From: Bacteroidales bacterium
GTDB taxonomy: Bacteria > Bacteroidota > Bacteroidia > Bacteroidales > UBA932
Direction: 5' to 3'
DNA: 64,000 nt
NCBI GenBank assembly: GCA_024401695.1
Contig: JAKSKN010000011.1
Span: 1-64,000, forward strand
A program made the position numbers and the translations under genes. Of the stretch, positions 1-64,000 are shown in pieces. Each line of letters begins with the position of its first letter. Positions within the stretch are counted from its first letter, which is position 1. The notes under the pieces are model-generated. The model searched no databases, was not told where the DNA came from, and saw nothing but the letters and a program-made list of their open reading frames with translations.

Positions 1-200
1 AACTTACCGTCCTTGACAACGAATGCTTCAACGATTGACTCCGACTGGTCTGCAGCGAAGATTTTACCATAAACCGCAAGATTCCTGCCTGACAAGGGGT
101 TTTCAGGTCCATCTGATTTCTGGCAGCCGGCAAACAGGCCAATCCCGGTAATTGCACACGCAACTGCAATTAGTCCAAAAGTTTTTTTAACTGTGTTCAT
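1..200 (-). CDS. Amidohydrolase family 3 lipoprotein, N-terminal part only
   Basis: Partial gene running off the left edge; the start codon (ATG on the minus strand) is at 198-200 and about 66 codons are visible. It opens with a lipoprotein signal peptide (hydrophobic stretch ending FAGC). The mature start, with LAVYGKIFAADQSESIVEAF and then VVKDGK, closely resembles the start of the amidohydrolase/Ntn fusion encoded at 45225-48035 (VLGTIRTAEEDSPVVEAIAV, then KDGKY). I therefore call it a YtcJ-like metal-dependent amidohydrolase exported to the cell envelope. Whether it also carries the C-terminal Ntn-hydrolase domain cannot be seen. A TAACTTTG promoter box lies 42 nt upstream. Confidence 0.7.
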   Translation of the reverse strand, partial: MNTVKKTFGLIAVACAITGIGLFAGCQKSDGPENPLSGRNLAVYGKIFAADQSESIVEAFVVKDGK

Positions 201-242
201 ATTCAAATTCTTTTCCGGATGTTCAAAGTTTGTAAGTCTTGA

Positions 243-250
243 CAAAGTTA
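243..250 (-). promoter_or_regulatory. -7 promoter box of the amidohydrolase gene
   Basis: On the minus strand this reads TAACTTTG, an exact match to the Bacteroidota -7 consensus TAnnTTTG, 42 nt before the ATG at 200. The same octamer precedes the related gene at 48035 and the tmRNA. Confidence 0.6.
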
Positions 251-310
251 CAATTTTCTTCCTAAATCGTTAAATTGATGGATGAAACATACATCGGTAT
301 TTGATAACAC

Positions 311-338
311 AAAAAAAAAGATCCGCCGAAGCGGACCC
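311..338 (-). terminator. Rho-independent terminator after hpf
   Basis: On the minus strand GTCCGC, a TTCG tetraloop and GCGGAT (one G-T wobble) are followed by nine T residues. It lies about 10 nt beyond the hpf stop codon and closes the lipoprotein-cca-recombinase-hpf operon. Confidence 0.88.
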
Positions 339-347
339 TCAAGGATA

Positions 348-638
348 TTAATTTTCGTATTTCTTTTCTTTTGCTCGGGTAAGTTTTTCTTTCATCGCGT
401 CCACACATTCAGTGATGGCGTTTTCGAATGTGTCTGCGACTCGCTCGATGATGAGTTCATCGCCCGGAACGTGAATCTGGATTTTGGCTTTCTTTCCCTC
501 CTTCAGGTCTTCCAGCGAAACGTCTGCTGCGTTGGCCACACCGTCAAAGAACTTTGCAAGGCGTGAGACCTTCTTTTCGACGAATGCGGTGAGCTTCTCA
601 CCTGCGTCGAACTTCAATGCTTTGAGATTAATCTCCAT
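348..638 (-). CDS. hpf: Ribosome hibernation-promoting factor, short form (HPF/RaiA family)
   Basis: A 96-residue protein of the short HPF/YfiA (RaiA) family, which binds the 30S decoding centre in stationary phase and blocks or dimerises idle ribosomes. The family pattern is visible: an alternating beta-strand start (MEINLKALKFDAGEKL), a Lys-rich helix (FVEKKVSRLAKFF), the strand AKIQIHVPGDELIIE and the second helix FENAITECVDAMKEKLTRAKEK. The length fits short HPF; the C-terminal dimerisation domain of long HPF is absent. Its start overlaps the end of the recombinase gene by 11 nt, so it is probably translationally coupled to it. A strong terminator follows. Confidence 0.9.
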   Translation of the reverse strand: MEINLKALKFDAGEKLTAFVEKKVSRLAKFFDGVANAADVSLEDLKEGKKAKIQIHVPGDELIIERVADTFENAITECVDAMKEKLTRAKEKKYEN

Positions 639-1527
639 TTTTACCTCCGTTTTTTGCCCGTGGATGGGCTGATTTATAAACAGTCTGGAGCCTTTCTATC
701 GTGTTGTGGGTATAGACCTGAGTGGCAGCAAGAGAAGAGTGACCGAGCAACTCTTTTATTGAATTGAGGTCAGTGCCGTCGTCTAGCAATTCGGTTGCAA
801 GAGTGTGCCTGAGGACGTGCGGCGACTTTCTTCCTGTTATGCCCTCCACCATTCCAAGTTCCTTTTTGATTATTCTGTCGACGAGGACCGGATAGAGTCT
901 TCCGCCATTTTTCGACTGGATCAGTGGAGCTTCAGGGTCTTTATCACAACATTTCAAAGATTCGGCCTGATGTAAATATAACAAAATTTCATCATATAAT
1001 GAAGAAACCAGAGGAATTTCTCTCATTTTATCTCCCTTGCCCAGAACGTGCAGGACACGCCTTTCAGAGTCGAACGAATTACGGTTCAGCGAAATGAGTT
1101 CACTCCGGCGCATCCCCGTGCAATACAGGATGTCCACCACTATTCTGCCGAGCTGCTGCTCATAAGTGCCGTACTCCATCACACCTTTCGTCTGCTCGAA
1201 GTAATCCTTCATCGACTCCTCCCGATAGAATACCGGAAGCCGCTTCTCGTCCTTCGGGCGGCTGACCAGCCTTACCGGATTGGCATCGAGCAAACCTTCC
1301 TTCATCAGGAACTTGCAGTATCCGCTCAGCACGCTCAGGTGAAGGTGCACCGTACGCGCATCGAGCTTCCGCTCATCCATCAGATGGACCTCATAATTCC
1401 TCAGCTGGGTAATGGACAGATCCGGGGCAAAGGCAGAATACTCCTCCAGCACGCTGCGGTAGATTTCGCAGGTGCGCTCGGAATAACGCCTTATATCCTG
1501 TAGATATCGGATGTATCTGTCGATCAT
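628..1527 (-). CDS. Tyrosine recombinase, XerC/XerD-like
   Basis: A 299-residue site-specific recombinase. The N-terminal SAM-like core-binding domain covers about residues 1-85, and the catalytic domain 100-285. All six catalytic residues can be placed: R140 (in TGMRRSEL), K164 (GKG hairpin), H237 and R240 (HVLRHT), H263 (LLGHSS) and the nucleophile Y272 (VYTH). Length and motif spacing match Xer proteins that resolve chromosome dimers at dif. It is embedded in a housekeeping operon with no phage or transposon genes nearby, which favours a Xer role over an element integrase, but XerC and XerD cannot be told apart here. The start overlaps the upstream cca stop by 4 nt. Confidence 0.87.
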   Translation of the reverse strand: MIDRYIRYLQDIRRYSERTCEIYRSVLEEYSAFAPDLSITQLRNYEVHLMDERKLDARTVHLHLSVLSGYCKFLMKEGLLDANPVRLVSRPKDEKRLPVFYREESMKDYFEQTKGVMEYGTYEQQLGRIVVDILYCTGMRRSELISLNRNSFDSERRVLHVLGKGDKMREIPLVSSLYDEILLYLHQAESLKCCDKDPEAPLIQSKNGGRLYPVLVDRIIKKELGMVEGITGRKSPHVLRHTLATELLDDGTDLNSIKELLGHSSLAATQVYTHNTIERLQTVYKSAHPRAKNGGKNGD

Positions 1528-2951
1528 TTCGCCTCGATGAGCCCGAGTTCAGGTGCGCGCTTGCGCATATACGCATCAGCTTCTTCGAAATTGTTGCCGA
1601 TTACGCCGTCAAGTATGGCCTCCTTGACCATTTCCTTGAGCTGGCCTATTTCTGAGCACGGTTCGATACCATAGACCTGCATCACGTATTCGCCGTTGAT
1701 CGGGTTCTTGAAATTGCGGATTGCGTCCTTCGCCTCAACCTCCACCAGTTTCTGCTTCACAAGTTCGAAATTGGACCTGATGCGGGCAACTTTCGCTTCG
1801 TTCTTTGAAGTGATGTCGGCATTGCAGAGCAGCATAAGGTCATCTATGTCATCGCCGGCATCGAAAAGAAGACGCCTTACGGCAGAATCGGTCACTTCAT
1901 CATCCACCAGCGCGATAGGCCTCAGATGAAGCCATACAAGCTTTTTCACATACTTCCCCTCGTCAATCGGAAGCTTGAGACGGTTGAATATCCCGGGTAC
2001 CATCTTGGAGCCGACGATTTCGTGACCGTGGAAGCTCCAGCCCACCCTGGAATCGTAACGCTTGGTCGCCGCCTTGCCGATATCGTGCAGGAGGGCGGCC
2101 CAGCGGAGCCACAGCTTGTCGCTGCAGGCAGCCACATTGTCAAGGACTGCGAGCGTGTGAGCGAAGTTGTCCTTATGACCGCGGCCGTCCACCGTCTCCA
2201 CGCCCTTGAGGGCGATGAGTTCCGGAAGGATATATTTGAGAAGTCCGGCCTCCTCCAAAAGGCAGAAGGCCATTGACGGCTTGCCAGTTGCAAGCATCTT
2301 GTTGAGTTCTTCGGAAATTCTCTCCTGCGACAGTATCTTCAGGCGTTCCGCCATCCTGCGCATCGAATCCATAGACTCGGGCACGATGTTGAACGTCAGT
2401 TCGGGAGTGGAGAGCTTGGTTGCAAAACGCACTGCGCGAAGCATACGCAGAGGGTCGTCAGAATAAGTTATATCAGGGTCGAGCGGCGTCCTGATGATAC
2501 CGGCGGCAAGGTCCCTGATACCCCCGAAAGGATCGACGAGAGCGCCGAAGTCCTCCTTCTGGAGAGAGAATGCCATGGCATTGATAGTGAAATCCCTGCG
2601 CAGCTGGTCATCCTCCAGCGTACCGTCCTCGACTATGGGTTTGCGCGACTCGCGTCGGTACGACTCCTTGCGGGCGCCTACGAATTCTATTTCGTCGCCA
2701 CCGTAGTGCAGCATAGCCGTGCCAAAATTCTTGAAATAGGAGACGTACTTGCCCGTCTTCTCCCCCACCGCCCTGGCGAATTCAATGCCGCTGCCCTCGA
2801 TGACCACGTCGATGTCGTTGCACTCGCGTCCAAGGAAACAGTCACGCACATAGCCACCGATGACAAAGGCTCTCACGCCCCTGTCAGCGGCCACGTCACT
2901 GAGGATGCGGAATATTTTCCTGTCCAGGAACTGCGCAGCGGTAGTCGACAT
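1524..2951 (-). CDS. cca: CCA tRNA nucleotidyltransferase / poly(A) polymerase family with HD domain
   Basis: A 475-residue nucleotidyltransferase. The head domain carries the GG motif (IGGYVRD, residues 31-37) and the two metal-binding Asp of DID (46 and 48), followed by RRDFTINAMA (118-127), typical of class II CCA-adding enzymes, and a central RNA-binding region. An HD phosphohydrolase domain follows (LLHDIGK, H289-D290). The family adds or repairs tRNA 3'-CCA; poly(A) polymerase activity cannot be excluded by sequence. I chose the ATG at 2951 rather than the GTG at 2963, because the GTG lies inside the upstream lipoprotein gene. It starts 8 nt after that gene, so it probably shares its promoter. 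Confidence 0.87.
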   Translation of the reverse strand: MSTTAAQFLDRKIFRILSDVAADRGVRAFVIGGYVRDCFLGRECNDIDVVIEGSGIEFARAVGEKTGKYVSYFKNFGTAMLHYGGDEIEFVGARKESYRRESRKPIVEDGTLEDDQLRRDFTINAMAFSLQKEDFGALVDPFGGIRDLAAGIIRTPLDPDITYSDDPLRMLRAVRFATKLSTPELTFNIVPESMDSMRRMAERLKILSQERISEELNKMLATGKPSMAFCLLEEAGLLKYILPELIALKGVETVDGRGHKDNFAHTLAVLDNVAACSDKLWLRWAALLHDIGKAATKRYDSRVGWSFHGHEIVGSKMVPGIFNRLKLPIDEGKYVKKLVWLHLRPIALVDDEVTDSAVRRLLFDAGDDIDDLMLLCNADITSKNEAKVARIRSNFELVKQKLVEVEAKDAIRNFKNPINGEYVMQVYGIEPCSEIGQLKEMVKEAILDGVIGNNFEEADAYMRKRAPELGLIEAK

Positions 2952-2959
2952 AGGAAATA

Positions 2960-3184
2960 TCACTTTGAAACGGCTTCTGCACCCATCTCCGAATCTGCAG
3001 GTGCCGGGGATTCCGACATCTCAGGCTGGGCCGGTTCCGGAATCATCTCGGTTGGAGGAGGTCCGTACATCAAAGGGCCGGGGCCATACATACAAGGGGC
3101 ATCTTCCGGATTGCAGGACACGAGTGACCCGAACCCCAAGGCAGCCAACGCTGCAAGACGGATTCTATTGATTTTTCTCTTCAT
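2960..3184 (-). CDS. Small lipoprotein of an rSAM/lipoprotein system (YGPxP motif)
   Basis: A 74-residue lipoprotein with a basic start, hydrophobic segment and lipobox LVSC (C24). The mature part contains a second Cys (C31) directly before two repeats, YGPGP (33-37) and YGPPP (40-44), then an acidic Pro/Glu/Ala-rich tail. It is divergent from a radical SAM enzyme that is followed by another small lipoprotein with CYGPAP. This matches the Bacteroidota rSAM/lipoprotein pairing (the TIGR04133/TIGR04134 families, as I recall them), whose lipoproteins carry a YG-P motif soon after the lipid Cys; here the usual longer downstream domain is missing. The promoter also probably drives cca, the recombinase and hpf, since cca starts only 8 nt downstream. 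The modification, if any, is unknown. Confidence 0.68.
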   Translation of the reverse strand: MKRKINRIRLAALAALGFGSLVSCNPEDAPCMYGPGPLMYGPPPTEMIPEPAQPEMSESPAPADSEMGAEAVSK

Positions 3185-3192
3185 TATAAATA

Positions 3193-3210
3193 CAAAAATA
3201 TCTATTTTTG
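3193..3210. promoter_or_regulatory. Palindromic divergent promoter (two TAnnTTTG boxes back to back)
   Basis: The sequence CAAAAATATCTATTTTTG is a perfect inverted repeat (8-bp arms, 2-bp centre). Each arm is an exact TAnnTTTG -7 box, one facing the lipoprotein at 3184 (8 nt to ATG) and one facing the radical SAM gene (5 nt to ATG 3216, 14 nt to ATG 3225). The two polymerase sites must overlap, and transcripts would be nearly or fully leaderless. Confidence 0.7.
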
Positions 3211-3215
3211 CTCAA

Positions 3216-4286
3216 ATGTCAAAGATGTCTCTCAAACAGATTGTCGCCTTGAACATATTCTCAAAGGTGATTGACGAAGAAGCCGCCCAGCATCCCCTGA
3301 GGCAGCTTTTCTGGGAAAGCACGCTACGCTGCAACCTCCGCTGCCGCCACTGCGGAAGCGACTGCAAGATATCGGACGTTCATCCCGATATGCCCTACGA
3401 GGACTTCGAGAAGGTCCTTCTCCGCATCAAGGAGGCGTACGATCCGCACAGAATAATGGTGATACTCTCAGGAGGCGAGCCGCTTATGCGGGAGGACATC
3501 ATCGACATCACCCGCCGCATCACGGCGCTCGGTTTCCCGGTAGGGATGGTCTCCAACGGCCGCCTGATGGATGACCGCAAGGCCGCCAAACTCGTGGCTG
3601 CCGGTCTGCGGAGCGCGACCATCAGCCTCGACGGGCTCGAGGAGGAGCACGACTGGATGCGCGGCGTCCCGGGCTCGTTCGGATACGCATCCCACGCCAT
3701 CGAACTGCTCAGCCACGCGCCCATCGCCTTCGACGTCGTAACCTGCGTCAACCGCCGCAACTACAAGCAGCTGAACGAGATAAAGGAACATCTCTTAACG
3801 CTAGGCGTCAAAGCCTGGCGGCTCTTCACCATATTCCCCGTAGGCCGCGCCGCTTCCGACCCGGAGCTCATCCTGAACCAGGAGGAGTACCGCGGCCTTA
3901 TGGACTTCATCATTGCCACACGCAAGGAAGGACGGATCCGCGCCAGCTACGCCTGTGAAGGCTTCCTTGGTCCATACGAAGGTAAGGTACGGGACCACCT
4001 GTTCACCTGCCAGGCCGGCCTGACGGTCGGCGGAGTGCGCATCGACGGAGGCATCTCCGCCTGCACAAGCATCCGTGCCCGCTACGACCAGGGCAACATC
4101 TACAAAGACGATTTCGTGGAAGTCTGGGAACACGGCTACGCCAATATGCGCGACCGCAGCTGGGCCCGTACGGAAGCCTGCGCAACCTGCAAATACTGGA
4201 AATGGTGCCACGGCAACGGGATGCACCTGCGCGACGAGGACGGGCGTCTCATCAAGTGCAATCTTGAAAAACTCGGACTTAAATAA
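3216..4286 (+). CDS. Radical SAM/SPASM enzyme of an rSAM/lipoprotein system
   Basis: A 356-residue radical SAM enzyme. The cluster motif is CNLRCRHC (C39, C43, C46), the SAM-binding motif SGGEP is at 85-89, and the C-terminal Cys-rich region has C247, C265, C283, then CATCKYWKWC (C322, C325, C331) and C348, consistent with auxiliary Fe-S clusters of the SPASM/twitch type. SPASM enzymes usually modify peptides. The flanking 60-75-residue YGPxP lipoproteins are the obvious candidate substrates (inference). The frame stays open upstream to 2706, but only the ATGs at 3216 and 3225 lie next to the promoter and at the start of the conserved protein; 3216 is chosen. Substrate and chemistry are not known. 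Confidence 0.82.
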   Translation: MSKMSLKQIVALNIFSKVIDEEAAQHPLRQLFWESTLRCNLRCRHCGSDCKISDVHPDMPYEDFEKVLLRIKEAYDPHRIMVILSGGEPLMREDIIDITRRITALGFPVGMVSNGRLMDDRKAAKLVAAGLRSATISLDGLEEEHDWMRGVPGSFGYASHAIELLSHAPIAFDVVTCVNRRNYKQLNEIKEHLLTLGVKAWRLFTIFPVGRAASDPELILNQEEYRGLMDFIIATRKEGRIRASYACEGFLGPYEGKVRDHLFTCQAGLTVGGVRIDGGISACTSIRARYDQGNIYKDDFVEVWEHGYANMRDRSWARTEACATCKYWKWCHGNGMHLRDEDGRLIKCNLEKLGLK

Positions 4287-4294
4287 TATATTTG
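4287..4294 (+). promoter_or_regulatory. -7 promoter box of the second YGPxP lipoprotein
   Basis: TATATTTG matches TAnnTTTG and begins right at the radical SAM stop codon. The first ATG of the lipoprotein follows after only 4 nt (the second, ATG 4305, after 10), implying an independent, probably leaderless transcript. Confidence 0.55.
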
Positions 4295-4298
4295 CAGA

Positions 4299-4487
4299 AT
4301 GGAAATGAAAAAAATCAAGAAAGCCGGTCTCAAGTTCGCCTGTCTTCTGTTCGGACTTGGCACATTCACGGCCTGTTACGGTCCGGCTCCATATATTGAA
4401 GAGCCTGTCCGGTCCGAAGAGCAGACATCCCCGGCAGATGACGCAGAGGGTTCCGATCCAGCCGAAGAATCCGGAAGCAACGAGTAA
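4299..4487 (+). CDS. Second small lipoprotein of the rSAM/lipoprotein system
   Basis: A 62-residue lipoprotein (60 if it starts at the ATG at 4305). The lipobox ends FTAC (C26), and the lipidated Cys is immediately followed by YGPAPY, matching the YGPGP/YGPPP motifs of the lipoprotein at 2960-3184. The rest is a short Glu/Ser/Asp-rich, low-complexity tail with no fold expected. It lies 12 nt after the radical SAM gene. I infer that it is a substrate or partner of that enzyme; nothing in the sequence gives the function of the product. Confidence 0.65.
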   Translation: MEMKKIKKAGLKFACLLFGLGTFTACYGPAPYIEEPVRSEEQTSPADDAEGSDPAEESGSNE

Positions 4488-4511
4488 CTATTTTAATATT
4501 TAAGCAATATC

Positions 4512-4925
4512 ATGAAAAAAGTTCTTTATTTTCTCGGCGCAGCATTATTGATGCTGGCCGTTGCCTCTTGCGGCAAAATAGGTGACGATACACCGGCTCC
4601 TTATTACAAAGTTTCCACCAGCTGGAGTGTCCATAGCAGCACCATTTCAGGTATTACTGATTTTTCGCAGATTTTTGCCGTAACCGACAAATACATCAAT
4701 GAAACTTACAAAAGTGAAAGCCAGGCATTGTCCGTATACAATGATATACTCGGAAAAACAAAGGATGCCCAGTACAATGCCGCCGCCGACAGTTATGTTA
4801 GACTGCACATCACAAAATACATTGCGACCCGCGAGAGCGAGCACGTTGTCAAGTACGATGCCGATCCAAATTACAAGTCACCTGTAAGTCATATCTGGGA
4901 CGCAAAAGGTTCCCGTGACGAGTAA
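4512..4925 (+). CDS. Lipoprotein of unknown function
   Basis: A 137-residue protein with a lipoprotein signal peptide (MKKVLYFLGAALLMLAVASC, lipid Cys at 20). The mature part is hydrophilic and mixed in composition (YYKVSTSWSVHSSTISGIT, later YVRLHITKYIATRESEHVV), and looks like a small folded domain rather than a tail. I do not recognise a family. It lies 24 nt downstream of the YGPAPY lipoprotein and may be co-transcribed with the rSAM/lipoprotein set, though it lacks the YGPxP motif; it has APYYKV close to the Cys instead. Confidence 0.6.
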   Translation: MKKVLYFLGAALLMLAVASCGKIGDDTPAPYYKVSTSWSVHSSTISGITDFSQIFAVTDKYINETYKSESQALSVYNDILGKTKDAQYNAAADSYVRLHITKYIATRESEHVVKYDADPNYKSPVSHIWDAKGSRDE

Positions 4926-5050
4926 CATACGGTGACATAAAAGACAATTTTTCACTTTCCTGAAGGCCTTGTCCAGCATGGTCATGACCATCTTCAGGTC
5001 AGGACTGGAGCATGAAACTTCAGGGCGTCTGTCATACATACCTTAAGCTA
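4926..5050. other. Convergent intergenic region, no feature recognised
   Basis: 125 nt between the ends of two converging genes. I see no gene and no convincing stem followed by a T-run. Confidence 0.5.
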
Positions 5051-8000
5051 TTATTTATATACAACCGTAGCTGTAGGTGGGAAGGCGTTCTGGCCAACCT
5101 TGCAGCCCTTAGGGAGGATGACCTTTTCGATACTGGTGCGGTAGAAGGCGAACTCACCCACCTCCTTGCAGCATGCAGGCAGTTCTATCACACCATGTAT
5201 GCCCATTCGGTCGTAGAACAGGTATGCAGGGATGCGCTCAACCTTAGGACCGATTGTGATGGTCTTGAGGGTAGGCCATGTCGGTGACTGCTTGATGCCG
5301 ATCTCGTTATCGTCACACCAGATGGCGTTGTAATGCAGGGTTTCCAGGCTCTTGCACTGGAAGAATGAGTTTGTATGCCACTCGCGCACGTTCTCAGGGA
5401 TTGTAATCTCCTTGAGGTTGCTACAGTTGTTGAACGCGTACGTCTGGATTACCTGCAGGGTAAGAGGCATGCGCACAGAGGTGATCTTTTCCGGCTTGAC
5501 ACCCAGGTGACCTATGGTGTTGCGGTCCGGATTCGGATCGTCACCATATATGTAACCTATGCCCTCCGGCAGGTAAAGCATTCCATGGTCGAAGTAGATC
5601 TCATGGTGTTTCTCGGCCTTGTAGGCTGCAATGGCCTCAGGTGTGAGACGCCATGGACGCCATCTTGCCAGGGCCTCGCCCTCCAGCGGCACAAGGAGTC
5701 TGATCTTGGTGATATATCCGCTAGGCATCTGTCCGTCCAGGTCGTACCATCCGTTCTCGTAGCCGCCATGTCCAAGGTCCACATGAATTTGGAACTTTCC
5801 ATTCTTCATACGTGCTCCATCTATCACAAAGGCATGACCAACGGCGTCTTCGTGACCTTCCTTGTTCGGTCTGGTGCTGATGAGCAGCGGCCAACCGCGC
5901 TTGATGCTTTCCCTGATAGGAATCTCGCAGGTTGTAGGTAAGGATTCAGAAGCATTCTTGTCAAACATGGTAACACTGGCACGGTTGTACATCACTGGAT
6001 AATGATGCTCAATATTCATCCTCTGCGGTTCAGTCAGGTGGCAGTCTTTCGCTCCTTCAATCATCGGGTCTTCTCCTTGCTGCATAGCCAAGTCGTAAAG
6101 GAAATCGTCGTTGAACACAATGCGATTGCATATCACATTTGCAATGTTGTAAACAAAGTGGTCGGAAGCCAGCATCTCATCATTGTCATAGACGCTGAAT
6201 TCATCCTTGATCTGGTTGAATTCCTTGGCATCGGCATCAAAATCCGCAAACAGAATCTGGGTGTGGTTCTGGGTTGTAATGCTAGGACGTGAATTGTAGA
6301 CTGTGGAGCCCTGAGGAGGACCATAATGATGCAGGGCCTGTGCCATTGCCAGATGCTGGCAGATAGTCTTGTAGCCATTGGTGTACGGATTCTCCAGGTG
6401 GCGCTGACTCATATGAACCTTGAGTAGCGGCTCGGAATATACTTCCGTAACGCCTTCTGGCTTGCCTCCGTATGTATACTGGTAATCATGCTTGTTGTCG
6501 ATTGCCCATTTTTCGGCATAGCTGCCACGCTTTACAATAAGCGATGCGTCAAAGGTAATTGTACCATTTGTGAATTTTGTTTTGTATCCGTCAACAAGGA
6601 TGGTCTCCGTCCTTACAGGTATGTCTTTTACCGACGCAGGGACTTCGATTGTCTTGAGGTTAGAGCAACGGAAGAATGAGTTGTATCCGATGGACTCCAC
6701 GCCTTCCTTGAGGACCACTTTCTCCAGATATACACAATAGTCAAACGAGTTGTTTCCCAATGTCTTTACGGTGCCAGGGATGGTAACCTCCTTGAGGCCG
6801 ATACATTTGTAGAAAGCACAGATGCCGATATTGGTGAGCGATGAAGGGAATACGATCCTCGTTATCTCCCTATGGCCTCGGAAGGCATTCGTAGGCAATG
6901 ATTTTGTTCCCTCCGGGATGGTAAGAACACCATTCTTGATCCAGGACAGCATCTCAGGCGTAGCCGAGCAGATTTCAGTCTCGTTCGGATATGGGAGGAT
7001 GTTTTCCGAGCGCAACTCAGTACTGCCTGGTAATTCTGTGACAAAATCCTCATCCGGCGTCACATCGCGGCCAGCCAGCAGATCGGCCTTGCGGAAGAAA
7101 TGCTTCACATTCTTGCTGGTCAGGTATTTCTCTGCGTATGTTCCCTGTTCACATCCATAATAGGTATCCCTGTCAAATGAGCCCAGGTTTTCCATTTTCA
7201 GCAGGGAAGAAGGGAAATAGACCTTTGAATGATATTCCATCGGGATCGCATAGGTTCCCAGATTCTCAATTCCTTCAGGAAGGATAAAATCTTTGATACC
7301 CGTCTTTAAAAAGGCCCAGCTTTCTATCGAGCGGAGCGAAGCAGGAAAATTGATACTGGTGACTTTGGAGCAGTCTTTAAAAATCTCTTTTGGCAGATGA
7401 CACACCTTAGGACCAAGGATAATCTCCTCCACGTTAGGGCAGTCGGCGAAAGCCTGTTCGCCAAATTCCAGATATTCAGCGTTGTATTCTATCCTCTTGA
7501 GATTGGTACATCCGTCAAAGGTATCGTAGCCAAGATCTTTCATAGACTCCGGAATCACAAGGGTATGGAATGAAGTATTGTTCTTATACGCTTCATTCTC
7601 GATATAAGTGGCACCAGATTGGAATGAAAGAACACCATTCTTTATGGTACCTTTGGCCTGTACCTTATTCGGATTATAGTGCATTGACCAGCCGTCATGG
7701 AAATATTCAAATCTGTGATCCTTGGCAAACTGCTCGGCCCATGAGCCCTTTGTCACAATCAGGTCGGTTGCCAGAGAGAGGGCACCTTCGCCCAAATGTT
7801 CAAGGCTCCTTGGGAGTACAACCTCATGCGGGCACCAGACACGTGAATTACTATACTTCTTTTCTCCATGGAAAGCCTTGTCACCAATACTCTTCACGCC
7901 CTCACGAAGAACGAAGTAGTGTAAACCATTCCCTTCGAAAGAGAAGAACGCATAATCTCCGATGGTTTCAACATTTCCAGGAATCTCAATCAGCTGGGAA

Positions 8001-9271
8001 TTGAAACTGAGAGCGACGAACATACGCTGATCAATCAGACGTGTCTGCTTGCCAAAAGTGATATTGGATGTATGGCAATGCCTGAACGGAGACGCTGAGT
8101 TGTTGGTTGCGGCTGAACGGGCACAAACCGCATTGAAATAGATATTGTCGATATAGCTGTCGGAAAAGGCATTCTTGCCTATGGAAACCACAGAGGCAGG
8201 AATATGCAGTTCCTTTAAATTGACTCCCTTGTACTGATTGTCCTCGATGTGGGTGGTACCTTCAGGGATGCGGAGAATGCCATTGACCGGCTTTGCTGTG
8301 GTCAGCTTCTTTTCTGAAGATGCCTTTGGATAGCTGATTTCCTTGTAGCCGGTCTTTGATGCGGCAGGAACAAAGGTGAAATATCCCTTTTCCTTTGGAG
8401 ACACCGCGCGGCCCTTTGTCCATTTGGAAGTATTAGACGTTGAAGTCTTTGCAGAACTGGCAGTTGTAGTAGTCTTGGATGTTGCAGATGTCTTTGACGC
8501 AGAAGCAGCTGTGGCAGAGGTATTCGCTGCGATCTGGGTCGATGCCGTCTGCCTGGCACTAGTGGTAGAAGAAGTGCTTGTGGTGTTTGTAGTGCTTGTC
8601 GGGACTGTAGCCCTGGCGATGCTGTTTACGACGGAACCTCCTGTGCTCAGCTCGTCACATGCGTATCCATTCTCTGCAGCCCACCGGGCAGCGTATGAGC
8701 CGCTAGGGCAGATTATCTTGGTGCTCTTTGGGAACGCACCTTCGCCAATGGATTCAATCGATGCGGGCAAGGCGACTTCCTTGATGAGCGTAATGCCAAA
8801 TGCGAAAGAGCCCAAAGTCGTGACACCTTCCGGAATGGTGACTTCTGTCAGATTAGTGCTGCTGAAGGCGCTGTTTCCGATGACTCGCACCGATGATGGG
8901 ATATCAACTTTTGTAATTCCCTTGCAGTTGGTAAAAAGGCTGCTTGGAATTGTGGTGACATCCTCTCCAATCACGACCTCAGAAAGAGACTTACATTGAG
9001 CAAAAGCAGGAGAAAAGAGGCTGCCTGCCGAAGGGCAATCCTTAGCATTGTAGGTAACCTTTCGCAGGTTGGTACACCCCTTGAATGCTCCACCTCCAAT
9101 TTCTGTAACAGAAGAAGGAATGATCAGCTCTGTTATATTCGTATTGTCGGCGAATTGTTTGGCGGCAATACGAGTAGTACCTTCCTCTATTGCTGCGACT
9201 CCGCTCTCAATATTTTGAGCCGAAAGTGCAAGAGCCCACAGGGCTGATAGACAAAGTAAAAACCTTTTCAT
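5051..9271 (-). CDS. Secreted BspA-type leucine-rich repeat protein with embedded C10 (streptopain-like) protease domain
   Basis: 1406 residues with a signal peptide (MKRFLLCLSALWALALSAQ). BspA-type LRR_5 repeats (patterns such as IPSSVTEIGGGAFKGCTNL) occur at about 25-195, 325-945 and 1225-1406, with a Ser/Thr/Ala-rich linker at about 210-287. Between the last LRR blocks, about 945-1195, lies a peptidase C10-like domain. C971 in CQHLAMAQALHHYG aligns with the C-x-A-T-A-M-A-Q nucleophile motif, H1146 lies in GHAFVIDGA, and HVDLGHGGYENGWYDL matches the His-to-WGWGG region of SpeB. C10 enzymes are secreted cysteine proteases; BspA repeats mediate binding to host proteins or bacterial surfaces. 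The C-terminus is LRR, with no recognisable type IX sorting domain, so the export route beyond the periplasm is unclear. Confidence 0.82.
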   Translation of the reverse strand: MKRFLLCLSALWALALSAQNIESGVAAIEEGTTRIAAKQFADNTNITELIIPSSVTEIGGGAFKGCTNLRKVTYNAKDCPSAGSLFSPAFAQCKSLSEVVIGEDVTTIPSSLFTNCKGITKVDIPSSVRVIGNSAFSSTNLTEVTIPEGVTTLGSFAFGITLIKEVALPASIESIGEGAFPKSTKIICPSGSYAARWAAENGYACDELSTGGSVVNSIARATVPTSTTNTTSTSSTTSARQTASTQIAANTSATAASASKTSATSKTTTTASSAKTSTSNTSKWTKGRAVSPKEKGYFTFVPAASKTGYKEISYPKASSEKKLTTAKPVNGILRIPEGTTHIEDNQYKGVNLKELHIPASVVSIGKNAFSDSYIDNIYFNAVCARSAATNNSASPFRHCHTSNITFGKQTRLIDQRMFVALSFNSQLIEIPGNVETIGDYAFFSFEGNGLHYFVLREGVKSIGDKAFHGEKKYSNSRVWCPHEVVLPRSLEHLGEGALSLATDLIVTKGSWAEQFAKDHRFEYFHDGWSMHYNPNKVQAKGTIKNGVLSFQSGATYIENEAYKNNTSFHTLVIPESMKDLGYDTFDGCTNLKRIEYNAEYLEFGEQAFADCPNVEEIILGPKVCHLPKEIFKDCSKVTSINFPASLRSIESWAFLKTGIKDFILPEGIENLGTYAIPMEYHSKVYFPSSLLKMENLGSFDRDTYYGCEQGTYAEKYLTSKNVKHFFRKADLLAGRDVTPDEDFVTELPGSTELRSENILPYPNETEICSATPEMLSWIKNGVLTIPEGTKSLPTNAFRGHREITRIVFPSSLTNIGICAFYKCIGLKEVTIPGTVKTLGNNSFDYCVYLEKVVLKEGVESIGYNSFFRCSNLKTIEVPASVKDIPVRTETILVDGYKTKFTNGTITFDASLIVKRGSYAEKWAIDNKHDYQYTYGGKPEGVTEVYSEPLLKVHMSQRHLENPYTNGYKTICQHLAMAQALHHYGPPQGSTVYNSRPSITTQNHTQILFADFDADAKEFNQIKDEFSVYDNDEMLASDHFVYNIANVICNRIVFNDDFLYDLAMQQGEDPMIEGAKDCHLTEPQRMNIEHHYPVMYNRASVTMFDKNASESLPTTCEIPIRESIKRGWPLLISTRPNKEGHEDAVGHAFVIDGARMKNGKFQIHVDLGHGGYENGWYDLDGQMPSGYITKIRLLVPLEGEALARWRPWRLTPEAIAAYKAEKHHEIYFDHGMLYLPEGIGYIYGDDPNPDRNTIGHLGVKPEKITSVRMPLTLQVIQTYAFNNCSNLKEITIPENVREWHTNSFFQCKSLETLHYNAIWCDDNEIGIKQSPTWPTLKTITIGPKVERIPAYLFYDRMGIHGVIELPACCKEVGEFAFYRTSIEKVILPKGCKVGQNAFPPTATVVYK

Positions 9272-9370
9272 TCAGTTTGTATTAGAAAAATAAAGCAAAA
9301 TCATGAAGACATACAGAATTTTTCATAGATTTACAATATAATACTTTTCTTTTAAGAATTCTTGCACCCA

Positions 9371-10999
9371 ATGAGAAAAATAGTCCTATTGATAAGCACA
9401 CTCCTGATAGGAATCGTGGCTCACGCATATGATCCCAAAATCAGGAACATCGATATCAAATGCGTGCTTGACAATACAGGCTGTGCCCATATAACCGAAG
9501 TATGGGATGTGTGCGTTGCGGGAGGTACTGAATGGTATCTTGTAAGGACAAATCTTGATGAGATAGAAATCAAGAATCTCTCAGTACAGGAAGGAGACAA
9601 CACGTTCCAATACGTGGAAAGCTGGGATGTAAACGCTTCTCTATATCAGAAAACCGGGAAATGTGGCCTTAATAAAGTATATGATGGCTTTGAAATATGC
9701 TGGGGTGTAGGAAGTTATGGAGACCACGTCTTCACTGTATCATATGACATGACAAATGCGGTGAAAAGTCTGAATGACTATGACATGCTGCATATGCAGT
9801 TCATCTCCGACCAATTGTCCTCAGCTCCTCAGCACGCAAGTATCGAGCTTTCCGTTGAGGGAGCGTCCCTCTCCGCAGATAACGCGGAGGTATGGGGCTT
9901 CGGTTTTGATGGTTATGCCGTTTTCAATGACGGAGTCATCATGGCAAAGGCCAGCGACGGGCTTCTGTACGACGATTCCATGATTCTTCTGATAAGGCTT
10001 GACAAGGGCATCCTATCCAATCCGTCTTGTGTATGGGATGAGGATTTCCAGGTTGCTTTGGATTCAGCCCTGGAGGGCTCCGACTGGGAGTCGGGATCAT
10101 TACCCTTCATGAAACGGGTAGAACATGTAATAGAAACGGTGCTCAACTATCTATGGCTGATGATCTTCCCTATCTATCTATACGTTTCTGACGCAATAAA
10201 GATAAGGCGCTTCCTCGGAGTGAGTAAGAAAAATGTGTCATGGTGCAGGGAAGTTCCCTTCCAAGGTGACCTGTGCACAACAGAGTTCGTGCTTGGGATG
10301 ATAGATGAGGGGTGCATGAGCCACATCGCTTCTGCCATGATACTCCAGATGATTCAGCGGGGAGCAATAGAGGTGGCTAAATCGTCCGCTGGTGATGACA
10401 AAGTTGACCTTATACTCGGGGACAGGTCAAAACTTGAAGGTCTGCCTGAACCAATCTTGAAGCTGTGGGACCTTTTGTCTGAGGCCTGTGGAGATGACAG
10501 GATTCTGCAGGACAAGGAGTTCAAAGAGTGGTCGATGAGGAATAGAAGGTTGGTGTCCAAATGGGTAGATTCAGTTGACAAGACAGGAGAGAAGTCATTC
10601 CTCTTGCACGGATATGGGGCCAAATACGGAAGCAAGACAAGGTGCACAGCGAGAGGAGGAGAGGAGGCCCTGAAGGCCTTGGGCTTCAAGAAGTTCATCC
10701 TGGACTTTACGCTGATCGGCGAGCGTGCGAGCTATGAGGTGGCTCTATGGGACAGCTACCTTGTTTTCGGAGCTCTCTTTGGCGTAGCAGACAAGGTCGC
10801 CAAGGAACTGAGTGACATCGCCCCTGAGTATCAGCATGCCTCGTCGGTGATGTCAAGCATGTCAAGTATACACAGTGCAATAGGAATATCCAACAGTCTG
10901 TCTAGCTCTATAGCCTCTGCCAGTACCAGTGGAGGCAGATCTTCTCGTGGCGGCGGTGGTGGTTTCTCTGGTGGTGGCCATGGCGGCGGTTCTAGATAA
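9371..10999 (+). CDS. DUF2207 family membrane protein
   Basis: A 542-residue protein with a signal peptide (MRKIVLLISTLLIGIVAHA). An extracytoplasmic beta-rich N-terminal domain (about 22-250) of DUF2207 type is followed by a transmembrane helix (about 256-276, VLNYLWLMIFPIYLYV), a cytoplasmic region with a winged-helix-like stretch (TTEFVLGMIDEGCMSHIASAM), a second weak hydrophobic segment near 460-475, and a Gly/Ser-rich C-terminus (GGGGGFSGGGHGGGS) characteristic of the family. DUF2207 proteins have no established function. I used the ATG at 9371, which begins the signal peptide, instead of the TTG three codons upstream. It is divergent from the LRR/C10 gene and may be unrelated to it. Confidence 0.78.
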   Translation: MRKIVLLISTLLIGIVAHAYDPKIRNIDIKCVLDNTGCAHITEVWDVCVAGGTEWYLVRTNLDEIEIKNLSVQEGDNTFQYVESWDVNASLYQKTGKCGLNKVYDGFEICWGVGSYGDHVFTVSYDMTNAVKSLNDYDMLHMQFISDQLSSAPQHASIELSVEGASLSADNAEVWGFGFDGYAVFNDGVIMAKASDGLLYDDSMILLIRLDKGILSNPSCVWDEDFQVALDSALEGSDWESGSLPFMKRVEHVIETVLNYLWLMIFPIYLYVSDAIKIRRFLGVSKKNVSWCREVPFQGDLCTTEFVLGMIDEGCMSHIASAMILQMIQRGAIEVAKSSAGDDKVDLILGDRSKLEGLPEPILKLWDLLSEACGDDRILQDKEFKEWSMRNRRLVSKWVDSVDKTGEKSFLLHGYGAKYGSKTRCTARGGEEALKALGFKKFILDFTLIGERASYEVALWDSYLVFGALFGVADKVAKELSDIAPEYQHASSVMSSMSSIHSAIGISNSLSSSIASASTSGGRSSRGGGGGFSGGGHGGGSR

Positions 11000-11152
11000 G
11001 ACCTATTTTCACACTTGCCATCAACAAAAACAGGCTAGCAAAAAGGGTCGGCCTCATTTTTTTGATGTGCGGAGCTCCGCAGCGGCAGCAGCTTGCCCCT
11101 GAGAGGACTCCGAAGGTTGCTGCCAGTCAGCCCGGAGCCGTCATGATATAGA
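11000..11152. other. Structured intergenic DNA between converging genes
   Basis: No ORF of interest. Contains the perfect 12-bp palindrome GCGGAGCTCCGC (11069-11080) and an inverted repeat GGCAGCA (11084-11090) / TGCTGCC (11118-11124) around a 27-nt loop. This could be a structured 3' UTR of the DUF2207 transcript; no RNA family is recognised. Confidence 0.4.
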
Positions 11153-11206
11153 AAGAGGATGACCTCTAAGTCCTAATGGACTTATAGAGTCACCCTCTCT
11201 TTTTTG
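11153..11206 (+). terminator. Long hairpin terminator between the DUF2207 gene and araB
   Basis: AAGAGG-TGACCTCTAAGTCC, loop TAAT, GGACTTATAGAGTCACCCTCT, followed by TTTTTT on the plus strand: an imperfect stem of about 22 bp. It sits 15 nt beyond the araB stop. The T-run favours plus-strand termination; the minus strand gives only a weak U-tract. It shares GAAAGAGGATG and the flank TTGCTGTT with the terminator at 39611-39646. Confidence 0.7.
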
Positions 11207-11220
11207 CTGTTCTCCAGTCC

Positions 11221-12813
11221 CTATTTCTTGTACTGTACGGCAGCAGCCTCCACAGGGAGGGTGTCCATATAGTTCTTGATGTAGGCGTTGAAGCCTTCAA
11301 CCTCAGCAGGGTCAGGGTCTACTGACACACCTGTATTGCCGGCGAAGACCTCCTGGTCGAGCCAGTCTGCGAGTGACAGATTCTTCGCATTGCGTACGAG
11401 ATAGGCACCCAGAAGGGCTATACCCCACGCACCGCCCTCGCCTGCTGTCTCCATCACGGAAATAGGTGAATTGAGCGCAGCTGCAAGGATCTTCTGGCCG
11501 ACGTTGGTGGACTTGAAGAGTCCGCCGTGGCCGGTAATGCGGTCCACCTTGATCTTCTCTTCCTTCAGGAGGATGTCATTGCCCACCTTGAGCACACCCA
11601 CGGTGGCATAGAGTACGGAGCGCATGAAATTGGCGAGGTTGAACCTGTCGGTTGCGGAACGAACGAACAAAGGACGGCCGTCTGCGAATCCCGTGACAGG
11701 CTCGCCTGAGATGTAGTTGTAGGAGATGAGTCCGCCGCAATCCGCATCGCCACGGCCTGCAGCCTCGAAGAGCTTCGTGAAGACGACGCCCATATCTACA
11801 GGCACACCGAGTGCTTCCTGATATTCCCTGAACAGGCCTACCCAGCCATTGAGGTCTGACGTACAGTTGTTGCAATGCACCATAGCCACAAGGCTTCCGT
11901 CAGGAGTGGTGACCATATCAATAACTTCGTAAGGCTTGGAAAGCTCCTTCTCCAGAACGATCATCGAGAACGAAGAAGTGCCGGCAGAAACGTTGCCGGT
12001 GCGCTGCTTGACAGCGTTGGTTGCAACCATTCCGGTGCCTGCATCACCCTCAGGAGGGCAAAGCGGAACACCCGGCTTGAGGTGGCCGCTGACATCAAGC
12101 TTCTTCGCGCCTTCCACTGTAAGGCAACCGGCATCGGCGCCTGCAGGGATTGACTCAGGGAGAATGTCAAGAAGCTTCCAGCCAAGGTTGCGAGGAGCGA
12201 TGAGCTTGTCGAATTTCTCGACCATCGTCCTGTCATAGTCCTTGGTCTTAGGGTCAACAGGGATCATTCCTGAAGCATCACCGACACCGAGCACGCGGCG
12301 GCCGGTAAGCTGCCAGTGCACATAACCTGCGAGCGTGGTGAGGAAGTCGATATCCTTTACGTGTGCCTCGCCGTCAAGGATTGCCTGATATACGTGTGAG
12401 ATACTCCAGCGAAGCGGAATATTGTACACGAAAAGCTCAGAAAGTTCCTTGGCTGCCCGGGCAGTGTTGGTATTGCGCCAGGTTCTGAAAGGAGCGAGGA
12501 TGTTCTGGTTCTTGTCGAAGGCCATATAGCCGTGCATCATTGCACTGATGCCAAGGGCTGCGAGGCTCTCGATTTCGACGCCATAGAGTTTCTGGACATT
12601 GGCACGGAGGTCTGCATAGCAGTCCTGGATTCCGGCCCAGATATCCTCGATGCTGTAGGACCAGAGACCGTCAACGAGCTTGTTTTCCCACTCGTGGCTG
12701 CCCTGGGCTATCGGTTTGTTCTCTTCGTCGATGAGCACACCCTTGATGCGGGTTGAGCCGAATTCGATTCCGAGGATGGCCTTTCCGGCCTGGATGGTTG
12801 AGCGTGCGTCCAT
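11221..12813 (-). CDS. araB: L-ribulokinase (FGGY family carbohydrate kinase)
   Basis: A 530-residue FGGY kinase with the N-terminal phosphate-binding segment LGIEFGSTRIKGVLIDEEN and the C-terminal ATP-binding segment DRITGHGGLFKSTNVGQKIL with AGEGGAWGIALLGAY. In this family the closest alternative is xylulokinase. Assignment to L-ribulose phosphorylation rests on its position directly after araA (3-nt gap) in an operon that also has araD, so the kinase is the step needed between isomerase and epimerase. It acts in the cytoplasm. It is the last gene of the operon, followed by the hairpin at 11153-11206. The start ATG at 12813 is unambiguous. Confidence 0.85.
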   Translation of the reverse strand: MDARSTIQAGKAILGIEFGSTRIKGVLIDEENKPIAQGSHEWENKLVDGLWSYSIEDIWAGIQDCYADLRANVQKLYGVEIESLAALGISAMMHGYMAFDKNQNILAPFRTWRNTNTARAAKELSELFVYNIPLRWSISHVYQAILDGEAHVKDIDFLTTLAGYVHWQLTGRRVLGVGDASGMIPVDPKTKDYDRTMVEKFDKLIAPRNLGWKLLDILPESIPAGADAGCLTVEGAKKLDVSGHLKPGVPLCPPEGDAGTGMVATNAVKQRTGNVSAGTSSFSMIVLEKELSKPYEVIDMVTTPDGSLVAMVHCNNCTSDLNGWVGLFREYQEALGVPVDMGVVFTKLFEAAGRGDADCGGLISYNYISGEPVTGFADGRPLFVRSATDRFNLANFMRSVLYATVGVLKVGNDILLKEEKIKVDRITGHGGLFKSTNVGQKILAAALNSPISVMETAGEGGAWGIALLGAYLVRNAKNLSLADWLDQEVFAGNTGVSVDPDPAEVEGFNAYIKNYMDTLPVEAAAVQYKK

Positions 12814-12816
12814 ATT

Positions 12817-14358
12817 TTACTTGAGGGCTTTGTTCAACATATAATATACTTCGTTGGTACGGAGTTCCTTCTTGAAATCAAGAATATTGGTATTCTTGTT
12901 GATGTGGATGAATTCAATTCCGGTCATCTCGGCAAAGTCATCCCAGTACTCCGCATTGATGTCATAGCTGAATGCAGAATGATGTGTGCCGCCGGCGAGT
13001 ATCCAGGCGCCAGCACCGACCTCGAAGGTAGGCTGCGGGACCCAGAGGGCTGATGCAACAGGGAGGTTCGGCATCGGCTTAGGCTCGATGCACTCGACGT
13101 CCTGGGCAATGAGGCGGAAACGGTTGCCGAGGTCAACTACGGTAGCCTTGATGCCAGCACCGGTCTTGGAAGTGAACACAAGGCGTGCAGTCTGCTGCTT
13201 GCGGATACCGATTCCGAGGAAATGCACCTCAAGCTTCGGCTTGTCGCTGGCGATGAGCGGGCAGACCTCAAGCATATGGCTCTGGAGGCAGGAGCTGCGG
13301 TCACCGGCGAAATTGAGGGTATAATCCTCAAGGAATGAGCATCCGGTCGGGAGGCCCTGTGACATAACCCAGAGTGAACGGTAGAGGCAGGCCGTCTTCC
13401 AGTCGCCTTCAGCGCCGAAGCCGAATCCCTCTTCCATAAGACGCTGTGAAGCGAGTCCAGGGATCTGGTCGAAGCCGCTGAAATCAGGAGCATCGATGTC
13501 AGCATCGCCGAGGTCATCGAAATTGGTGGTGAAAGCGGTGGCACCCTCGTCCTTGAGGACACGGCGGAGAGCTATCTCAGCCTTTGCAGAGTTCTTTACC
13601 TTCTCCCAATATACCTTCTCGCCTGACTCGTCGATCTTGATTGTATAAAGCTTCTTGTATTCTTCCACAAGAGCGTCAGCCTCTGCATCGGTGACCTTCT
13701 TGTAGTAATCCATAAGGGATGATACAGGATAATAGTCAACGTGATAGCCGAGACGCTGCTCGAACTCGACGCGGTCGCCGTCTGTTACAGCGACGTTGTT
13801 CATATTCATACCGAACATAAGGCAGCGCACGTTCTTTGCATCTGCAACAGCAGCTGCCACGCGGGCCCATACGGCGATCTTCTTCTGAGCGTCCTCGCTC
13901 TTCCAATAGCCTACGACGACTTTCCTTGGCACGCGCATACGGGTGCAGATGTGACCGAATTCGATGTCGCCGTGAGCGCTCTGGTTGAGATTCATGAAAT
14001 CCATATTCATAGTATCCCAAGGAATCTCGGCATTGAACTGTGTATGGAAATGGAGAAGAGGCTTCTCGAGGGCCTGGAGACCCTTGATCCACATCTTGGC
14101 AGGAGAGAACGTGTGCATCCAGGTGATGACACCGACGCACTTGGCCTCGTTGTTTGCCGCCTTCATCACATCCTCGACCTCCTTTGAAGAGTTGGCCGTT
14201 CCCTTATACACAATCTTGACGGGGATGATGCCCGATGCGTTCAAGCCGTCAACCATAATCTTTGAATGGCCGTCCACCTGGACTACAGCGTCGCCGCCGT
14301 AAAGGAGCTGGGCACCGGTCACCCACCATAATTCTATATTATCAAATGCTTTTACCAT
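12817..14358 (-). CDS. araA: L-arabinose isomerase
   Basis: A 513-residue isomerase (E. coli AraA is 500) converting L-arabinose to L-ribulose, Mn2+-dependent in the family. Recognisable AraA blocks are IELWWVTGAQLLYG at the N-terminus, TWMHTFSPAKMWI, LLHFHTQFNAEIPWD, the catalytic region GFGAEGDWKTACLYRSLWVM, the loop CSFLEDYTLNF, and the metal-site His in HHSAFS. It lies between araD (16-nt gap) and araB (3-nt gap). Nothing looks truncated. Confidence 0.94.
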   Translation of the reverse strand: MVKAFDNIELWWVTGAQLLYGGDAVVQVDGHSKIMVDGLNASGIIPVKIVYKGTANSSKEVEDVMKAANNEAKCVGVITWMHTFSPAKMWIKGLQALEKPLLHFHTQFNAEIPWDTMNMDFMNLNQSAHGDIEFGHICTRMRVPRKVVVGYWKSEDAQKKIAVWARVAAAVADAKNVRCLMFGMNMNNVAVTDGDRVEFEQRLGYHVDYYPVSSLMDYYKKVTDAEADALVEEYKKLYTIKIDESGEKVYWEKVKNSAKAEIALRRVLKDEGATAFTTNFDDLGDADIDAPDFSGFDQIPGLASQRLMEEGFGFGAEGDWKTACLYRSLWVMSQGLPTGCSFLEDYTLNFAGDRSSCLQSHMLEVCPLIASDKPKLEVHFLGIGIRKQQTARLVFTSKTGAGIKATVVDLGNRFRLIAQDVECIEPKPMPNLPVASALWVPQPTFEVGAGAWILAGGTHHSAFSYDINAEYWDDFAEMTGIEFIHINKNTNILDFKKELRTNEVYYMLNKALK

Positions 14359-14374
14359 ATTGTTGAAGGATTAG

Positions 14375-15106
14375 TTATTTCTTTTTCTGTCCGTAATAGG
14401 CGTTCGGGCCGTGTTTGCGGCTGAAGTGCTTCTCTATGAGAGCCTTCTTGATCGATGGCTTCCTTGCAAACGTGAGGCAGTTGGAGACTTCACTGACCTT
14501 GAAGATCGACTCGGCGATGTAGTTCATCTTGGCGACCTCCTCCAGGACCTTGGCGTGATATACAGCCTCTGCGGGGTCCTTGCCCCAGGCGAAAGGTCCG
14601 TGGTTCTTGACGAGGACCGCCGGAGTATGAACAGGGTTGAGTTTCTTGAAGGTGCTGACAATCACATTGCCGGTCTCTTCTTCATAATTACCCTTGATCT
14701 GGGCGTCGGTCATATCCGGAGTGCACGGGACAGGGCCGTGAAAGTAGTCGGCGTGAGTGGTTCCGAGAGGTGTGATATCCATTCCTGCCTGCGCCCACGC
14801 AGTAGCGTAGGTCGAGTGCGTATGCACCACGCCCCCGATCTCGGGGAATGCACGGTAGAGTACAAGATGCGTCGGTGTGTCGGAAGACGGATTGAGATCT
14901 CCTTCGACGACCTTGCCGGTATTGAGGTCGACAACGACCATATCGGAAGCCTTCATGGTGTCATAGCTGACACCTGAAGGCTTGATTACGACAAGGCCCT
15001 TTTCACGATCAATACCTGAGACATTGCCCCAGGTAAAGATCACCAGACCGTGCTTGACGAGGTCAAGATTGGCCTTAAAAACTTTCTGTTTGAGTTCCTC
15101 CAGCAT
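14375..15106 (-). CDS. araD: L-ribulose-5-phosphate 4-epimerase
   Basis: A 243-residue class II aldolase-fold epimerase (E. coli AraD is 231) converting L-ribulose-5-P to D-xylulose-5-P. The zinc-binding HTH of [16 protein letters not shown], the second His in [10 protein letters not shown] and the phosphate-binding [10 protein letters not shown] and PSGVSYD segments are in place. The frame is open for ten more codons upstream, but the ATG at 15106 fits best: it comes one base after the stop codon of the transporter, suggesting coupled translation, and it begins the conserved [10 protein letters not shown] helix. Confidence 0.92.
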
Positions 15107-15107
15107 C

Positions 15108-17057
15108 TTACCAAAGGAATATGTAGAGAATAGCAAGAATTACGATTACACCGATTGCACCGATGTTAAAGGTCTTGTCTGTGCGGAAGAGTGCCAGGTC
15201 AATGCCTACAGCCTTTGCATCCTGAACCTTGTCCTTTGCGTTAGAGCGCAGGTACAGGCCAAGGACAGCCAGGATAGCGGTAAGGAAGAGCATAGCCTCG
15301 AATCCCCAGGAGCGGAGAACCGGTGAGCACATACCCCAGATGAATACTGCTAAGCTGATGGCTGATGCGATGAACAGAATCTGTGACCACTTCATCTGTG
15401 TATCGATGGTTTGCTGATCCAGAACGTCGGCCTTTACTACATTCTTCTTGTTGCAGAGTGACATCGGAACGAAGATGGCAACCAGTGCGATGAATACGTA
15501 ACCCATACGGAGCAGGAACGGAACCTCCGGAAGAAGCAGCTTGAACGCGATTGAGAATACGAATGTACCGATGGCGGCTACAACTGCGGCAGGACCGGAA
15601 GCGCGCTTCCAAAGAAGACCGAGACCGAAGATTACCACAACGCCCGGATATACGAAACCTGAGTACTCCTGAATGATCTGGAATGCCTGGTCGGCACCAC
15701 CCATAATAGGATATACGGCAATCATTGCGATTATGAGAGCGCAGATTGATGTGATACGGCCCACGGTTACAAGGTTCTTCTCAGAAGCATTCTTCTTGAA
15801 GTACTGCTTGTAGATATCCATCGTGAAGATGGTTGATGTGGAGTTGAACATTGATGCCAGTGATGAGATGACGGCTGCTGCGAGAGCTGCGAATGACAGA
15901 CCCTTTACAAATACCGGAGTGAAGTTGCGGATCAGGAAAGGATAAGCGTCATCTGATATGGAGATACCGCCGGCAAGCTGAGCGAACAGTTCAGGCTGCT
16001 GTGTCTTGATGTAGAATGCGCATACGCCCGGGATACATACGATGAACGGAATCAGAATCTTCAGGAAGGCTGCGAAGATCATACCCTTCTTTGCCTCGTT
16101 CAAACTCTTTGCTGCAAGACCCTTCTGGATGATGTACTGGTTGAAGCCCCAGTAGCCAAGGTTGGTCAGCCACAGAGCACCTACGATAAGGGCGATACCA
16201 GGAAGGGTGAAGTATGGATCATCGGTGATGCCCGGATACATGGCGGCATTACGCTGTACGGCCAGATTGAAGTGTGTGTCACCAGGAACGTCCTTCAGGT
16301 TCTGGAATACATGACCAAGTGCAGCAAGAGCACCACCATCAAGATTCATCTTGGTGGCAATTACATCAAGAGCGGCATAAGCGGTGATAAGGCCACCACC
16401 TACCAGGAATGTAACCTGCATTACATCAGTCCATGCAACAGATGAGAGGCCACCATAGATTGAATATACACCGGCAATGATGTAGAGAATCAGGATGATG
16501 ACCAGACGGATTGAGATCTCGGTGCTGCCAATGACAAGCATACATCCGCGGAGACCAAGGATCTGCTCAATGGCAAGGGCACCCAGCCATGCTACTGATG
16601 TCAGGTTGATGAATACATAAAGGAAAAGCCAGAAGATAGAGAAGGCCAGACCTGTGCCCGGATTGTAGCGGTCACGCAGGAACTGCGGGATGGTGAATAT
16701 CTTCTTCTCAATCATTACCGGCAGCAGGAACTTGCCTACTACGATAAGTGTGGCGGCAGCCATAAGCTCGTAGGCTGCAATGGCGATACCTGATGCGAAA
16801 GCAGTACCGGACATTCCGATGAACTGCTCGGCGGAGATGTTGGCTGCGATCAGAGATGCGCCGACTGCCCACCAGGTCAGGGTGTTACCGGCAAGGAAGT
16901 AATCCTTTGAGTCCTTCTCTTTGCCGTTTTTACTGCGTGAAAGGAAAAATCCCAGAAAAATGAGGAGTGCCAGATAGGCTACCACTACAATGTAGTCAAT
17001 TGGTGCAAAGCCATTGTTCTTGAGGCCTTCCAATACTGAAACTGATTGTAATAACAT
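15108..17057 (-). CDS. Sodium/sugar symporter (SSS family), probable L-arabinose importer
   Basis: A 649-residue integral membrane protein of the sodium:solute symporter family, with about 14 hydrophobic segments. SGLT-like features include the N-terminal [18 protein letters not shown], the loop [35 protein letters not shown], and the central [17 protein letters not shown] stretch typical of sugar-transporting members. The long hydrophilic insertion before the last helices ([13 protein letters not shown]) is usual in Bacteroidota homologues. Substrate assignment to arabinose is inferred from the operon (araDAB and galM). Sodium coupling is a family property. It lies between galM (12-nt gap) and araD. 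Confidence 0.85.
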
Positions 17058-17069
17058 TTGTTGGTTTAT

Positions 17070-18194
17070 TTATTGGTTTTCGTGTGCACAGTGACCATCT
17101 CCGCTGCAGACTGAGAATGCGAAGATGCAGTGGCTTGTGTAGGTTTCGCCCGGACGGAGGACTACAGAAGGCCAGTCAGCCTTGTTAGGGCTGTCCGGAT
17201 AATGCTGAGTCTCGAGGCAGAGACCTGCGTGCTGGTTGTATACCACGCCACCCTTTCCGGTAACGGTGCCGTCAAGGAAGTTGCCGCTGTAGACCTGGAT
17301 GCCCGGCTCGTCGGTGAAGACCTCGAGCTTGATGCCGGTCTGAGGGCATACGAAACGGGCTGCCACGAGGTTGATGTCACCTGCGGTGTCGAGAACCCAG
17401 TTGTGGTCGTATCCGTTGCCGTTCTTGAGCTGTTCGAAATCGAAATTGTCAATCTCGGCACCGACCTTCTTCGGAGAAGTGAAGTCCATAGGAGTGCCTG
17501 CGACAGGAAGGATTTCGCCCGTTGTCATATAGGTGGCGTCAACAGGGGTATAGTTTGAGGCGTTGACGAAGAGCTTGTCTTCGCATACGCTGTGGTTTGC
17601 CGGGTCGCCTGAAAGGTTGAAATATGAGTGGTTGGTCATATTGATGATGGTCGGGGCGTCGGTGGTGGCTTCGTAGGCGATGTCAATCTTGTTGTCCGCG
17701 GTGAGGGTGTAGGTCACGAATGCGGTCACATTGCCAGGGAAGTTGTTGTCGCCGTCAGGAGAATCCATCTCAAGCTTGATATGTGTCTCATCAGCTTCGA
17801 CCACCTTGTAAGGCTGATACTGCCAGCCGGTAGGACCGCCGTGGAGGCAGTGGCCGAAATTATTCTTAGGAAGGTCGTACTCGACACCGTCGAGGGTGAA
17901 CTTGCCGTTCTGGATACGGTTGGCATAACGGCCGATAGAGGCGCCGAAGTCAGACTCGTTGTTTTCTGGATAATAGTCTTCCACTTTGTCAAAGCCGAGG
18001 ACGACATCGCGCATGACGCCGTCGCGGTCCGGAACGAGAATAGCGGTGATACGACCGCCGAAATTGGTAACAGTCACTTCCATACCCGCGTCGTTTTTGA
18101 GGGTAAAGAACTGATTATCAGTTGAAGTGGTTTTAGCGCAGCTCACAGCTGCCAGGGCGCAAAGCGCCACAAAAAGTGATTTTACAGGTTTCAT
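17070..18194 (-). CDS. galM: Aldose 1-epimerase lipoprotein (mutarotase)
   Basis: A 374-residue GalM-family mutarotase with a lipoprotein signal peptide (MKPVKSLFVALCALAAVSC), so it acts in the envelope on incoming sugar rather than in the cytoplasm. Family motifs are NRIQNGKFTLDG, the first His in FGHCLHGGPTGW, the catalytic His in NHSYFNLSG, and GLCLETQHYPDSPN near the C-terminus with the catalytic Glu. It is the first gene of the arabinose operon and would supply the anomer preferred by the symporter or isomerase (inference). I use ATG 18194; the TTG six codons upstream lies before the -7-like box. Confidence 0.88.
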   Translation of the reverse strand: MKPVKSLFVALCALAAVSCAKTTSTDNQFFTLKNDAGMEVTVTNFGGRITAILVPDRDGVMRDVVLGFDKVEDYYPENNESDFGASIGRYANRIQNGKFTLDGVEYDLPKNNFGHCLHGGPTGWQYQPYKVVEADETHIKLEMDSPDGDNNFPGNVTAFVTYTLTADNKIDIAYEATTDAPTIINMTNHSYFNLSGDPANHSVCEDKLFVNASNYTPVDATYMTTGEILPVAGTPMDFTSPKKVGAEIDNFDFEQLKNGNGYDHNWVLDTAGDINLVAARFVCPQTGIKLEVFTDEPGIQVYSGNFLDGTVTGKGGVVYNQHAGLCLETQHYPDSPNKADWPSVVLRPGETYTSHCIFAFSVCSGDGHCAHENQ

Positions 18195-18200
18195 GGTCCG

Positions 18201-18208
18201 TAAAGATA
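18201..18208 (-). promoter_or_regulatory. Probable -7 box of the arabinose operon
   Basis: Minus strand TATCTTTA, one mismatch from TAnnTTTG, only 6 nt before the galM ATG. No Nudix-type AraR regulator gene or obvious operator is visible in the window. Confidence 0.4.
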
Positions 18209-18224
18209 GCAATTTACTCCGAGA

Positions 18225-18611
18225 TTATACGCACATATCGTCGAAAAGGGGCACTTTTTCCATAGGCTGGAAAGAGTCCCCTTCCCTGCGGAACAGGTAG
18301 GTCTTCACACCGTTTGTCACGAAAAGGAAGCGCACGTCCAGCACCATATTGTAGCGCATCGCCTGCTCCAGCACCTTTCCGGTCAGATCAACCTCGGGGC
18401 GCTTGCATTCCACGACGGCCAGATTGCCGCCGTTGCGGTCATAGACAAGTATGTCGGCACGATATTGCTTGCCGCCGCACCTCAGCCCAACCTCGCTCAT
18501 CATAAGATGCTGCGGCACCCTGAACGTATTGAGGAGCTCCCCGATAAACCACTGCCGCACCTGTTCCTCAGGTGTGGCAGCGACGTCTTTCTTTCGGAGA
18601 GGATCCCACAT
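18225..18611 (-). CDS. Small HsdR-N-like protein (PD-(D/E)XK nuclease fold)
   Basis: A 128-residue protein resembling the N-terminal domain of type I restriction R subunits. The nuclease-fold core is visible: a conserved Glu region (EEQVRQWFIGELLNTF), KQYRADILVYD, and the ECK of AVVECKRPEVDL, followed by QAMRYNMVLDVRFLFVTNGVKTYLF. It is stand-alone: no HsdM/HsdS and no helicase motor. The family is widespread in Bacteroidota without known function. The open frame continues upstream through ssrA, but that is not coding; the ATG at 18611 lies 2 nt beyond the tmRNA 3' end, so the gene is probably read from the ssrA transcript or its own undetected promoter. Confidence 0.75.
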   Translation of the reverse strand: MWDPLRKKDVAATPEEQVRQWFIGELLNTFRVPQHLMMSEVGLRCGGKQYRADILVYDRNGGNLAVVECKRPEVDLTGKVLEQAMRYNMVLDVRFLFVTNGVKTYLFRREGDSFQPMEKVPLFDDMCV

Positions 18612-18613
18612 AG

Positions 18614-19009
18614 TGGAGATGCCGGGAGTCGAACCCGGGTCCAAACAAAGTCCCAAAAAGCTTTCTACACGCTTATCCTTCCTTTGATTGTCGACCCCCG
18701 CCAGCCGGAAGGCGGGCAAGCTGGGGCTTATCCTCTGAGTCTTGAGAGAGCATAGAGGCGTCCGCTCTCCGCATCCCGTCTTGATGATACCCCTTGATCC
18801 TGGCTGGACGGGCCTGAAGCCGGAGGGATATACGTCGGTCCGCAACCTTGGCGGAGCCGATTAATGCAGTGCGCTTAGCGCAGCTTAGCAAGCGTATGAA
18901 TAGTTATAGTTGCCAGTTAATGGCGTGGAGACCGTGATTAACGGGACGGCCAGCGGCGCCCGACGTGCTTACCTTCCAAGATCAGTGCTGTCAAAACCAG
19001 AACATCCCC
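18614..19009 (-). ncRNA. ssrA: Transfer-messenger RNA (tmRNA)
   Basis: About 396 nt. The minus-strand 5' end GGGGATG pairs with the 3' acceptor CATCTCC plus discriminator A; the 3' part contains a tRNA-like T-arm (CCGGG-TTCGACT-CCCGG) and the 5' part the conserved TTTGACAGC region. CCA is not encoded. The best tag frame is GGC AAC TAT AAC TAT TCA and TAC GCT TGC TAA (18885-18914), giving GNYNYSYAC, which aligns with Bacteroidales tags of the GxxNYALAA type but ends YAC. Stop position and spacing agree with the family. Confidence 0.9.
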
Positions 19010-19022
19010 TTGTCAGATTGTG

Positions 19023-19030
19023 CAAAGTTA
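19023..19030 (-). promoter_or_regulatory. -7 promoter box of ssrA
   Basis: Minus strand TAACTTTG (TAnnTTTG), 13 nt before the mature tmRNA 5' end, leaving a short 5' precursor for RNase P. Confidence 0.65.
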
Positions 19031-19079
19031 GCAATTTTTAGCATCATCGGAGACGATATCAAAAATTCTTCGAAAATAA

Positions 19080-19110
19080 TTTGCAAATATGTTTTTAATG
19101 ACTACCTTTG
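19080..19110 (+). promoter_or_regulatory. Promoter of tRNA-Val (-33 and -7 boxes)
   Basis: TTTG at 19080-19083 and TACCTTTG at 19103-19110 with a 19-bp spacer: a full match to the Bacteroidota housekeeping promoter TTTG-N19-TAnnTTTG, 28 nt before the tRNA. Confidence 0.75.
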
Positions 19111-19138
19111 CAATCCCAAAACGCAACGGGACCACTTC

Positions 19139-19213
19139 GGGAGCTTAGCTCAGTTGGTTCAGAGCGTCTGCCTTACAAGCAGAGGGTCGGGGGTTCGACT
19201 CCCTCAGCTCCCA
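19139..19213 (+). tRNA. tRNA-Val (anticodon TAC)
   Basis: 75 nt with acceptor GGGAGCT/AGCTCCC, discriminator A, D-arm with GCTCAGTTGGTTCAGAGC, anticodon loop CTTACAA on a CTGC/GCAG stem, and T-loop TTCGACT. CCA is not encoded. Confidence 0.95.
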
Positions 19214-19215
19214 CG

Positions 19216-19248
19216 AAAAAGCGACTGACTTTCGTCAGCCGCTTTTTT
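19216..19248. terminator. Bidirectional terminator between tRNA-Val and the fimbrillin-like gene
   Basis: AAAAGCGACTGAC, loop TTTC, GTCAGCCGCTTTTTT: an 11-bp stem with one mismatch. T-runs on both strands let it end the tRNA (plus) and the converging lipoprotein gene (minus). Confidence 0.82.
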
Positions 19249-19276
19249 ATTTTTCATTCATTCCTTACCAGGCAGA

Positions 19277-20791
19277 TCAATTTGAGACGGGACGGATGGA
19301 CATGCCGTCGCAACGGTCAAAAGGGGTTGCATTTGCGTGATCATTGACAGCGTATGACTTCCCGGTTATTGACTGTTTGGTGCTCGTCCAATAGTAGCTA
19401 TGGCTGCCGGAATTCTTTAATTCCCCCTCATAACCATAACCTGCTGCAGGTAAAAACAATAATGCATCAGCTTTTTCAAGATCTGCAGGAACACCCGAAG
19501 CACTTTGGTAATTCGCAATGTGTTCCGCAGTGGGATTGAAAATATAATATCCGCAATCCGTCGCATCCCAGGCCCAGAATGTGCTGGCTTTCATTGCATT
19601 GAATTCATCCTTGGTCGGCATCCGCCAGGTGGCGCCCTGAATGATGCTGGCCGCATCATCGTTGGATTTGAGAGCTGCTTCTATGTCATAGGAGTCAGGA
19701 TACCCCGTCCCATCAGACCCAGAATAATAAGGCGCAATAGGCGCAATATTATCAGTCTTTTTAGTGGTAAAGTTGTAGTCCCGGCTGTATGCCCCCTTGA
19801 AACTGAATGACGAAGTGAAGGAATTATAGATGAGAAGTCCCTTGTCACTGTCTGAACTAGAGCCGCAATAACCCGAATAAGCCGCCCACTGGAAGTAGTC
19901 GCCGTTGATGACATTGCTCTCTGTCCCAGGGACCTTCGCACTTTTCCAATTGCCTTTGCCCGATGCACTGATGGCGAGATTCTGCGTCGCCCATTTCAGA
20001 CCGCCTATCTTGACATATCCGTACCAGTTGCTGTCAGTGATCGTATAGAGGTTTTTGGCGGCTGCGGCAATGTCTTTTCCCGGAATGCCTTTGATTGCTC
20101 CGTGAGTTTCATCGAGGGCATATTCGAACGACAGGTCACAGAGCTTCACTCCTGCCAGGAGGGAGACATAGGCATTTCCATCCACGTCTTTCCCGGTTAC
20201 GGTAATGACAAGTTTTGCAGCAGCATCTGCACCTTGCGTATTGATGGCCACAGCCGTTCCCGTACGGGCGCCTGAAACGTCAGCCTTGAGGGATGTGACC
20301 GTGAACGATGTCACACCCGCAGGTGGCGTAACCTTGAACAGTGCCGTCTGGTTGGTGAATGTCATTTTTTCCGCACCCTCTGTCATCGTTGCCTTGGCGA
20401 TATTGGCATTCGCGAATGTGCCGTCCTGCTCCGCAGGCACAAGGACACCTTCTATGGCGTTGACATTTAGTTTGGCAGCCGCTGAAGGATATACCGCCGT
20501 AAGATTGCCTGAAAGCGTTGTGGTGATTTCCGTCTTGCCTCCATTCACGCTTACCGTGCATTCTTCCCTGGAAGTTACGTTGGAGACCAGGATCTTGTCT
20601 CCGTCAGTGAACTTGGGCTGGAGGCCGTCGAGAGATGATTTTGTTGAACTGCCGAAGGATACGGAGATCACACGGGCTCCCCCGCCGGCAGAGGTGTTAC
20701 AAACGCAGTCAGCAGGGATTTCCTTATTGCAGGATACGAGGGCCATACTGACAGTGGCCAGGGTCGCGAGAAGTCTGAATGTTTTTTTCAT
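19277..20791 (-). CDS. Fimbrillin-like lipoprotein with C-terminal FISUMP-type domain
   Basis: A 504-residue lipoprotein (lipobox ALVSC, C21). The N-terminal half (about 40-250) has the Bacteroidota fimbrillin/Mfa-like pattern: TKSSLDGLQPKFTDGDKILVSN, then beta-rich segments such as FTNQTALFKVTPPAGVTSFTV. The C-terminal half (about 255-504) resembles the FISUMP/major-paralogous domain: YVKIGGLKWATQNL, ATWRMPTKDEFNAM, LFLPAAGYGYEG, YYWTSTKQ and DGMSIRPV. Such proteins are surface adhesin or pilus-like components; the role of this one is unknown. A 47-residue peptide gene lies 19 nt upstream in the same direction. Confidence 0.75.
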   Translation of the reverse strand: MKKTFRLLATLATVSMALVSCNKEIPADCVCNTSAGGGARVISVSFGSSTKSSLDGLQPKFTDGDKILVSNVTSREECTVSVNGGKTEITTTLSGNLTAVYPSAAAKLNVNAIEGVLVPAEQDGTFANANIAKATMTEGAEKMTFTNQTALFKVTPPAGVTSFTVTSLKADVSGARTGTAVAINTQGADAAAKLVITVTGKDVDGNAYVSLLAGVKLCDLSFEYALDETHGAIKGIPGKDIAAAAKNLYTITDSNWYGYVKIGGLKWATQNLAISASGKGNWKSAKVPGTESNVINGDYFQWAAYSGYCGSSSDSDKGLLIYNSFTSSFSFKGAYSRDYNFTTKKTDNIAPIAPYYSGSDGTGYPDSYDIEAALKSNDDAASIIQGATWRMPTKDEFNAMKASTFWAWDATDCGYYIFNPTAEHIANYQSASGVPADLEKADALLFLPAAGYGYEGELKNSGSHSYYWTSTKQSITGKSYAVNDHANATPFDRCDGMSIRPVSN

Positions 20792-20810
20792 TTTACTTTC
20801 CTCCTACAGA

Positions 20811-20954
20811 TTAATAGGTTCCTCCATCGTAGTATGGACTGAAGCCGGGGCTTGTGCAGATAATCTTCTGCGCGACGATCTCTATTACCTTCACGCAGGC
20901 CGGAGTGTATGCCTGCCGTTCGCAGGAATCACCAGTTTTAGTGTCTTGTTTCAT
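20811..20954 (-). CDS. 47-residue companion peptide upstream of the fimbrillin-like gene
   Basis: ATG at 20954, stop at 20811. No signal peptide. The pattern YTPACVKVIEIVAQKIICTS followed by PGFSPYYDGGTY fits a class of very short Bacteroidales proteins (Y-x-P start, hydrophobic core, C-(S/T)-S, then Gly/Tyr-rich end) often found before fimbrillin-type lipoproteins. No function is established. The frame extends upstream to 21017, but the region before 20954 holds the likely promoter (TATCTTTA on the minus strand, 20985-20992), which rules out the longer start. Confidence 0.6.
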   Translation of the reverse strand: MKQDTKTGDSCERQAYTPACVKVIEIVAQKIICTSPGFSPYYDGGTY

Positions 20955-21000
20955 AATCGGACTCGTAAGTTCTCGAAAGTAAAGATACTCTTTTTTTTTA

Positions 21001-21029
21001 TAAAAGCAGCCCCGCAATTGCGGAGCTGC
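21001..21029 (-). terminator. Terminator of tRNA-Ser
   Basis: Minus strand GCAGCTCCGC, loop AATT, GCGGGGCTGC (10 bp, one wobble) followed by TTTTA. Located 19 nt past the tRNA 3' end. Confidence 0.8.
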
Positions 21030-21048
21030 CTCATTGCCTGCTGTCTTG

Positions 21049-21136
21049 CGGAAAGACAGGGATTCGAACCCTGGAACCGCTTTGGACGGTCACACGCTTT
21101 CCAGACGTGCCTCTTCAGCCACTCGAGCATCTTTCC
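21049..21136 (-). tRNA. tRNA-Ser (anticodon GGA)
   Basis: 88 nt with acceptor GGAAAGA/TCTTTCC and discriminator G; the anticodon loop CTGGAAA gives GGA; a long variable arm (GTGTGACCGTCCAAAGCGGTTCC region) is typical of type II serine tRNAs; T-loop TTCGAAT. Confidence 0.95.
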
Positions 21137-21148
21137 TGATTCCGAGTG

Positions 21149-21156
21149 CAAAGATA
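21149..21156 (-). promoter_or_regulatory. -7 promoter box of tRNA-Ser
   Basis: Minus strand TATCTTTG (TAnnTTTG), 12 nt upstream of the tRNA 5' end. Confidence 0.65.
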
Positions 21157-21175
21157 GGCATTTTTTTGATTATTG

Positions 21176-21826
21176 CTACTTGCCGAGGCATTTCCATACC
21201 AGAGCTGCGAGTGCACCGCCGATGAGCGGAGCGCAGATGAAGATGTAGAGGTCCTTGAGAGCCTGGCCGCCTACGAAGATGGCAGGACCGAAAGAACGTG
21301 CAGGGTTGACGGAAGTACCTGTAAGGTTGATGCATACGAGGTGGATGAGGATGAGTGAGAGACCGATTGCGAGGCCGGCGAGGTTGCCTGCGCCCTTCTT
21401 CTCATCGGTTGTACCGAGGACTACGAGGACGAAGATGAAGGTGGCAACGATTTCAACGAGCCAGGCTCCGCAGGATGTCACTCCGCCGCAGCCGTTGGCA
21501 CCGCCCATCTCAAAGTTGGAGACTGAGCATATCCAGAAAAGGATGGCAGCGCCTGCGAGACCGCCGAGGAACTGGCCTACCCAGTAGCCGGCAGCGTCCT
21601 TCCAGCTCATACGTCCTGAAAGGGCTACACCGAGGGTGATGGCAGGATTGATGTGGCAACCGGAGATACCGCCGATGGTATATGCCATTGCGATAACTGC
21701 AAGACCGAACGCCATTGCAGTACCGACTACGCCTGCAGGAGTGCCACAGCCAAGAAATACTGCAGTTCCGCAGCCGAGGAGAGTCAGGACAGCTGTCCCG
21801 ATGAATTCAGCAAAATACTTCTTCAT
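21176..21826 (-). CDS. aqpZ: Aquaporin Z-like water channel (MIP family)
   Basis: A 216-residue inner-membrane channel with six transmembrane segments and both NPA boxes: GCHINPAITLGV and GTSVNPARSFGPAIF. A His in the fifth helix (LILIHLVCINLTG) and the Arg right after the second NPA match the narrow aromatic/Arg filter of water-selective AqpZ rather than GlpF, and no glycerol genes are nearby. ATG 21826 (MKKYFAEF) is preferred over a TTG two codons earlier. Confidence 0.88.
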   Translation of the reverse strand: MKKYFAEFIGTAVLTLLGCGTAVFLGCGTPAGVVGTAMAFGLAVIAMAYTIGGISGCHINPAITLGVALSGRMSWKDAAGYWVGQFLGGLAGAAILFWICSVSNFEMGGANGCGGVTSCGAWLVEIVATFIFVLVVLGTTDEKKGAGNLAGLAIGLSLILIHLVCINLTGTSVNPARSFGPAIFVGGQALKDLYIFICAPLIGGALAALVWKCLGK

Positions 21827-21882
21827 AATCAATTGGAGTTTATAAGGTGTTATTACAGTAATTGTGTTTGCGATTTCTTTCT

Positions 21883-21890
21883 CAAAATTA
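21883..21890 (-). promoter_or_regulatory. -7 promoter box of aqpZ
   Basis: Minus strand TAATTTTG (TAnnTTTG), giving a leader of roughly 50 nt before the ATG at 21826. A weaker TACCTTTA at 21903-21910 faces the herA-like gene. Confidence 0.5.
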
Positions 21891-21931
21891 GTAAAAAATA
21901 TTTACCTTTACAAAACTAACCTTATATAATT

Positions 21932-23536
21932 ATGTACGATCAGAATCACGGACTTTACGTAGCACACGGCCCGGAGGGGCCGATAAGCATAATCGGGAAA
22001 ATGGCCAACAGGCACGGACTCATCGCAGGTGCGACCGGCACCGGCAAGACCGTTACCCTGCAGGTCCTCGCTGAAACGTTCAGCCAGGCCGGCGTTCCCT
22101 GCTTCATGGCCGATATGAAAGGCGACCTTTCCGGAATCAGCCAGGCCGGAAAGATGTCCGGCTTCATCGAGAAGCGCTGCCCTGAATTCGGGATCGAGAA
22201 TCCCCGTTTCGAGGCCTGCCCTACCCAGTTCTTCGACGTATTCGGCGAGCAGGGACACCCTATGCGCACCACCATCTCGAATATGGGTCCCCAGCTCATC
22301 AGCCGCCTGCTCGGTCTCAACGACATACAGTCCGGAGTTCTCGAAATAGTGTTCAAGGTCGCCGACGACCGCGGTCTTCTCATCCTGGATATGAAAGACC
22401 TCCGCAGTATGCTCGGTTACGTTTCCGACCACGCATCCGAATACCAGCAGCTCTACGGCAACATATCAGCGGCCAGCGTCGGCGCAATCCAGCGCGCGCT
22501 GCTCGCCCTCGAATCCCAGGGCGCCGACAAGTTCTTCGGCGAACCGTCATTCGATATCAATGACCTGATGCGCGTAGTCTTCGGGCGCGGCGTGATGAGC
22601 GTGCTCACCGCCGACAAACTCTTCCTCAACCCGAAGCTCTACTCAACCTTCCTCCTCTGGCTTCTCTCGGACCTGTATGCCACACTTCCGGAAGTCGGCG
22701 ACCAGGAGCTTCCAAAACTCGTATTCTTCTTCGATGAGGCGCACACCCTCTTCCAGGACACGTCAAAGGCACTTGTCGACAAGATAGAGCAGGTCATCAG
22801 GCTTATCCGAAGCAAAGGCGTGGGAATATACTTCATCACCCAGAACCCTACCGACATCCCGGAAGTCATCCTCGGCCAGCTCGGCAACCGCGTGCAGCAC
22901 GCCCTCCGCGCATATACTCCGAAGGACCAGAAGGCCGTCAAGACGGCTGCCGACACTTTCCGCGCGAACCCTGCGTTCAAGACTGACGAAGCCATAATGA
23001 ACCTTGAGACCGGCGAAGCGCTGGTTTCATTCCTCGACGAGAAGGGCGCTCCTTCCATCGTCCAGCGTTCACGCATCCTCTTCCCTCTCAGCCAGATCGG
23101 TCCTATCACTCCGGAGCAGCGCAAGACCTGCCTTGCAAGTTCAGGCCTCTCCGGCAAATACGACGAGATGATTGACCGCGTCTCCGCTTTCGAGACTCTG
23201 GAAGCCGAAGCCAAAAAGGCTGCGGAAGAAGCCGAGAAGGCTGCCGCAGAAGCTGAAGAACAGGCCGAAAAGGCATCAAAGAGCAAGGAGGACAAGGCAT
23301 CCAAGAAGAGCAGCAAGGCCAGGAAAGGCATAGGCGCAGCGGTGATTTCAGCAGCCACCACAGCGGCCATCACCAGCGTGACACGCAGTGCCGGCACTGC
23401 CGCCGCCAACGCCATAACAGGCAAGAAGAGCAAATCCACCAGCGGCAAGAGCATAGCCGGCAAGGCAATCTCCAACGCAACCTCAAGCGCACTCAGGACT
23501 CTCACCAGAAGCATCCTCGGCAGCCTCATCAAGTAG
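21932..23536 (+). CDS. HerA-like ATPase (DUF853 family)
   Basis: A 534-residue P-loop ATPase of the HerA/FtsK clade, DUF853 type (relatives of E. coli YjgR). Walker A is GATGTGKT (33-40), Walker B LVFFFDEA (about 263-270), and IYFITQNPTDIPEVILGQLGNRVQHALRAYT is the family sensor region. The C-terminal 120 residues are Ala/Lys/Glu-rich coiled coil (about 415-460) followed by a Ser/Thr/Ala-rich tail. Family members are presumed DNA-translocating ATPases, but the physiological role is unknown; no NurA nuclease is adjacent. It heads a plus-strand run, with the OMP gene beginning 2 nt later. Confidence 0.83.
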   Translation: MYDQNHGLYVAHGPEGPISIIGKMANRHGLIAGATGTGKTVTLQVLAETFSQAGVPCFMADMKGDLSGISQAGKMSGFIEKRCPEFGIENPRFEACPTQFFDVFGEQGHPMRTTISNMGPQLISRLLGLNDIQSGVLEIVFKVADDRGLLILDMKDLRSMLGYVSDHASEYQQLYGNISAASVGAIQRALLALESQGADKFFGEPSFDINDLMRVVFGRGVMSVLTADKLFLNPKLYSTFLLWLLSDLYATLPEVGDQELPKLVFFFDEAHTLFQDTSKALVDKIEQVIRLIRSKGVGIYFITQNPTDIPEVILGQLGNRVQHALRAYTPKDQKAVKTAADTFRANPAFKTDEAIMNLETGEALVSFLDEKGAPSIVQRSRILFPLSQIGPITPEQRKTCLASSGLSGKYDEMIDRVSAFETLEAEAKKAAEEAEKAAAEAEEQAEKASKSKEDKASKKSSKARKGIGAAVISAATTAAITSVTRSAGTAAANAITGKKSKSTSGKSIAGKAISNATSSALRTLTRSILGSLIK

Positions 23537-23538
23537 CG

Positions 23539-24816
23539 ATGAATACCGGGGCGATTGCAGTATCACTGTTCCTGTGCCTGAGCGCAGCCACGCTCAGCGC
23601 ACAGGAACAGCAGTCTGCGGTCCCACAGGGATGGAGGGTCATCCCTATGCCCATCGTCTGCTACAACTCCGACCTCGGCTTCCAGTTCGGCGCCAATTCC
23701 GACATCTACAACTATGGCACCGGGCCGTCGCTGTACCCCAAGTACCTTCATAAATTCCACGTGGAGGCCTGTTACAGCACCAAAGGACAGACTCTGGCCA
23801 ACATCGATTACGACAGCGAGCACCTCATACCCGGAGTCAGGGTCTCGGCATCTGCAACAGCTCAGATCGACCCCCTCTGCAACTTCTTCGGATTCAATGG
23901 CGACGTCACCACGTACGACCGCAAGCTCGACAGACACGACGGAGTAGCCTACTACTGCTACCGCAGGAGCCTCTTCCGCTTCAGAAGCATAATCCAGGGC
24001 CAGATCGCCCCCAGGCTCAAATGGGTAGGAGGAATGTCCTTCTGGTACATCCTCAACGAGGACCTCAACCTGAAAGGTTACCAGCCCGACAACACCCTGT
24101 TCCACTCATACCGCACCAGCGGGATAATACGGGACGATGAAGTCAAGGGCGGGTTCTTCGAGTTCACCGGCGGGCTGTCACTCGACACCCGTGACTTCGA
24201 GCCTTCACCCACAAAGGGCATCTGGGCCGAGGCCTACTTCGTCGGCGCCCCGGACATACTGCATACAGGCTACAGTTACCTGAAATTCTGCGCAAGGTTC
24301 CGCCACTACTTCACCCCGGGACCGGAATGGCTCACCTTCGCATACAACCTTGCATACCAGGGCACAATAGCCGGAGAGGCGCCCTACTATATGCAACAGA
24401 ACATCTATTCCCTGCTCACGAAACAGGCAGTCTGCGAGGGTCTCGGCGGGCTCAACACCGTACGCGGCGTAATGGGTTGCAGGCTTTTGGGCAATGACTA
24501 TGCCTGGGCCAATTTCGAAATCCGCTGCCGCATAATCGACGGCACACTGCTTGGAATGAACTGGTACATCGCCCTCAACCCGTTCTTCGACCTCGGCATC
24601 ATCACGCGCCCGTTCCGCATCAAGGAGATGTCTGCCGTTCTCGGACGCCCTGAGGATGAACTGACACGCCTCGCCTGCTCTCTCCACAAGTCTGCCGGCC
24701 TGGGCATAAAGATAGGTCTGGACAGAAACTACATATTGTCCCTTGAAGTCGGAAAGTCATTCAGCAACAACGATGGTCCGGTCTGCATATCAACCGCAAT
24801 AAATTACATTTTCTAA
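23539..24816 (+). CDS. Outer-membrane beta-barrel protein, BamA/D15 surface-antigen type
   Basis: A 425-residue protein with a signal peptide (cleavage after AATLSA-QEQ), no visible POTRA domains, and alternating amphipathic strands throughout: IVCYNSDLGFQFGANSDIYNYG, GGFFEFTGGLSLDTRDFEPSPTKGIWAEA, and LGIKIGLDRNYILSLEVGKSF at the end. It ends in Phe (AINYIF), the usual outer-membrane sorting signature. DTRD-F-PS-G-W matches the D15/Omp85 C-terminal barrel consensus. The cargo or role is unknown. It is tightly packed after the HerA-like gene and overlaps the start of the M23 gene by 1 nt, so the three are probably one operon. Confidence 0.75.
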   Translation: MNTGAIAVSLFLCLSAATLSAQEQQSAVPQGWRVIPMPIVCYNSDLGFQFGANSDIYNYGTGPSLYPKYLHKFHVEACYSTKGQTLANIDYDSEHLIPGVRVSASATAQIDPLCNFFGFNGDVTTYDRKLDRHDGVAYYCYRRSLFRFRSIIQGQIAPRLKWVGGMSFWYILNEDLNLKGYQPDNTLFHSYRTSGIIRDDEVKGGFFEFTGGLSLDTRDFEPSPTKGIWAEAYFVGAPDILHTGYSYLKFCARFRHYFTPGPEWLTFAYNLAYQGTIAGEAPYYMQQNIYSLLTKQAVCEGLGGLNTVRGVMGCRLLGNDYAWANFEIRCRIIDGTLLGMNWYIALNPFFDLGIITRPFRIKEMSAVLGRPEDELTRLACSLHKSAGLGIKIGLDRNYILSLEVGKSFSNNDGPVCISTAINYIF

Positions 24817-26267
24817 TGAAGAAGCATCACATATCCGCAATCGCGCTGATCGCGCTCACTATCGCATCCTGCAAATCCAGTTCAGACGGCACGTCGGCCG
24901 GTTCCACGGTTGAGCCGGAGCCGCTGCCTCCTATTGGATTCTACGACACACACTATCAGACCGACACCATCGAGGTAAAGAGCGGAGAGACCTTCTCCGG
25001 AATGCTCAACCGCCTTGGTATGGGAGCATCCGACGCATACAGGATGATCCAGCTCTGCGGCGACACGTTCGACGTCCGGAAGATGCGCGCCGGCAACCAG
25101 GTGATTGCCTACTACTCCCCTTCCGACTCCGCCCGCACGCTCGAGTATGTCGTTTACCTCCAGAACCGGATCCGCTCCACGGTGTTCCAATGCCAGGATT
25201 CCCTCGCCATCTGGAATTATGACAAACCGGTACAGCACGAACGCAAATATGCCGACATTACCATCACCAGTTCCCTCTGGAACGATATGATAAAGGCCGG
25301 CGCCAGCCCGACCCTCATAATGGACCTCGCCGACATCTATCAGTGGAGCGTCAACTTCTTCACCCTTCAGGAGAATGACCGCTTCCGCGTGATCTACGAC
25401 CAGTCCGTCTGCGACGGCGAGGTGCTTGCCATCGACACCGTACACTTCAGCCTCTTTACAGGAGGCAGCAAGGAGGTGGCGGCAGTGCGTTTCGATACCG
25501 GCAACGGCTCGCACACATACTGGGACAAGGGTGGCGAGAGCCTCAAGCGTATGTTCCTCAAGGCGCCCCTCAAATACAACCGCATCAGCAGCCGTTTCTC
25601 ATACCACCGCAAGCATCCCGTGACCGGCAAGGTCAAGGCGCATACCGCCGTCGACTATGCAGCTCCGACGGGCACTCCTGTCTATGCCATCGGCGACGGC
25701 ACCATCACCAAGCTTGGATGGGACTCTTCAGGCGGCGGCAACCGCATACGTATGAAGCATATGCGCGGCTACGAGTCCTGCTATATGCATCTTTCCAAGT
25801 TCGCACCAGGCCTCAAGGTGGGCTCACGCGTAAACCAGGGCCAGCTTATCGGCTATGTCGGAGCAACCGGCACCGCAACCGGCCCTCACCTCGACTTCCG
25901 TATCTGGGAGAACGGCAAGCCTATCGACCCGCTTTCTCTCAACTCCCCTGCATCCGAGCCTCTCGACAAGAAATATATGGATGCATTCAATGCGCTCTAC
26001 GATGACTATATGGTTGAAATCGGCGAGAAGGAAGGCGAGAAAGACGTGATCGAGGAAGTGGAAGAACCTTCAGAAGAGACGGTTGCAGAGGAAGAGGTCC
26101 AGCCGGTCAAGCGTGACAGGAAGGCCGAGAGAGTTGCCGCGAAGGCTGCAAGGAAAGCCGAAAAGGCGGCAAAGAAAGCTGAAGAGGCCGCCAAGGCAGC
26201 CCTGGAGGCTGCTCAGGCAGCTGAAGCCGCAATGCAGGAGGCAGAAGAAGCCGCTGCCGCGAAATAA
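24816..26267 (+). CDS. M23 peptidoglycan endopeptidase lipoprotein
   Basis: A 483-residue lipoprotein (lipobox IASC) of the LytM/M23 family, which cleaves peptidoglycan cross-links in the periplasm. An N-terminal OapA/LysM-like region (about 45-230) precedes the catalytic domain: HTAVD (H276, D280, two zinc ligands), YMHLS (H325) and GPHLDFRIW (H358, D360). The third zinc ligand of canonical M23 enzymes is the second His of HxH; here that position is Asp. The C-terminal 70 residues are a Glu/Lys/Ala-rich coiled coil. The start overlaps the stop of the OMP gene (TAATG). Confidence 0.85.
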   Translation: MKKHHISAIALIALTIASCKSSSDGTSAGSTVEPEPLPPIGFYDTHYQTDTIEVKSGETFSGMLNRLGMGASDAYRMIQLCGDTFDVRKMRAGNQVIAYYSPSDSARTLEYVVYLQNRIRSTVFQCQDSLAIWNYDKPVQHERKYADITITSSLWNDMIKAGASPTLIMDLADIYQWSVNFFTLQENDRFRVIYDQSVCDGEVLAIDTVHFSLFTGGSKEVAAVRFDTGNGSHTYWDKGGESLKRMFLKAPLKYNRISSRFSYHRKHPVTGKVKAHTAVDYAAPTGTPVYAIGDGTITKLGWDSSGGGNRIRMKHMRGYESCYMHLSKFAPGLKVGSRVNQGQLIGYVGATGTATGPHLDFRIWENGKPIDPLSLNSPASEPLDKKYMDAFNALYDDYMVEIGEKEGEKDVIEEVEEPSEETVAEEEVQPVKRDRKAERVAAKAARKAEKAAKKAEEAAKAALEAAQAAEAAMQEAEEAAAAK

Positions 26268-26270
26268 CAT

Positions 26271-26942
26271 ATGGAAATCCAACCCGTCGCCATATTCCAC
26301 TCCCCTCTTCCGGAGAAATTCGGAATTCCGCGTCAGGCAGGGCTTGCGCCGTCGCTGACCGGGAGGATCGTGCTCGAGCCCTCATACCGTGCCCCCGAGG
26401 CGCTTCGTGGCCTCGACGGCTTCGATTATCTCTGGCTCATCTGGGGATTCAGCCTCAACCGCAGCGGGTCCGCAGGGCTTACGGTCCGTCCGCCGCGTCT
26501 TGGCGGGAACGAAAGGATCGGAGTATTCGCATCCCGCTCCCCATTCCGTCCGAACGGGCTGGGGCTGTCGTCCGTAAGGATAGAATCCGTCGATTATGAA
26601 AACGGAATCATACACGTCAGCGGTGCCGACCTTGCCGACGGCACGCCGGTCTATGACATCAAGCCGTATGTAGAATACGCCGACAGCCACCCGGGCGTCC
26701 GCAGCGGATTTGTCGACAAAGAAGATTGGGAGCCGCTGAGTGTGGTGTTTCCGCAAGAGCTGCAGGCCTGCCTGACAGCAGGCGAAGCACGGGCAGTCAC
26801 AGAGATACTGTCACAGGACCCGCGTCCAAGCTATCAGAACGATCCCTGCAGGATATATGGTATGACATTCGCCGGCTGGGACATCCATTTCAAAGTCGAC
26901 GGCAGTACACTGACAGTCCTGGAACTACATCAGCTGCAATGA
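26271..26942 (+). CDS. trmO: tRNA (N6-threonylcarbamoyl-A37) methyltransferase TrmO
   Basis: A 223-residue protein of the TsaA/TrmO (YaeB) family, which uses S-adenosylmethionine to methylate t6A37 in tRNA-Thr. The N-terminal beta-barrel signature is clear: VAIFHSP, FGIPRQAGL, LDGFDYLWLIWGF, RPPRLGG, RIGVFASRSPFRPNGLGLSSVRI and GTPVYDIKPYVEYAD. The C-terminal domain (about 165-223) ends with LTVLELHQLQ. It starts 3 nt after the M23 gene and its 3' end overlaps the converging transporter gene by 18 nt. Confidence 0.92.
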   Translation: MEIQPVAIFHSPLPEKFGIPRQAGLAPSLTGRIVLEPSYRAPEALRGLDGFDYLWLIWGFSLNRSGSAGLTVRPPRLGGNERIGVFASRSPFRPNGLGLSSVRIESVDYENGIIHVSGADLADGTPVYDIKPYVEYADSHPGVRSGFVDKEDWEPLSVVFPQELQACLTAGEARAVTEILSQDPRPSYQNDPCRIYGMTFAGWDIHFKVDGSTLTVLELHQLQ

Positions 26943-27860
26943 AATTGCCGTGAGGGCGAGAAGCAGTCCGCCGATCTGTACCGGCTTGATCTTCTCCTTG
27001 AAGAAAAGGACACCGGTGAGTGTGGCAAGCACCACGATGCAGATATTGTAGACAGGATAGAAGATGCTGGTGGATATGCTCGCAAGTGCACGGAGCATAC
27101 ACGCAGTACAGCCCGTATTGACCAATCCCAGGATGAGTCCACCGACGAAATTCCTCCAGCGGAAGCCCTGATGCAGCGAATCCCTGTGCGCCCTGCCGTC
27201 ATTCCGGAAAGACCCGTTGGCAATGCACGCCACAAGGGAGGCAGCCGAGGCGGAAATGAAGATCACCGTCATCTGCGATGACAGTCCGGCCTCAGTGTCA
27301 ACGGAGTTCTGGACTACCTTCAGCATAAAATCCGAGATACCGTAGCATAAGAACACGGCCAGGAGCGCGAGCATCGTCTTGACTCTTCGGGCCTTCTCCG
27401 ATATTCCGGTAAGCTGGCTGGCATCGTGCTTTTCGCTTTCGGCAGGGATGACCATCAGCCCCATAGCTACAAGCATAAGAGCAACCAGAAGCCAGGAAGG
27501 AGCGGTCTGCGAGAAAAACAGCCAGCTGAGAATCAGAGGAAGTATGAGCGAAGCCCTGGCGGCGGCGGTGGTCAGCGCGACACCGCTTCGCCACGTGCTG
27601 CGGTTCATCACAAGGAAGCCGAGGTAGAAGAACACCCCCTGCAGGACAGCGAGCAGAAGCGGCTTGGGGGCAAGCGCATAATCCGCGAATTCCGCCTCCC
27701 CTCTTGCCACGGCCATCAGCATCGGAACTATGCTGAACACGATTGCCGTCACATAATTGAAAAGGATGACCTGCGAGGTATCGATCTGCCTTCTCTGGCA
27801 GATCTTGAAGATAACTGAAAACAGTGATCCGAATATTATCGCAAACAGGAGAAATATCAT
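26925..27860 (-). CDS. EamA/DMT-family transporter
   Basis: A 311-residue inner-membrane protein with about ten hydrophobic helices in two five-helix EamA halves (MIFLLFAIIFGSLFSVIFKI at the start, SISTSIFYPVYNICIVVLATLTGVLFFKEKIKPVQIGGLLLALTAI near the end; the motif F-KEKI-x-P-Q-x-G is typical). The substrate is not predictable. It is preceded by its own promoter and converges with trmO. Confidence 0.82.
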   Translation of the reverse strand: MIFLLFAIIFGSLFSVIFKICQRRQIDTSQVILFNYVTAIVFSIVPMLMAVARGEAEFADYALAPKPLLLAVLQGVFFYLGFLVMNRSTWRSGVALTTAAARASLILPLILSWLFFSQTAPSWLLVALMLVAMGLMVIPAESEKHDASQLTGISEKARRVKTMLALLAVFLCYGISDFMLKVVQNSVDTEAGLSSQMTVIFISASAASLVACIANGSFRNDGRAHRDSLHQGFRWRNFVGGLILGLVNTGCTACMLRALASISTSIFYPVYNICIVVLATLTGVLFFKEKIKPVQIGGLLLALTAISLQLM

Positions 27861-27892
27861 ATCACACGGAAAAGTCGATTTTCACTAATGAA

Positions 27893-27900
27893 CAAATATA
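27893..27900 (-). promoter_or_regulatory. -7 promoter box of the EamA transporter gene
   Basis: Minus strand TATATTTG (TAnnTTTG), 32 nt before the ATG at 27860, inside the 88-nt gap after the ABC-F stop codon. Confidence 0.55.
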
Positions 27901-27948
27901 GACAAATAATCATTCACTTCCTACGGCCTTTCCATCGCAAGCACGATG

Positions 27949-29676
27949 CTACCGGATCTCGGACAGCTCCAGCCAGCGCAGCTCAGCCATATCAAGCTCG
28001 TCCTTCAGAGCCTTGTACCGCTCCGACGCGGAAAGGATGGCCTGATAGTCCGCCGAGCCGCCGTTCATCAGGGACTCGAGTTCGAGTTTCTCGGCATTCA
28101 GCTCTTCCATCGACTTCTCCAGCTGCTCCATCTCCTTCTGCTCCTTGTATGTCAGTTTACGCGGCCTGGAAGGCGGCGGGGCCTGACGGACGGCAGGGGT
28201 TCCGGCCGGCTTTTCAGAAGCCGCCAGCCGTTTCTTCTCAGCCTCATAATCCTTTATGAATGAGCGGTATTCCGTATATCCGCCAATGAAGTCCTTGATC
28301 ACGCCGTCACCGCAGAAGACGAACAGATGGTCGACAAGCCTGTCGAGGAAGTGCCTGTCGTGCGATACGATCAGAAGGGTGCCCTTGAATTCAAGGAGGT
28401 ACTCTTCAAGTATGTTCAGCGTGACGATGTCAAGGTCGTTGGTCGGTTCGTCAAGGATCAGCACGTTCGGGTCCTTCATCAGGATCGTTAACAGATACAG
28501 TCGCCTCCTTTCTCCGCCCGACAGCCGGCTGATCCTGTTGTTGAGCATATCGTGCGGGAACAGGAAGCGGCCCAGCAGATGAGTGTCCGGCACGACCTCG
28601 AGGACAGTCTCGTCCTCGTCGAACTGCATTCCGCTCTGCCTGTAATAACCGATTTTCAGCGACTCCCCTCTCTGGATCGAAGGCATATCGCCATTTACCA
28701 GAAGATTGATGAAGGTGCTCTTGCCGACACCGTTAGCCCCCACTATACCCACACGCTCGTAGCGCTGGAAATTGTAGGTGAAATGGCTTATGTACGGCTT
28801 GCCGTCATACGAGAAGCACAGATCCTGACAGTTGATGATCTTGGTGCCCAGACGCGAGCCTCCACCAAGCTCGGAAAGTGAGATTTCGCGGGTCACATAA
28901 GCCTGCCCGGCGCGTTCCTTGAGATCCCAGAAAGCCTGCTTGCGGTATTTTGCCTTGCCGGAACGGGCGCACGGGGTGGCGTGCATCCACTCCAGTTCAC
29001 GCCGCAGCACATTCCGCACCCTGTCGGTCTCGGCATTGTAGTTGGCGATGCGTTCATCCCTTTTCACGAGGAAATTCTCGTAATCCCCCTTGTAGATATA
29101 GATCGCTCCCCTGTCCATCTCCATCACCGTGTTGCACACGCGGTCGAGGAAATAGCGGTCGTGAGTAACCATAAAGAGAGTGCAGCGCGAATGCTTCAGA
29201 TAGTTTTCGAGATACTCGATCGCATCAAGGTCTAGGTGGTTGGTGGGCTCGTCCATTATCAGGAAGTCAGCGTCCCTGGCAAGCATCTGCGTGATGGCAA
29301 CCCGCTTGACTTCCCCACCGGACAGCTCGTTCATTTTCTGCTCCGGCCTGAGCCCCAGTTCGTCAAGTATCCTCCTTGCCCTGAGTTCCTGCTCGAAATC
29401 TCCCGTGAAGACCGTCTCGCCTATGCTCAGCATCGGGTCGTGCTCGAATTCCTGCTCGAGGAATGCGATGCGTATCTCTTTGAGGAACTTGATGCTTCCG
29501 CCGGAATCCGACTTGTCCTTTCCGGCCAGGATGCGCATAAGCGATGTCTTGCCAGTACCGTTGGGTGCTATCAACGCAATCTTATCGCCTTCATTTATGT
29601 TGAAGGCGATATTATCGAAAAGCACCTTGTTGCCGTAGGACTTCGAGATGTTCTCTATTTGAAGGAACGAAGGCAT
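27949..29676 (-). CDS. ABC-F ATPase (Uup-like)
   Basis: A 575-residue soluble protein with two ABC domains and no membrane segments: Walker A GTGKTS and signature LSGGEVKR with LIMDEPTNHLDLD in the first, GVGKST, LSGGERRR and LILDEPTNDLDI in the second. A linker with basic residues (RRELEWMHATPCARSGKAKYRKQAF) and a C-terminal coiled coil (about 500-575) give the Uup arrangement. ABC-F proteins act on ribosomes or, for Uup, affect DNA and ribosome homeostasis; target-protection resistance is possible but not indicated. The start overlaps the gcvPB stop by 1 nt. Confidence 0.87.
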   Translation of the reverse strand: MPSFLQIENISKSYGNKVLFDNIAFNINEGDKIALIAPNGTGKTSLMRILAGKDKSDSGGSIKFLKEIRIAFLEQEFEHDPMLSIGETVFTGDFEQELRARRILDELGLRPEQKMNELSGGEVKRVAITQMLARDADFLIMDEPTNHLDLDAIEYLENYLKHSRCTLFMVTHDRYFLDRVCNTVMEMDRGAIYIYKGDYENFLVKRDERIANYNAETDRVRNVLRRELEWMHATPCARSGKAKYRKQAFWDLKERAGQAYVTREISLSELGGGSRLGTKIINCQDLCFSYDGKPYISHFTYNFQRYERVGIVGANGVGKSTFINLLVNGDMPSIQRGESLKIGYYRQSGMQFDEDETVLEVVPDTHLLGRFLFPHDMLNNRISRLSGGERRRLYLLTILMKDPNVLILDEPTNDLDIVTLNILEEYLLEFKGTLLIVSHDRHFLDRLVDHLFVFCGDGVIKDFIGGYTEYRSFIKDYEAEKKRLAASEKPAGTPAVRQAPPPSRPRKLTYKEQKEMEQLEKSMEELNAEKLELESLMNGGSADYQAILSASERYKALKDELDMAELRWLELSEIR

Positions 29677-31079
29677 TACGCCGCGTACTTCAAAACAGGC
29701 TGGCGCGCTGCCGTGGTCTCGTCCGGACGGCCGATTGGCGTATTATGAGGAGCTGAATGCAGCATCTCCGGGTCTGCGGCCGCCTCCTCAGCAATCTTCC
29801 GCATCACGCCGATGAAGGAGTCGAGCGTCTCGAGAGACTCAGTCTCCGTAGGCTCTATCATTATCGCCTGGTGGAAGAGTAGCGGGAAGTAGATTGTCGG
29901 AGCGTGGAATCCATAGTCGAGAAGCCGCTTTGCGACGTCGAGGGTGGTTGCTCCGGCGACACCTTCACGGGCTCCGTCATTGATGAGGCCGTCGAACACG
30001 AATTCGTGCTTGCAGACAGTCGGGATAGGCAGCTTGTAGCAATCCTTGAGCGATTCCTTGATGTAATTGGCTCCGAGGGTGGCAAGCCTTCCGGCCATCC
30101 TGATGTTCTCGCGGCCAAGCATAAGAATGTATGCGTAAGCACGGAGGATGATGCCGAAATTGCCGTGGAAACCGCTTACACGAGGGATCTGGAGGAATGG
30201 CACGACGCGATCCGCAACGCCCACAGGGCCTGAACCAGGACCGCCGCCTCCGTGAGGGGTGGAGAAGGTCTTGTGCAGATTGAGATGCATTATGTCGAAG
30301 CCCATATCTCCCGGACGGACAACGCCCAGAAGAGGGTTCATATTGGCACCGTCGTAATACAGGAGGCCGCCGCACCCGTGAACCAGGGCGGCTATTTCCT
30401 TGATGTCGCGTTCGAAGAGACCAAGTGTGTTCGGATTGGTCATCATTATGCCGGCGATGTCCGGACCGAGGAGAGGCTTGAGCGACTCGACGTCCACAAG
30501 ACCGTTCTCACGTGACTTCACGACGACGATTTCAAGGCCGCAGACAGCTGCAGATGCAGGATTGGTGCCGTGAGCGCTGTCAGGGACGATGACCTTGGTA
30601 CGGGCAAGGTCTCCCCTGCTCATATGATACTCGCGCATCAGCATAAGGCCGGTGAGTTCCCCGTGCGCGCCTGCGCAAGGCAGGAAGGTGAAGTGCTTCA
30701 TTCCGGTGATGGCGGCAAGGGCCTTGTCCATCTCGTCGTAGACGGTTTGCACGCCCTTCACGGTCTCCGCCGGCTGAAGAGGGTGCAATCCGGTGAAACC
30801 GGGCATCGCAGCGACTTCCTCGTTGATCTTCGGGTTATATTTCATAGTGCAGGATCCCAGCGGATAGAAACCGGTATCCACACCGAAATTCATCTGGCTC
30901 AGATTGGTATAATGACGGACTACGTCGATCTCGCAAACCTCCGGGAGGGCCGGGGCTGCACCGCGTTTCAAGCCATCGGGCAGCGCGTCGGCAGTTCCGC
31001 AGGCAGATGATGCCGGCAGGCTGTAACCGGTACGGCCGGGCTTTGAAAGTTCGAATATCAATTTATCGTAATACTTCAT
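29676..31079 (-). CDS. gcvPB: Glycine dehydrogenase (decarboxylating) subunit 2
   Basis: A 467-residue PLP subunit of split-type P-protein. The PLP lysine is K270 in DIMHLNLHKTFSTPHGGGGPGSGPVGV; FYPLGSCTMKYNPK and MMTNPNTLGLFE are also diagnostic. With GcvPA it decarboxylates glycine and passes the aminomethyl group to GcvH lipoate. The C-terminus carries an extra 20-30 residues ending QPVLKYAA. It lies between gcvPA (14-nt gap) and the ABC-F gene (1-nt overlap). Confidence 0.94.
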   Translation of the reverse strand: MKYYDKLIFELSKPGRTGYSLPASSACGTADALPDGLKRGAAPALPEVCEIDVVRHYTNLSQMNFGVDTGFYPLGSCTMKYNPKINEEVAAMPGFTGLHPLQPAETVKGVQTVYDEMDKALAAITGMKHFTFLPCAGAHGELTGLMLMREYHMSRGDLARTKVIVPDSAHGTNPASAAVCGLEIVVVKSRENGLVDVESLKPLLGPDIAGIMMTNPNTLGLFERDIKEIAALVHGCGGLLYYDGANMNPLLGVVRPGDMGFDIMHLNLHKTFSTPHGGGGPGSGPVGVADRVVPFLQIPRVSGFHGNFGIILRAYAYILMLGRENIRMAGRLATLGANYIKESLKDCYKLPIPTVCKHEFVFDGLINDGAREGVAGATTLDVAKRLLDYGFHAPTIYFPLLFHQAIMIEPTETESLETLDSFIGVMRKIAEEAAADPEMLHSAPHNTPIGRPDETTAARQPVLKYAA

Positions 31080-31093
31080 GGCAGTGTCCTCCT

Positions 31094-32398
31094 CTATATT
31101 GCTTTTACGATATTGACGATCTCATCAAGTTCCGCACGTGAGTGCTTCTCGGTGACACAGAATGTGACATAGCCTTCATCCGTCTGAAGAGCGGCGAAGT
31201 AACCTGCACCAAGAAGAGCCTTCTGGAGTTCCGGCACGTCGCACTTCGGTGCAAGGACGAACTCCTTGAGGAAGTATTTCCCTTCGAAAGGGTCGGAGAA
31301 CTTGCCGGTGGCGAGGAGAGCGTCGTGCAGGTAGCGGGCTCCCGCGTGACTCAGTTCATTGACCTTGCGCAGTCCCTCAGGCCCCATAAGGGAGAGATAG
31401 ACAGTGCACCAGAGGGCCATCAGAGACTCGTTGGAGCAGATGTTGGAGGTCGCCTTTTCGCGGCGGATATGCTGCTCGCGGGCCTGGAGCGTAAGCACGA
31501 AGCAGCGCTTGCCCGAAGCATCGGTGGTCTGGCCGACTATGCGTCCCGGCAGCTTGCGCATGCAGGCGGTGGTGCAGGCCATGAATCCTACATAAGGTCC
31601 ACCGTAGCAGAGAGGGATGCCGAGGCTCTGGCCGTCGCCGACAGCTACGTCGGCGCCCCATTCCGCAGGGGTCCTGACCACTGCAAGGGCGGACGGGTCA
31701 CAGTATTCGACAAGGAGGGCTCCGGCGTCGTGGGCAAGACCGACAAGGCCGGAAAGGTCCTCAACGATTCCGTAACGGTTGACGGAAGGGACAAGGATGC
31801 CTGCCAGGTCAGCCGTTCCGCCAGCAGCGGCGGCGACATCTTCGGCGACAATTATGTTGATGCCGGCGTATTTTGCATAAGTGCGCACAGTATCTATCAC
31901 GTTAGGGAGAAGCGAAGCCGCGATGACCACGCTGTTGCGCTTCTTGGTGGAAGCCACGCACATACGCACTGCCTCGGCGGCAGCTGTCGGACCGTCGTAC
32001 ATCGAAGCGTTGGCAACGTCAAGCCCGGTAAGGGCGCAGATCATGCTCTGCCACTCGAAGATGTAACGGAGCGTTCCCTGTGAGATCTCGCACTGGTACG
32101 GAGTGTATGCGGTGAGAAACTCGGAACGTGAAGTGATATATGAAATGACACTTGGCGTGTAATGGTCATAAGCGCCCTGGCCTACAAAAACCTTGAGGCG
32201 GGAGTTCCTGGCAGCAAGGCCCTCGAAATAATCGCGCACCTGCTGCTCACTGAGTGCCGACGGGAGGTCATACTCCCCTCTATAAATGAAATCCGCGGGT
32301 ACGTCGGAGTATAGGTCGTCAAGCGAGCTGACGCCTATCCTGTCGAGCATCACGCGGATATCTTCCTCTGTCTGAGGAAAATAGCAGAATGAACCCAT
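31094..32398 (-). CDS. gcvPA: Glycine dehydrogenase (decarboxylating) subunit 1
   Basis: A 434-residue partner of GcvPB; it has the PLP-transferase fold but no PLP lysine. Typical segments are MGSFCYFPQTEEDIRVMLDRIG, the tyrosine-rich HYTPSVISYITSRSEFLTAYTPYQCEISQGTLRYIFEWQ, NASMYDGPTAAAEA and GQSLGIPLCYGGPYVGF. The split P-protein arrangement contrasts with the fused single-chain GcvP found in many Gram-negative bacteria. It sits 4 nt after gcvH. Confidence 0.94.
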   Translation of the reverse strand: MGSFCYFPQTEEDIRVMLDRIGVSSLDDLYSDVPADFIYRGEYDLPSALSEQQVRDYFEGLAARNSRLKVFVGQGAYDHYTPSVISYITSRSEFLTAYTPYQCEISQGTLRYIFEWQSMICALTGLDVANASMYDGPTAAAEAVRMCVASTKKRNSVVIAASLLPNVIDTVRTYAKYAGINIIVAEDVAAAAGGTADLAGILVPSVNRYGIVEDLSGLVGLAHDAGALLVEYCDPSALAVVRTPAEWGADVAVGDGQSLGIPLCYGGPYVGFMACTTACMRKLPGRIVGQTTDASGKRCFVLTLQAREQHIRREKATSNICSNESLMALWCTVYLSLMGPEGLRKVNELSHAGARYLHDALLATGKFSDPFEGKYFLKEFVLAPKCDVPELQKALLGAGYFAALQTDEGYVTFCVTEKHSRAELDEIVNIVKAI

Positions 32399-32402
32399 AT
32401 TG

Positions 32403-32780
32403 CTATCCAGCTATTTCCGAATATTTTGCAGGGGAAAGGAGGTTTTCGAGCTCCGCCTTGTCAGACATCTCAACCTTGATGATCCAGGCTGTGTATGCGT
32501 CTTCATTGATGAGTTCCGGCTTGTCCTCGAGCTCGTCGTTGCGGGCGACGACCGTACCGCTGACCGGAGAATAGAGTTCACTGGAAGCCTTGACACTCTC
32601 GAGAGCGCCGAAGTCCTCTCCCTTGGCAACCTCGTCATCTATGTCAGGCATATCGACATAGGTGATGTCACCCATCTCGCTCTGCGCAAAATCCGAAACA
32701 CCGATAATTGCGATGTTGCCATCGACTTTCACCCATTCGTGCGACTCGCTGTAGAGGAGTCCTTCTAATACTTTGCTCAT
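32403..32780 (-). CDS. gcvH: Glycine cleavage system H protein
   Basis: A 125-residue lipoyl carrier. The lipoylation site is K64 in GALESVKASSELYSPVSG; the N-terminal SESHEWVKVDGNIAIIGVSDFAQ and C-terminal WIIKVEMSD are family hallmarks. It shuttles aminomethyl-lipoate between P and T proteins. It is the second enzyme gene of the gcv operon, 10 nt after gcvT. Confidence 0.96.
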   Translation of the reverse strand: MSKVLEGLLYSESHEWVKVDGNIAIIGVSDFAQSEMGDITYVDMPDIDDEVAKGEDFGALESVKASSELYSPVSGTVVARNDELEDKPELINEDAYTAWIIKVEMSDKAELENLLSPAKYSEIAG

Positions 32781-32790
32781 ATCTTATATG

Positions 32791-33897
32791 TTATTTTTTG
32801 TATTTTGTCTGATAGAAACGCTTCTTTACGACCTTCCCTGCAAAAGTGCGCTTGCGGATGCGGATCCAGAGCGGTGTGTCAAGTGCAGAGCAGGACGAAT
32901 CGACGAGAGCGAAGCAGATGCTCTTGTCGAGGCTGATGGAGTGATAACCCGTCGTGACCACACCCACAACCGTGCCGTCTTCCAGCTCGACCGGATATGT
33001 GGCACGAGGGATTGCGTTGTCCTCGAGTTCGATGCCGACAAGCTTCCTGGCCACGCCGTCCGCCTTCTGGGCGGCAAGGGCGTCGCGTCCGATGAACTCC
33101 GGCTTGTCGAGTTTGCAGAACATACTGAGACCGGCCATTACCGGAGATATCTTGTCTGAAAGTTCGTCGCTGTACAAAGGCAGACCCGCTTCGAAACGGA
33201 GCGTATCACGGCAGCCGAGGCCGCAAGGCTTGACGCCGCTGTCCATCAGCCACTGCCACATATCGCAGATGACGTCCGGAGATGCATAAACCTCGAAACC
33301 GTCCTCACCGGTATAGCCGGTTCGGCTGACAATCACGCGGCCTCCCCTATCATCCTCGGCATCAAGGAAAGTATAGAACTCCAGCTCGCGTACCTCTTCG
33401 ATTTCGAGAAGGTCAACCACCGCATCCTCAGCCTTGGGGCCCTGGATGGCCAGTTGACCGAACGCCTCGGACTGATTGTCAATGCTGACCTCGTATCCCT
33501 TCGACTGCTCCTGCATCCAGGCATAGTCCTTGTCGATATTTGAAGCGTTGACAACGAGCAGGTACGCGTTGTCCTCGAATTCCTTGTACACAAGCAGGTC
33601 ATCAACGACGCCGCCGTCCGGATAGCACATCATTCCATAAAGGATCCTGCCATCCTCCATCCCGCGGACATCATTGGTGAAAATATGGTTGACGAATCTT
33701 TCGGCATCCGCACCCTTGATGAAGATTTCGCCCATATGCGAAACGTCGAAGACGCCTGCTTCATTGCGCACGGCATTGTGTTCATCTATTATGCCGCTGT
33801 ACTGGATCGGCATATCAAAGCCCGCAAATGGGCTCATCTTGGCACCGAGCGCCACGTGGGCTTCGTGCAGACAAGTCAATTTAAGTTGTTCCTCCAT
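32791..33897 (-). CDS. gcvT: Aminomethyltransferase (glycine cleavage T protein)
   Basis: A 368-residue folate-dependent T protein. It has MSPFAGFDMPIQYSGIIDEHNAVRNEAGVFDVSHMGEI at the N-terminus, the folate-binding Asp region FVNHIFTNDV, RTGYTGEDGFEVY in the core and VTTGYHSISLDKSICFALVD in the C-terminal barrel. It releases ammonia and transfers the C1 unit to tetrahydrofolate. The dihydrolipoyl dehydrogenase (L protein) gene is not in the window. A 13-nt gap separates it from the upstream hypothetical gene. Confidence 0.95.
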   Translation of the reverse strand: MEEQLKLTCLHEAHVALGAKMSPFAGFDMPIQYSGIIDEHNAVRNEAGVFDVSHMGEIFIKGADAERFVNHIFTNDVRGMEDGRILYGMMCYPDGGVVDDLLVYKEFEDNAYLLVVNASNIDKDYAWMQEQSKGYEVSIDNQSEAFGQLAIQGPKAEDAVVDLLEIEEVRELEFYTFLDAEDDRGGRVIVSRTGYTGEDGFEVYASPDVICDMWQWLMDSGVKPCGLGCRDTLRFEAGLPLYSDELSDKISPVMAGLSMFCKLDKPEFIGRDALAAQKADGVARKLVGIELEDNAIPRATYPVELEDGTVVGVVTTGYHSISLDKSICFALVDSSCSALDTPLWIRIRKRTFAGKVVKKRFYQTKYKK

Positions 33898-33910
33898 TGT
33901 GGATGACTGG

Positions 33911-34381
33911 TTATTTTATTTTTAGAAGTTCAAGGTCTTTTTTGAGTATCATCTTAGGGTCCATCATAGACACTTTCTGGAAAAGTTTGAACTGATTTCC
34001 AAGTGACAGATAAACCTTATCCTCGTGCTTTCCTTTTCTCCACCACTTATAAAAACCGACAGGATCATTCTCGAACGGAATCTGGGCAAGGATTCCGGTG
34101 CTGTAGCCCGGGAAGTCTATGACAAGCCTCAGGCCCATGAATTTCTTGTAATAGTCGGGATCCGCCCTGCGGAGTTTGCTTTCCAGAGGATTAAGCACCT
34201 CAAACTCATCCACCTTGAGGAGTTTTTCTCTTCGAATCAGCTTGTGGATTCTGACAGGGTCGTAATTAAGCCAGGCGCCGACCTTCAATGTCTTGGGTCC
34301 GTCTTCCTCGTCGAGCGTGAGCTCGTCCATAGAAAAATAGACCTTTTCGGGGTCGAGTGGAAAGAGTCCTTCGTTTGGCAT
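33911..34381 (-). CDS. Conserved-looking protein of unknown function heading the gcv operon
   Basis: A 156-residue cytoplasmic protein without signal peptide or membrane helix (MPNEGLFPLDPEKVYFSMDE at the start). It is rich in Lys, Leu, Asp and aromatic residues: WLNYDPVRIHKLIRREKL, GLRLVIDFPGYSTGILAQIPF, FYKWWRKGKHEDKVYLSLGNQFKLF. I do not recognise a family. The TTG nine codons upstream lies in the promoter, so the ATG at 34381 is preferred. It is the first gene behind the gcv promoter and is spaced like the operon genes, which suggests but does not prove a link to glycine cleavage. Confidence 0.7.
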   Translation of the reverse strand: MPNEGLFPLDPEKVYFSMDELTLDEEDGPKTLKVGAWLNYDPVRIHKLIRREKLLKVDEFEVLNPLESKLRRADPDYYKKFMGLRLVIDFPGYSTGILAQIPFENDPVGFYKWWRKGKHEDKVYLSLGNQFKLFQKVSMMDPKMILKKDLELLKIK

Positions 34382-34405
34382 AAATGGATTTGGTGTATAA
34401 GCATA

Positions 34406-34413
34406 CAAATATA
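34406..34413 (-). promoter_or_regulatory. -7 promoter box of the gcv operon
   Basis: Minus strand TATATTTG (TAnnTTTG), 24 nt before ATG 34381. There is no room for a glycine riboswitch, and none is visible. A near-match TACCTTTA at 34435-34442 faces the GH3 gene. Confidence 0.55.
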
Positions 34414-34461
34414 CGGATTATTTGGATAAAAACACTACCTTTATGCCACAAACTATTCTAT

Positions 34462-36795
34462 ATGGCACATTTCTTAGTAAAAACCATCATCTTCTCATCC
34501 ATTGCGTGTGTCCTTTCCGGGTGCTGCCGGCAGGACAACGGATACAACGGGACACCGTCCATACCGCAGGACAGACAAATTGAAGCGGGCATCGAAAAGA
34601 CACTCAAGTCAATGACTCTCGAAGAGAAAGCCGGGCAGATCATACAGATCAATCTGGACGCCATCTACAATGCCGCAAAGGACGAGTTCAACGAGGAGGC
34701 GATGAAGGTGGTCTTCGACCGGTACAAGGTCGGTTCCATCCTCAACGTACCGGGGGCCGCACTCCCCTTTTCCAAGATGGCCGAAGTCGTAAAGGTCATC
34801 CAGGACCGGTCGCTTTCCGCCACGGGCATCCCCTGCCTCTACGGACTTGATATGATCCACGGCGCATCATACTACCTCGAAGGCACCTTCTTCCCGCAGG
34901 AAGTAAACATCGCTGCGACATTCCAGCCAGAATACGCCCGAGCAATGGGTGAGGCCATCGGCTACGAGACCCGGGCCGGAATGGTTCCCTGGGTATTCTC
35001 CCCTGTAATGGACCTCAGCCGCAACGCCGCCTGGCCACGCAACTGGGAAAGCTACGGAGAAGACCCATACGTACAGTCAGTGATGGCCTCCACCGAGACC
35101 GGTGCCATCCAGGGCAGCGACCCCAACCACATCGACCTTTTCCACTCTGCAGTGTCCATCAAGCATTATATGGGATACGGCGCACCGGCATCAGGCAAGG
35201 ACCGCACACCGGCATACATCCCCGAATGTGACCTGCGCGAAAAGTATTTCGCCCCGTTCAAGGCCTGCATCGAGTCCGGCGCCCTCACCGTAATGGTCAA
35301 TTCCGCCTCCATCAACGGCATCCCGACACACGCCAATCACACACTTCTGACAGAGTGGCTCAAGAAAGGACTCAACTGGGACGGTATGATCGTCACGGAC
35401 TGGGCCGACATCAACAATCTCTTCGAACGCGACCACGTGGCGGCAGACAAGAAGGACGCCATCCTGCTCGGCCTCAATGCCGGCATCGATATGATTATGG
35501 AACCATATGACCCTGCAGCTGCGGGACTGATCGTCGAACTCGTCAAAGAAGGCAGGCTCTCCAAGGATCGTCTTGACGATGCGGTCCGCCGCATCCTGCG
35601 CGTCAAATACCGTCTCGGACTTTTCGATGCCCCTACCTGGGACGCGGACTATCCGGACTTCGGCGCAAAGAGGTTCACCGATGCCTCGCTCGCTGCCGCC
35701 GTCGAATCCGAAGTGCTTCTGAAAAACAACGGCATCCTCCCTGTCAGGCAGGGCACCAGAATTCTCGTGACCGGTCCCAATGCCAATTCCATCCGCGCCC
35801 TCAACGGCGGATGGTCATACACCTGGCAGGGCTCGGAGATTCCGGGTGTCACCGACAAATTCAATACAATCTACGAAGCGCTCGCCGGCAGGTTCGGCTC
35901 CGCAAACGTCAGATTCGCCCAGGGCGTCAGGTATGACGAAAGCTATTCAGCCTGGCAGAACGAAGATGCCTCGGGCATCGGCGCAGCCGTCGCAGCGGCC
36001 CGTTCCTGCGATGTCATAGTCGCCTGCATAGGCGAAAACACCTACTGCGAGACCCCTGGCAACATCGATGACATCACACTCTCCGCCAATCAGGTCGAGC
36101 TCGTCAAGGCCCTTGCCGGGACAGGCAAGCCAATCGTACTCATCCTCAACGAGGGCCGCGCACGCATCGTCCGCGAGATCGAACCTCTGGCCGATGCCGT
36201 AGTCGACATAATGCTCCCTGGCAACTATGGCGCGGACGCACTTGCGCAGCTGCTTTCCGGCGACGCCAATTTCAGCGGCAAGCTCCCTTTCACCTACCCG
36301 AAGCACGTCAACTCCCTTCACACCTACGACTTCAAGGTAAGCGAGCACCGCGAAATGATGGAAGGCGCATACAACTATGAAGCCGTAATGGACGTCCAGT
36401 GGCCTTTCGGCAGCGGACTCAGCTATACGACATTCGAATACAGCAACCTCAAGGCAGACAGGACCAGTTTCAGGAGCGGAGACATCATCACCGTCACCGT
36501 CGATGTCACCAATACCGGCAAGGTAGCCGGCAAGGAGTCTGCGATCCTTTATTCAAGCGACCTCGTGGCATCTCTCATGCCTGATGTAAAAAGGGTACGC
36601 TCGTTCCGCAAGGTGGACCTCAAGCCGGGCGAAAGCACGACCGTCTCCTTCACCCTGCCGGCCGATGATCTGGCATTCGTGGGCGCAGACGGCAAATGGC
36701 GCCTTGAAGCCGGCGAATTCCGTCTATCTGCAGGCGGACTCGGCATCACGGTCAACTGCACCGAAGACAGGGTCTGGGACAGTCAGAACAGATGA
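34462..36795 (+). CDS. GH3 beta-glucosidase-type lipoprotein
   Basis: A 777-residue glycoside hydrolase of family 3 with a lipoprotein signal (IACVLSGC). Domain order: GH3 N-terminal TIM barrel (about 35-370) with GLDMIHGASYY, KHYMGYG and the nucleophile D313 in MIVTDWADI; the GH3 C-terminal alpha/beta sandwich (about 405-640, ILVTGPNANSIRALNGGWSYTWQG, LPGNYGADALAQLLSGDANFSGKLPFTYP); and a fibronectin III-like domain (about 665-765, VTVDVTNTGKVAGKESAILY). It resembles BglX, cleaving terminal beta-linked glucose or related sugars in the periplasm; exact specificity is not predictable. It overlaps the arginase-fold gene by 4 nt. Confidence 0.88.
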   Translation: MAHFLVKTIIFSSIACVLSGCCRQDNGYNGTPSIPQDRQIEAGIEKTLKSMTLEEKAGQIIQINLDAIYNAAKDEFNEEAMKVVFDRYKVGSILNVPGAALPFSKMAEVVKVIQDRSLSATGIPCLYGLDMIHGASYYLEGTFFPQEVNIAATFQPEYARAMGEAIGYETRAGMVPWVFSPVMDLSRNAAWPRNWESYGEDPYVQSVMASTETGAIQGSDPNHIDLFHSAVSIKHYMGYGAPASGKDRTPAYIPECDLREKYFAPFKACIESGALTVMVNSASINGIPTHANHTLLTEWLKKGLNWDGMIVTDWADINNLFERDHVAADKKDAILLGLNAGIDMIMEPYDPAAAGLIVELVKEGRLSKDRLDDAVRRILRVKYRLGLFDAPTWDADYPDFGAKRFTDASLAAAVESEVLLKNNGILPVRQGTRILVTGPNANSIRALNGGWSYTWQGSEIPGVTDKFNTIYEALAGRFGSANVRFAQGVRYDESYSAWQNEDASGIGAAVAAARSCDVIVACIGENTYCETPGNIDDITLSANQVELVKALAGTGKPIVLILNEGRARIVREIEPLADAVVDIMLPGNYGADALAQLLSGDANFSGKLPFTYPKHVNSLHTYDFKVSEHREMMEGAYNYEAVMDVQWPFGSGLSYTTFEYSNLKADRTSFRSGDIITVTVDVTNTGKVAGKESAILYSSDLVASLMPDVKRVRSFRKVDLKPGESTTVSFTLPADDLAFVGADGKWRLEAGEFRLSAGGLGITVNCTEDRVWDSQNR

Positions 36796-37484
36796 CAATG
36801 GAAGTAATCCAGTCAGATTTCTCCACTCTCGAAGGCACGAACTGCTATTGTTCGGAGGAGAGTGCGGCGCAGATAAGGCAAGCCATTTCAGGCTTGCCTT
36901 TGTCCGCCGTGCATATGATAGGGACCGGAGACTACCACTACATCACCCTTTTCTGGCTGGAGCGCATCAGGGAGCCGTTTTCTCTTGTGCTGTTCGACAA
37001 CCACCCCGATGACCAGCCGTCAGCCTTCTCCCCTGACACCCTCAGCTGCGGCTCCTGGGTCGCCGAGGCCCGGAAGCTCCCCTGCTGCATCGGTACATAC
37101 TGGCTTTCCGGTGCAGCCTGCGAGACAGCCGGGAAGAATCTTCGCTATGCTCATCCCTCCCAAGCTGACGCTTGGGCCCCTCCCGTTCACGAGACCACGG
37201 GCGGCCACGGATTTTCCCGGCTGTCTCTCCGCAAGCCCGGAAAGCCAGTATATGTGTCGATTGATCTGGATGTCCTGTCCAGGGATTACGCCCGGACGGA
37301 CTGGGACCAGGGATCCATGACTTTGGAAGAGCTCTCCGGGGCGATTCTGGAACTGAAAAAGTCCTCGCAGATCATCGGCGTGGACATCTGCGGGGGCCTT
37401 ACAATACAAAAAGGGGCATCTTCGGATGATCTGGCGATAAACGCCGCCACCGAAAATGCTCTGATTTCTCTGTTTGAGGAGTAA
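36792..37484 (+). CDS. Arginase/ureohydrolase-fold protein, divergent
   Basis: A 230-residue protein with the arginase-family metal site in order: GTGDYHY (44-50, where GGDHS is usual), D69-x-H71-x-D73 in FDNHPDD, and D158-x-D160 in SIDLDVLS, followed by the family-like ICGGL. It is shorter than arginases and agmatinases (about 300) and lacks the usual substrate loops, so the substrate is unknown; a non-guanidino amide is possible. No signal peptide. It is translationally coupled to the exported GH3 enzyme, an odd pairing. Its stop codon abuts that of the converging Cys-rich gene within the palindrome GAGTAATTACTC. Confidence 0.72.
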   Translation: MTMEVIQSDFSTLEGTNCYCSEESAAQIRQAISGLPLSAVHMIGTGDYHYITLFWLERIREPFSLVLFDNHPDDQPSAFSPDTLSCGSWVAEARKLPCCIGTYWLSGAACETAGKNLRYAHPSQADAWAPPVHETTGGHGFSRLSLRKPGKPVYVSIDLDVLSRDYARTDWDQGSMTLEELSGAILELKKSSQIIGVDICGGLTIQKGASSDDLAINAATENALISLFEE

Positions 37485-37712
37485 TTACTCAGCTGCTACC
37501 TCGTCAGCTGCTGCCTCTGCACAAGCGGTAGAGTCGCAGTTTGCGCACTCGCTCTCTGAGCAGTTGCCGTCGCACTCGCCTTCAGCGCAGTTTGCACATT
37601 CCTCAGTTGCAACTTCCTCGGCTGCAGCCTCATTGTTGTTGCTGTTGTTCTTGCAAGATACAACTGCCATTGCACAGAGTGCAATAACCATGAAAGTGAA
37701 AATCTTTTTCAT
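37485..37712 (-). CDS. Cys/Glu-rich mini-lipoprotein
   Basis: A 75-residue lipoprotein (lipobox AVVSC, C20). The mature part is acidic and holds seven Cys between 39 and 64, spaced C-x2-C-x4-C-x3-C-x4-C-x2-C-x4-C, with an internal duplication ECANCAEGEC (38-47) / ECANCDSTAC (55-64). No known family is recognised. The composition suggests metal binding or disulfide shuffling at the envelope (inference). It lies 42 nt downstream of ffh in the same direction. Confidence 0.65.
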   Translation of the reverse strand: MKKIFTFMVIALCAMAVVSCKNNSNNNEAAAEEVATEECANCAEGECDGNCSESECANCDSTACAEAAADEVAAE

Positions 37713-37754
37713 AATACACTAAAACTATTAAGAATTAAACAAAAGGTTTCTCTG

Positions 37755-39077
37755 TTAATGCCTCAAGCTTCTCAACCTTGCCTGCAGCGACCCGTCCACG
37801 GCCATCTTCATCATCTTCCGGGTCTGGTCAAACTGCTTGAGCAGCTTGTTGACGTCGGCGATAGTTGTTCCCGAACCGGCGGCGATGCGCTGACGGCGGG
37901 AGCCGTTTATGCACTCAGGATGCTCCTTCTCATAAGGTGTCATTGACTTGATTATGGCCTCCGTCGGCTTGAATGCGTCATCCGGGATATCCACATCCTT
38001 CAGCGCCTTGTCCATACCCGGCAGCATACCTACGAGGTCTTTCATATTACCCATCTTCTGCACCTGCTGAAGCTGGTTGTAAAAGTCATTGATCGTGAAC
38101 TGGTCGTGGGCGATCTTCTTCTTGAGGGCCCTCGCCTCCTTCTCATCGAACTGCTCCTGAGCCTTCTCCACGAGAGAGACGACATCACCCATTCCGAGGA
38201 TTCTGTCAGCCACGCGGGACGGATGGAACACGTCAAGCGCCTCCATCTTCTCTCCCATACTGACATACTTTATCGGCTTGCCGGTCACAGCCTTGATTGA
38301 AAGGGCAGCACCCCCGCGGGTGTCACCGTCCATCTTGGTAATCACGACGCCGTCATAGTCGATGGCCTCATTGAACGCCTTTGCGGACTCCACGGCGTCC
38401 TGGCCTGTCATAGCGTCAACCACGAACAGGGTTTCGGTAGGATTCACGGACTTATAAAGAGTACGGATCTCGTCCATAAGCTCCTGATCCACAGTCAGAC
38501 GACCGGCGGTATCGACAATGACTACGCTGAATCCCTCGGCCTTCGCCTTTGCGATTGCGTTCTTTGCAACCTTTACGGGATCCTTTTCGCCCTCTTCGCT
38601 GTATACAGGTACGGCTATCTGCTCCCCGAGAGTCTTCAGCTGGTCGATAGCGGCGGGACGGAATGTGTCGCACGCCGCAAGAAGAACTCTCATCCCCTTC
38701 TTGCTCTTGATATTGAGAGCGAGCTTGCCGCTGAAAGTCGTTTTACCGGAACCGTTGAGACCTGCGACCAGCACGATGCCCGGATTGCCCTTGACATTGA
38801 TGTCGGTCGATTCCGAGCCCATGAATGCAGCAAGTTCGTCGTGGACGATCTTGACCATCATCTGCTGTGGCTTGACCGCTGTAAGGACATTGGCTCCCAT
38901 AGCCTTCTGCTTCACCTTGTCACAGAAATCCTTCGCCACCTTATAGGACACATCAGCGTCAAGCAACGCGCGGCGGATCTCCTTGAGGGTCTCGGCCACG
39001 TTTACCTCGGTGATTTTTCCTTCGCCCTTCAGTATCTTGAAGGAACGTTCAAGTCTTTCTGACAGGTTCTCAAACAT
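37755..39077 (-). CDS. ffh: Signal recognition particle protein Ffh
   Basis: A 440-residue SRP54 GTPase that targets inner-membrane proteins with 4.5S RNA. The N domain (MFENLSERLERSFKILKGEG) is followed by the G domain with GLNGSGKTTFSGKLA, DTAGRLTVDQELM, and TKMDGDTRGGAALSI, and the M domain (about 300-440) with PGMDKAL, SMTPYEKEHPECINGSRRQRIAAGSGTTIADVNKLLKQF and MMKMA. ATG 39077 is chosen; the longer frame enters the promoter. Confidence 0.96.
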   Translation of the reverse strand: MFENLSERLERSFKILKGEGKITEVNVAETLKEIRRALLDADVSYKVAKDFCDKVKQKAMGANVLTAVKPQQMMVKIVHDELAAFMGSESTDINVKGNPGIVLVAGLNGSGKTTFSGKLALNIKSKKGMRVLLAACDTFRPAAIDQLKTLGEQIAVPVYSEEGEKDPVKVAKNAIAKAKAEGFSVVIVDTAGRLTVDQELMDEIRTLYKSVNPTETLFVVDAMTGQDAVESAKAFNEAIDYDGVVITKMDGDTRGGAALSIKAVTGKPIKYVSMGEKMEALDVFHPSRVADRILGMGDVVSLVEKAQEQFDEKEARALKKKIAHDQFTINDFYNQLQQVQKMGNMKDLVGMLPGMDKALKDVDIPDDAFKPTEAIIKSMTPYEKEHPECINGSRRQRIAAGSGTTIADVNKLLKQFDQTRKMMKMAVDGSLQARLRSLRH

Positions 39078-39098
39078 ATACCTCACGATTTCGGACCG

Positions 39099-39106
39099 CA
39101 AAAATA
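39099..39106 (-). promoter_or_regulatory. -7 promoter box of ffh
   Basis: Minus strand TATTTTTG (TAnnTTTG), 21 nt before ATG 39077. Confidence 0.6.
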
Positions 39107-39177
39107 ACAATTTTTATGAATATAATTCATTTATTTTTACTATTTTAGAGTTGATTTAGTTACAAAAACCTAACCTA

Positions 39178-39612
39178 ATGCAAACCATGAGGAAGAAGAA
39201 AAAAAGTTTTTTCTCGCGGTTGTTTGCAGGAAACGTGCTGATGCCTGCGAGAAAAAAGCTTCAGGTTGCAGATGCGCACACCGAAATCTGCCTTGAAAAA
39301 TGGGTTGGAGAACGCAAGTACACAAGCCCTGACAGCACCTTGGAAGATGTCGCAAAGGACATCGGGATATCATCCCTGCAGCTGGCCTATTATTTCAGAA
39401 CTGTCATAGGTCAGAGCTTCCAGACCTGGCGCAAAAGACTGAGAATCAGAGATGCCCAGGTGCTTATCGCCCAAAATCCAGAAAAGTCCATAGCGTCCAT
39501 CGGTTATTCGGTGGGCATAATGGACAAGTCTAATTTCAGAAGACAGTTTCTGGAGGAAACGGGAATGACTCCCATGGAGTACCGCAAGGAGATCCTGGGA
39601 ATCACGGAGTAA
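39178..39612 (+). CDS. Stand-alone AraC-type helix-turn-helix protein
   Basis: A 144-residue protein that is essentially just the AraC/XylS double helix-turn-helix: first HTH about 57-80 (LEDVAKDIGISSLQLAYYFRTVIG), second about 100-125 (SIASIGYSVGIMDKSNFRRQFLEETGMTPMEYRKE). No ligand-binding or sensor domain; instead a very basic N-terminus (MRKKKKSFFSRLFAG). DNA binding is a safe family inference; targets are unknown. It is divergent from ffh and ends at a bidirectional terminator. Confidence 0.85.
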   Translation: MQTMRKKKKSFFSRLFAGNVLMPARKKLQVADAHTEICLEKWVGERKYTSPDSTLEDVAKDIGISSLQLAYYFRTVIGQSFQTWRKRLRIRDAQVLIAQNPEKSIASIGYSVGIMDKSNFRRQFLEETGMTPMEYRKEILGITE

Positions 39613-39646
39613 GAAAGAGGATGGTCTCACGGCCATCCTCTTTCTT
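39611..39646. terminator. Bidirectional terminator
   Basis: AAGAAAGAGGATGG / CCATCCTCTTTCTT, a perfect 14-bp stem with an 8-nt loop between converging genes. It shares GAAAGAGGATG and the flank TTGCTGTT with the hairpin at 11153-11206. Confidence 0.82.
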
Positions 39647-39650
39647 GCTG

Positions 39651-41399
39651 TTATTCAAACAGAAGTTTCCTGTCCTTTTCGAGCAGAGGCCCGACGACGT
39701 CTTCCGGGACAAATCTCCACGAACCCACCACTGACGGGTCATTGATCAACTCGCCGGTGATCTCGTCGTGCGACTTGAAGAAGTCATAGACCATATCACG
39801 GATCGCCGGATATTTAGTGACGATGCGCCCGGAGACCTGCTCAGGAGAAAGTCCGGCGCCCTCACTGATGGAGCCGCCACCTCCGCTGGCCCTGTACGAA
39901 GTCATAGCCACATTATAGTACGCATCCATATCGAACGCCGTACCGTCGGCAAGAGTGGTGATATTGACACGCGAGCCGTTCGGGCGGGTCACGTCCACAG
40001 AGTAATTGAGTCCTCCAGTGGAATCAAAATTATAAGAACGGTTTACGAAAGACCAATCCGAAGAGCCATCGCGGTCAGATCCCTGCTTCTCTATCATAAG
40101 GACGTGGCTGCCAGGCGTCGTAATCCACATATTGTATGTGAACTCCATCGCGGCCTTGATTTCCGAGCCCTTCATCCTGACTACGAAAAGTTCATTTTCA
40201 TACGGATAGACCGTAAACATATCGTTATAGACAAGAGTCCCTCCTTCCACAGTTCCGTCATATGTAAGCGGGGCAGCAAATGAAAGCTGCGCCTCCGGGA
40301 CACTCAACTGGACCCTGTGGATGAGGCCGACGTAATCGTTCATCCCGAAATAGGCGTCCCTTGACCGGATACAGCTCTGAAGGGTGCCGACTTTCTGGTT
40401 CGTGAATGCCTTGACGGCCTCGAATTCTTTTTCGAAGCGGGACTTCAGCACCCAGTCGACCTTATTCTTGTCAATCGTACATATCTCTCCGCTCACGTCC
40501 TTGGATATCAGCCTCTTGCCGGCAAAGCGCAAATCAATCACGGCGTGGCCGACATAACGGGCCTTCGCACCGGCATTCAGATAAACCATCCCCTGCTTTG
40601 ACGCAATGTACCTTGAATGGTCGTGACCTCCCACAAGCACATCGACACCCTTGAGGCTGTTGAAAAGACAGAGCGACTGGGACTCAAGTTCTTCAGGAAC
40701 CCCGATGCCGGTACCGCTGTGCGTAACGACGATGACCACGTCCGGCTTCTCCTTCTTGATGACAAAGTCAATCAAGGCCTGTGCATAAGGGACAAGTGAA
40801 AGGAATTCCATCCCGGTGAACTTGTTTTCAGGGAGCCACTCCCTGATATTCGGATTGCCGAAACCGATGATCGCGACATTGGCCCCGGCTTTTTTCACCA
40901 TTTTGTAAAGAGGGAAATAAGTACCGCCGTCAGACTGGCGGAGAACGTTTCCTGCCAGCCAGGGAACGTCGATGGCGTCCATCTCGGCGGAGACCTTGTC
41001 GTAGACGCTGTGACCGGTCTCGATGTCGTGATTGCCGACTACGACCGCGTCATATCCGATGGCTTTTGCAAGACGGGGGAACGGATGCGGCTGATTCTGG
41101 TCGGCAATATTGTTGAAATAATATGTGGCATTGTCTCCTTGAAGGCAGTCTCCTGCATCAACAAGGATCACATTATCAGCACCGACCGCCGATCTGAGGC
41201 TGTCGACATAATATTTCACGGACATCAGGCTGGCCTTTGTCCGGCCGCCTTCCACGTATGGCTCGTCGAACCATGCCCCGTGGACATCTCCGGTTTCCAC
41301 AACGTGGAGTTGCCGGGTATTCTGCGCGAAAGCCAACCCCAGAGGGATGCAGAAGAGGGAAATTGCGCAGGTTACTAGTTTTATGTAATGGCGATTCAT
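39651..41399 (-). CDS. Periplasmic 5'-nucleotidase / 2',3'-cyclic phosphodiesterase family protein
   Basis: A 582-residue exported protein (signal peptide ending GLAFAQ). The N-terminal metallophosphatase domain shows the five family blocks: GDVHGAW, DAGDCLQGD, VVGNHDIE, VVTHSGTG, GGHDHSR. The C-terminal 5'-nucleotidase domain (about 345-530) contains LSFAAPLTYDGTVEGGTLVYNDMFTVYPYENELF and KGSEIKAAMEFT. Members hydrolyse extracytoplasmic nucleotides to nucleosides; precise specificity is not fixed by sequence. The open frame runs on upstream, but the ATG at 41399 sits 4 nt from its promoter box. Confidence 0.86.
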   Translation of the reverse strand: MNRHYIKLVTCAISLFCIPLGLAFAQNTRQLHVVETGDVHGAWFDEPYVEGGRTKASLMSVKYYVDSLRSAVGADNVILVDAGDCLQGDNATYYFNNIADQNQPHPFPRLAKAIGYDAVVVGNHDIETGHSVYDKVSAEMDAIDVPWLAGNVLRQSDGGTYFPLYKMVKKAGANVAIIGFGNPNIREWLPENKFTGMEFLSLVPYAQALIDFVIKKEKPDVVIVVTHSGTGIGVPEELESQSLCLFNSLKGVDVLVGGHDHSRYIASKQGMVYLNAGAKARYVGHAVIDLRFAGKRLISKDVSGEICTIDKNKVDWVLKSRFEKEFEAVKAFTNQKVGTLQSCIRSRDAYFGMNDYVGLIHRVQLSVPEAQLSFAAPLTYDGTVEGGTLVYNDMFTVYPYENELFVVRMKGSEIKAAMEFTYNMWITTPGSHVLMIEKQGSDRDGSSDWSFVNRSYNFDSTGGLNYSVDVTRPNGSRVNITTLADGTAFDMDAYYNVAMTSYRASGGGGSISEGAGLSPEQVSGRIVTKYPAIRDMVYDFFKSHDEITGELINDPSVVGSWRFVPEDVVGPLLEKDRKLLFE

Positions 41400-41403
41400 A
41401 TTA

Positions 41404-41421
41404 CAAAAATAATTATTTTTG
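41404..41421. promoter_or_regulatory. Second palindromic divergent promoter
   Basis: CAAAAATAATTATTTTTG is a perfect 18-bp palindrome composed of two outward TATTTTTG (-7) boxes with a 2-bp centre, the same geometry as 3193-3210. It is 4 nt from the nucleotidase ATG and 6 nt from the GSCFA ATG. Confidence 0.7.
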
Positions 41422-41427
41422 CGACAA

Positions 41428-42276
41428 ATGAAACTATTTACCGAAGTCAGCATCGACAAATTGCCCGTAAATATAAGCCTGGAGGACAAGATTGTTGTCC
41501 TCGGGAGCTGCTTCGCCGATGAGATCGGGGCCAGAATGGCTGCGGCCGGGTTCGACGTATGCATCAATCCATTCGGCACCCTTTACAACCCGGTGTCCAT
41601 CGCCGATGCGGTCTCGCGCCTGGAAAGCGGAGCCCCGTTCACGCTTTCGGACTGCGTGGAAATGGGAGCTGGAGCAGGCCTTTTCTGCTCTTTCCACCAC
41701 CACACCTCCTTCGCCCGCGGGAGCGCTCTGGATTTTACAGGAAATGCAAATGCCAGACTGACGGAAGCGTGTGATTTCTGGCGCAACAGCAACAAGCTCA
41801 TCATTACGCTCGGCACCGCTTTCGTATGGAGGCACCAGCCCGAGGACACCGTCGTTGCCAACTGCCTCAAAAGACCGGGCAACGAGTTCACACACAATAT
41901 GTTGAGCATCGAAGAGACCACAGCCCAGCTGGAGCGTGTGCTCTCCTGCGGCAAGGAGATCATATTCACAGTCTCCCCTATCCGGCATCTTGGCGACGGC
42001 GCACATTCGAACACCCTGTCCAAGGCAACGCTGCAACTCGCGCTCGCATCCTTTGACGGCCGTCCGGGTACAGCGTACTTTCCGGCATACGAGATACTGA
42101 ACGACGAACTGCGGGACTATAGATTCCACGCAGAAGATCTGGTGCACCCAAGTCCCGCAGCCATCAGCTGTATCTGGGAGAAATTCGTTGAAGCCGCCGT
42201 CCCGAAAGACGAGCATCCGAAGTTGGCTGTCAATGAGAAAGCCTCACGACGGCTCCTTCACAGAAATCTACACTAA
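41428..42276 (+). CDS. GSCFA-domain protein (SGNH-hydrolase-like)
   Basis: A 282-residue cytoplasmic protein with the family-defining GSCFADEIG (S27 is the putative nucleophile), NPFGTLYNP, FTVSPIRHLGDG and a C-terminal DLVHPS that would supply the Asp/His of an SGNH-type catalytic site. The GSCFA family has no established substrate. ATG 41428 is used; the TTG three codons earlier is within the promoter palindrome. The 3' end overlaps the converging GntR gene by 9 nt. Confidence 0.85.
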   Translation: MKLFTEVSIDKLPVNISLEDKIVVLGSCFADEIGARMAAAGFDVCINPFGTLYNPVSIADAVSRLESGAPFTLSDCVEMGAGAGLFCSFHHHTSFARGSALDFTGNANARLTEACDFWRNSNKLIITLGTAFVWRHQPEDTVVANCLKRPGNEFTHNMLSIEETTAQLERVLSCGKEIIFTVSPIRHLGDGAHSNTLSKATLQLALASFDGRPGTAYFPAYEILNDELRDYRFHAEDLVHPSPAAISCIWEKFVEAAVPKDEHPKLAVNEKASRRLLHRNLH

Positions 42277-42603
42277 TTCCTTCAGGTTCACCCCAAGGAG
42301 TTCGGCTCTCCTGATGAACGCCGGAAGTTCCTCTTCGATGAATTTCTTGCGTTCGCTGCTGCCTATCCTGTCGAGGGCATCCTCCGACATGAAGAAGCCG
42401 ATTCCTCTCTGGTTCGAAATGACTCCCCTGTCGGAAAGTATTTCATAGGATCTCGCAACCGTATTCGGGTTCACCCCGATGGCAGCGCCCCATTCACGTA
42501 CGGAAGGGATGCGTTCTCCAGCCTTGAACTCTCCTGAGAGCATTCTGTCGCAGATATTGTCCGCAATCTGGATATAAATCGGTTTATTGTTGTCGAATTC
42601 CAT
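42268..42603 (-). CDS. GntR-family repressor, YtrA subfamily
   Basis: A 111-residue regulator: the winged HTH (about 8-75, YIQIADNICDRMLSGEFKAGERIPSVREWGAAIGVNPNTVARSYEILSDRGVI) plus a short C-terminal helix pair (ERKKFIEEELPAFIRRAELLGV), the compact YtrA layout. Last gene of the ATPase-permease-regulator operon (6 nt after the permease). It probably represses the operon through the dyad at 44266-44285 and may respond to envelope stress, as YtrA relatives do (inference). Confidence 0.87.
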   Translation of the reverse strand: MEFDNNKPIYIQIADNICDRMLSGEFKAGERIPSVREWGAAIGVNPNTVARSYEILSDRGVISNQRGIGFFMSEDALDRIGSSERKKFIEEELPAFIRRAELLGVNLKELV

Positions 42604-42609
42604 ATGCTT

Positions 42610-43431
42610 CTAGTGCTTGATACTGGTTATTCTCAAATAGATTCCGCCTGCCAGAACAGCGACACAAGCGCATGCTATGATATTTACAAGAGTCTTGAAC
42701 CTTCTCATAGCGGTTTCGGGATCGCCGTTGGAAAACTCCTTGAAAAGCTCCTCGACATTGTCAGTACCGATATGTCCGGTGCCGATGCAAGCCATTGAAA
42801 TGAAAGACAATATGATTCCGAACGCCATAACACAAAGGAGAGTCTTCGGGAACTTGGACTTCTTGAAGAACACTGCGCCCAACGTGAACGTAAGAATGTT
42901 CTCAACCCAGCTCAACCAGCCAAGGCTCATGGCATTGAAAGACACGTCCTCTCCATTGAGTGCATTTTGAATCTCTCTGACCGTTTCGTACGAAGCAAGC
43001 GACTTCGGGTATAAACCCGGGGCGACAACACTCATAAGCCAGTCGAGACCAAGATATACCGTGAATAAGCATACCGGAAGTACCACGCAGGTCATGATGA
43101 TGAGCGAAAGCCACTTCTCAAAGCCGGATGCCGGGAGCATCACCCAGGATGAGCCGTATCTCTTATCGGTAATCTGGCCATATTGTTTGATGGGGAACAC
43201 AATCATCGCGGACGTAACAGCAGCGATTACAGATACGATCTGCACGGCTAAAGGGTATTCGACGAAGTTGTGATTCTTATTGAAAATCATCCCCAAAAGC
43301 TCCACAAGTATGAAAGTAAGCACAGGCAAGCCTGCCGTGATGATGAACGAATACAGATAATTGTCCTTCGCATTCTTCAGATCGTGCAGCAGATAGTTGC
43401 CGAATCTCTTTGGTTCAAATACATTATTCAT
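42610..43431 (-). CDS. ABC transporter permease-type membrane protein
   Basis: A 273-residue protein with six predicted transmembrane segments (for example YLYSFIITAGLPVLTFILVELLGMIF, VQIVSVIAAVTSAMIVF, WLSLIIMTCVVLPVCLFTVYLGLDWL, TLLCVMAFGIILSFISMACI, IIACACVAVLAGGIYLRI). It has the form of ABC-2-like permeases paired with YtrA-controlled ATPases. It overlaps the ATPase gene by 8 nt, so they form one transporter; the substrate is unknown. Confidence 0.75.
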   Translation of the reverse strand: MNNVFEPKRFGNYLLHDLKNAKDNYLYSFIITAGLPVLTFILVELLGMIFNKNHNFVEYPLAVQIVSVIAAVTSAMIVFPIKQYGQITDKRYGSSWVMLPASGFEKWLSLIIMTCVVLPVCLFTVYLGLDWLMSVVAPGLYPKSLASYETVREIQNALNGEDVSFNAMSLGWLSWVENILTFTLGAVFFKKSKFPKTLLCVMAFGIILSFISMACIGTGHIGTDNVEELFKEFSNGDPETAMRRFKTLVNIIACACVAVLAGGIYLRITSIKH

Positions 43432-44254
43432 GGCTGAAAATTCCCTTTACAAGTTCTTTGTTCTTATGTACCGCATTGAACAGCGCTTCAATGTTGACCT
43501 TGCTGTCCTTCTTTTCGACGTTCTGGTAAACCTGGATGAATCCGCCCGGCAGCTGCTCGGTATAGAGGCTTGACGGATTGAGCGTCGTGCCATAGTCGAA
43601 ATAGAGTTTGTCAGAAATCTCTTCAATCGATGCATTGAGAAGCACATCCTGCTTGTCGAGGATGATGATAGGATCTATGACATTCTCGAGATCGCGCACC
43701 TGATGGGTGGAAATGACGATCGTGGACTCATCACCGGTATATTTCATAATCGCGCTGCGGAACTGAGCCTTTGACGGGATGTCAAGGCCGTTGGTCGGCT
43801 CATCCATATAAAGATACCTTGTCCCGCAGGCAAGGCCGAAACTGATATATGTCTTCTTCAGCTGACCGTTCGACATTGTATTCATCATCTGGTTCTCGTC
43901 AACTTCGAATTCCTTCATTATCTGCAGGAACTTCTCGAGAGAGAAATTCGGCCAGAACTTGCCCGCCGACTTTGCCCAGGCGATTGCCTTTGAATGAACT
44001 GGAGAAACTTCATCAGGCAGATAGTACTGGTCTGCCAGGAGCGATGGCTCGCGACGGAACGGATTGCGGCCGTCTATATCGATAGATCCGCTCTGAGTGT
44101 TCTTCAAACCGGCAAGGAGAGTAAGGAGCGTAGTCTTTCCTACACCGTTCTCCCCCAACAGTCCGTAAATTTTACCGGACTCGAGGTTCATCGAAATGTT
44201 CTTCAGAACCTCTTTGCTTCCATAACTGAAAGCCAGATTTTTAATAATTACCAT
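43424..44254 (-). CDS. ABC transporter ATPase of the YtrA-type operon
   Basis: A 276-residue ATPase: Walker A GENGVGKTTLL, a variant signature region MSNGQLKKTYISFGLA, Walker B RYLYMDEPTNGLDIPSK, switch His in VISTHQVRD. The LSGGQ signature is replaced by MSNGQ, common in YtrB-like proteins. The C-terminal 60 residues are specific to the subfamily. It is the first gene behind the promoter/operator at 44266-44296. Confidence 0.88.
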   Translation of the reverse strand: MVIIKNLAFSYGSKEVLKNISMNLESGKIYGLLGENGVGKTTLLTLLAGLKNTQSGSIDIDGRNPFRREPSLLADQYYLPDEVSPVHSKAIAWAKSAGKFWPNFSLEKFLQIMKEFEVDENQMMNTMSNGQLKKTYISFGLACGTRYLYMDEPTNGLDIPSKAQFRSAIMKYTGDESTIVISTHQVRDLENVIDPIIILDKQDVLLNASIEEISDKLYFDYGTTLNPSSLYTEQLPGGFIQVYQNVEKKDSKVNIEALFNAVHKNKELVKGIFSHE

Positions 44255-44265
44255 ATCTTTATTGC

Positions 44266-44285
44266 TGTATTAGTTCATTAGTACA
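44266..44285. promoter_or_regulatory. Candidate GntR/YtrA operator
   Basis: TGTATTAGTTCATTAGTACA: the dyad TGTAnTA-N6-TAnTACA between the -7 box (44289-44296) and the ATPase start codon. The position just downstream of the transcription start fits repressor binding, and the operon encodes a GntR regulator whose subfamily uses GT-n-TA / TA-n-AC sites. Confidence 0.6.
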
Positions 44286-44288
44286 CTG

Positions 44289-44296
44289 CAAAGGTA
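44289..44296 (-). promoter_or_regulatory. -7 promoter box of the GntR/ABC operon
   Basis: Minus strand TACCTTTG (TAnnTTTG), 34 nt before the ATPase ATG at 44254 and adjoining the dyad operator. Confidence 0.65.
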
Positions 44297-44338
44297 CGAC
44301 AATTATTTTATTCTCCAAATTTTTTTGGGAATATTTGT

Positions 44339-44346
44339 TAATTTTG
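44339..44346 (+). promoter_or_regulatory. -7 promoter box of the APH-fold kinase gene
   Basis: TAATTTTG (TAnnTTTG) 2 nt before ATG 44349 and 32 nt before ATG 44379. If this box is used, transcription would start at or just past 44349, favouring either a leaderless start or the later ATG. Confidence 0.5.
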
Positions 44347-44348
44347 TA

Positions 44349-45191
44349 ATGAATGATCTTTTAAATAGGTATGGATTAATGAAAGAGATTGATATTGCCG
44401 GATGGAGTTTGCTGAGCGAGCGCCAATCAACAAGAAACTATGTCAGCCCCGATGGGAAGTGGATGGTGAAAGTATTCCTCACCAAGGATGAAGCCGATTT
44501 GGATGAACTCCAAAAGGAGCAGGACCTGTCAACTTATGTTCACTCTCTGGGGATTCCCACTCCGGAGGCCGGTGGATTGGTAAAGGTTGCAGGTGGAAAC
44601 GTAGGAGCCGTTTACCAGAACATCCCGGGCAAGAAATCACTCATCAGGGCCATCTCGGAGGACTGGGAGAATATGCCTTCCTATATCCATAGATTCGTGG
44701 ACCTGGGGACCGTCATCCGTTCCAAGCCGTGCGACAAGGACCGTTTCATCCCTGTAGAGGAAAGGATGAAAAGCAAACTGCCTGTCGCTACGATGTACAC
44801 AGACGAAGAAAAGGTCCGCATCTCGGATTTCCTGGATGCAATCCCCAAATGCGGCAACTGTCTGCACGGCGACTACCATCCCGGGAATTTCATCTTTTCA
44901 GGGGACGATGCATATGCCATAGACCTCGGCCTTTTCTCTTATGGCAATCCTGTTTATGACTGGGCCAACTGGTATTTTATGACCCATTACTTTATGAAAC
45001 GCGAGGAACTCTTTTATATGAGCGGGGACAAGTTGCTCAAATGCTGGGAAGAGTCATTCCGCAACAGCGGATGTGATGAAGAGCAGGTGTCCATACTCGC
45101 CGCTTTCTATTCCTTGAATTATCTCGGGATAATGCCTACGTCTCCCCTGTCCCTGATCAACAACAAGAAACTGACTCCTTTCTTCAAATAG
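44349..45191 (+). CDS. Aminoglycoside-phosphotransferase-fold kinase
   Basis: A 280-residue protein (270 from ATG 44379) with the APH/choline-kinase fold: the catalytic loop LHGDYHPGNFIF (Asp base, Asn metal ligand), metal-binding AIDLGLFSYGNPVYDWANW, and an ATP-binding N-lobe with WMVKVF as the Lys strand. The DFG-equivalent is DLG. Many such proteins phosphorylate small metabolites; nothing indicates drug resistance. The start is uncertain because the promoter box almost touches the first ATG. Confidence 0.75.
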   Translation: MNDLLNRYGLMKEIDIAGWSLLSERQSTRNYVSPDGKWMVKVFLTKDEADLDELQKEQDLSTYVHSLGIPTPEAGGLVKVAGGNVGAVYQNIPGKKSLIRAISEDWENMPSYIHRFVDLGTVIRSKPCDKDRFIPVEERMKSKLPVATMYTDEEKVRISDFLDAIPKCGNCLHGDYHPGNFIFSGDDAYAIDLGLFSYGNPVYDWANWYFMTHYFMKREELFYMSGDKLLKCWEESFRNSGCDEEQVSILAAFYSLNYLGIMPTSPLSLINNKKLTPFFK

Positions 45192-45209
45192 ACCGGACGG
45201 TTTTCCCGA

Positions 45210-45240
45210 CGAATTCAGGCTGCATTACAGCCTGAATTCG
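45210..45240. terminator. Perfect 13-bp inverted repeat at the convergent gene ends
   Basis: CGAATTCAGGCTG / CAGCCTGAATTCG with a 5-nt loop. It overlaps the last codons of the fused hydrolase, whose stop codon falls in the loop. No T-run follows on either strand, so intrinsic termination is uncertain. Confidence 0.45.
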
Positions 45241-48035
45241 TAATGCTTCCCGTAGTTCTCGCGGATTGTCACCCAAAGAGCTCTGCCAGCGATGTCATAG
45301 ATACTGTTATGTGCGGTGAACCACAGATTCAGTTCAGGATCATACCCGCCGGTCTTTTCATATACCTTATAGGCCTCAACCTCTGTTATCGGCATTTCCT
45401 GCTCCAGAACCTTTTCCTTTGTCCAGTATTCGCGGGGATGCCCGTCGAATGACGGGATGACGTCATAGTATTCCGAGCACCAGAACGGTTCCGTTGATTC
45501 CTTGTATGCCTGGGTATACTGAACCTTCTTCATAAGTTCCCACATTCCCTGCATCGTGCTGCCGGAATCGTAGTTTGCCTTGAGGATTTCATACCTTTCC
45601 ACCCCACAGGCGTGAGTAGGATAGTCTCCGGCAGCTTCATACATATGATTGTAGAAGTTGGTCATAATGTTTGTGCCGATAAACTTGACCGGTGAGCCTT
45701 CATCTCCTGTGAACTCTACAATCACCGTATTGTCTGCGTCTGCAATCATAATATGGCCATCCCACAATTCTCCAAGCCCTGCAGGGATAGGGGTGATATC
45801 GTGATTATTGATGAATTCCTTTGCCTCAGCCACGCTCCCACAGTTGTCAAGCAGCGCGCGGACAAGATTCATAACCATTATCTGAGGCTTGCCCGGGTTG
45901 GTGTGAGTATGCATATTCTTCTCAATGTCATACATATTCACGACATTGATATTGCACACGAGACCGGCGTCATTTATGCCATCCATCGTCATCCAGGGAA
46001 TGGAATTCAGTTCCTCTTCCGAAAGCCCGGCCCGGACTTTCTCATCCGTGATGGTCCGGAACACCGGATTTGCCACACCGATTGATGCGTGTTTACGGGT
46101 TTCTGTGGCTTTGGTCCTTACAATGAATTCACATATCTCATTTATGCTCAGGTCGAGATTCCTTCCGTAGAAGTTTCCGTTCCTGACCGAGCTGCAGCCG
46201 AACGACACGGGGCCGTCATCTGAGAGGACTGTTGCAGGAGCTTCTGTGCCATATCCTTCCGCCTCGAATTCATAAAGGTAGTCGGCAACCTTTGCCACTT
46301 CTGACTGATATACTTTCTCTCCTTCAAACCAGGTGGATACGACCTTGGTGTTATGGATCTCAGTGACAGGACAATTGAAAACATCCCTGTCGGCAAGGAC
46401 GAAATCCGCCCATTTCCCGACCTTGATACTGCCGCGCTCGTTCTCCAGGCCGAGCTGCCAGGCTCCGTTGATGGTGAGGGCCTGCAGCGCCTGTTCCAGG
46501 GTAATGAGTTCTTCCGTGTCGAATTCCGGCGTCGGTTCGCCTGTATAAGGATAGATCATCTGGCCGGTGACAGCTATTTCCATAATTCCGAACGGATCCT
46601 GAGGACAGGTTCCGTTGGCAGGGTAATCAGTATGGCTGGAGACCTTGACACCTGCATCGAAGAAAGACTTGACCGGATATCCGTGCAGCACATAGTCCTC
46701 ATCAATGTAGTCAGGCAATACCGCAAGAGTCAGGTCGTCCGTGACGTGCCAGGTAATACCGGCAGTGCAGGCGATGTTGTTCTCGGCGAAGCGCTGGAAA
46801 TCCTCCTTGCGCACATTGCGCAGATGTACGAGGCAGTTGCGATGAACTCCGTCGCCACCCTTGATATAGGCGTCAGCGGCCTCGGCAATGGCTTTGTCTC
46901 CCATTGTGTGGGTATGGACGGTGATGCCTTTTGCATTGCACTCGCGGGTGATGTCAGCAAGGCGGTCCACAGGCCAGTGGCTGTTGAAGACAATACCGCT
47001 CTTGTATGGCTTGTACATGGATCCTGTCGAGGCTTCCACGACGCCGTCCATGAAGACCTTCAGATATTGCGGACGCACGTGGGATGAGCTGTATTTCTCT
47101 CTCAGAGATACGAGATAGTCGATCTGGTCGCTCATATCCTTCTGCCACGGTTCAACTTCATAGGACATCGAGAGGAGCAGCTTGAGCCTGCCTTCCTTGT
47201 CGAAACGGTTTGCGACCTCGTAGAATTTGCTTGGATGGTAGGCATTGGACCAGCCTTCCATATATGATACATAGCCGGTTGAAAGAAGCAGTTCCTGTGA
47301 TTTTTCAAGGGCGATGCTTGATACTTCATCATCTATGATTTCATCCGGGATCAGGCCTCCCATACGTGTCAGGAAACCGGTCACGCGCTCATCGACGAAT
47401 CCGGTAGGATAGCCATTTTCATCAAGTTCGAGCAGGCCGCCCTCAATTTTGGTTATGAGCACATTCCCCTTGTCGTCTATGATTCCGCAACGGCGCAGGC
47501 ACTCTGAATTGCAGAACATATTGTGTCCGCCCGAATCAAAGAGAGCAGTGGAGATTCCGTGCGTTACCGCATCCAGTTCAGCCAGGGTGATTTTTACGGA
47601 ACCGGCCATCCTAATGGCGTACAGATCCCATCCGAAGCCCATCAGGCAATGCTTCCCTGCATTGGCGGCCTCGAGGGTTGCGGCATCGACTTTCTTCAGG
47701 ATCTCATCCTTGCCGTCCTCGTGGGCGAAAAGCAGGCCGCCCTTCATATTGGCAAGGGCAATGGTCATCATATAATGCGCATGACCGTCGAAGCAGCCCG
47801 GCATCACCATTCCTTTTCCCGTATGGTCAATGACCCGGGTGACTCCATCCTTGATATAAGCCTCGACTCCGGCCTTGTCGCCTACGTAGATGTACTTGCC
47901 GTCCTTGACAGCGATTGCTTCAACAACAGGGCTGTCTTCTTCCGCCGTCCGGATGGTTCCCAGCACGACAGTGTCAGCGGCCTTGCTGCAGCCGACAGCC
48001 AATAAAATGGCGATTGCATAAATGATTTTCTTCAT
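45225..48035 (-). CDS. Fusion lipoprotein: amidohydrolase family 3 + choloylglycine-hydrolase-like Ntn domain
   Basis: 936 residues with lipobox LAVGC. Residues about 20-575 are a YtcJ-type amidohydrolase: PGCFDGHAHYMMT (metal-binding HxH), TVHTHTMGDKAI, KVSSHTDYPA and the closing KVGKWADFVLADRD. From about 590 a second domain begins: FGCSSVRNGNFYGRNLDLS, where C614 and the following GRNLD match the N-terminal-nucleophile motif of choloylglycine hydrolase/penicillin-acylase proteins, then SIPWMTMDGINDAGLVCNIN and the Asn-rich YDIEKNMHTHTNPGK. Ntn enzymes need a free N-terminal Cys, so C614 would have to be exposed by cleavage. Both domains hydrolyse amides. The substrate is unknown. Confidence 0.8.
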   Translation of the reverse strand: MKKIIYAIAILLAVGCSKAADTVVLGTIRTAEEDSPVVEAIAVKDGKYIYVGDKAGVEAYIKDGVTRVIDHTGKGMVMPGCFDGHAHYMMTIALANMKGGLLFAHEDGKDEILKKVDAATLEAANAGKHCLMGFGWDLYAIRMAGSVKITLAELDAVTHGISTALFDSGGHNMFCNSECLRRCGIIDDKGNVLITKIEGGLLELDENGYPTGFVDERVTGFLTRMGGLIPDEIIDDEVSSIALEKSQELLLSTGYVSYMEGWSNAYHPSKFYEVANRFDKEGRLKLLLSMSYEVEPWQKDMSDQIDYLVSLREKYSSSHVRPQYLKVFMDGVVEASTGSMYKPYKSGIVFNSHWPVDRLADITRECNAKGITVHTHTMGDKAIAEAADAYIKGGDGVHRNCLVHLRNVRKEDFQRFAENNIACTAGITWHVTDDLTLAVLPDYIDEDYVLHGYPVKSFFDAGVKVSSHTDYPANGTCPQDPFGIMEIAVTGQMIYPYTGEPTPEFDTEELITLEQALQALTINGAWQLGLENERGSIKVGKWADFVLADRDVFNCPVTEIHNTKVVSTWFEGEKVYQSEVAKVADYLYEFEAEGYGTEAPATVLSDDGPVSFGCSSVRNGNFYGRNLDLSINEICEFIVRTKATETRKHASIGVANPVFRTITDEKVRAGLSEEELNSIPWMTMDGINDAGLVCNINVVNMYDIEKNMHTHTNPGKPQIMVMNLVRALLDNCGSVAEAKEFINNHDITPIPAGLGELWDGHIMIADADNTVIVEFTGDEGSPVKFIGTNIMTNFYNHMYEAAGDYPTHACGVERYEILKANYDSGSTMQGMWELMKKVQYTQAYKESTEPFWCSEYYDVIPSFDGHPREYWTKEKVLEQEMPITEVEAYKVYEKTGGYDPELNLWFTAHNSIYDIAGRALWVTIRENYGKHYEFRL

Positions 48036-48068
48036 TGGACAATATGATTTTGTTCGGGTTTCCTTAAG

Positions 48069-48076
48069 CAAAGTTA
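48069..48076 (-). promoter_or_regulatory. -7 promoter box of the fused hydrolase gene
   Basis: Minus strand TAACTTTG (TAnnTTTG), 33 nt before ATG 48035; identical to the box of the related amidohydrolase at 243-250. Confidence 0.6.
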
Positions 48077-48090
48077 TAAAAAATCCGGGT

Positions 48091-48122
48091 AAAAAAAGGG
48101 GACGGCCGCAATGACCGTCCCC
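48091..48122 (-). terminator. Terminator after yebC
   Basis: Minus strand GGGGACGG / CCGTCCCC (8 bp, 9-nt loop) followed by seven T residues, about 20 nt past the yebC stop codon. Confidence 0.87.
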
Positions 48123-48143
48123 TCATAGTATGCAAAAAAGTGA

Positions 48144-48890
48144 TTATTCCGGTTTCATCGTAGAATAAACGTTGGTGACATCCTCGTCATCCTCCAGCAA
48201 GCCGGTAAGCTTCTCGAGAGTTGAGCGCTGCTCTGGAGTGACCTCCTTGAGCTCAACGTTAGGGATCTGTTCGAAACCGCCGGATACGAGCTCATAGCCA
48301 TTCTCTTCGATATACTTCTGGATCTGGCCATAGGCACTGTACTCGCCATAGATAACGATCACCTTGTACTCGTTGCCTTCCTTATCCTCCTCAGTCTGTT
48401 CAAAGAGTTCCTCTACGCCGAAATCGATCATCTCAAGCTCAAGCTCCTCAAGATCCATACCCTCCTTCTCCTTGATGGTGAAGGTGCACTTGCGGTCGAA
48501 CATGAAGCTCACTGAACCGGATGTGCCGAGGCTTCCGCCGCACTTTGTGAAATATGAACGGACATTCGCCACGGTACGGGTATTGTTGTCGGTGGCTGCC
48601 TCAACGAGGTAGGCGATACCGAACGGACCATAGCCTTCGTAGATGATTTCCTTGAAGTCGCCCTGCTTGCTCTCGGTCGCCTTCTTGATGGCGCGCTCGA
48701 TGTTTTCCTTAGGCATCTGCTCGGTGCGGGCTTCTGCGATAAGTGCGCGGAGGCGCGGGTTGCCGGTTACATCCGGGCCGCCCATCTTGACTGCAATCGT
48801 GATTTCCTTTCCAAGTTTGGTGAAGGTGCGGGCCATATGACCCCAACGCTTCATTTTTCTTTCCTTACGGAATTCAAACGCTCTTCCCAT
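48144..48890 (-). CDS. yebC: YebC/PmpR-family protein
   Basis: A 248-residue protein with the near-invariant YebC start MGRAFEFRKERKMKRWGHMARTFTKLGKEI, then GGPDVTGNPRLRALIAEARTEQMPKENIERAI, IYEGYGPFGIAYLVEAATDNNTRT and the C-terminal region ending VYSTMKPE. The family associates with ribosomes and relieves stalling in some species, and acts as a DNA-binding regulator in others; which applies here is unknown. One nucleotide separates it from the upstream TPR gene, so the two form an operon closed by a strong terminator. Confidence 0.93.
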   Translation of the reverse strand: MGRAFEFRKERKMKRWGHMARTFTKLGKEITIAVKMGGPDVTGNPRLRALIAEARTEQMPKENIERAIKKATESKQGDFKEIIYEGYGPFGIAYLVEAATDNNTRTVANVRSYFTKCGGSLGTSGSVSFMFDRKCTFTIKEKEGMDLEELELEMIDFGVEELFEQTEEDKEGNEYKVIVIYGEYSAYGQIQKYIEENGYELVSGGFEQIPNVELKEVTPEQRSTLEKLTGLLEDDEDVTNVYSTMKPE

Positions 48891-48891
48891 A

Positions 48892-49569
48892 TTATTCTGC
48901 TACTCTAGAAATGTACTTGTCGATATCATAAGACTCAAGAGCCTGCGGGTAGTTTTCCTTGACAGCCTTGAATGCCTTGAGGGCTGCCGCCTTGTCGCCG
49001 AGCTTCTCATATACGAGGCCGGCCTTGAGGAGGTAGTTTGCAGCAAAGAGGTTGTCACCCTTTGCGATGGCTGCTTCATAGGCCTTTGCTGCGGCACCAT
49101 AGTTCTCAAGAGCAACATTGGCATCACCGATGCAGGCAAGCGCCTTTGCGCCGAGGATAGGATCCTTGACATTGTATTTTTTGAGATAGGAGATAGCCTG
49201 CTCGTAGTTGCCGAGCTCATACTCGCAGAGACCTGCATAAAGGAATGCTGACTTGCCGGCCTTTGCGCCGTACTGGCTGATGACCTCGGCGAATCCGAGG
49301 ACGTTGCCGTCACCATTGAGCGCAAGCTCATACTCACCTGCCTGGAAAGCGTTCTCTGAAGGGAACATCTGCTGCATCGCCTCAGCACACTTCGGCTGAT
49401 AGACGAACTTGCTGTATGCAAGTGCTCCGAGTCCGATCACCACGATGGCCGCAAGCACTCCCCAAATGGCCTTTTTGTTTTCGTTGTAGAATTTTTCAGT
49501 TGCAGAAACGGTCTGCTCGATATTCTCCCTGCGAGCCGCTTCCTTTTCATTAGTGTTAACCTTTGCCAT
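48892..49569 (-). CDS. Membrane-anchored TPR protein
   Basis: A 225-residue protein: basic N-terminus, one transmembrane helix (about 35-53, IWGVLAAIVVIGLGALAYS), then tetratricopeptide repeats on the outer side (about 75-215; AFLYAGLCEYELGNYEQAISYLKKY, ALACIGDANVALENYGAAAKAYEAAI, LKAGLVYEKLGDKAAALKAFKAVKENYPQ). It is similar in layout to the YfgM-like ancillary SecYEG/BamB-interacting proteins, but that role is only a possibility. ATG 49569 is preferred to the upstream in-frame start because the -7 box is at 49603-49610. Confidence 0.8.
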   Translation of the reverse strand: MAKVNTNEKEAARRENIEQTVSATEKFYNENKKAIWGVLAAIVVIGLGALAYSKFVYQPKCAEAMQQMFPSENAFQAGEYELALNGDGNVLGFAEVISQYGAKAGKSAFLYAGLCEYELGNYEQAISYLKKYNVKDPILGAKALACIGDANVALENYGAAAKAYEAAIAKGDNLFAANYLLKAGLVYEKLGDKAAALKAFKAVKENYPQALESYDIDKYISRVAE

Positions 49570-49602
49570 ATCTGTTGATTTATATTTTCTTTGAAAAGTC
49601 CG

Positions 49603-49610
49603 CAAAATTA
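49603..49610 (-). promoter_or_regulatory. -7 promoter box of the TPR-yebC operon
   Basis: Minus strand TAATTTTG (TAnnTTTG), 33 nt before ATG 49569. Confidence 0.6.
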
Positions 49611-49655
49611 ACCAAAAAACTTAAACTTTACAACACGGATTCAAAGGATAATTGC

Positions 49656-49663
49656 TATCTTTG
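49656..49663 (+). promoter_or_regulatory. -7 promoter box of recF
   Basis: TATCTTTG (TAnnTTTG), only 5 nt before the recF ATG, implying a leaderless or near-leaderless mRNA. Confidence 0.6.
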
Positions 49664-49668
49664 TTGAG

Positions 49669-50772
49669 ATGGCTTCGCTCCGCAAAATAGTGGTTCAGGA
49701 TTTCCGCAACATCGAATTGCAGGAAATCGGATTCTCGTCCAACATCAACTGCATCAGCGGCGGCAACGGCGAAGGCAAGACCAATCTCCTTGACGCCATC
49801 TGGTATCTTTCGATGACCAAGAGCGCCTTCAGCGCCTCGGACCGCTACAACTTCCGGCACGGCTGCAGCTCCTTCGCTCTCAGCGGCACCTACGATATGC
49901 CCGGCGGCAGCGTATCCCGCTTCAGCATAAAGGCCGACGAAGGCGGCGAAAAGAAGATGAAGCGCGACGACAAGCCATACGACAGGATATCCTCCCACAT
50001 AGGAGTGCTGCCGATAGTGATGGTCTCCCCCGCCGACATCACGCTTGTCAGCGAGTCGGGCGACGAACGCCGCAAGTTCGTCAACTCCGTGTTGTCGCAG
50101 ATGGATGCAGAGTATCTGGCGGCTGTCATCCAGTACAACCGCCTGCTCCTCCAGCGCAACAAGCTTCTGAAAGCCGGAATCATTGACGAAGACCTCCTCC
50201 TGACATTCGACGAGCGTCTCACCGCACTCGCAGCCCCTGTTTTCCAGAAGCGCAGCGCATTTGCCGCAGAGCTCGCACCCACTGTCCAGAAATACTACAA
50301 GGAAATCTCCGGCGGCCACGAAAGCGTGGGCATAGAATACAGGTCCGACCTTCAGAAAGCCGCGCTCTCCGAAATCCTGAAGGAGCACCGCGAGAAGGAC
50401 CGTATATTCAAATTCACCACTGCAGGCATCCAGAGAGACGATTTTGTCTTCACGATGGACGGGCACCCAATACGCAAATGCGGTTCACAGGGCCAGCAGA
50501 AATCATTTCTGGTAGCGCTCAAATTCGCCCAGTATGACATTATGAAGACAGCCTACGGCTTCCCTCCCATCCTGCTGCTCGACGACCTGTTCGACAAGCT
50601 TGACATGTCAAGGGTCGCCAACCTTCTTTCAATGGTGGCCGGCAGTTCCTTCGGTCAGATTTTCCTGACCGATTCCAACAAGGTCCGCATCCGGGGCATA
50701 GTGGATGCCATAACCACGGACAGGGCCTATTTCGAGACGGCAGGAGGCGTCTTCACCCGTATCGATGAGTAG
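49669..50772 (+). CDS. recF: DNA replication/repair protein RecF
   Basis: A 367-residue SMC-like ATPase that helps load RecA at gaps. Walker A GGNGEGKTN (about 31-39) follows DFRNIELQEIGFSSNINCI; the signature-like region is KCGSQGQQKSFLVALKFAQ, and Walker B is PPILLLDDLFDKLD followed by IFLTDSN. The length is normal. It is first in a recF-dciA-pdxB-DUF4301 run with overlapping genes; dnaA/dnaN are not adjacent. Confidence 0.94.
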   Translation: MASLRKIVVQDFRNIELQEIGFSSNINCISGGNGEGKTNLLDAIWYLSMTKSAFSASDRYNFRHGCSSFALSGTYDMPGGSVSRFSIKADEGGEKKMKRDDKPYDRISSHIGVLPIVMVSPADITLVSESGDERRKFVNSVLSQMDAEYLAAVIQYNRLLLQRNKLLKAGIIDEDLLLTFDERLTALAAPVFQKRSAFAAELAPTVQKYYKEISGGHESVGIEYRSDLQKAALSEILKEHREKDRIFKFTTAGIQRDDFVFTMDGHPIRKCGSQGQQKSFLVALKFAQYDIMKTAYGFPPILLLDDLFDKLDMSRVANLLSMVAGSSFGQIFLTDSNKVRIRGIVDAITTDRAYFETAGGVFTRIDE

Positions 50773-51091
50773 GATGCCCCGAAAGACAGCCCTTAGCGTC
50801 GGCGATGCCATCAAAGACTTTCTGAAGCAGTACAAGCTCGCCTCAGGCCTTAACACGCAACTGGTCTTCAAAGCCTGGGATGACGCTTCAGGTGCCGGCA
50901 AATACACTCTCAAGAAATATTTCCGCGAGGGCAGGCTCTACATAACCCTCAGTTCCTCGGTTGTAAGGAGCCAGCTCAACTTCCAGAAGGACATACTGAA
51001 AGACAAGATCAACGAGATCCTTGCCACCGACGATCTCTTCACAGGCGACAACACGTCCGGCGGCTATGTCAAAGAACTGATACTCAAATGA
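50765..51091 (+). CDS. dciA: DciA-like protein (DUF721)
   Basis: A 108-residue DUF721 protein: VGDAIKDFLKQYKLASGLNTQLVFKAW is the conserved helix-strand start, and LYITLSSSVVRSQLNFQKDILKDKIN the core. DciA is the ancestral loader of the replicative helicase in bacteria lacking DnaC. Its overlap with recF (8 nt; or start at ATG 50774) and with pdxB (4 nt) fits the usual recF neighbourhood. Confidence 0.85.
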   Translation: MSRMPRKTALSVGDAIKDFLKQYKLASGLNTQLVFKAWDDASGAGKYTLKKYFREGRLYITLSSSVVRSQLNFQKDILKDKINEILATDDLFTGDNTSGGYVKELILK

Positions 51092-52122
51092 AACTGGTAA
51101 TAGACCGTTCCATACCCTTCATCAATGGGGTTTTCGAGCCATACGCCGAGGTCAAGTACCTCGACGGGATGACTATGGGCAGGGATGATATCCGCGATGC
51201 CGACGGTCTGGTCATACGCACCCGCACCAAGTGCAACGCCGAACTGCTCGACGGCACTGCCGTCAAGGTCATCGCGACCGCTTCCATCGGCACCGACCAC
51301 ATCGACCGGCAATATTGCCTGGAACGCGGGATTTTCCACAAGAACGCATCCGGCTGCAATGCGGGCGGAGTGATGAATTATGTCTTCTCCGCCCTGTACG
51401 GCACGGCCGCACGCCACAGCATTCAGCTTCAGGGCGCCACATTCGGCATAATCGGCGCGGGCAACTGCGGCACCCGTGTCGCCGGCACAGCCCGGACCCT
51501 GGGCTTCAAGGTACTCCTGAACGACCCCGTCCGCGCACTTGCCGAAGGTCCTTCAGCCTTCTGCGACCTGGACACGCTGCTGCAGGAATCCGACATAGTG
51601 TCCATACACGTCCCGCTGACAGAAAGCACCAGGGGTATGATCAACTCATCATTCTTCTCAAAAATGAAATACGGCGCCTTCTTCATAAACACCTCGAGAG
51701 GCAAGGTCGTCGTAGAGGACGACCTGATAGCGGCCATCCCGAAGCTCGGCCCCGTCATCATCGACACCTGGGAGAACGAGCCCTTCGTCAACCACACCCT
51801 GCTGCACCTTGCCGACATAGCCACCCCGCACATAGCAGGGTATTCATACCAGGGCAAGCAGTACGGGACAGCATATGCAGTGAGGACCATTGCGAGATTC
51901 TTCGGGCTCAAGGACCTCTACGACTACTTCCCGGAGACCACGGTCAAGGACCTGGAAGCGGTGAAAGTTGACTTCCACGACATGACCCAGGGCCAGCTTG
52001 CCGCGACATTCCAGTACAACTATCCTATCTTCACGGATGATTTCATGTTCAGGATGGCGCCCGAAAATTTCATCCAGCTGCGCAAGGACTATCAATACAG
52101 AAGAGAATTCTACGTCGAATAA
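51088..52122 (+). CDS. pdxB: Erythronate-4-phosphate dehydrogenase
   Basis: A 344-residue D-2-hydroxyacid dehydrogenase-fold enzyme of the DXP-dependent pyridoxal phosphate pathway. PdxB hallmarks: VIDRSIPFINGVFEPYAEVKYLDG at the start, TRTKCNAELL, ATASIGTDHID, GCNAGGVMNYVFSAL, the NAD motif FGIIGAGNCGTRVA, VPLTESTRGMI, and catalytic His in IATPHIAGYSYQGK. It is slightly shorter than E. coli PdxB (378) at the C-terminal dimerisation domain. It overlaps dciA by 4 nt. Confidence 0.93.
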   Translation: MKLVIDRSIPFINGVFEPYAEVKYLDGMTMGRDDIRDADGLVIRTRTKCNAELLDGTAVKVIATASIGTDHIDRQYCLERGIFHKNASGCNAGGVMNYVFSALYGTAARHSIQLQGATFGIIGAGNCGTRVAGTARTLGFKVLLNDPVRALAEGPSAFCDLDTLLQESDIVSIHVPLTESTRGMINSSFFSKMKYGAFFINTSRGKVVVEDDLIAAIPKLGPVIIDTWENEPFVNHTLLHLADIATPHIAGYSYQGKQYGTAYAVRTIARFFGLKDLYDYFPETTVKDLEAVKVDFHDMTQGQLAATFQYNYPIFTDDFMFRMAPENFIQLRKDYQYRREFYVE

Positions 52123-52136
52123 ATCACAATAATACT

Positions 52137-53636
52137 ATGGACAACACTAAAATGAATGCTCAGATTGAGCGCTTCCGCAAAGGGTTTCCCTGGCTTGACA
52201 TCGTAGCCGCCGCCACTCCGGGACGCGGAATCGAAGTTCTTTCAGAAAAGCGTCAGGCGGAAGCATCCGCATACGCAGACACTGCAACCGTATCCGGCAA
52301 ATGCAAGTTCGTACCGGCATCAGGCGCAGCCTCAAGGATGTTCAAGGATATTTTTGCAGGACAGGACATCGCCAATGACGCAACACGCAGATTGGCCTCC
52401 GAACTTCCGAAGTTCGCTTTTTTCGATGAAGCCGTTTTCGGCAAGGAACCTTTCAGCGCCACGGAAGCGGCGCGCAAGCTCCTCACCGACGCCGGCCTCG
52501 CATATGGCAGCAAACCGAAAGGTGTCCTCAAGTTCCACCGCTATCCGCAGGAGACACGCACTGCACTGGCCGAGCATTTCGTTGAAGGTCAGGCATATAT
52601 GCGCAACGCCGACGGCAGCGTCGACCTGATTGTAACCATTTCGCCGGAGCACAAGCCGCTCTTCGAAGCCGCAGTCGCAGAGATAAAGGACGAATATGAG
52701 AAACGCTACAACGTCAGATACAACATAAGCTTCACCTTCCAGGACAAGGAAACCGACACCGTAGCGGTCGATATGCAGAACAGGCCGTTCCTGAAGGACG
52801 ACGGCACGATCCTCTTCCGCCCGGCAGGCCACGGGGCCCTCATATACAACCTGAACCAGGTTGACGCCGAGCTTGTGTCCATCAAGAATATCGACAACGT
52901 GTGCGTGGAGCGTATGCAGCCGACCACATATCTATGGAAGAAGGTCCTTATGGGCCGCGCACTCGAGCTCCGCGACCGCATCTTCGGATATCTCTTCGCC
53001 CTTCGCCAGATAGAATCCTCCGAAGTGATTCCTCTGGGATACACGCCAGTGCTTGCCGCCAACCTCGGTCCGCAGGTTGATGTCTGGGCCACTGACGAGG
53101 TTCAGGCGCTATGCAATGAGATAGAGACATTCCTCAGCGAGGAGCTGTGCGTGGAGATGCCGGAACCAAAATCCTGCAGGGACCGCGCCCTTGCCCTGAT
53201 GAAGAAGCTCGACCGCCCTATCCGCGTATGCGGAATGGTGAAGAACGAAGGCGAGCCGGGCGGAGGGCCGTTCATCGTGCGCGCCAAGGACGGCAGCACA
53301 TCCCTTCAGATTCTCGAGGGGGCACAGATCAATCCCGACGACCCTCACGCCGTGGCTGCCCTGAAGTCAGCGACACATTTCAATCCGGTCGACCTCGTCT
53401 GCATCATCAAGGACTCCGAAGGCAAGCGTTTTGACCTTACGGAATATGTCGATGAAGAGACAGGGTTCATCAGTTCCAAGAGCTATCAGGGCCGTGAGCT
53501 CAAGGCTCTCGAGCTGCCTGGACTCTGGAACGGCTCGATGTCAGACTGGAACACGCTTTTCGTAGAAGTTCCCGTCGAGACATTCAACCCGGTCAAGGTT
53601 GTCCTTGATCTTTTGAGACCGGCACATCAGCAATAG
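52137..53636 (+). CDS. DUF4301 family protein
   Basis: A 499-residue cytoplasmic protein that I recognise as DUF4301, largely confined to Bacteroidota. Visible segments are CKFVPASGAASRMFKDIF (sugar-nucleotidyltransferase-like GxxSRM), LKFHRYPQETRTALAEHFVEG, ILFRPAGHGALIYNLNQVDAELVSIKNIDNV, and RVCGMVKNEGEPGGGPFIVRAKDG. The NIDNV/GHGAL pattern suggests a nucleotidyltransferase-type fold (UTP-glucose-1-P uridylyltransferase-like), but no function is established. It starts 14 nt after pdxB and ends the run. Confidence 0.8.
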   Translation: MDNTKMNAQIERFRKGFPWLDIVAAATPGRGIEVLSEKRQAEASAYADTATVSGKCKFVPASGAASRMFKDIFAGQDIANDATRRLASELPKFAFFDEAVFGKEPFSATEAARKLLTDAGLAYGSKPKGVLKFHRYPQETRTALAEHFVEGQAYMRNADGSVDLIVTISPEHKPLFEAAVAEIKDEYEKRYNVRYNISFTFQDKETDTVAVDMQNRPFLKDDGTILFRPAGHGALIYNLNQVDAELVSIKNIDNVCVERMQPTTYLWKKVLMGRALELRDRIFGYLFALRQIESSEVIPLGYTPVLAANLGPQVDVWATDEVQALCNEIETFLSEELCVEMPEPKSCRDRALALMKKLDRPIRVCGMVKNEGEPGGGPFIVRAKDGSTSLQILEGAQINPDDPHAVAALKSATHFNPVDLVCIIKDSEGKRFDLTEYVDEETGFISSKSYQGRELKALELPGLWNGSMSDWNTLFVEVPVETFNPVKVVLDLLRPAHQQ

Positions 53637-53657
53637 TGGAATTTGAAAAATAATTCT

Positions 53658-53665
53658 TATATTTG
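53658..53665 (+). promoter_or_regulatory. -7 promoter box of the mmd operon
   Basis: TATATTTG (TAnnTTTG), 48 nt before mmdA. The leader contains a small hairpin GGCGC-TTTCG-GCGCC (53681-53695), then a T/A-rich tract, so weak attenuation is conceivable. Confidence 0.6.
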
Positions 53666-53713
53666 CTTGTTGGTTAATCCGGCGCTTTCGGCGCCACTTT
53701 CTTAATTATTTTT

Positions 53714-55225
53714 ATGAGCATTCAACAGGACAACATCGCCAGGTTGGTGGAGCGCAGAGCCGCAGCACGTCTTGGCGGAGGAGAAAAGCGTATAGATGCA
53801 CAGCATGCGAAAGGCAAGCTTACGGCGCGGGAGCGTCTGGACCTGCTTCTCGATGCCGGCAGCTTCGAGGAATTTGACATGTTCGTGCAGCACCGCTGCA
53901 CCAATTTCGGAATGGACGCAAGCCATACCGACGGTGACGGCGTAGTCACAGGCCAGGGCACCATCAACGGACGCCTTGTGTACGTGTTCGCGCAGGATTT
54001 CACCGTCAACGGCGGATCCCTTTCAAAGACGATGTCCGAGAAGATCTGCAAGGTTATGGATATGGCGGCACGTAATGGGGCCCCCTTCATCGGCCTCAAC
54101 GATTCCGGAGGCGCACGCATCCAGGAGGGCATCGACTCCCTTGCCGGATTCGGTGACATCTTCGAACGGAACATACTCTCCAGCGGCGTTGTCCCTCAGA
54201 TCAGCGGCATCTTCGGCCCTTGTGCCGGAGGAGCGGTCTACTCCCCTGCCCTCACCGACTTCACCCTTATGGTCAAGGACACATCCTATATGTTCCTCAC
54301 CGGACCTGCAGTCGTAAAATCCGTTACCGGAGAAGAAGTCAGCCAGGAGGAACTCGGAGGTGCTTCCGTCCACGCAGGCAAGAGCGGTGTGGCCCACTTC
54401 TGTGCCGAATCCGAACAGGAAGGCATCGAGACCATCAAGAAGTTGCTCAGCTTCATTCCTCAGAACAATATGGAGACCGCTCCGGATCGCCCGACCAATG
54501 ATCCTGCCGGCCGCACGGACGACTCCCTCAACGAGATCATTCCGGACAACCCGAACAAGGCCTACGATATGTACAAGGTCATCGGCGCAGTGGTCGATGA
54601 CGGAGAGTTCTTCGAGATCCACAAGGACTTCGCCAAGAACATCATCGTCGGCTTCGCCCATATGGGAGGCCGCAGCGTGGGCATCGTGGCCAACCAGCCG
54701 GGCGTGCTTGCAGGTGTGCTGGACATCAACGCCAGCCGCAAGGCCGCACGCTTCGTGCGTTTCTGCGATGCATTCAACATCCCTCTGGTCACCCTCGTCG
54801 ACGTACCAGGCTTCCTCTGCGGCACTCAGCAGGAATACGGCGCAATCATCACCAACGGTGCCAAACTCCTCTACGCATACGGAGAGGCCACCGTGCCGAA
54901 GGTCACGGTCACGCTCCGCAAGAGCTACGGAGGCGCTCATATCGTAATGAGCTGCAAGCAGCTCCGGGGCGACATCAACTATGCCTGGCCGTCAGCAGAA
55001 ATTGCCGTTATGGGAGCGAAGGGCGCAGTCGGCATACTCAAGAATATCGGAGAAGAAGAATACAACGACCTTTTCTGCAATCCTTATCAGGCTGCACAGA
55101 AGGGATATATAGAAGATGTCATCGAGCCGCGCAACACACGTTTCCGCGTAATCAGGGCTCTCGAAACACTTGACGGCAAGCGTCAGGAAATGCCAGCGAA
55201 GAAACATGACAACCTTCCTTTATAA
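53714..55225 (+). CDS. mmdA: Methylmalonyl-CoA decarboxylase alpha subunit (carboxyltransferase)
   Basis: A 503-residue acyl-CoA carboxyltransferase. Crotonase-like N and C halves carry the CoA/biotin-binding motifs [41 protein letters not shown] and, in the C half, [52 protein letters not shown]. Together with the next three genes it forms the Na+-translocating decarboxylase that converts methylmalonyl-CoA to propionyl-CoA in the succinate-propionate pathway. A propionyl-CoA carboxylase beta role is possible in isolation, but the oadG/oadB partners argue against it. Confidence 0.9.
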
Positions 55226-55616
55226 TTGCATCCTCACTGTCGGAAGCGACAAGATGGCCGTCACCGACCCGCACGGCTGGACGCTGACACTCATCAGCGT
55301 CAGCGTCGTGTTCGCGGCACTCATAATACTCTACTTCCTCTACAGCCTCTCAGGCGACATCTTCTCAGGCAAGTTCAAGAGAGAGAGGAAGCCGAAGAAA
55401 GTCAAGGGAGGCAAGATGGACGACGAAGTTGCGGCAGCCATAGCAATGGCCCTTGACGCCGAACTTTCCGGTGACGATGAGGTCGCCGCGGCAGTGGCCC
55501 TGTACATCTATCTCAACGACTCCGTCCACGATGTGGAACCGGGCTTTCTCACCATCAGCCGCAACAGCGGGAAATGGTCAGACAAATCACTGACCTTCAG
55601 ACGTTTACCAAGATAA
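55206..55616 (+). CDS. OadG-family subunit of the sodium-pumping decarboxylase
   Basis: A 136-residue small membrane subunit: one transmembrane helix (about 25-47, [29 protein letters not shown]) followed by a Lys-rich stretch and a cytoplasmic domain that ends with the conserved [13 protein letters not shown]-like tail. Gamma subunits anchor the alpha subunit to the beta channel. ATG 55206 overlaps mmdA by 20 nt; ATG 55254 (MAVTDPHGW) is an alternative. Confidence 0.8.
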
Positions 55617-55629
55617 TACAACAAAAGTC

Positions 55630-56052
55630 ATGAAAGAATACAAATTCAAGATCAACGGCAAGGACTACACAGTCGCCGTCAATGGAATCGAAGGCAAGAA
55701 CGCCGCTGTCACAGTCAACGGCGTAAATTATAACGTGGAGCTCGAGAATGCTCCGGCAGCAGTTCCGGCAGCCCCGGCGGCAGCCGCTCCTCAGGCAGCT
55801 GCTCCTGCAGCAGCACCCGCAGCTGCAGCTCCGGCAGGCGGAAAAGTCATCGCAAGCCCGCTTCCGGGCGTCATCATCTCAGTCGACGTCAAGGAAGGCC
55901 AGGCAGTGAAGCGCGGCCAGAAAGTAGCCGTCATCGAGGCGATGAAGATGGAGAACGAGATCCTCGCCGAGTGTGACGGAACCATCTCAGCCATCCACGT
56001 CAACAAGGGTGATTCAGTTCTCGAAGGTGACAAAGTCGTAACCATTGCCTGA
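55630..56052 (+). CDS. mmdC: Biotin carboxyl carrier subunit
   Basis: A 140-residue protein: a small N-terminal beta domain, an Ala/Pro flexible linker (about 41-70), then a biotinyl domain with biotinylated K106 in EAMKMEN and a conserved ASPLPGVI. It carries CO2 from MmdA to the MmdB channel. Lies 13 nt after the gamma subunit and overlaps mmdB by 1 nt. Confidence 0.93.
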   Translation: MKEYKFKINGKDYTVAVNGIEGKNAAVTVNGVNYNVELENAPAAVPAAPAAAAPQAAAPAAAPAAAAPAGGKVIASPLPGVIISVDVKEGQAVKRGQKVAVIEAMKMENEILAECDGTISAIHVNKGDSVLEGDKVVTIA

Positions 56053-57212
56053 TGGAAAACGTAATCAACAGTCTGCAGCAGTTCTGGCAGTTCACAGGCT
56101 TCGCAAACTGCACCTGGCAGCACCTTGTGATGATACTCATCGGACTGGTGTTCATCACGCTGGGCATCGTCAAGAAGTGGGAGCCGCTGCTTCTCGTACC
56201 GATCGGATTCGGTATGATCATCGGCAACATCCCGCTGTTCTTCGACCCTGCCACCGGCGTCGGCCTCAAAGTCGGCATCTACGAGGAAGGTTCCGTGCTC
56301 AACATCCTCTACCAGGGTGTGAAGCAGGGATGGTATCCGCCTCTCATCTTCCTCGGCATCGGTGCAATGACAGATTTCTCCGCCCTCATCTCACAGCCTC
56401 GCCTGATCCTCATCGGAGCAGCCGCGCAGATGGGCATCTTCGGTGCATATCTCCTGGCTCTTCTCTGGGGCTTCGCTCCGAATGAAGCCGGTGCGATCGG
56501 CATCATCGGCGGCGCCGACGGCCCTACCGCCATCTTCCTCAGCTCGAAGCTTGCTCCCGAACTGATGGGCGCCATCGCCGTATCGGCATACTCCTATATG
56601 GCACTCGTTCCCGTAATCCAGAAGCCTATCATGCTCCTGCTCACCACAAAGAAGGAACGTCTGATACGTATGAACAAGCCTCGCGTCGTCAGCCAGAGAG
56701 AGAAGATCATCTTCCCTATCGTCGGCTTCATCTGCACCGCCTTCATCGTGCCGTCAGGCCTTCCGCTCCTCGGAATGCTCTTCTTCGGCAACCTGCTTAA
56801 GGAAAGCGGCGTGACCAAGCGACTCGCCACCACCGCAGGCGGCCCGCTCATCGACATCGTCACCACCCTCATCGGCGTGACCGTGGGCGCATCCACCCAG
56901 GCGGACGTATTCCTCACAGGCAACTCTGTGAAGATTTTCGGCCTCGGTCTTCTCTCCTTCATCATCGCCACCTTCTTCGGTGTATGTTTTGCGAAATTCA
57001 TGAACCTCTTCCTGCCTGAAGGCAAGAAGGTCAACCCTCTCATCGGCAACGCAGGCGTTTCCGCCGTACCTGACGCAGCCCGCGTCTCCGAGGTAGTCGG
57101 TCTGGAAGCGGATCCTACCAACCACCTGCTCACACACGCCATGGCGCCAAACGTAGCCGGCGTGATCGGGTCGGCAGTAGCCGCCGGTATCCTCCTTGGA
57201 TTCCTCGGCTAG
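56052..57212 (+). CDS. mmdB: Na+-pumping decarboxylase beta subunit
   Basis: A 386-residue OadB/MmdB-type membrane protein with about ten transmembrane segments, which decarboxylates carboxybiotin while exporting Na+. Diagnostic segments: IGAMTDFSALISQPRLILIGAAAQMGIFGAYLLAL (the conserved Asp region), GIIGGADGPTAIFLSSKLAPELMGAIAVSAYSYMALVP, GNLLKESGVTKRL, and NHLLTHAMAPNVAGVIGSAVAAG. The start overlaps mmdC by 1 nt. The 3' end overlaps the converging gate-domain gene by 4 nt. Confidence 0.93.
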   Translation: MENVINSLQQFWQFTGFANCTWQHLVMILIGLVFITLGIVKKWEPLLLVPIGFGMIIGNIPLFFDPATGVGLKVGIYEEGSVLNILYQGVKQGWYPPLIFLGIGAMTDFSALISQPRLILIGAAAQMGIFGAYLLALLWGFAPNEAGAIGIIGGADGPTAIFLSSKLAPELMGAIAVSAYSYMALVPVIQKPIMLLLTTKKERLIRMNKPRVVSQREKIIFPIVGFICTAFIVPSGLPLLGMLFFGNLLKESGVTKRLATTAGGPLIDIVTTLIGVTVGASTQADVFLTGNSVKIFGLGLLSFIIATFFGVCFAKFMNLFLPEGKKVNPLIGNAGVSAVPDAARVSEVVGLEADPTNHLLTHAMAPNVAGVIGSAVAAGILLGFLG

Positions 57213-58348
57213 AATATACCGATAAACAACATAACGAAATGGGCAACCATTCCAGCGCAGAGGCCACCTATCGTATGAGCGATGATGGCCTTTGACGTAA
57301 GTTTACGGTAGCCTATGGAATCAAGCATAGCCGTATGGGTGCTGAAATAACCGCTCCAGCACATACCGATGGCGGTGCAGACCGCTATGGCATTGCTGTC
57401 GATCCATCCCTGCGAGATAAAGTTCGGGATGATGCTCAACGCGGCGCCAACGGCACCGAGAGCCGTGATCGGGAATGCAACCAGATGCGGATCCTTGAAG
57501 CCGAACATCCAGTCAAAGATAAAGTCAAGCTTGTCAGCGATCCACGGGAGGAGAGCCGTCCCTTCATATGCGCCTCCCGTATACGCGCCACTCCCGGACG
57601 GACCGAATGTGATTAACATCACCAGGGTCGAAATTATGAGCACGCCGGGGATGATGGCCAGGCCAACATCGACCCCGCTCTTGCCGCCGTCAAGCAGGGC
57701 GTTGATGACCCTGACGAACAGCGAAGGCTTGTTTTCGTCGTCCTTCTCGTCATCTGCCGCCGGCATCTCGGCAGCCCACTCTTCCTTGAACTGAGGATAT
57801 TCCTTCAGAACGGCCCTCTGCATCAGACGGGTTGAGATCACAGCACCGACAATCGATCCAAACAGGCCTACAAAAGGCTCCCAGTAGAAACCCTGGCCCA
57901 CCATGAATACAATCACGATGAGTCCCATTCCGAAGGCCGTACCGAAATTGGTGAGTGAGATGAGCTGATACTTCCTGAAATAGGAGGCAAAACGCCTGTC
58001 TCTGGCAAGTGTGATGATTGACGGATTGTCGGAAAGGAAAGTCATCACGGCTCCCAGAGAGGCCACGCCGGGAAGGTTGAACAGCGGTTTCATAAGCGGC
58101 CGCAGGATTTTCTCGAGCAGCGACACCACGCCGAATTCCACCAGAATCTGGCTGAGCGCGCCCATAAGCACGCAGATTGCCATAAGGTAGAAACAGGTGT
58201 TCAGAAGAAGGTCGTGCGCCGTGCGCATAATGGTGTTGAGCATATTGGACGGGCCCATCACCAACCCAAGATACGTAAAGATGCCCAGAACTATGACCAG
58301 GCACCACACTCCGGCGGACTTGCGTGATTTGCGGAATACAGGTTTCAT
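57209..58348 (-). CDS. Gate-domain (nucleoside-recognition) membrane protein
   Basis: A 379-residue integral membrane protein with two Gate repeats, as in SpmA/SpmB-like fusions of Bacteroidota: SQILVEFGVVSLLEKILRPLMKPLFNLPGVASLGAVMTFLSDNPSIITLARD in the first half and GVDVGLAIIPGVLIISTLVMLITFG with HLVAFPITALGAVGAALSIIPNF in the second. An acidic soluble loop lies near 195-215. Function is unknown, probably a transporter. It is coupled to the upstream porin gene (TGATG overlap). Confidence 0.75.
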   Translation of the reverse strand: MKPVFRKSRKSAGVWCLVIVLGIFTYLGLVMGPSNMLNTIMRTAHDLLLNTCFYLMAICVLMGALSQILVEFGVVSLLEKILRPLMKPLFNLPGVASLGAVMTFLSDNPSIITLARDRRFASYFRKYQLISLTNFGTAFGMGLIVIVFMVGQGFYWEPFVGLFGSIVGAVISTRLMQRAVLKEYPQFKEEWAAEMPAADDEKDDENKPSLFVRVINALLDGGKSGVDVGLAIIPGVLIISTLVMLITFGPSGSGAYTGGAYEGTALLPWIADKLDFIFDWMFGFKDPHLVAFPITALGAVGAALSIIPNFISQGWIDSNAIAVCTAIGMCWSGYFSTHTAMLDSIGYRKLTSKAIIAHTIGGLCAGMVAHFVMLFIGIF

Positions 58349-59319
58349 CAGTTATTCTTTCTTGCGAAATCCAGATTTAGAAGCTTCGGCTTCCACGTGA
58401 TGCCCGTCTGTACGAAATTACCTTCCGACGAATGCCAGTAATAGCAATGCAGGCGGACAGTCTTGTTTTCCTTAAGCGGAAAAAAATATGCACCCAGGCC
58501 GACCTTGAAGTTCGAGCAGCCCCTTTCGACCATAGGATTGTCCCACAGGTCATTCCGGTCGAAGGTACCCTTGACCATAATCTCACACCATTCCACGGGG
58601 ATTATGGACACATAGGCGATGGCCGACATATCCCTGAACAGACTCAGGGAGCCCGGAGCCGAACGGCCTATGAAATCAAGTTCAAAGGCCAGCGACCTGG
58701 TGATCTCGAATCTGTTGCCAAGTGAAAACTGGAAGGAATATTTCCCGGGGGTCACCTCGAACAGATTCGCTGAATACAGAGGTATCCAGCCGCCCGAGCC
58801 ATATGGACCGCGGAAAAGGAGGTTGAATGCCTTCAAAGCATTGTTCTCCGCCGATTCCATACTGGCATAGGGACTCCGGCAGAACTGGCCGACCAGTTCG
58901 TAATCACCAAGTTGCCTCGCCACCGAAACACCCAGCTGATAGCATTCGATATGGGAGTAGAATTCTGTCGAGAAATGAATGTCTATAGGTGCAGCGTCAT
59001 ATTCAAAACCGCCGCATTGCAATACCTGCTTGCCAGCCGAGAAAGTCCAGTCCCCCACCTTGTAATCGAGGTAGACCATATCGGTTGCATTCAGCGGCTG
59101 CGAGCCTGTCAGGGGTTTGGTAAACCTCTGCCTCCATACAAATTTTAGACCCGGAGCGAGTCCGGCATCCACACACAGATTGAGGTAATCGGCGTAAAAA
59201 TGAGGATTGTCGTCGAACATTATTCCCCCTCTGGTCTCGAAAGCGAGAGTCAGATTCTGGGCTTGGGCAAGATTCAGGAAAAGGGCCATCGACACAAGCG
59301 ACAGCATCAGTTTCTTCAT
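58348..59319 (-). CDS. Outer-membrane porin-like protein
   Basis: A 323-residue exported protein (signal peptide MKKLMLSLVSMALFLNLAQAQ). The whole mature part is a run of alternating amphipathic strands with aromatic girdles (LKFVWRQRFTKPL, MVYLDYKVGDWTFSAGKQVLQCGGFEYD, YSFQFSLGNRFEI, VRLHCYYWHSS). The K-G-DWTFSAGKQ pattern recalls the phosphate-selective porin (OprO/P) family. Substrate unknown. It may work with the gate protein encoded 1 nt downstream as an outer/inner membrane uptake pair (inference). Confidence 0.72.
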   Translation of the reverse strand: MKKLMLSLVSMALFLNLAQAQNLTLAFETRGGIMFDDNPHFYADYLNLCVDAGLAPGLKFVWRQRFTKPLTGSQPLNATDMVYLDYKVGDWTFSAGKQVLQCGGFEYDAAPIDIHFSTEFYSHIECYQLGVSVARQLGDYELVGQFCRSPYASMESAENNALKAFNLLFRGPYGSGGWIPLYSANLFEVTPGKYSFQFSLGNRFEITRSLAFELDFIGRSAPGSLSLFRDMSAIAYVSIIPVEWCEIMVKGTFDRNDLWDNPMVERGCSNFKVGLGAYFFPLKENKTVRLHCYYWHSSEGNFVQTGITWKPKLLNLDFARKNN

Positions 59320-59341
59320 ATCGGCATTAGCATTAGTGTCA

Positions 59342-59349
59342 CAAAAATA
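59342..59349 (-). promoter_or_regulatory. -7 promoter box of the porin gene
   Basis: Minus strand TATTTTTG (TAnnTTTG), 22 nt before ATG 59319. Confidence 0.6.
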
Positions 59350-59383
59350 GTACAAAAAACTTGATTTTAGGGCCTCTTTTTCC

Positions 59384-59391
59384 TATATTTG
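59384..59391 (+). promoter_or_regulatory. -7 promoter box of the V-ATPase operon
   Basis: TATATTTG (TAnnTTTG), 26 nt before ATG 59418; a -33-like CTTGA lies at 59360-59364, about 19-20 bp upstream. Confidence 0.65.
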
Positions 59392-59417
59392 TAATACACA
59401 TAATTAATTAGCGCCAT

Positions 59418-60026
59418 ATGTCCAGCAAATTACAGGAACTCACCGACAAGCTTTATCAGGAAGGCCTTTCCAAAGGAAAGCAGGAAGGCGACAGATATCT
59501 TTCCGACGCAAAGAAACAAGCGGATGAAATAGTTGCGAAGGCCAGGGCAGATGCCGAATCGATCGTAGCCGCTGCGCGCAAGCAGGCGGAAGACCTGCGC
59601 GCCAAGACGGAATCCGATGCCCTGACAGCGTCGAAGCAATGCCTGCAGGCCACCAAGAAAGACATCGAGAACGTTCTCGTGCAGCAGATCAGCGCCTCCA
59701 AGGTCAAGGAGTCGCTTTCAGATATTTCTTTCATAAAGGAAATCATCAAGGCCGTTGCCATCAACTTCAAGGCAAGCGACCCGAGCGACATCGCACTTGT
59801 CCTTCCGGAATCACTGAAAAAGGAACTCGAGCCGTGGCTCAGGACAGAATTGGTCAAAGCCCTTGGAACGGGCGTGAAAGCCGAGTTCTCCAAGAAGGTG
59901 GCAGGTGGCTTCACCATCGGTCCCGTCGACGGCGGCTGGTTCATCAGCATGACCGACGACTCCTTCAACGAACTCATCGCCGAATATCTCCGCCCGGCCA
60001 CACGCAAGATCATCTTCGGTGAATAA
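59418..60026 (+). CDS. atpE: V-type ATPase subunit E (peripheral stalk)
   Basis: A 202-residue stator subunit: a long charged N-terminal helix (about 1-90, LTDKLYQEGLSKGKQEGDRYLSDAKKQADEIVAKARADAESIVAAARKQ) and a C-terminal alpha/beta head (VEFSKKVAGGF-like; DGGWFISMTDDSFNELIAEYLRP). It is the first gene of a Bacteroidota-type V-ATPase operon and overlaps the next gene by 8 nt. Confidence 0.88.
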   Translation: MSSKLQELTDKLYQEGLSKGKQEGDRYLSDAKKQADEIVAKARADAESIVAAARKQAEDLRAKTESDALTASKQCLQATKKDIENVLVQQISASKVKESLSDISFIKEIIKAVAINFKASDPSDIALVLPESLKKELEPWLRTELVKALGTGVKAEFSKKVAGGFTIGPVDGGWFISMTDDSFNELIAEYLRPATRKIIFGE

Positions 60027-60624
60027 TTACGAATACATAATCGCCTGTCTGCCTGTCATCAGCAGTACGGAAGGGGCCGGTGTTTCCATCGACGCCTCCG
60101 CCCTCCTTGACGACATCCGCAGCCAATGTTCCGGGCAGGACGTCAAAGTGATTGACTTCCTGTGCCGCGGATTCGACGGCAGCACCCTCGATGAAGGATT
60201 CTACCAGGAGGCGCTCAAGCACAAGAACCGCTTCATACGCGAATACTTTGCGTATGACCTTGACATCCGCAATACCAAGGTCGAGTTCTTGAACACATCA
60301 CTCGGAAGGGCCGCCGGACTGGATATCGTCCTTCCGGAACGGCTCGAGGAGCAGGTCTTCGACGGACGCGAAGAGGTGGACGCCGTCCTGTGTCAGGACG
60401 ACATCCTCACACGCGAGCGAGGGCTTGACGACCTTATGTGGAAAAAGATTGACGAGATCACCAGCCTCGACATACTCGATCTCGACCTTATCCTAGGCTT
60501 CATCGCCAAGCTGCAGATCACCGACCGATGGCTCAAGCTGGACGAAGCGACCGGCCGGGAAATGTTCAGAAAGATAGTGACCGGCATCAGGCAGACATAC
60601 GACAACAAAAAGAACAATATATGA
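60019..60624 (+). CDS. DUF2764 protein, V-ATPase operon (probable C-like subunit)
   Basis: A 201-residue cytoplasmic protein of DUF2764, found between the E and A genes of Bacteroidota V-ATPase operons and believed to take the place of the C (d) socket subunit. Recognisable: YEYIIACLPVISS, REYFAYDLDIRNTKVEFLNTSLGR and LDILDLDLILGFIAKLQITDRWLKLDEATGREMF. The start codon is GTG (60019), inside the 3' end of atpE. The 3' end overlaps atpA by 4 nt (ATGA). Confidence 0.83.
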   Translation: MNNYEYIIACLPVISSTEGAGVSIDASALLDDIRSQCSGQDVKVIDFLCRGFDGSTLDEGFYQEALKHKNRFIREYFAYDLDIRNTKVEFLNTSLGRAAGLDIVLPERLEEQVFDGREEVDAVLCQDDILTRERGLDDLMWKKIDEITSLDILDLDLILGFIAKLQITDRWLKLDEATGREMFRKIVTGIRQTYDNKKNNI

Positions 60625-62375
60625 ATACTCAAGGAAAGGTAACGGGCATCGTCTCCAATCTGGTGACCGTAAAGGTGGAAGGTCCTGTGGCTGAGAACGA
60701 GCTCTGCTTCATCAACCTCAACGGCACTGACCTTCTTGCCGAGGTCATCAAGGTCACTGGAGACAAGGCCTCCGTACAGGTTTTCGAAAGCACTCGTGGT
60801 CTGAAGAACGGCGACAGCGTGACATTCCTCGGGCGGATGCTCGAGGCAACTCTCGGTCCCGGTCTTCTCTCCAGCGTCTACGATGGCCTGCAGAACAATC
60901 TGGCAACGATGGAAGGCGTGTTCCTCAAGAGAGGCGAATACACCGACCCTCTTGACCACGATGTCCTCTGGGACTTCACTCCCCTTGCAAAGGCAGGCGA
61001 CAAGGTTATCGCCGCCAGCTGGCTCGGAGAGGTCAAGGAAGGCTGGCTGCCCCACAAGATAATGGTGCCGTTCAGTTTCAAGGGCGAATACACAGTCAAG
61101 TCCGTCAAGCCGTCCGGACAGTACAACATCGACACCGTCATCGCCGTCCTCACCTCCGACGCAGGTGAAGACGTCGAGGTCACAATGGTTCAGCGCTGGC
61201 CGGTGAAGGTCGCAATCGGCGGATACAAGGAGAAGCCGAGGCCGCAGAAACTTATGGAGACCGGAGTCCGCGTCATTGACACCTTCAACCCTATCGCGGA
61301 GGGCGGCACGGGATTCATCCCGGGTCCGTTCGGCTGCGGCAAAACAGTGCTCCAGCACGCAATCGCCAAGCAGGGCGAGGCCGACGTCATAGTGATGGCG
61401 GCCTGCGGAGAACGCGCCAACGAAGTCGTGGAGATATTCTCCGAATTCCCCGAGCTCATCGACCCTCATACCGGACGTCACCTGATGGAGCGCACCACAA
61501 TCATCTGCAACACGTCCAATATGCCCGTCGCAGCACGCGAGGCATCTGTATACACGGCTATGACGATATGTGAGTACTACCGCGCGATGGGGCTCCGATG
61601 CCTCCTTCTCGCCGACTCCACCTCCCGCTGGGCACAGGCTCTCCGCGAGATGTCCAACCGTATGGAAGAGCTTCCGGGCCAGGACGCATTCCCGGTCGAC
61701 CTTTCCTCAATCATCTCCAACTTCTACTCACGTGCGGGTATGGTGGTCCTTAACAACGGCAAGACCGGCGCCGTGACATTCATCGGCACCGTCTCCCCTG
61801 CCGGCGGCAACCTCAAGGAGCCTGTGACCGAATCCACCAAGAAGGCCGCACGCTGCTTCTACGCTCTCGAGCAGAGCCGCGCGGACCAGAAACGCTACCC
61901 TGCAGTCAACCCTATCGAGTCATACTCCAAGTACCTTGAATACCCGGAGATCGCAAGATATCTGGAATCCGTTTTCGGTGAAGGCTGGGTGAACAAGGTT
62001 CTCCAGGCAAAGAACTACATACGCCGTGGCAGGGAGATGGCCGAACAGATCAACATCCTCGGTGACGACGGTGTCCCGATGTCGTATCACGAGACGTTCT
62101 GGAAGAGCGAACTCATCGACTTCGCCTTCCTGCAGCAGGATGCGTTTGACCAGATCGACGCCCTCTGCCCTATCGAGAGGCAGAAATATATGCTTGACTT
62201 CATCCTGAGCATCTGCGCCCACGAATTCTCATTCACCGACTACGAAGTCTGCCGGGACTATTTCAAGCAGGTCATCAACTACCTGCGCCAGATGAACTAC
62301 ACCGAGTTCGAAAGCGGAAAGTTCAACGAATATCGCGCACAGATCGACAAATTACTCTCCGAAAATGGCAAATAA
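60621..62375 (+). CDS. atpA: V-type ATPase catalytic subunit A
   Basis: A 584-residue catalytic subunit. Walker A GPFGCGKT (235-242), the bulge-region YTDPLDHDVLWDF, catalytic-site EIFSEFPEL and SRWAQALREMSNRMEELP, plus the non-homologous region between about 115 and 185 that separates A subunits from F-type beta. The frame is open upstream, but ATG 60621 (MNTQGKVTGIVSN) is the family start and lies in the ATGA overlap with DUF2764. Confidence 0.96.
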   Translation: MNTQGKVTGIVSNLVTVKVEGPVAENELCFINLNGTDLLAEVIKVTGDKASVQVFESTRGLKNGDSVTFLGRMLEATLGPGLLSSVYDGLQNNLATMEGVFLKRGEYTDPLDHDVLWDFTPLAKAGDKVIAASWLGEVKEGWLPHKIMVPFSFKGEYTVKSVKPSGQYNIDTVIAVLTSDAGEDVEVTMVQRWPVKVAIGGYKEKPRPQKLMETGVRVIDTFNPIAEGGTGFIPGPFGCGKTVLQHAIAKQGEADVIVMAACGERANEVVEIFSEFPELIDPHTGRHLMERTTIICNTSNMPVAAREASVYTAMTICEYYRAMGLRCLLLADSTSRWAQALREMSNRMEELPGQDAFPVDLSSIISNFYSRAGMVVLNNGKTGAVTFIGTVSPAGGNLKEPVTESTKKAARCFYALEQSRADQKRYPAVNPIESYSKYLEYPEIARYLESVFGEGWVNKVLQAKNYIRRGREMAEQINILGDDGVPMSYHETFWKSELIDFAFLQQDAFDQIDALCPIERQKYMLDFILSICAHEFSFTDYEVCRDYFKQVINYLRQMNYTEFESGKFNEYRAQIDKLLSENGK

Positions 62376-63693
62376 AGCATACCAACGCACATACACGCAG
62401 CTCCAGGCAATCACCAAGGCCACAGTATCCCTGAAGGCTCAGAACGTTGCCAACGACGAGCTGGCGACAGTCAACGGCAAACTCGCCCAGGTCGTCAAGA
62501 CAAAGGGGGACCTTGTCACGCTCCAGGTATTCTCCGGCACGGAAGGCATTCCGACCAACGCCGAGGTTTCATTCCGTTGCGCACCTCCTACCATCAAGGT
62601 CAGCGAGCAGCTTTCCGGCCGCTTCTTCAACGCCTACGGCGAACCTATCGATGGAGGCCCGGAGGTCGAAGGCGAAGTCCGGGAGATCGGCGGTCCTTCA
62701 GTCAATCCCTACAAGCGCCGCCAGCCAAGCCAGCTGATCCCTACGGGCATCGCCGGCATCGACCTGAACAACACCCTCGTGTCGGGGCAGAAGATTCCGT
62801 TCTTCGCCGACCCTGACCAGCCGTACAACCAGGTGATGGCAGACGTTGCGCTCCGCGCCGACGTCGACAAGATCATACTCGGAGGCATGGGACTGTCCAA
62901 CGACGATTATCTCTACTTCCGCCACACCTTTGAGGCCGAAGGAGCCCTGGACAAGATCGTCTGCTTCATAAACACCACTGAAGAACCTCCTGTAGAGCGT
63001 CTTCTGGTGCCCGATATGGCACTTACCGCAGCCGAATACTTCGCTGTCGACAAGAACGAGAAGGTGCTCGTGCTCCTGACCGATATGACGCTTTATGCCG
63101 ACGCACTGTCAATCGTGTCCAACCGTATGGACCAGATTCCGTCCAAGGACTCGATGCCGGGTTCCCTCTATTCGGATCTTGCGAAGATATACGAAAAAGC
63201 CGTCCAGTTGCCTGCAGGCGGATCGATCACCATCATAGCGGTGACGACCCTGAACGACGGCGACATCACCCACGCCATCCCGGACAACACCGGATACATC
63301 ACCGAAGGACAGCTTTTCCTCCGCTACGATTCCGATTCAGGCAAAGTCATCGTGGATCCGTTCCGCTCCCTCTCACGACTGAAACAGCTCGTGCAGGGCA
63401 AGAAGACCCGCGAGGACCACAGTCAGGTAATGAATGCGGGCGTACGTCTGTATGCCGATGCACAGAATGCGAAGACCAAGCTCGAAAACGGCTTCGACCT
63501 TTCGGACTACGATCTCCGCTGCCTCGACTATGCAAAGGAGTATGCCACCCGCATCCTTTCCATCGATGTCAACATCAAGATTGACGAGATGCTCGACACC
63601 GCCTGGGAACTTTTCGCCAGACATTTCTCTCCTGCAGAGACCGGCATCAAGCAGAGTCTCATCGACAAATACTGGAAGGAACAGGAAGCATAG
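62365..63693 (+). CDS. atpB: V-type ATPase regulatory subunit B
   Basis: A 442-residue non-catalytic subunit with no P-loop, as expected: RFFNAYGEPIDGGPEVEGEVREIGGPSVNPYKR, LIPTGIAGIDLNNTLVSGQKIPFFAD, LLTDMTLYADALSIVSNRMDQIPSKDSMPGSLYSDLAKIYEKA. It overlaps atpA by 11 nt. Confidence 0.95.
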   Translation: MANKAYQRTYTQLQAITKATVSLKAQNVANDELATVNGKLAQVVKTKGDLVTLQVFSGTEGIPTNAEVSFRCAPPTIKVSEQLSGRFFNAYGEPIDGGPEVEGEVREIGGPSVNPYKRRQPSQLIPTGIAGIDLNNTLVSGQKIPFFADPDQPYNQVMADVALRADVDKIILGGMGLSNDDYLYFRHTFEAEGALDKIVCFINTTEEPPVERLLVPDMALTAAEYFAVDKNEKVLVLLTDMTLYADALSIVSNRMDQIPSKDSMPGSLYSDLAKIYEKAVQLPAGGSITIIAVTTLNDGDITHAIPDNTGYITEGQLFLRYDSDSGKVIVDPFRSLSRLKQLVQGKKTREDHSQVMNAGVRLYADAQNAKTKLENGFDLSDYDLRCLDYAKEYATRILSIDVNIKIDEMLDTAWELFARHFSPAETGIKQSLIDKYWKEQEA

Positions 63694-63701
63694 TACTCTG
63701 A

Positions 63702-64000
63702 ATGGCCATCAAGTTCCAATATAACAAGACATCGCTTACGAATCTCGGCAAACAGCTGAAGATACGCAAGAATGCGCTGCCTACGCTCAAGAGCAAGGAG
63801 GCGGCGCTGCGGATCAGCGTCCAGATAGCCAAGGCATCGTCTGAGCAATATAAGAAGGATCTCGAAGCCAAGATGAAGGAATACGACTGTCTCGCTTCGC
63901 TCTGGAACGAATTCGAGCCGGATCTCATCACCATAAGGGACGTTGACCTGAGTATGGGGAAAGTCGATGGTGTAAAGGTTCCGATCCTCGACGAAATCCA
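63702..64000 (+). CDS. atpD: V-type ATPase subunit D, N-terminal part only
   Basis: ATG 63702, 8 nt after atpB; 99 codons visible before the window ends. MAIKFQYNKTSLTNLGKQLKIRKNALPTLKSKEAALRISV is the conserved long N-terminal helix of the central rotor shaft. The I and K subunits would lie beyond the window. Confidence 0.9.
   Translation, partial: MAIKFQYNKTSLTNLGKQLKIRKNALPTLKSKEAALRISVQIAKASSEQYKKDLEAKMKEYDCLASLWNEFEPDLITIRDVDLSMGKVDGVKVPILDEI

Follow-up and report, generated by a model that had tools for sequence, protein, structure and literature searches.

A compact locus of one radical SAM/SPASM gene and two very small lipoprotein genes is found in the window, the whole 64,000-nucleotide stretch of Bacteroidales DNA that was analysed. 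The window lies on one contig (C3) of a 2.65 Mb genome assembled in 71 contigs. The named relatives of the enzyme are Bacteroidota MAGs, many of them out of herbivore gut or rumen. The features of the locus are the following.

2960-3184, minus strand: lipoprotein A gene, 74 aa, lipobox LVSC with Cys24, two X-Tyr-Gly sites in which X is Met
3053-3070, minus strand: lipoprotein A site 2, MYGPPP, residues 39-44
3074-3091, minus strand: lipoprotein A site 1, MYGPGP, residues 32-37
3193-3210, both strands: perfect palindrome CAAAAATA-tc-TATTTTTG, its arms being predicted TAnnTTTG promoter-like boxes
3216-4286, plus strand: radical SAM/SPASM enzyme of TIGR04133, 356 aa, ATG start at 3216
3330-3353, plus strand: radical SAM motif CNLRCRHC with Cys39, 43 and 46
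3954-3992, plus strand: pre-SPASM motif CEGFLGPYEGKVR, which contains Cys247
4008-4259, plus strand: SPASM region with Cys265, 283, 322, 325, 331 and 348
4287-4294, plus strand: predicted promoter-like box TATATTTG, ahead of lipoprotein B
4299-4487, plus strand: lipoprotein B gene, 62 aa, second ATG at 4305, lipobox FTAC with Cys26
4374-4391, plus strand: lipoprotein B site, CYGPAP, residues 26-31, in which X is the lipobox Cys itself

An earlier note on this DNA had described two lipoproteins of 60-75 residues flanking a SPASM enzyme, and the lengths (74 and 62 residues) and coordinates agree with this. The flanking arrangement stands; the orientation needed correction, in that lipoprotein A is divergent from the enzyme and lipoprotein B alone is co-directional with it. 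A signal peptide with a lipobox Cys was called in both proteins by a script that uses only pattern and hydropathy. The YGPxP block that had been placed soon after the lipid anchor is also there. In lipoprotein B the Tyr directly follows the lipid Cys (CYGPAPY); in lipoprotein A the chain after the lipobox reads CNPEDAPCMYGPGPLMYGPPP, with eight residues between the lipid Cys and the Tyr of the YG block. Among the 15 script-called lipobox ORFs of the 64-kb window, A and B are the two that carry YG-x(1-3)-P within 50 residues. At the nucleotide level, TAY-GGN-CCN-NNN-CC occurs three times in the 64 kb, every copy lying in the A and B genes (0.79 expected). Since a count of three is reached in 5 of 100 shuffles, the motif by itself is merely mildly unusual, and its significance comes from conservation in relatives.

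The enzyme is a full member of TIGR04133 (rSAM_w_lipo). It scores 504.3 bits, with a cut-off of 425, over residues 6-353 and positions 1-349 of the 350 in the profile, and it has the adjacent partners of that family, its gene being flanked by two lipobox ORFs. Pfam places it among the radical SAM/SPASM proteins (PF04055 at 74.4 bits, gathering threshold 29.5; PF13186 at 26.5 bits, gathering threshold 21.5). The seven extra cysteines that the earlier note listed (Cys247, 265, 283, 322, 325, 331 and 348) are correct, and every one of them is kept in all 147 of 147 distinct relatives, a count that takes in the window. Within the rows compared, Cys247 is found in TIGR04133 alone. It takes the place of the fourth Cys of C-x2-C-x5-C-x3-C, and the clusters of TIGR04133 may therefore differ. 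Gly249, Glu255 and Arg259 are common to the TIGR04133 enzyme and most TIGR04103/TIGR03913-type enzymes. Position 109 is Trp in 146 of the 147 distinct enzymes and Val in that of the window, so that the activity of this copy may be altered.

The AlphaFold2 model of the enzyme (pLDDT 90.7) has the fold of a SPASM enzyme. When the model was compared by VIA-align, the top 12 rows were all peptide- or protein-modifying SPASM enzymes, with SuiB and maturases that form thioethers among the best matches. A splicease structure was not among the VIA-align rows, an absence that is uninformative. The first structural match from Foldseek was BlsE, an enzyme whose substrate is a nucleoside.

The usual partner of TIGR04133 is a lipoprotein of TIGR04134, and NCBIfam carries the pair as a 'hypoth_equivalog'. 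The enzyme of the window falls within the first of these families, as the earlier note had thought worth checking, and the lipoproteins fall outside the second. Neither A nor B matched any Pfam or NCBIfam family at E <= 1, and the TIGR04134 cut-off (39.8 bits) was exceeded by neither of them, nor by any match in their own genome; they are therefore not TIGR04134. What the locus shares with the TIGR04133/TIGR04134 system is the enzyme and the YG core of the partners. It differs in that A and B are without a folded domain, A is divergent, and three sites are spread across two proteins. Nine partners from related loci were scanned. Of the five longer than 100 residues, three were above the TIGR04134 cut-off, one reached 31.4 bits and one (L028, 110 aa) gave no match; among the four short ones, two matched weakly (23.6 and 14.8 bits) and the other two had no match. 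Both kinds can occur together. For example, a short CYGMPPG partner and a TIGR04134 protein (72.8 bits) stand in tandem with one enzyme at L066, and at L077 the signal of the short kind and a CYGPA core are fused to a TIGR04134-like domain (38.5 bits, slightly short of the 39.8 cut-off). On the basis of this tandem and this fusion the short kind is read as a reduced form of the long kind.

The lipoproteins around the enzyme were compared at related loci. These came from the best-scoring matches of order, family and genus searches (about 30 each), matches from the genome itself, and 74 rows of named relatives (Bacteroidota MAGs). The 167 loci were reduced to 162 when five without a recognisable enzyme ORF were dropped, and to 147 when 15 identical enzymes were dropped; most being best-scoring matches, the sample is not random, and some near-identical loci are still among them. 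Script-called lipoproteins, some of which are spurious ORFs, were left out if their overlap with the enzyme exceeded 60 nt or their distance from it 2500 nt, and those within 300 nt of the enzyme were counted as near. YG-x(1-3)-P was present in 111 of 125 near lipoproteins upstream on the same strand, in 14 of 31 near ones downstream on the same strand, and in 6 of 30 near ones on the opposite strand (5/25 downstream and 1/5 upstream, the single upstream carrier being lipoprotein A of the window). Far from the enzyme the motif was found in 19 of 70 lipoproteins upstream on the same strand, a class kept separate because it includes extra tandem partners, and in 0 of 109 lipoproteins downstream or on the other strand. 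The core proposed in the earlier note is thus conserved in the lipoproteins of TIGR04133 loci and largely specific to them (111/125 vs 0/109).

With a YG partner defined as one on the same strand within 2500 nt, or on either strand within 60 nt, 122 of the 147 loci have a partner and 25, by this definition, have none. At four loci (L132, L136, L153 and L159) there was no script-called lipoprotein within 500 nt. The 146 distinct partners contain 181 sites, in which X is Met (78), Glu (49), Cys (26), Leu (7), Ala (6), Lys (5) or another residue (10). One site is present in 114 partners, two in 29 and three in 3. The Pro is two residues past the Gly in 138 of the 181 sites. A looser pattern, [MCEKLA]Y-x-(1-2)-P, has Gly after the Tyr in 175 of 189 sites in these partners, which were preselected for YG; sites without it also occur, e.g., MYSVRP and MYATP. 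The position two past the Tyr is free, with V, T, P, S, C, M, I, A, G and further residues observed there. In 26 of the 146 partners, the CYG class, X is the lipobox Cys itself, and at the other extreme the core of L156 is far from the anchor (offset 41).

The same YG core is set in tails and domains of differing kinds. The earlier note had it that rSAM/lipoprotein pairs exist but usually involve longer lipoproteins; the pairs do exist, as TIGR04133, and short partners are not rare, since 61 of the 146 have 100 residues or fewer and 85 are longer. The earlier note had called the tails of A and B unrelated. Those of the short partners align poorly and are acidic, with 34% Asp+Glu and 5% Lys+Arg in 30 short partners, and in the closest relatives the short kind runs ...LGLNVFTACYGPAPG followed by an acidic tail. 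The signal peptide is more uniform. A hydrophobic-Gly-hydrophobic motif is found there in 133 of 146 partners compared with 9 of 59 script-called controls, and this motif could have a role in recognition.

TIGR04133 enzymes are common among relatives. At E <= 1e-60, 69 of the 295 genomes sampled from the order have one, as do 195 of 398 from the family. Short YG lipoproteins were sought in 250 congeneric genomes with a profile (A1) built from 17 short partners at enzyme loci, lipoprotein B included, and matches at E <= 1e-3 were present in 41. By coordinates, an enzyme is no more than 60 nt from each of the 22 matches at E <= 1e-9. Of the 19 weaker matches, five adjoin the enzyme by coordinates, and an enzyme motif within the locus shows the same for a sixth; two (G817 and G844) were without placement, and 11 were seemingly unlinked. 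Wider DNA was examined for ten of these 11 (G799 left out), and one, in G748, proved to be linked after all. The other nine are short CYG lipoproteins with zero rSAM-like ORFs in the stretch examined, six adjoining a threonyl-tRNA-synthetase-like gene and three an 841-residue outer-membrane-type protein (both named by eye). The idea that YG lipoproteins occur exclusively beside the enzyme was rejected on the strength of these nine of ten stretches. When the ten genomes (G799 replacing G748) were searched at E <= 1e-20, seven had a TIGR04133 enzyme elsewhere, and at that threshold none was found in G664, G725 and G799, which are 92%, 68% and 85% complete.

A further profile (A2), made from 12 CYG lipoproteins of this second kind, had matches in 82 of the 250 congeneric genomes. 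Enzyme presence was set at E <= 1e-80, which gives 135 genomes with and 115 without. The two profiles together match in 82 of the 135 genomes with the enzyme and in 4 of the 115 without it (Fisher p = 2.6e-24, a value that overstates the evidence because genomes of one genus are not independent). The use of profile A1 here is circular, its rows having been drawn from loci with the enzyme; of the 12 rows of A2, 8 come from elsewhere, yet were found by A1. The pattern that the earlier note had named as speaking against its proposal, YGPxP lipoproteins widespread without the enzyme, was therefore not seen in this one genus. Given this co-occurrence and the specificity of YG-x-P, the best-supported inference is the one made in that note, that the YG block is the modified core. 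Viral contigs, searched for close relatives only, gave one stretch that fits a pattern and no confirmed case.

The earlier note named no chemistry, and the X-Tyr-Gly core points to splicing of the PlpX type. Protein splicing of this type is a rare reaction known from cyanobacteria. In one report, PlpX excises tyramine from Xaa-Tyr-Gly together with PlpY, a truncated RRE (PMC11002830). Another describes the splicing reaction as widespread and its products as able to inhibit proteases (PMC10373908). According to a third, PlpXY acts naturally on MYG and LYG sites, the leader is not required for ketoamide formation, and splicing costs C8H9NO (PMC10533398). The test tags given there, PIRPLYGLPI, PIRPGYGLPI and AVAAGYGVVFP, are all of the form X-Y-G-x(1-3)-P, the last being, to judge by its name (M5G), a version of the PlpA3 MYG core in which Gly replaces Met. 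When LYGLPI, GYGLPI or GYGVVFP was placed in FtsZ, 2 of the 16 placements listed in that text were modified (PMC10533398), so that an XYG core alone is not always sufficient.

The locus is like the PlpX/PlpY system of Pleurocapsa (TIGR04103-type), so far as that is described in these texts, in its X-Tyr-Gly-x(1-3)-Pro core, its rSAM/SPASM enzyme, its tolerance of several residues at X and its multiple sites per precursor. Lipoprotein B has one such site and lipoprotein A two. The sequences thus suggest a close match of the core to splicease sites in order, spacing and tolerance. The substrates differ: here they are lipoproteins with a signal peptide, whereas those of PlpX have leader peptides of the Nif11 or nitrile hydratase type. 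The enzymes differ as well, in that Cys247 replaces a SPASM Cys and the score of the window enzyme against TIGR04103, which we take to be the family of PlpX from its precursor and its naming, is far under the cut-off (130.2 bits against 725). The window enzyme is matched better by AhbD (heme b synthase, 144), TIGR04053 (142) and NirJ2 (139), and for two other TIGR04133 enzymes TIGR04103 comes sixth and fifth in the ranking. Inspection of the neighbouring ORFs gave no recognisable PlpY-like truncated RRE gene.

Loci of related enzymes carry comparable cores. A TIGR04103 enzyme (853 bits) on a Nostoc plasmid adjoins a Nif11 precursor ending SIALYGLPPELF, which includes LYGLPPELF; a 71-residue protein without family match is also present, and the layout resembles that described for plp. 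Twelve TIGR04103/TIGR03913-type loci were inspected by eye (L182 left out). An X-Tyr-Gly neighbour was seen at eight (L168, L170, L172, L174, L179, L180, L181 and L183), and a clear one was not seen at L169, L171, L173 and L178. L168-L173 are Bacteroidota enzymes from a phylum search and score 205-417 bits, under the TIGR04103 cut-off. L172 has a 214-residue protein bearing six KYGYP repeats. In the TIGR03913 'GDL motif' system, which has a related enzyme, DUF1843 peptides have PYGPAM, LYGGAM or PYGVAI near the N-terminus; these peptides are short and, unlike the lipoproteins here, lack a signal peptide. Eight of them at three Azospirillum loci include five with YG and three with MYMAT. By contrast, anSME, which turns a sulfatase Cys or Ser into formylglycine, is without a Tyr-Gly motif.

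Kinship of the enzymes themselves was examined with 47 TIGR04133 rows, 11 TIGR04103/TIGR03913-type rows and 8 other SPASM rows. Eight signature columns are exclusive to the TIGR04133 and TIGR04103/TIGR03913 sets together, compared with three and four for the other pairings. Mean identity of TIGR04133 is 23.4-27.9% to the TIGR04103/TIGR03913-type rows and 19.1-24.5% to the other SPASM rows, ranges that overlap. In a tree of 70 of the 115 prepared rows, none of them an AhbD sequence, TIGR04133 forms one group (90/90), and its sister was not resolved, the outgroup branches being long. With the sister unresolved and the identity ranges overlapping, phylogenetic proof of a kinship between TIGR04133 and PlpX was not obtained, and the apparent similarity of the TIGR04133 and TIGR04103 enzymes is weak and at most supportive. 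With a close core match and weak enzyme similarity, there is good support for a modification at X-Tyr-Gly; as to the reaction, tyramine excision is the best guess.

The enzyme is thus probably, by a modest margin over even chances, an rSAM/SPASM protein modifier that has lipoproteins A and B as substrates and excises tyramine at X-Tyr-Gly. Direct support exists for the gene identities, the conservation and specificity of the motif, the co-occurrence and the match to splicease sites. That the X-Tyr-Gly site is modified is very probable; that the modification is tyramine excision is somewhat favoured. The enzyme would act in the cytoplasm, ahead of Sec export and lipidation, its targets being the single X-Tyr-Gly of lipoprotein B (C-YG-PAP) and both of those in A (M-YG-PxP). 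Tyramine would be excised there, the short lipoproteins being minimal substrates, and the signal peptide would correspond to the leader of a RiPP, removed later. Lipidation and then display would yield short, acidic-tailed, lipid-anchored chains with alpha-ketoamides adjoining the anchor, one in B and two in A. Surface display with a protective or protease-inhibitor role is a tentative suggestion.

A different radical SAM reaction at the same Tyr-Gly core, such as a Tyr aryl C-C or C-O crosslink to a neighbour or to the Pro, an epimerisation or a thioether, is rather unlikely. SPASM enzymes perform many such reactions, as is generally known and as a review describes; Tyr and Pro are the remaining constant residues of the core, and SuiB and thioether-forming maturases are among the best structural matches. 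The crosslink or cyclophane reading is weakened, however, because the residue two past the Tyr is free and may even be Gly, a residue without the beta-carbon that a three-residue cyclophane needs, and a constant Gly right after the Tyr with a free X is what the splicease motif predicts. It is improbable that the enzyme acts elsewhere on the lipoproteins (on the lipobox Cys, the anchor or the signal peptide) with YG-x-P serving for docking or sorting. The unusual conservation of the signal peptide (133/146 vs 9/59) and the 26 partners of 146 in which X is the lipobox Cys would fit such a role, but the core is also found distant from the anchor, as in L156, and is repeated within 32 of 146 partners, a repetition for which one docking or anchoring role would give no reason.

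The pairing might also be non-functional, with a small-molecule or heme-type rSAM enzyme and lipoproteins that are mere passengers. Heme-pathway families do score level with peptide maturases, the nucleoside-acting BlsE is the first Foldseek match, and 25 of 147 loci have no recognised YG partner. Against these stand the peptide-maturase matches of VIA-align, the specificity of the motif, and a co-occurrence that extends to unlinked lipoproteins, and this explanation is very improbable.

Of these elements, the gene pair is already known as hypothetical families and splicing is known as a reaction. In the literature searched, no paper on TIGR04133 or TIGR04134 and no reaction assigned to TIGR04133 were found; a link of TIGR04133 to splicing, minimal lipidated substrates and a lipobox Cys as X were not met with in the portions of that literature available. 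The title of Scott et al. 2022 mentions proteins. Once a reaction is named and a mass shift predicted for every site, this 'hypothetical equivalog' becomes open to direct testing. If tyramine excision is the reaction, common gut bacteria would bear backbone-spliced residues on their surface. More speculatively, and doubtful as a whole, Bacteroidales may display lipid-anchored proteins with spliced alpha-keto-beta-amino acids at or close to the first residue. In the CYG class (lipoprotein B; 26/146 partners) lipidation and tyramine splicing would then meet on the lipobox Cys, giving a mature chain that starts with a lipidated alpha-keto-beta-homocysteine. The alpha-ketoamides exposed in this way would make up a surface layer that is reactive or inhibits proteases, and the same enzyme would serve unlinked copies in trans.

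The three genes also have similar upstream regions. TAnnTTTG is a Bacteroidota promoter consensus, and such a box lies shortly ahead of the start codon of each of them. The arms of the palindrome are each shortly 5' of a start codon, that of lipoprotein A on the minus strand and that of the enzyme on the plus strand. The window as a whole has 13 copies of TAnnTTTG-N2-12-ATG, compared with 4.2 in local shuffles (largest 11).

The TIGR04133/TIGR04134 system is found outside Bacteroidota as well. On a plasmid of Treponema saccharophilum (locus L175), a TIGR04133 enzyme (451 bits) is partnered by a TIGR04134 lipoprotein (43.7 bits) that reads CYGMPENYY from its lipid cysteine. Residue 109 is tryptophan in 146 of 147 distinct TIGR04133 enzymes; the window enzyme has valine at this position (window 3540-3542).

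Proteins carrying YG motifs also stand beside TIGR04103-like radical SAM genes:

L172:2955-3599, + strand, protein of 214 residues whose C-terminus carries KYGYP(C/G) six times in tandem, immediately 3' of the radical SAM gene
L170:2619-3116, - strand, 165-residue protein with LLYGTPPVPLYQAPSK at its C-terminus, closely upstream of the radical SAM gene

Pfam searches assigned neither protein to a family at E <= 0.1. The L172 locus belongs to a different genome of the same taxonomic order, and its KYGYP-repeat protein looks like a multi-site substrate. X-Tyr-Gly may be a site of action for the GDL-motif system too. On Azospirillum plasmids (L180, L181 and L183), five of the eight DUF1843 peptides adjoining TIGR03913 enzymes contain PYGPAM, LYGGAM or PYGVAI, and the remaining three contain MYMAT.

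Within the genus, short CYG lipoproteins recur unlinked at two positions in the genome (L224-L229 and L231-L233), with no radical SAM-like ORF within the DNA stretch retrieved around each. These lipoproteins are possible in-trans substrates. Close to the lipoprotein locus of the window lie two further genes:

4512-4925, + strand, 137-residue lipoprotein without a YG motif, 24 nt 3' of lipoprotein B
5051-9271, - strand, protein of 1406 residues that combines a Peptidase_C10 domain with BspA-type leucine-rich repeats

Profile searches with the 137-residue lipoprotein gave nothing above any curated cut-off.

Promoter-like boxes stand back to back between divergent genes at two places in the window, each box a few bases 5' of an ATG:

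3193-3210, TATTTTTG box pair
41397-41430, TATTTTTG box pair

Transcripts of the boxed genes may be near-leaderless. Exact TATTTTTG-N3-12-ATG occurs five times in the window (0.33 expected), one of the five standing before an ORF of merely 5 residues.
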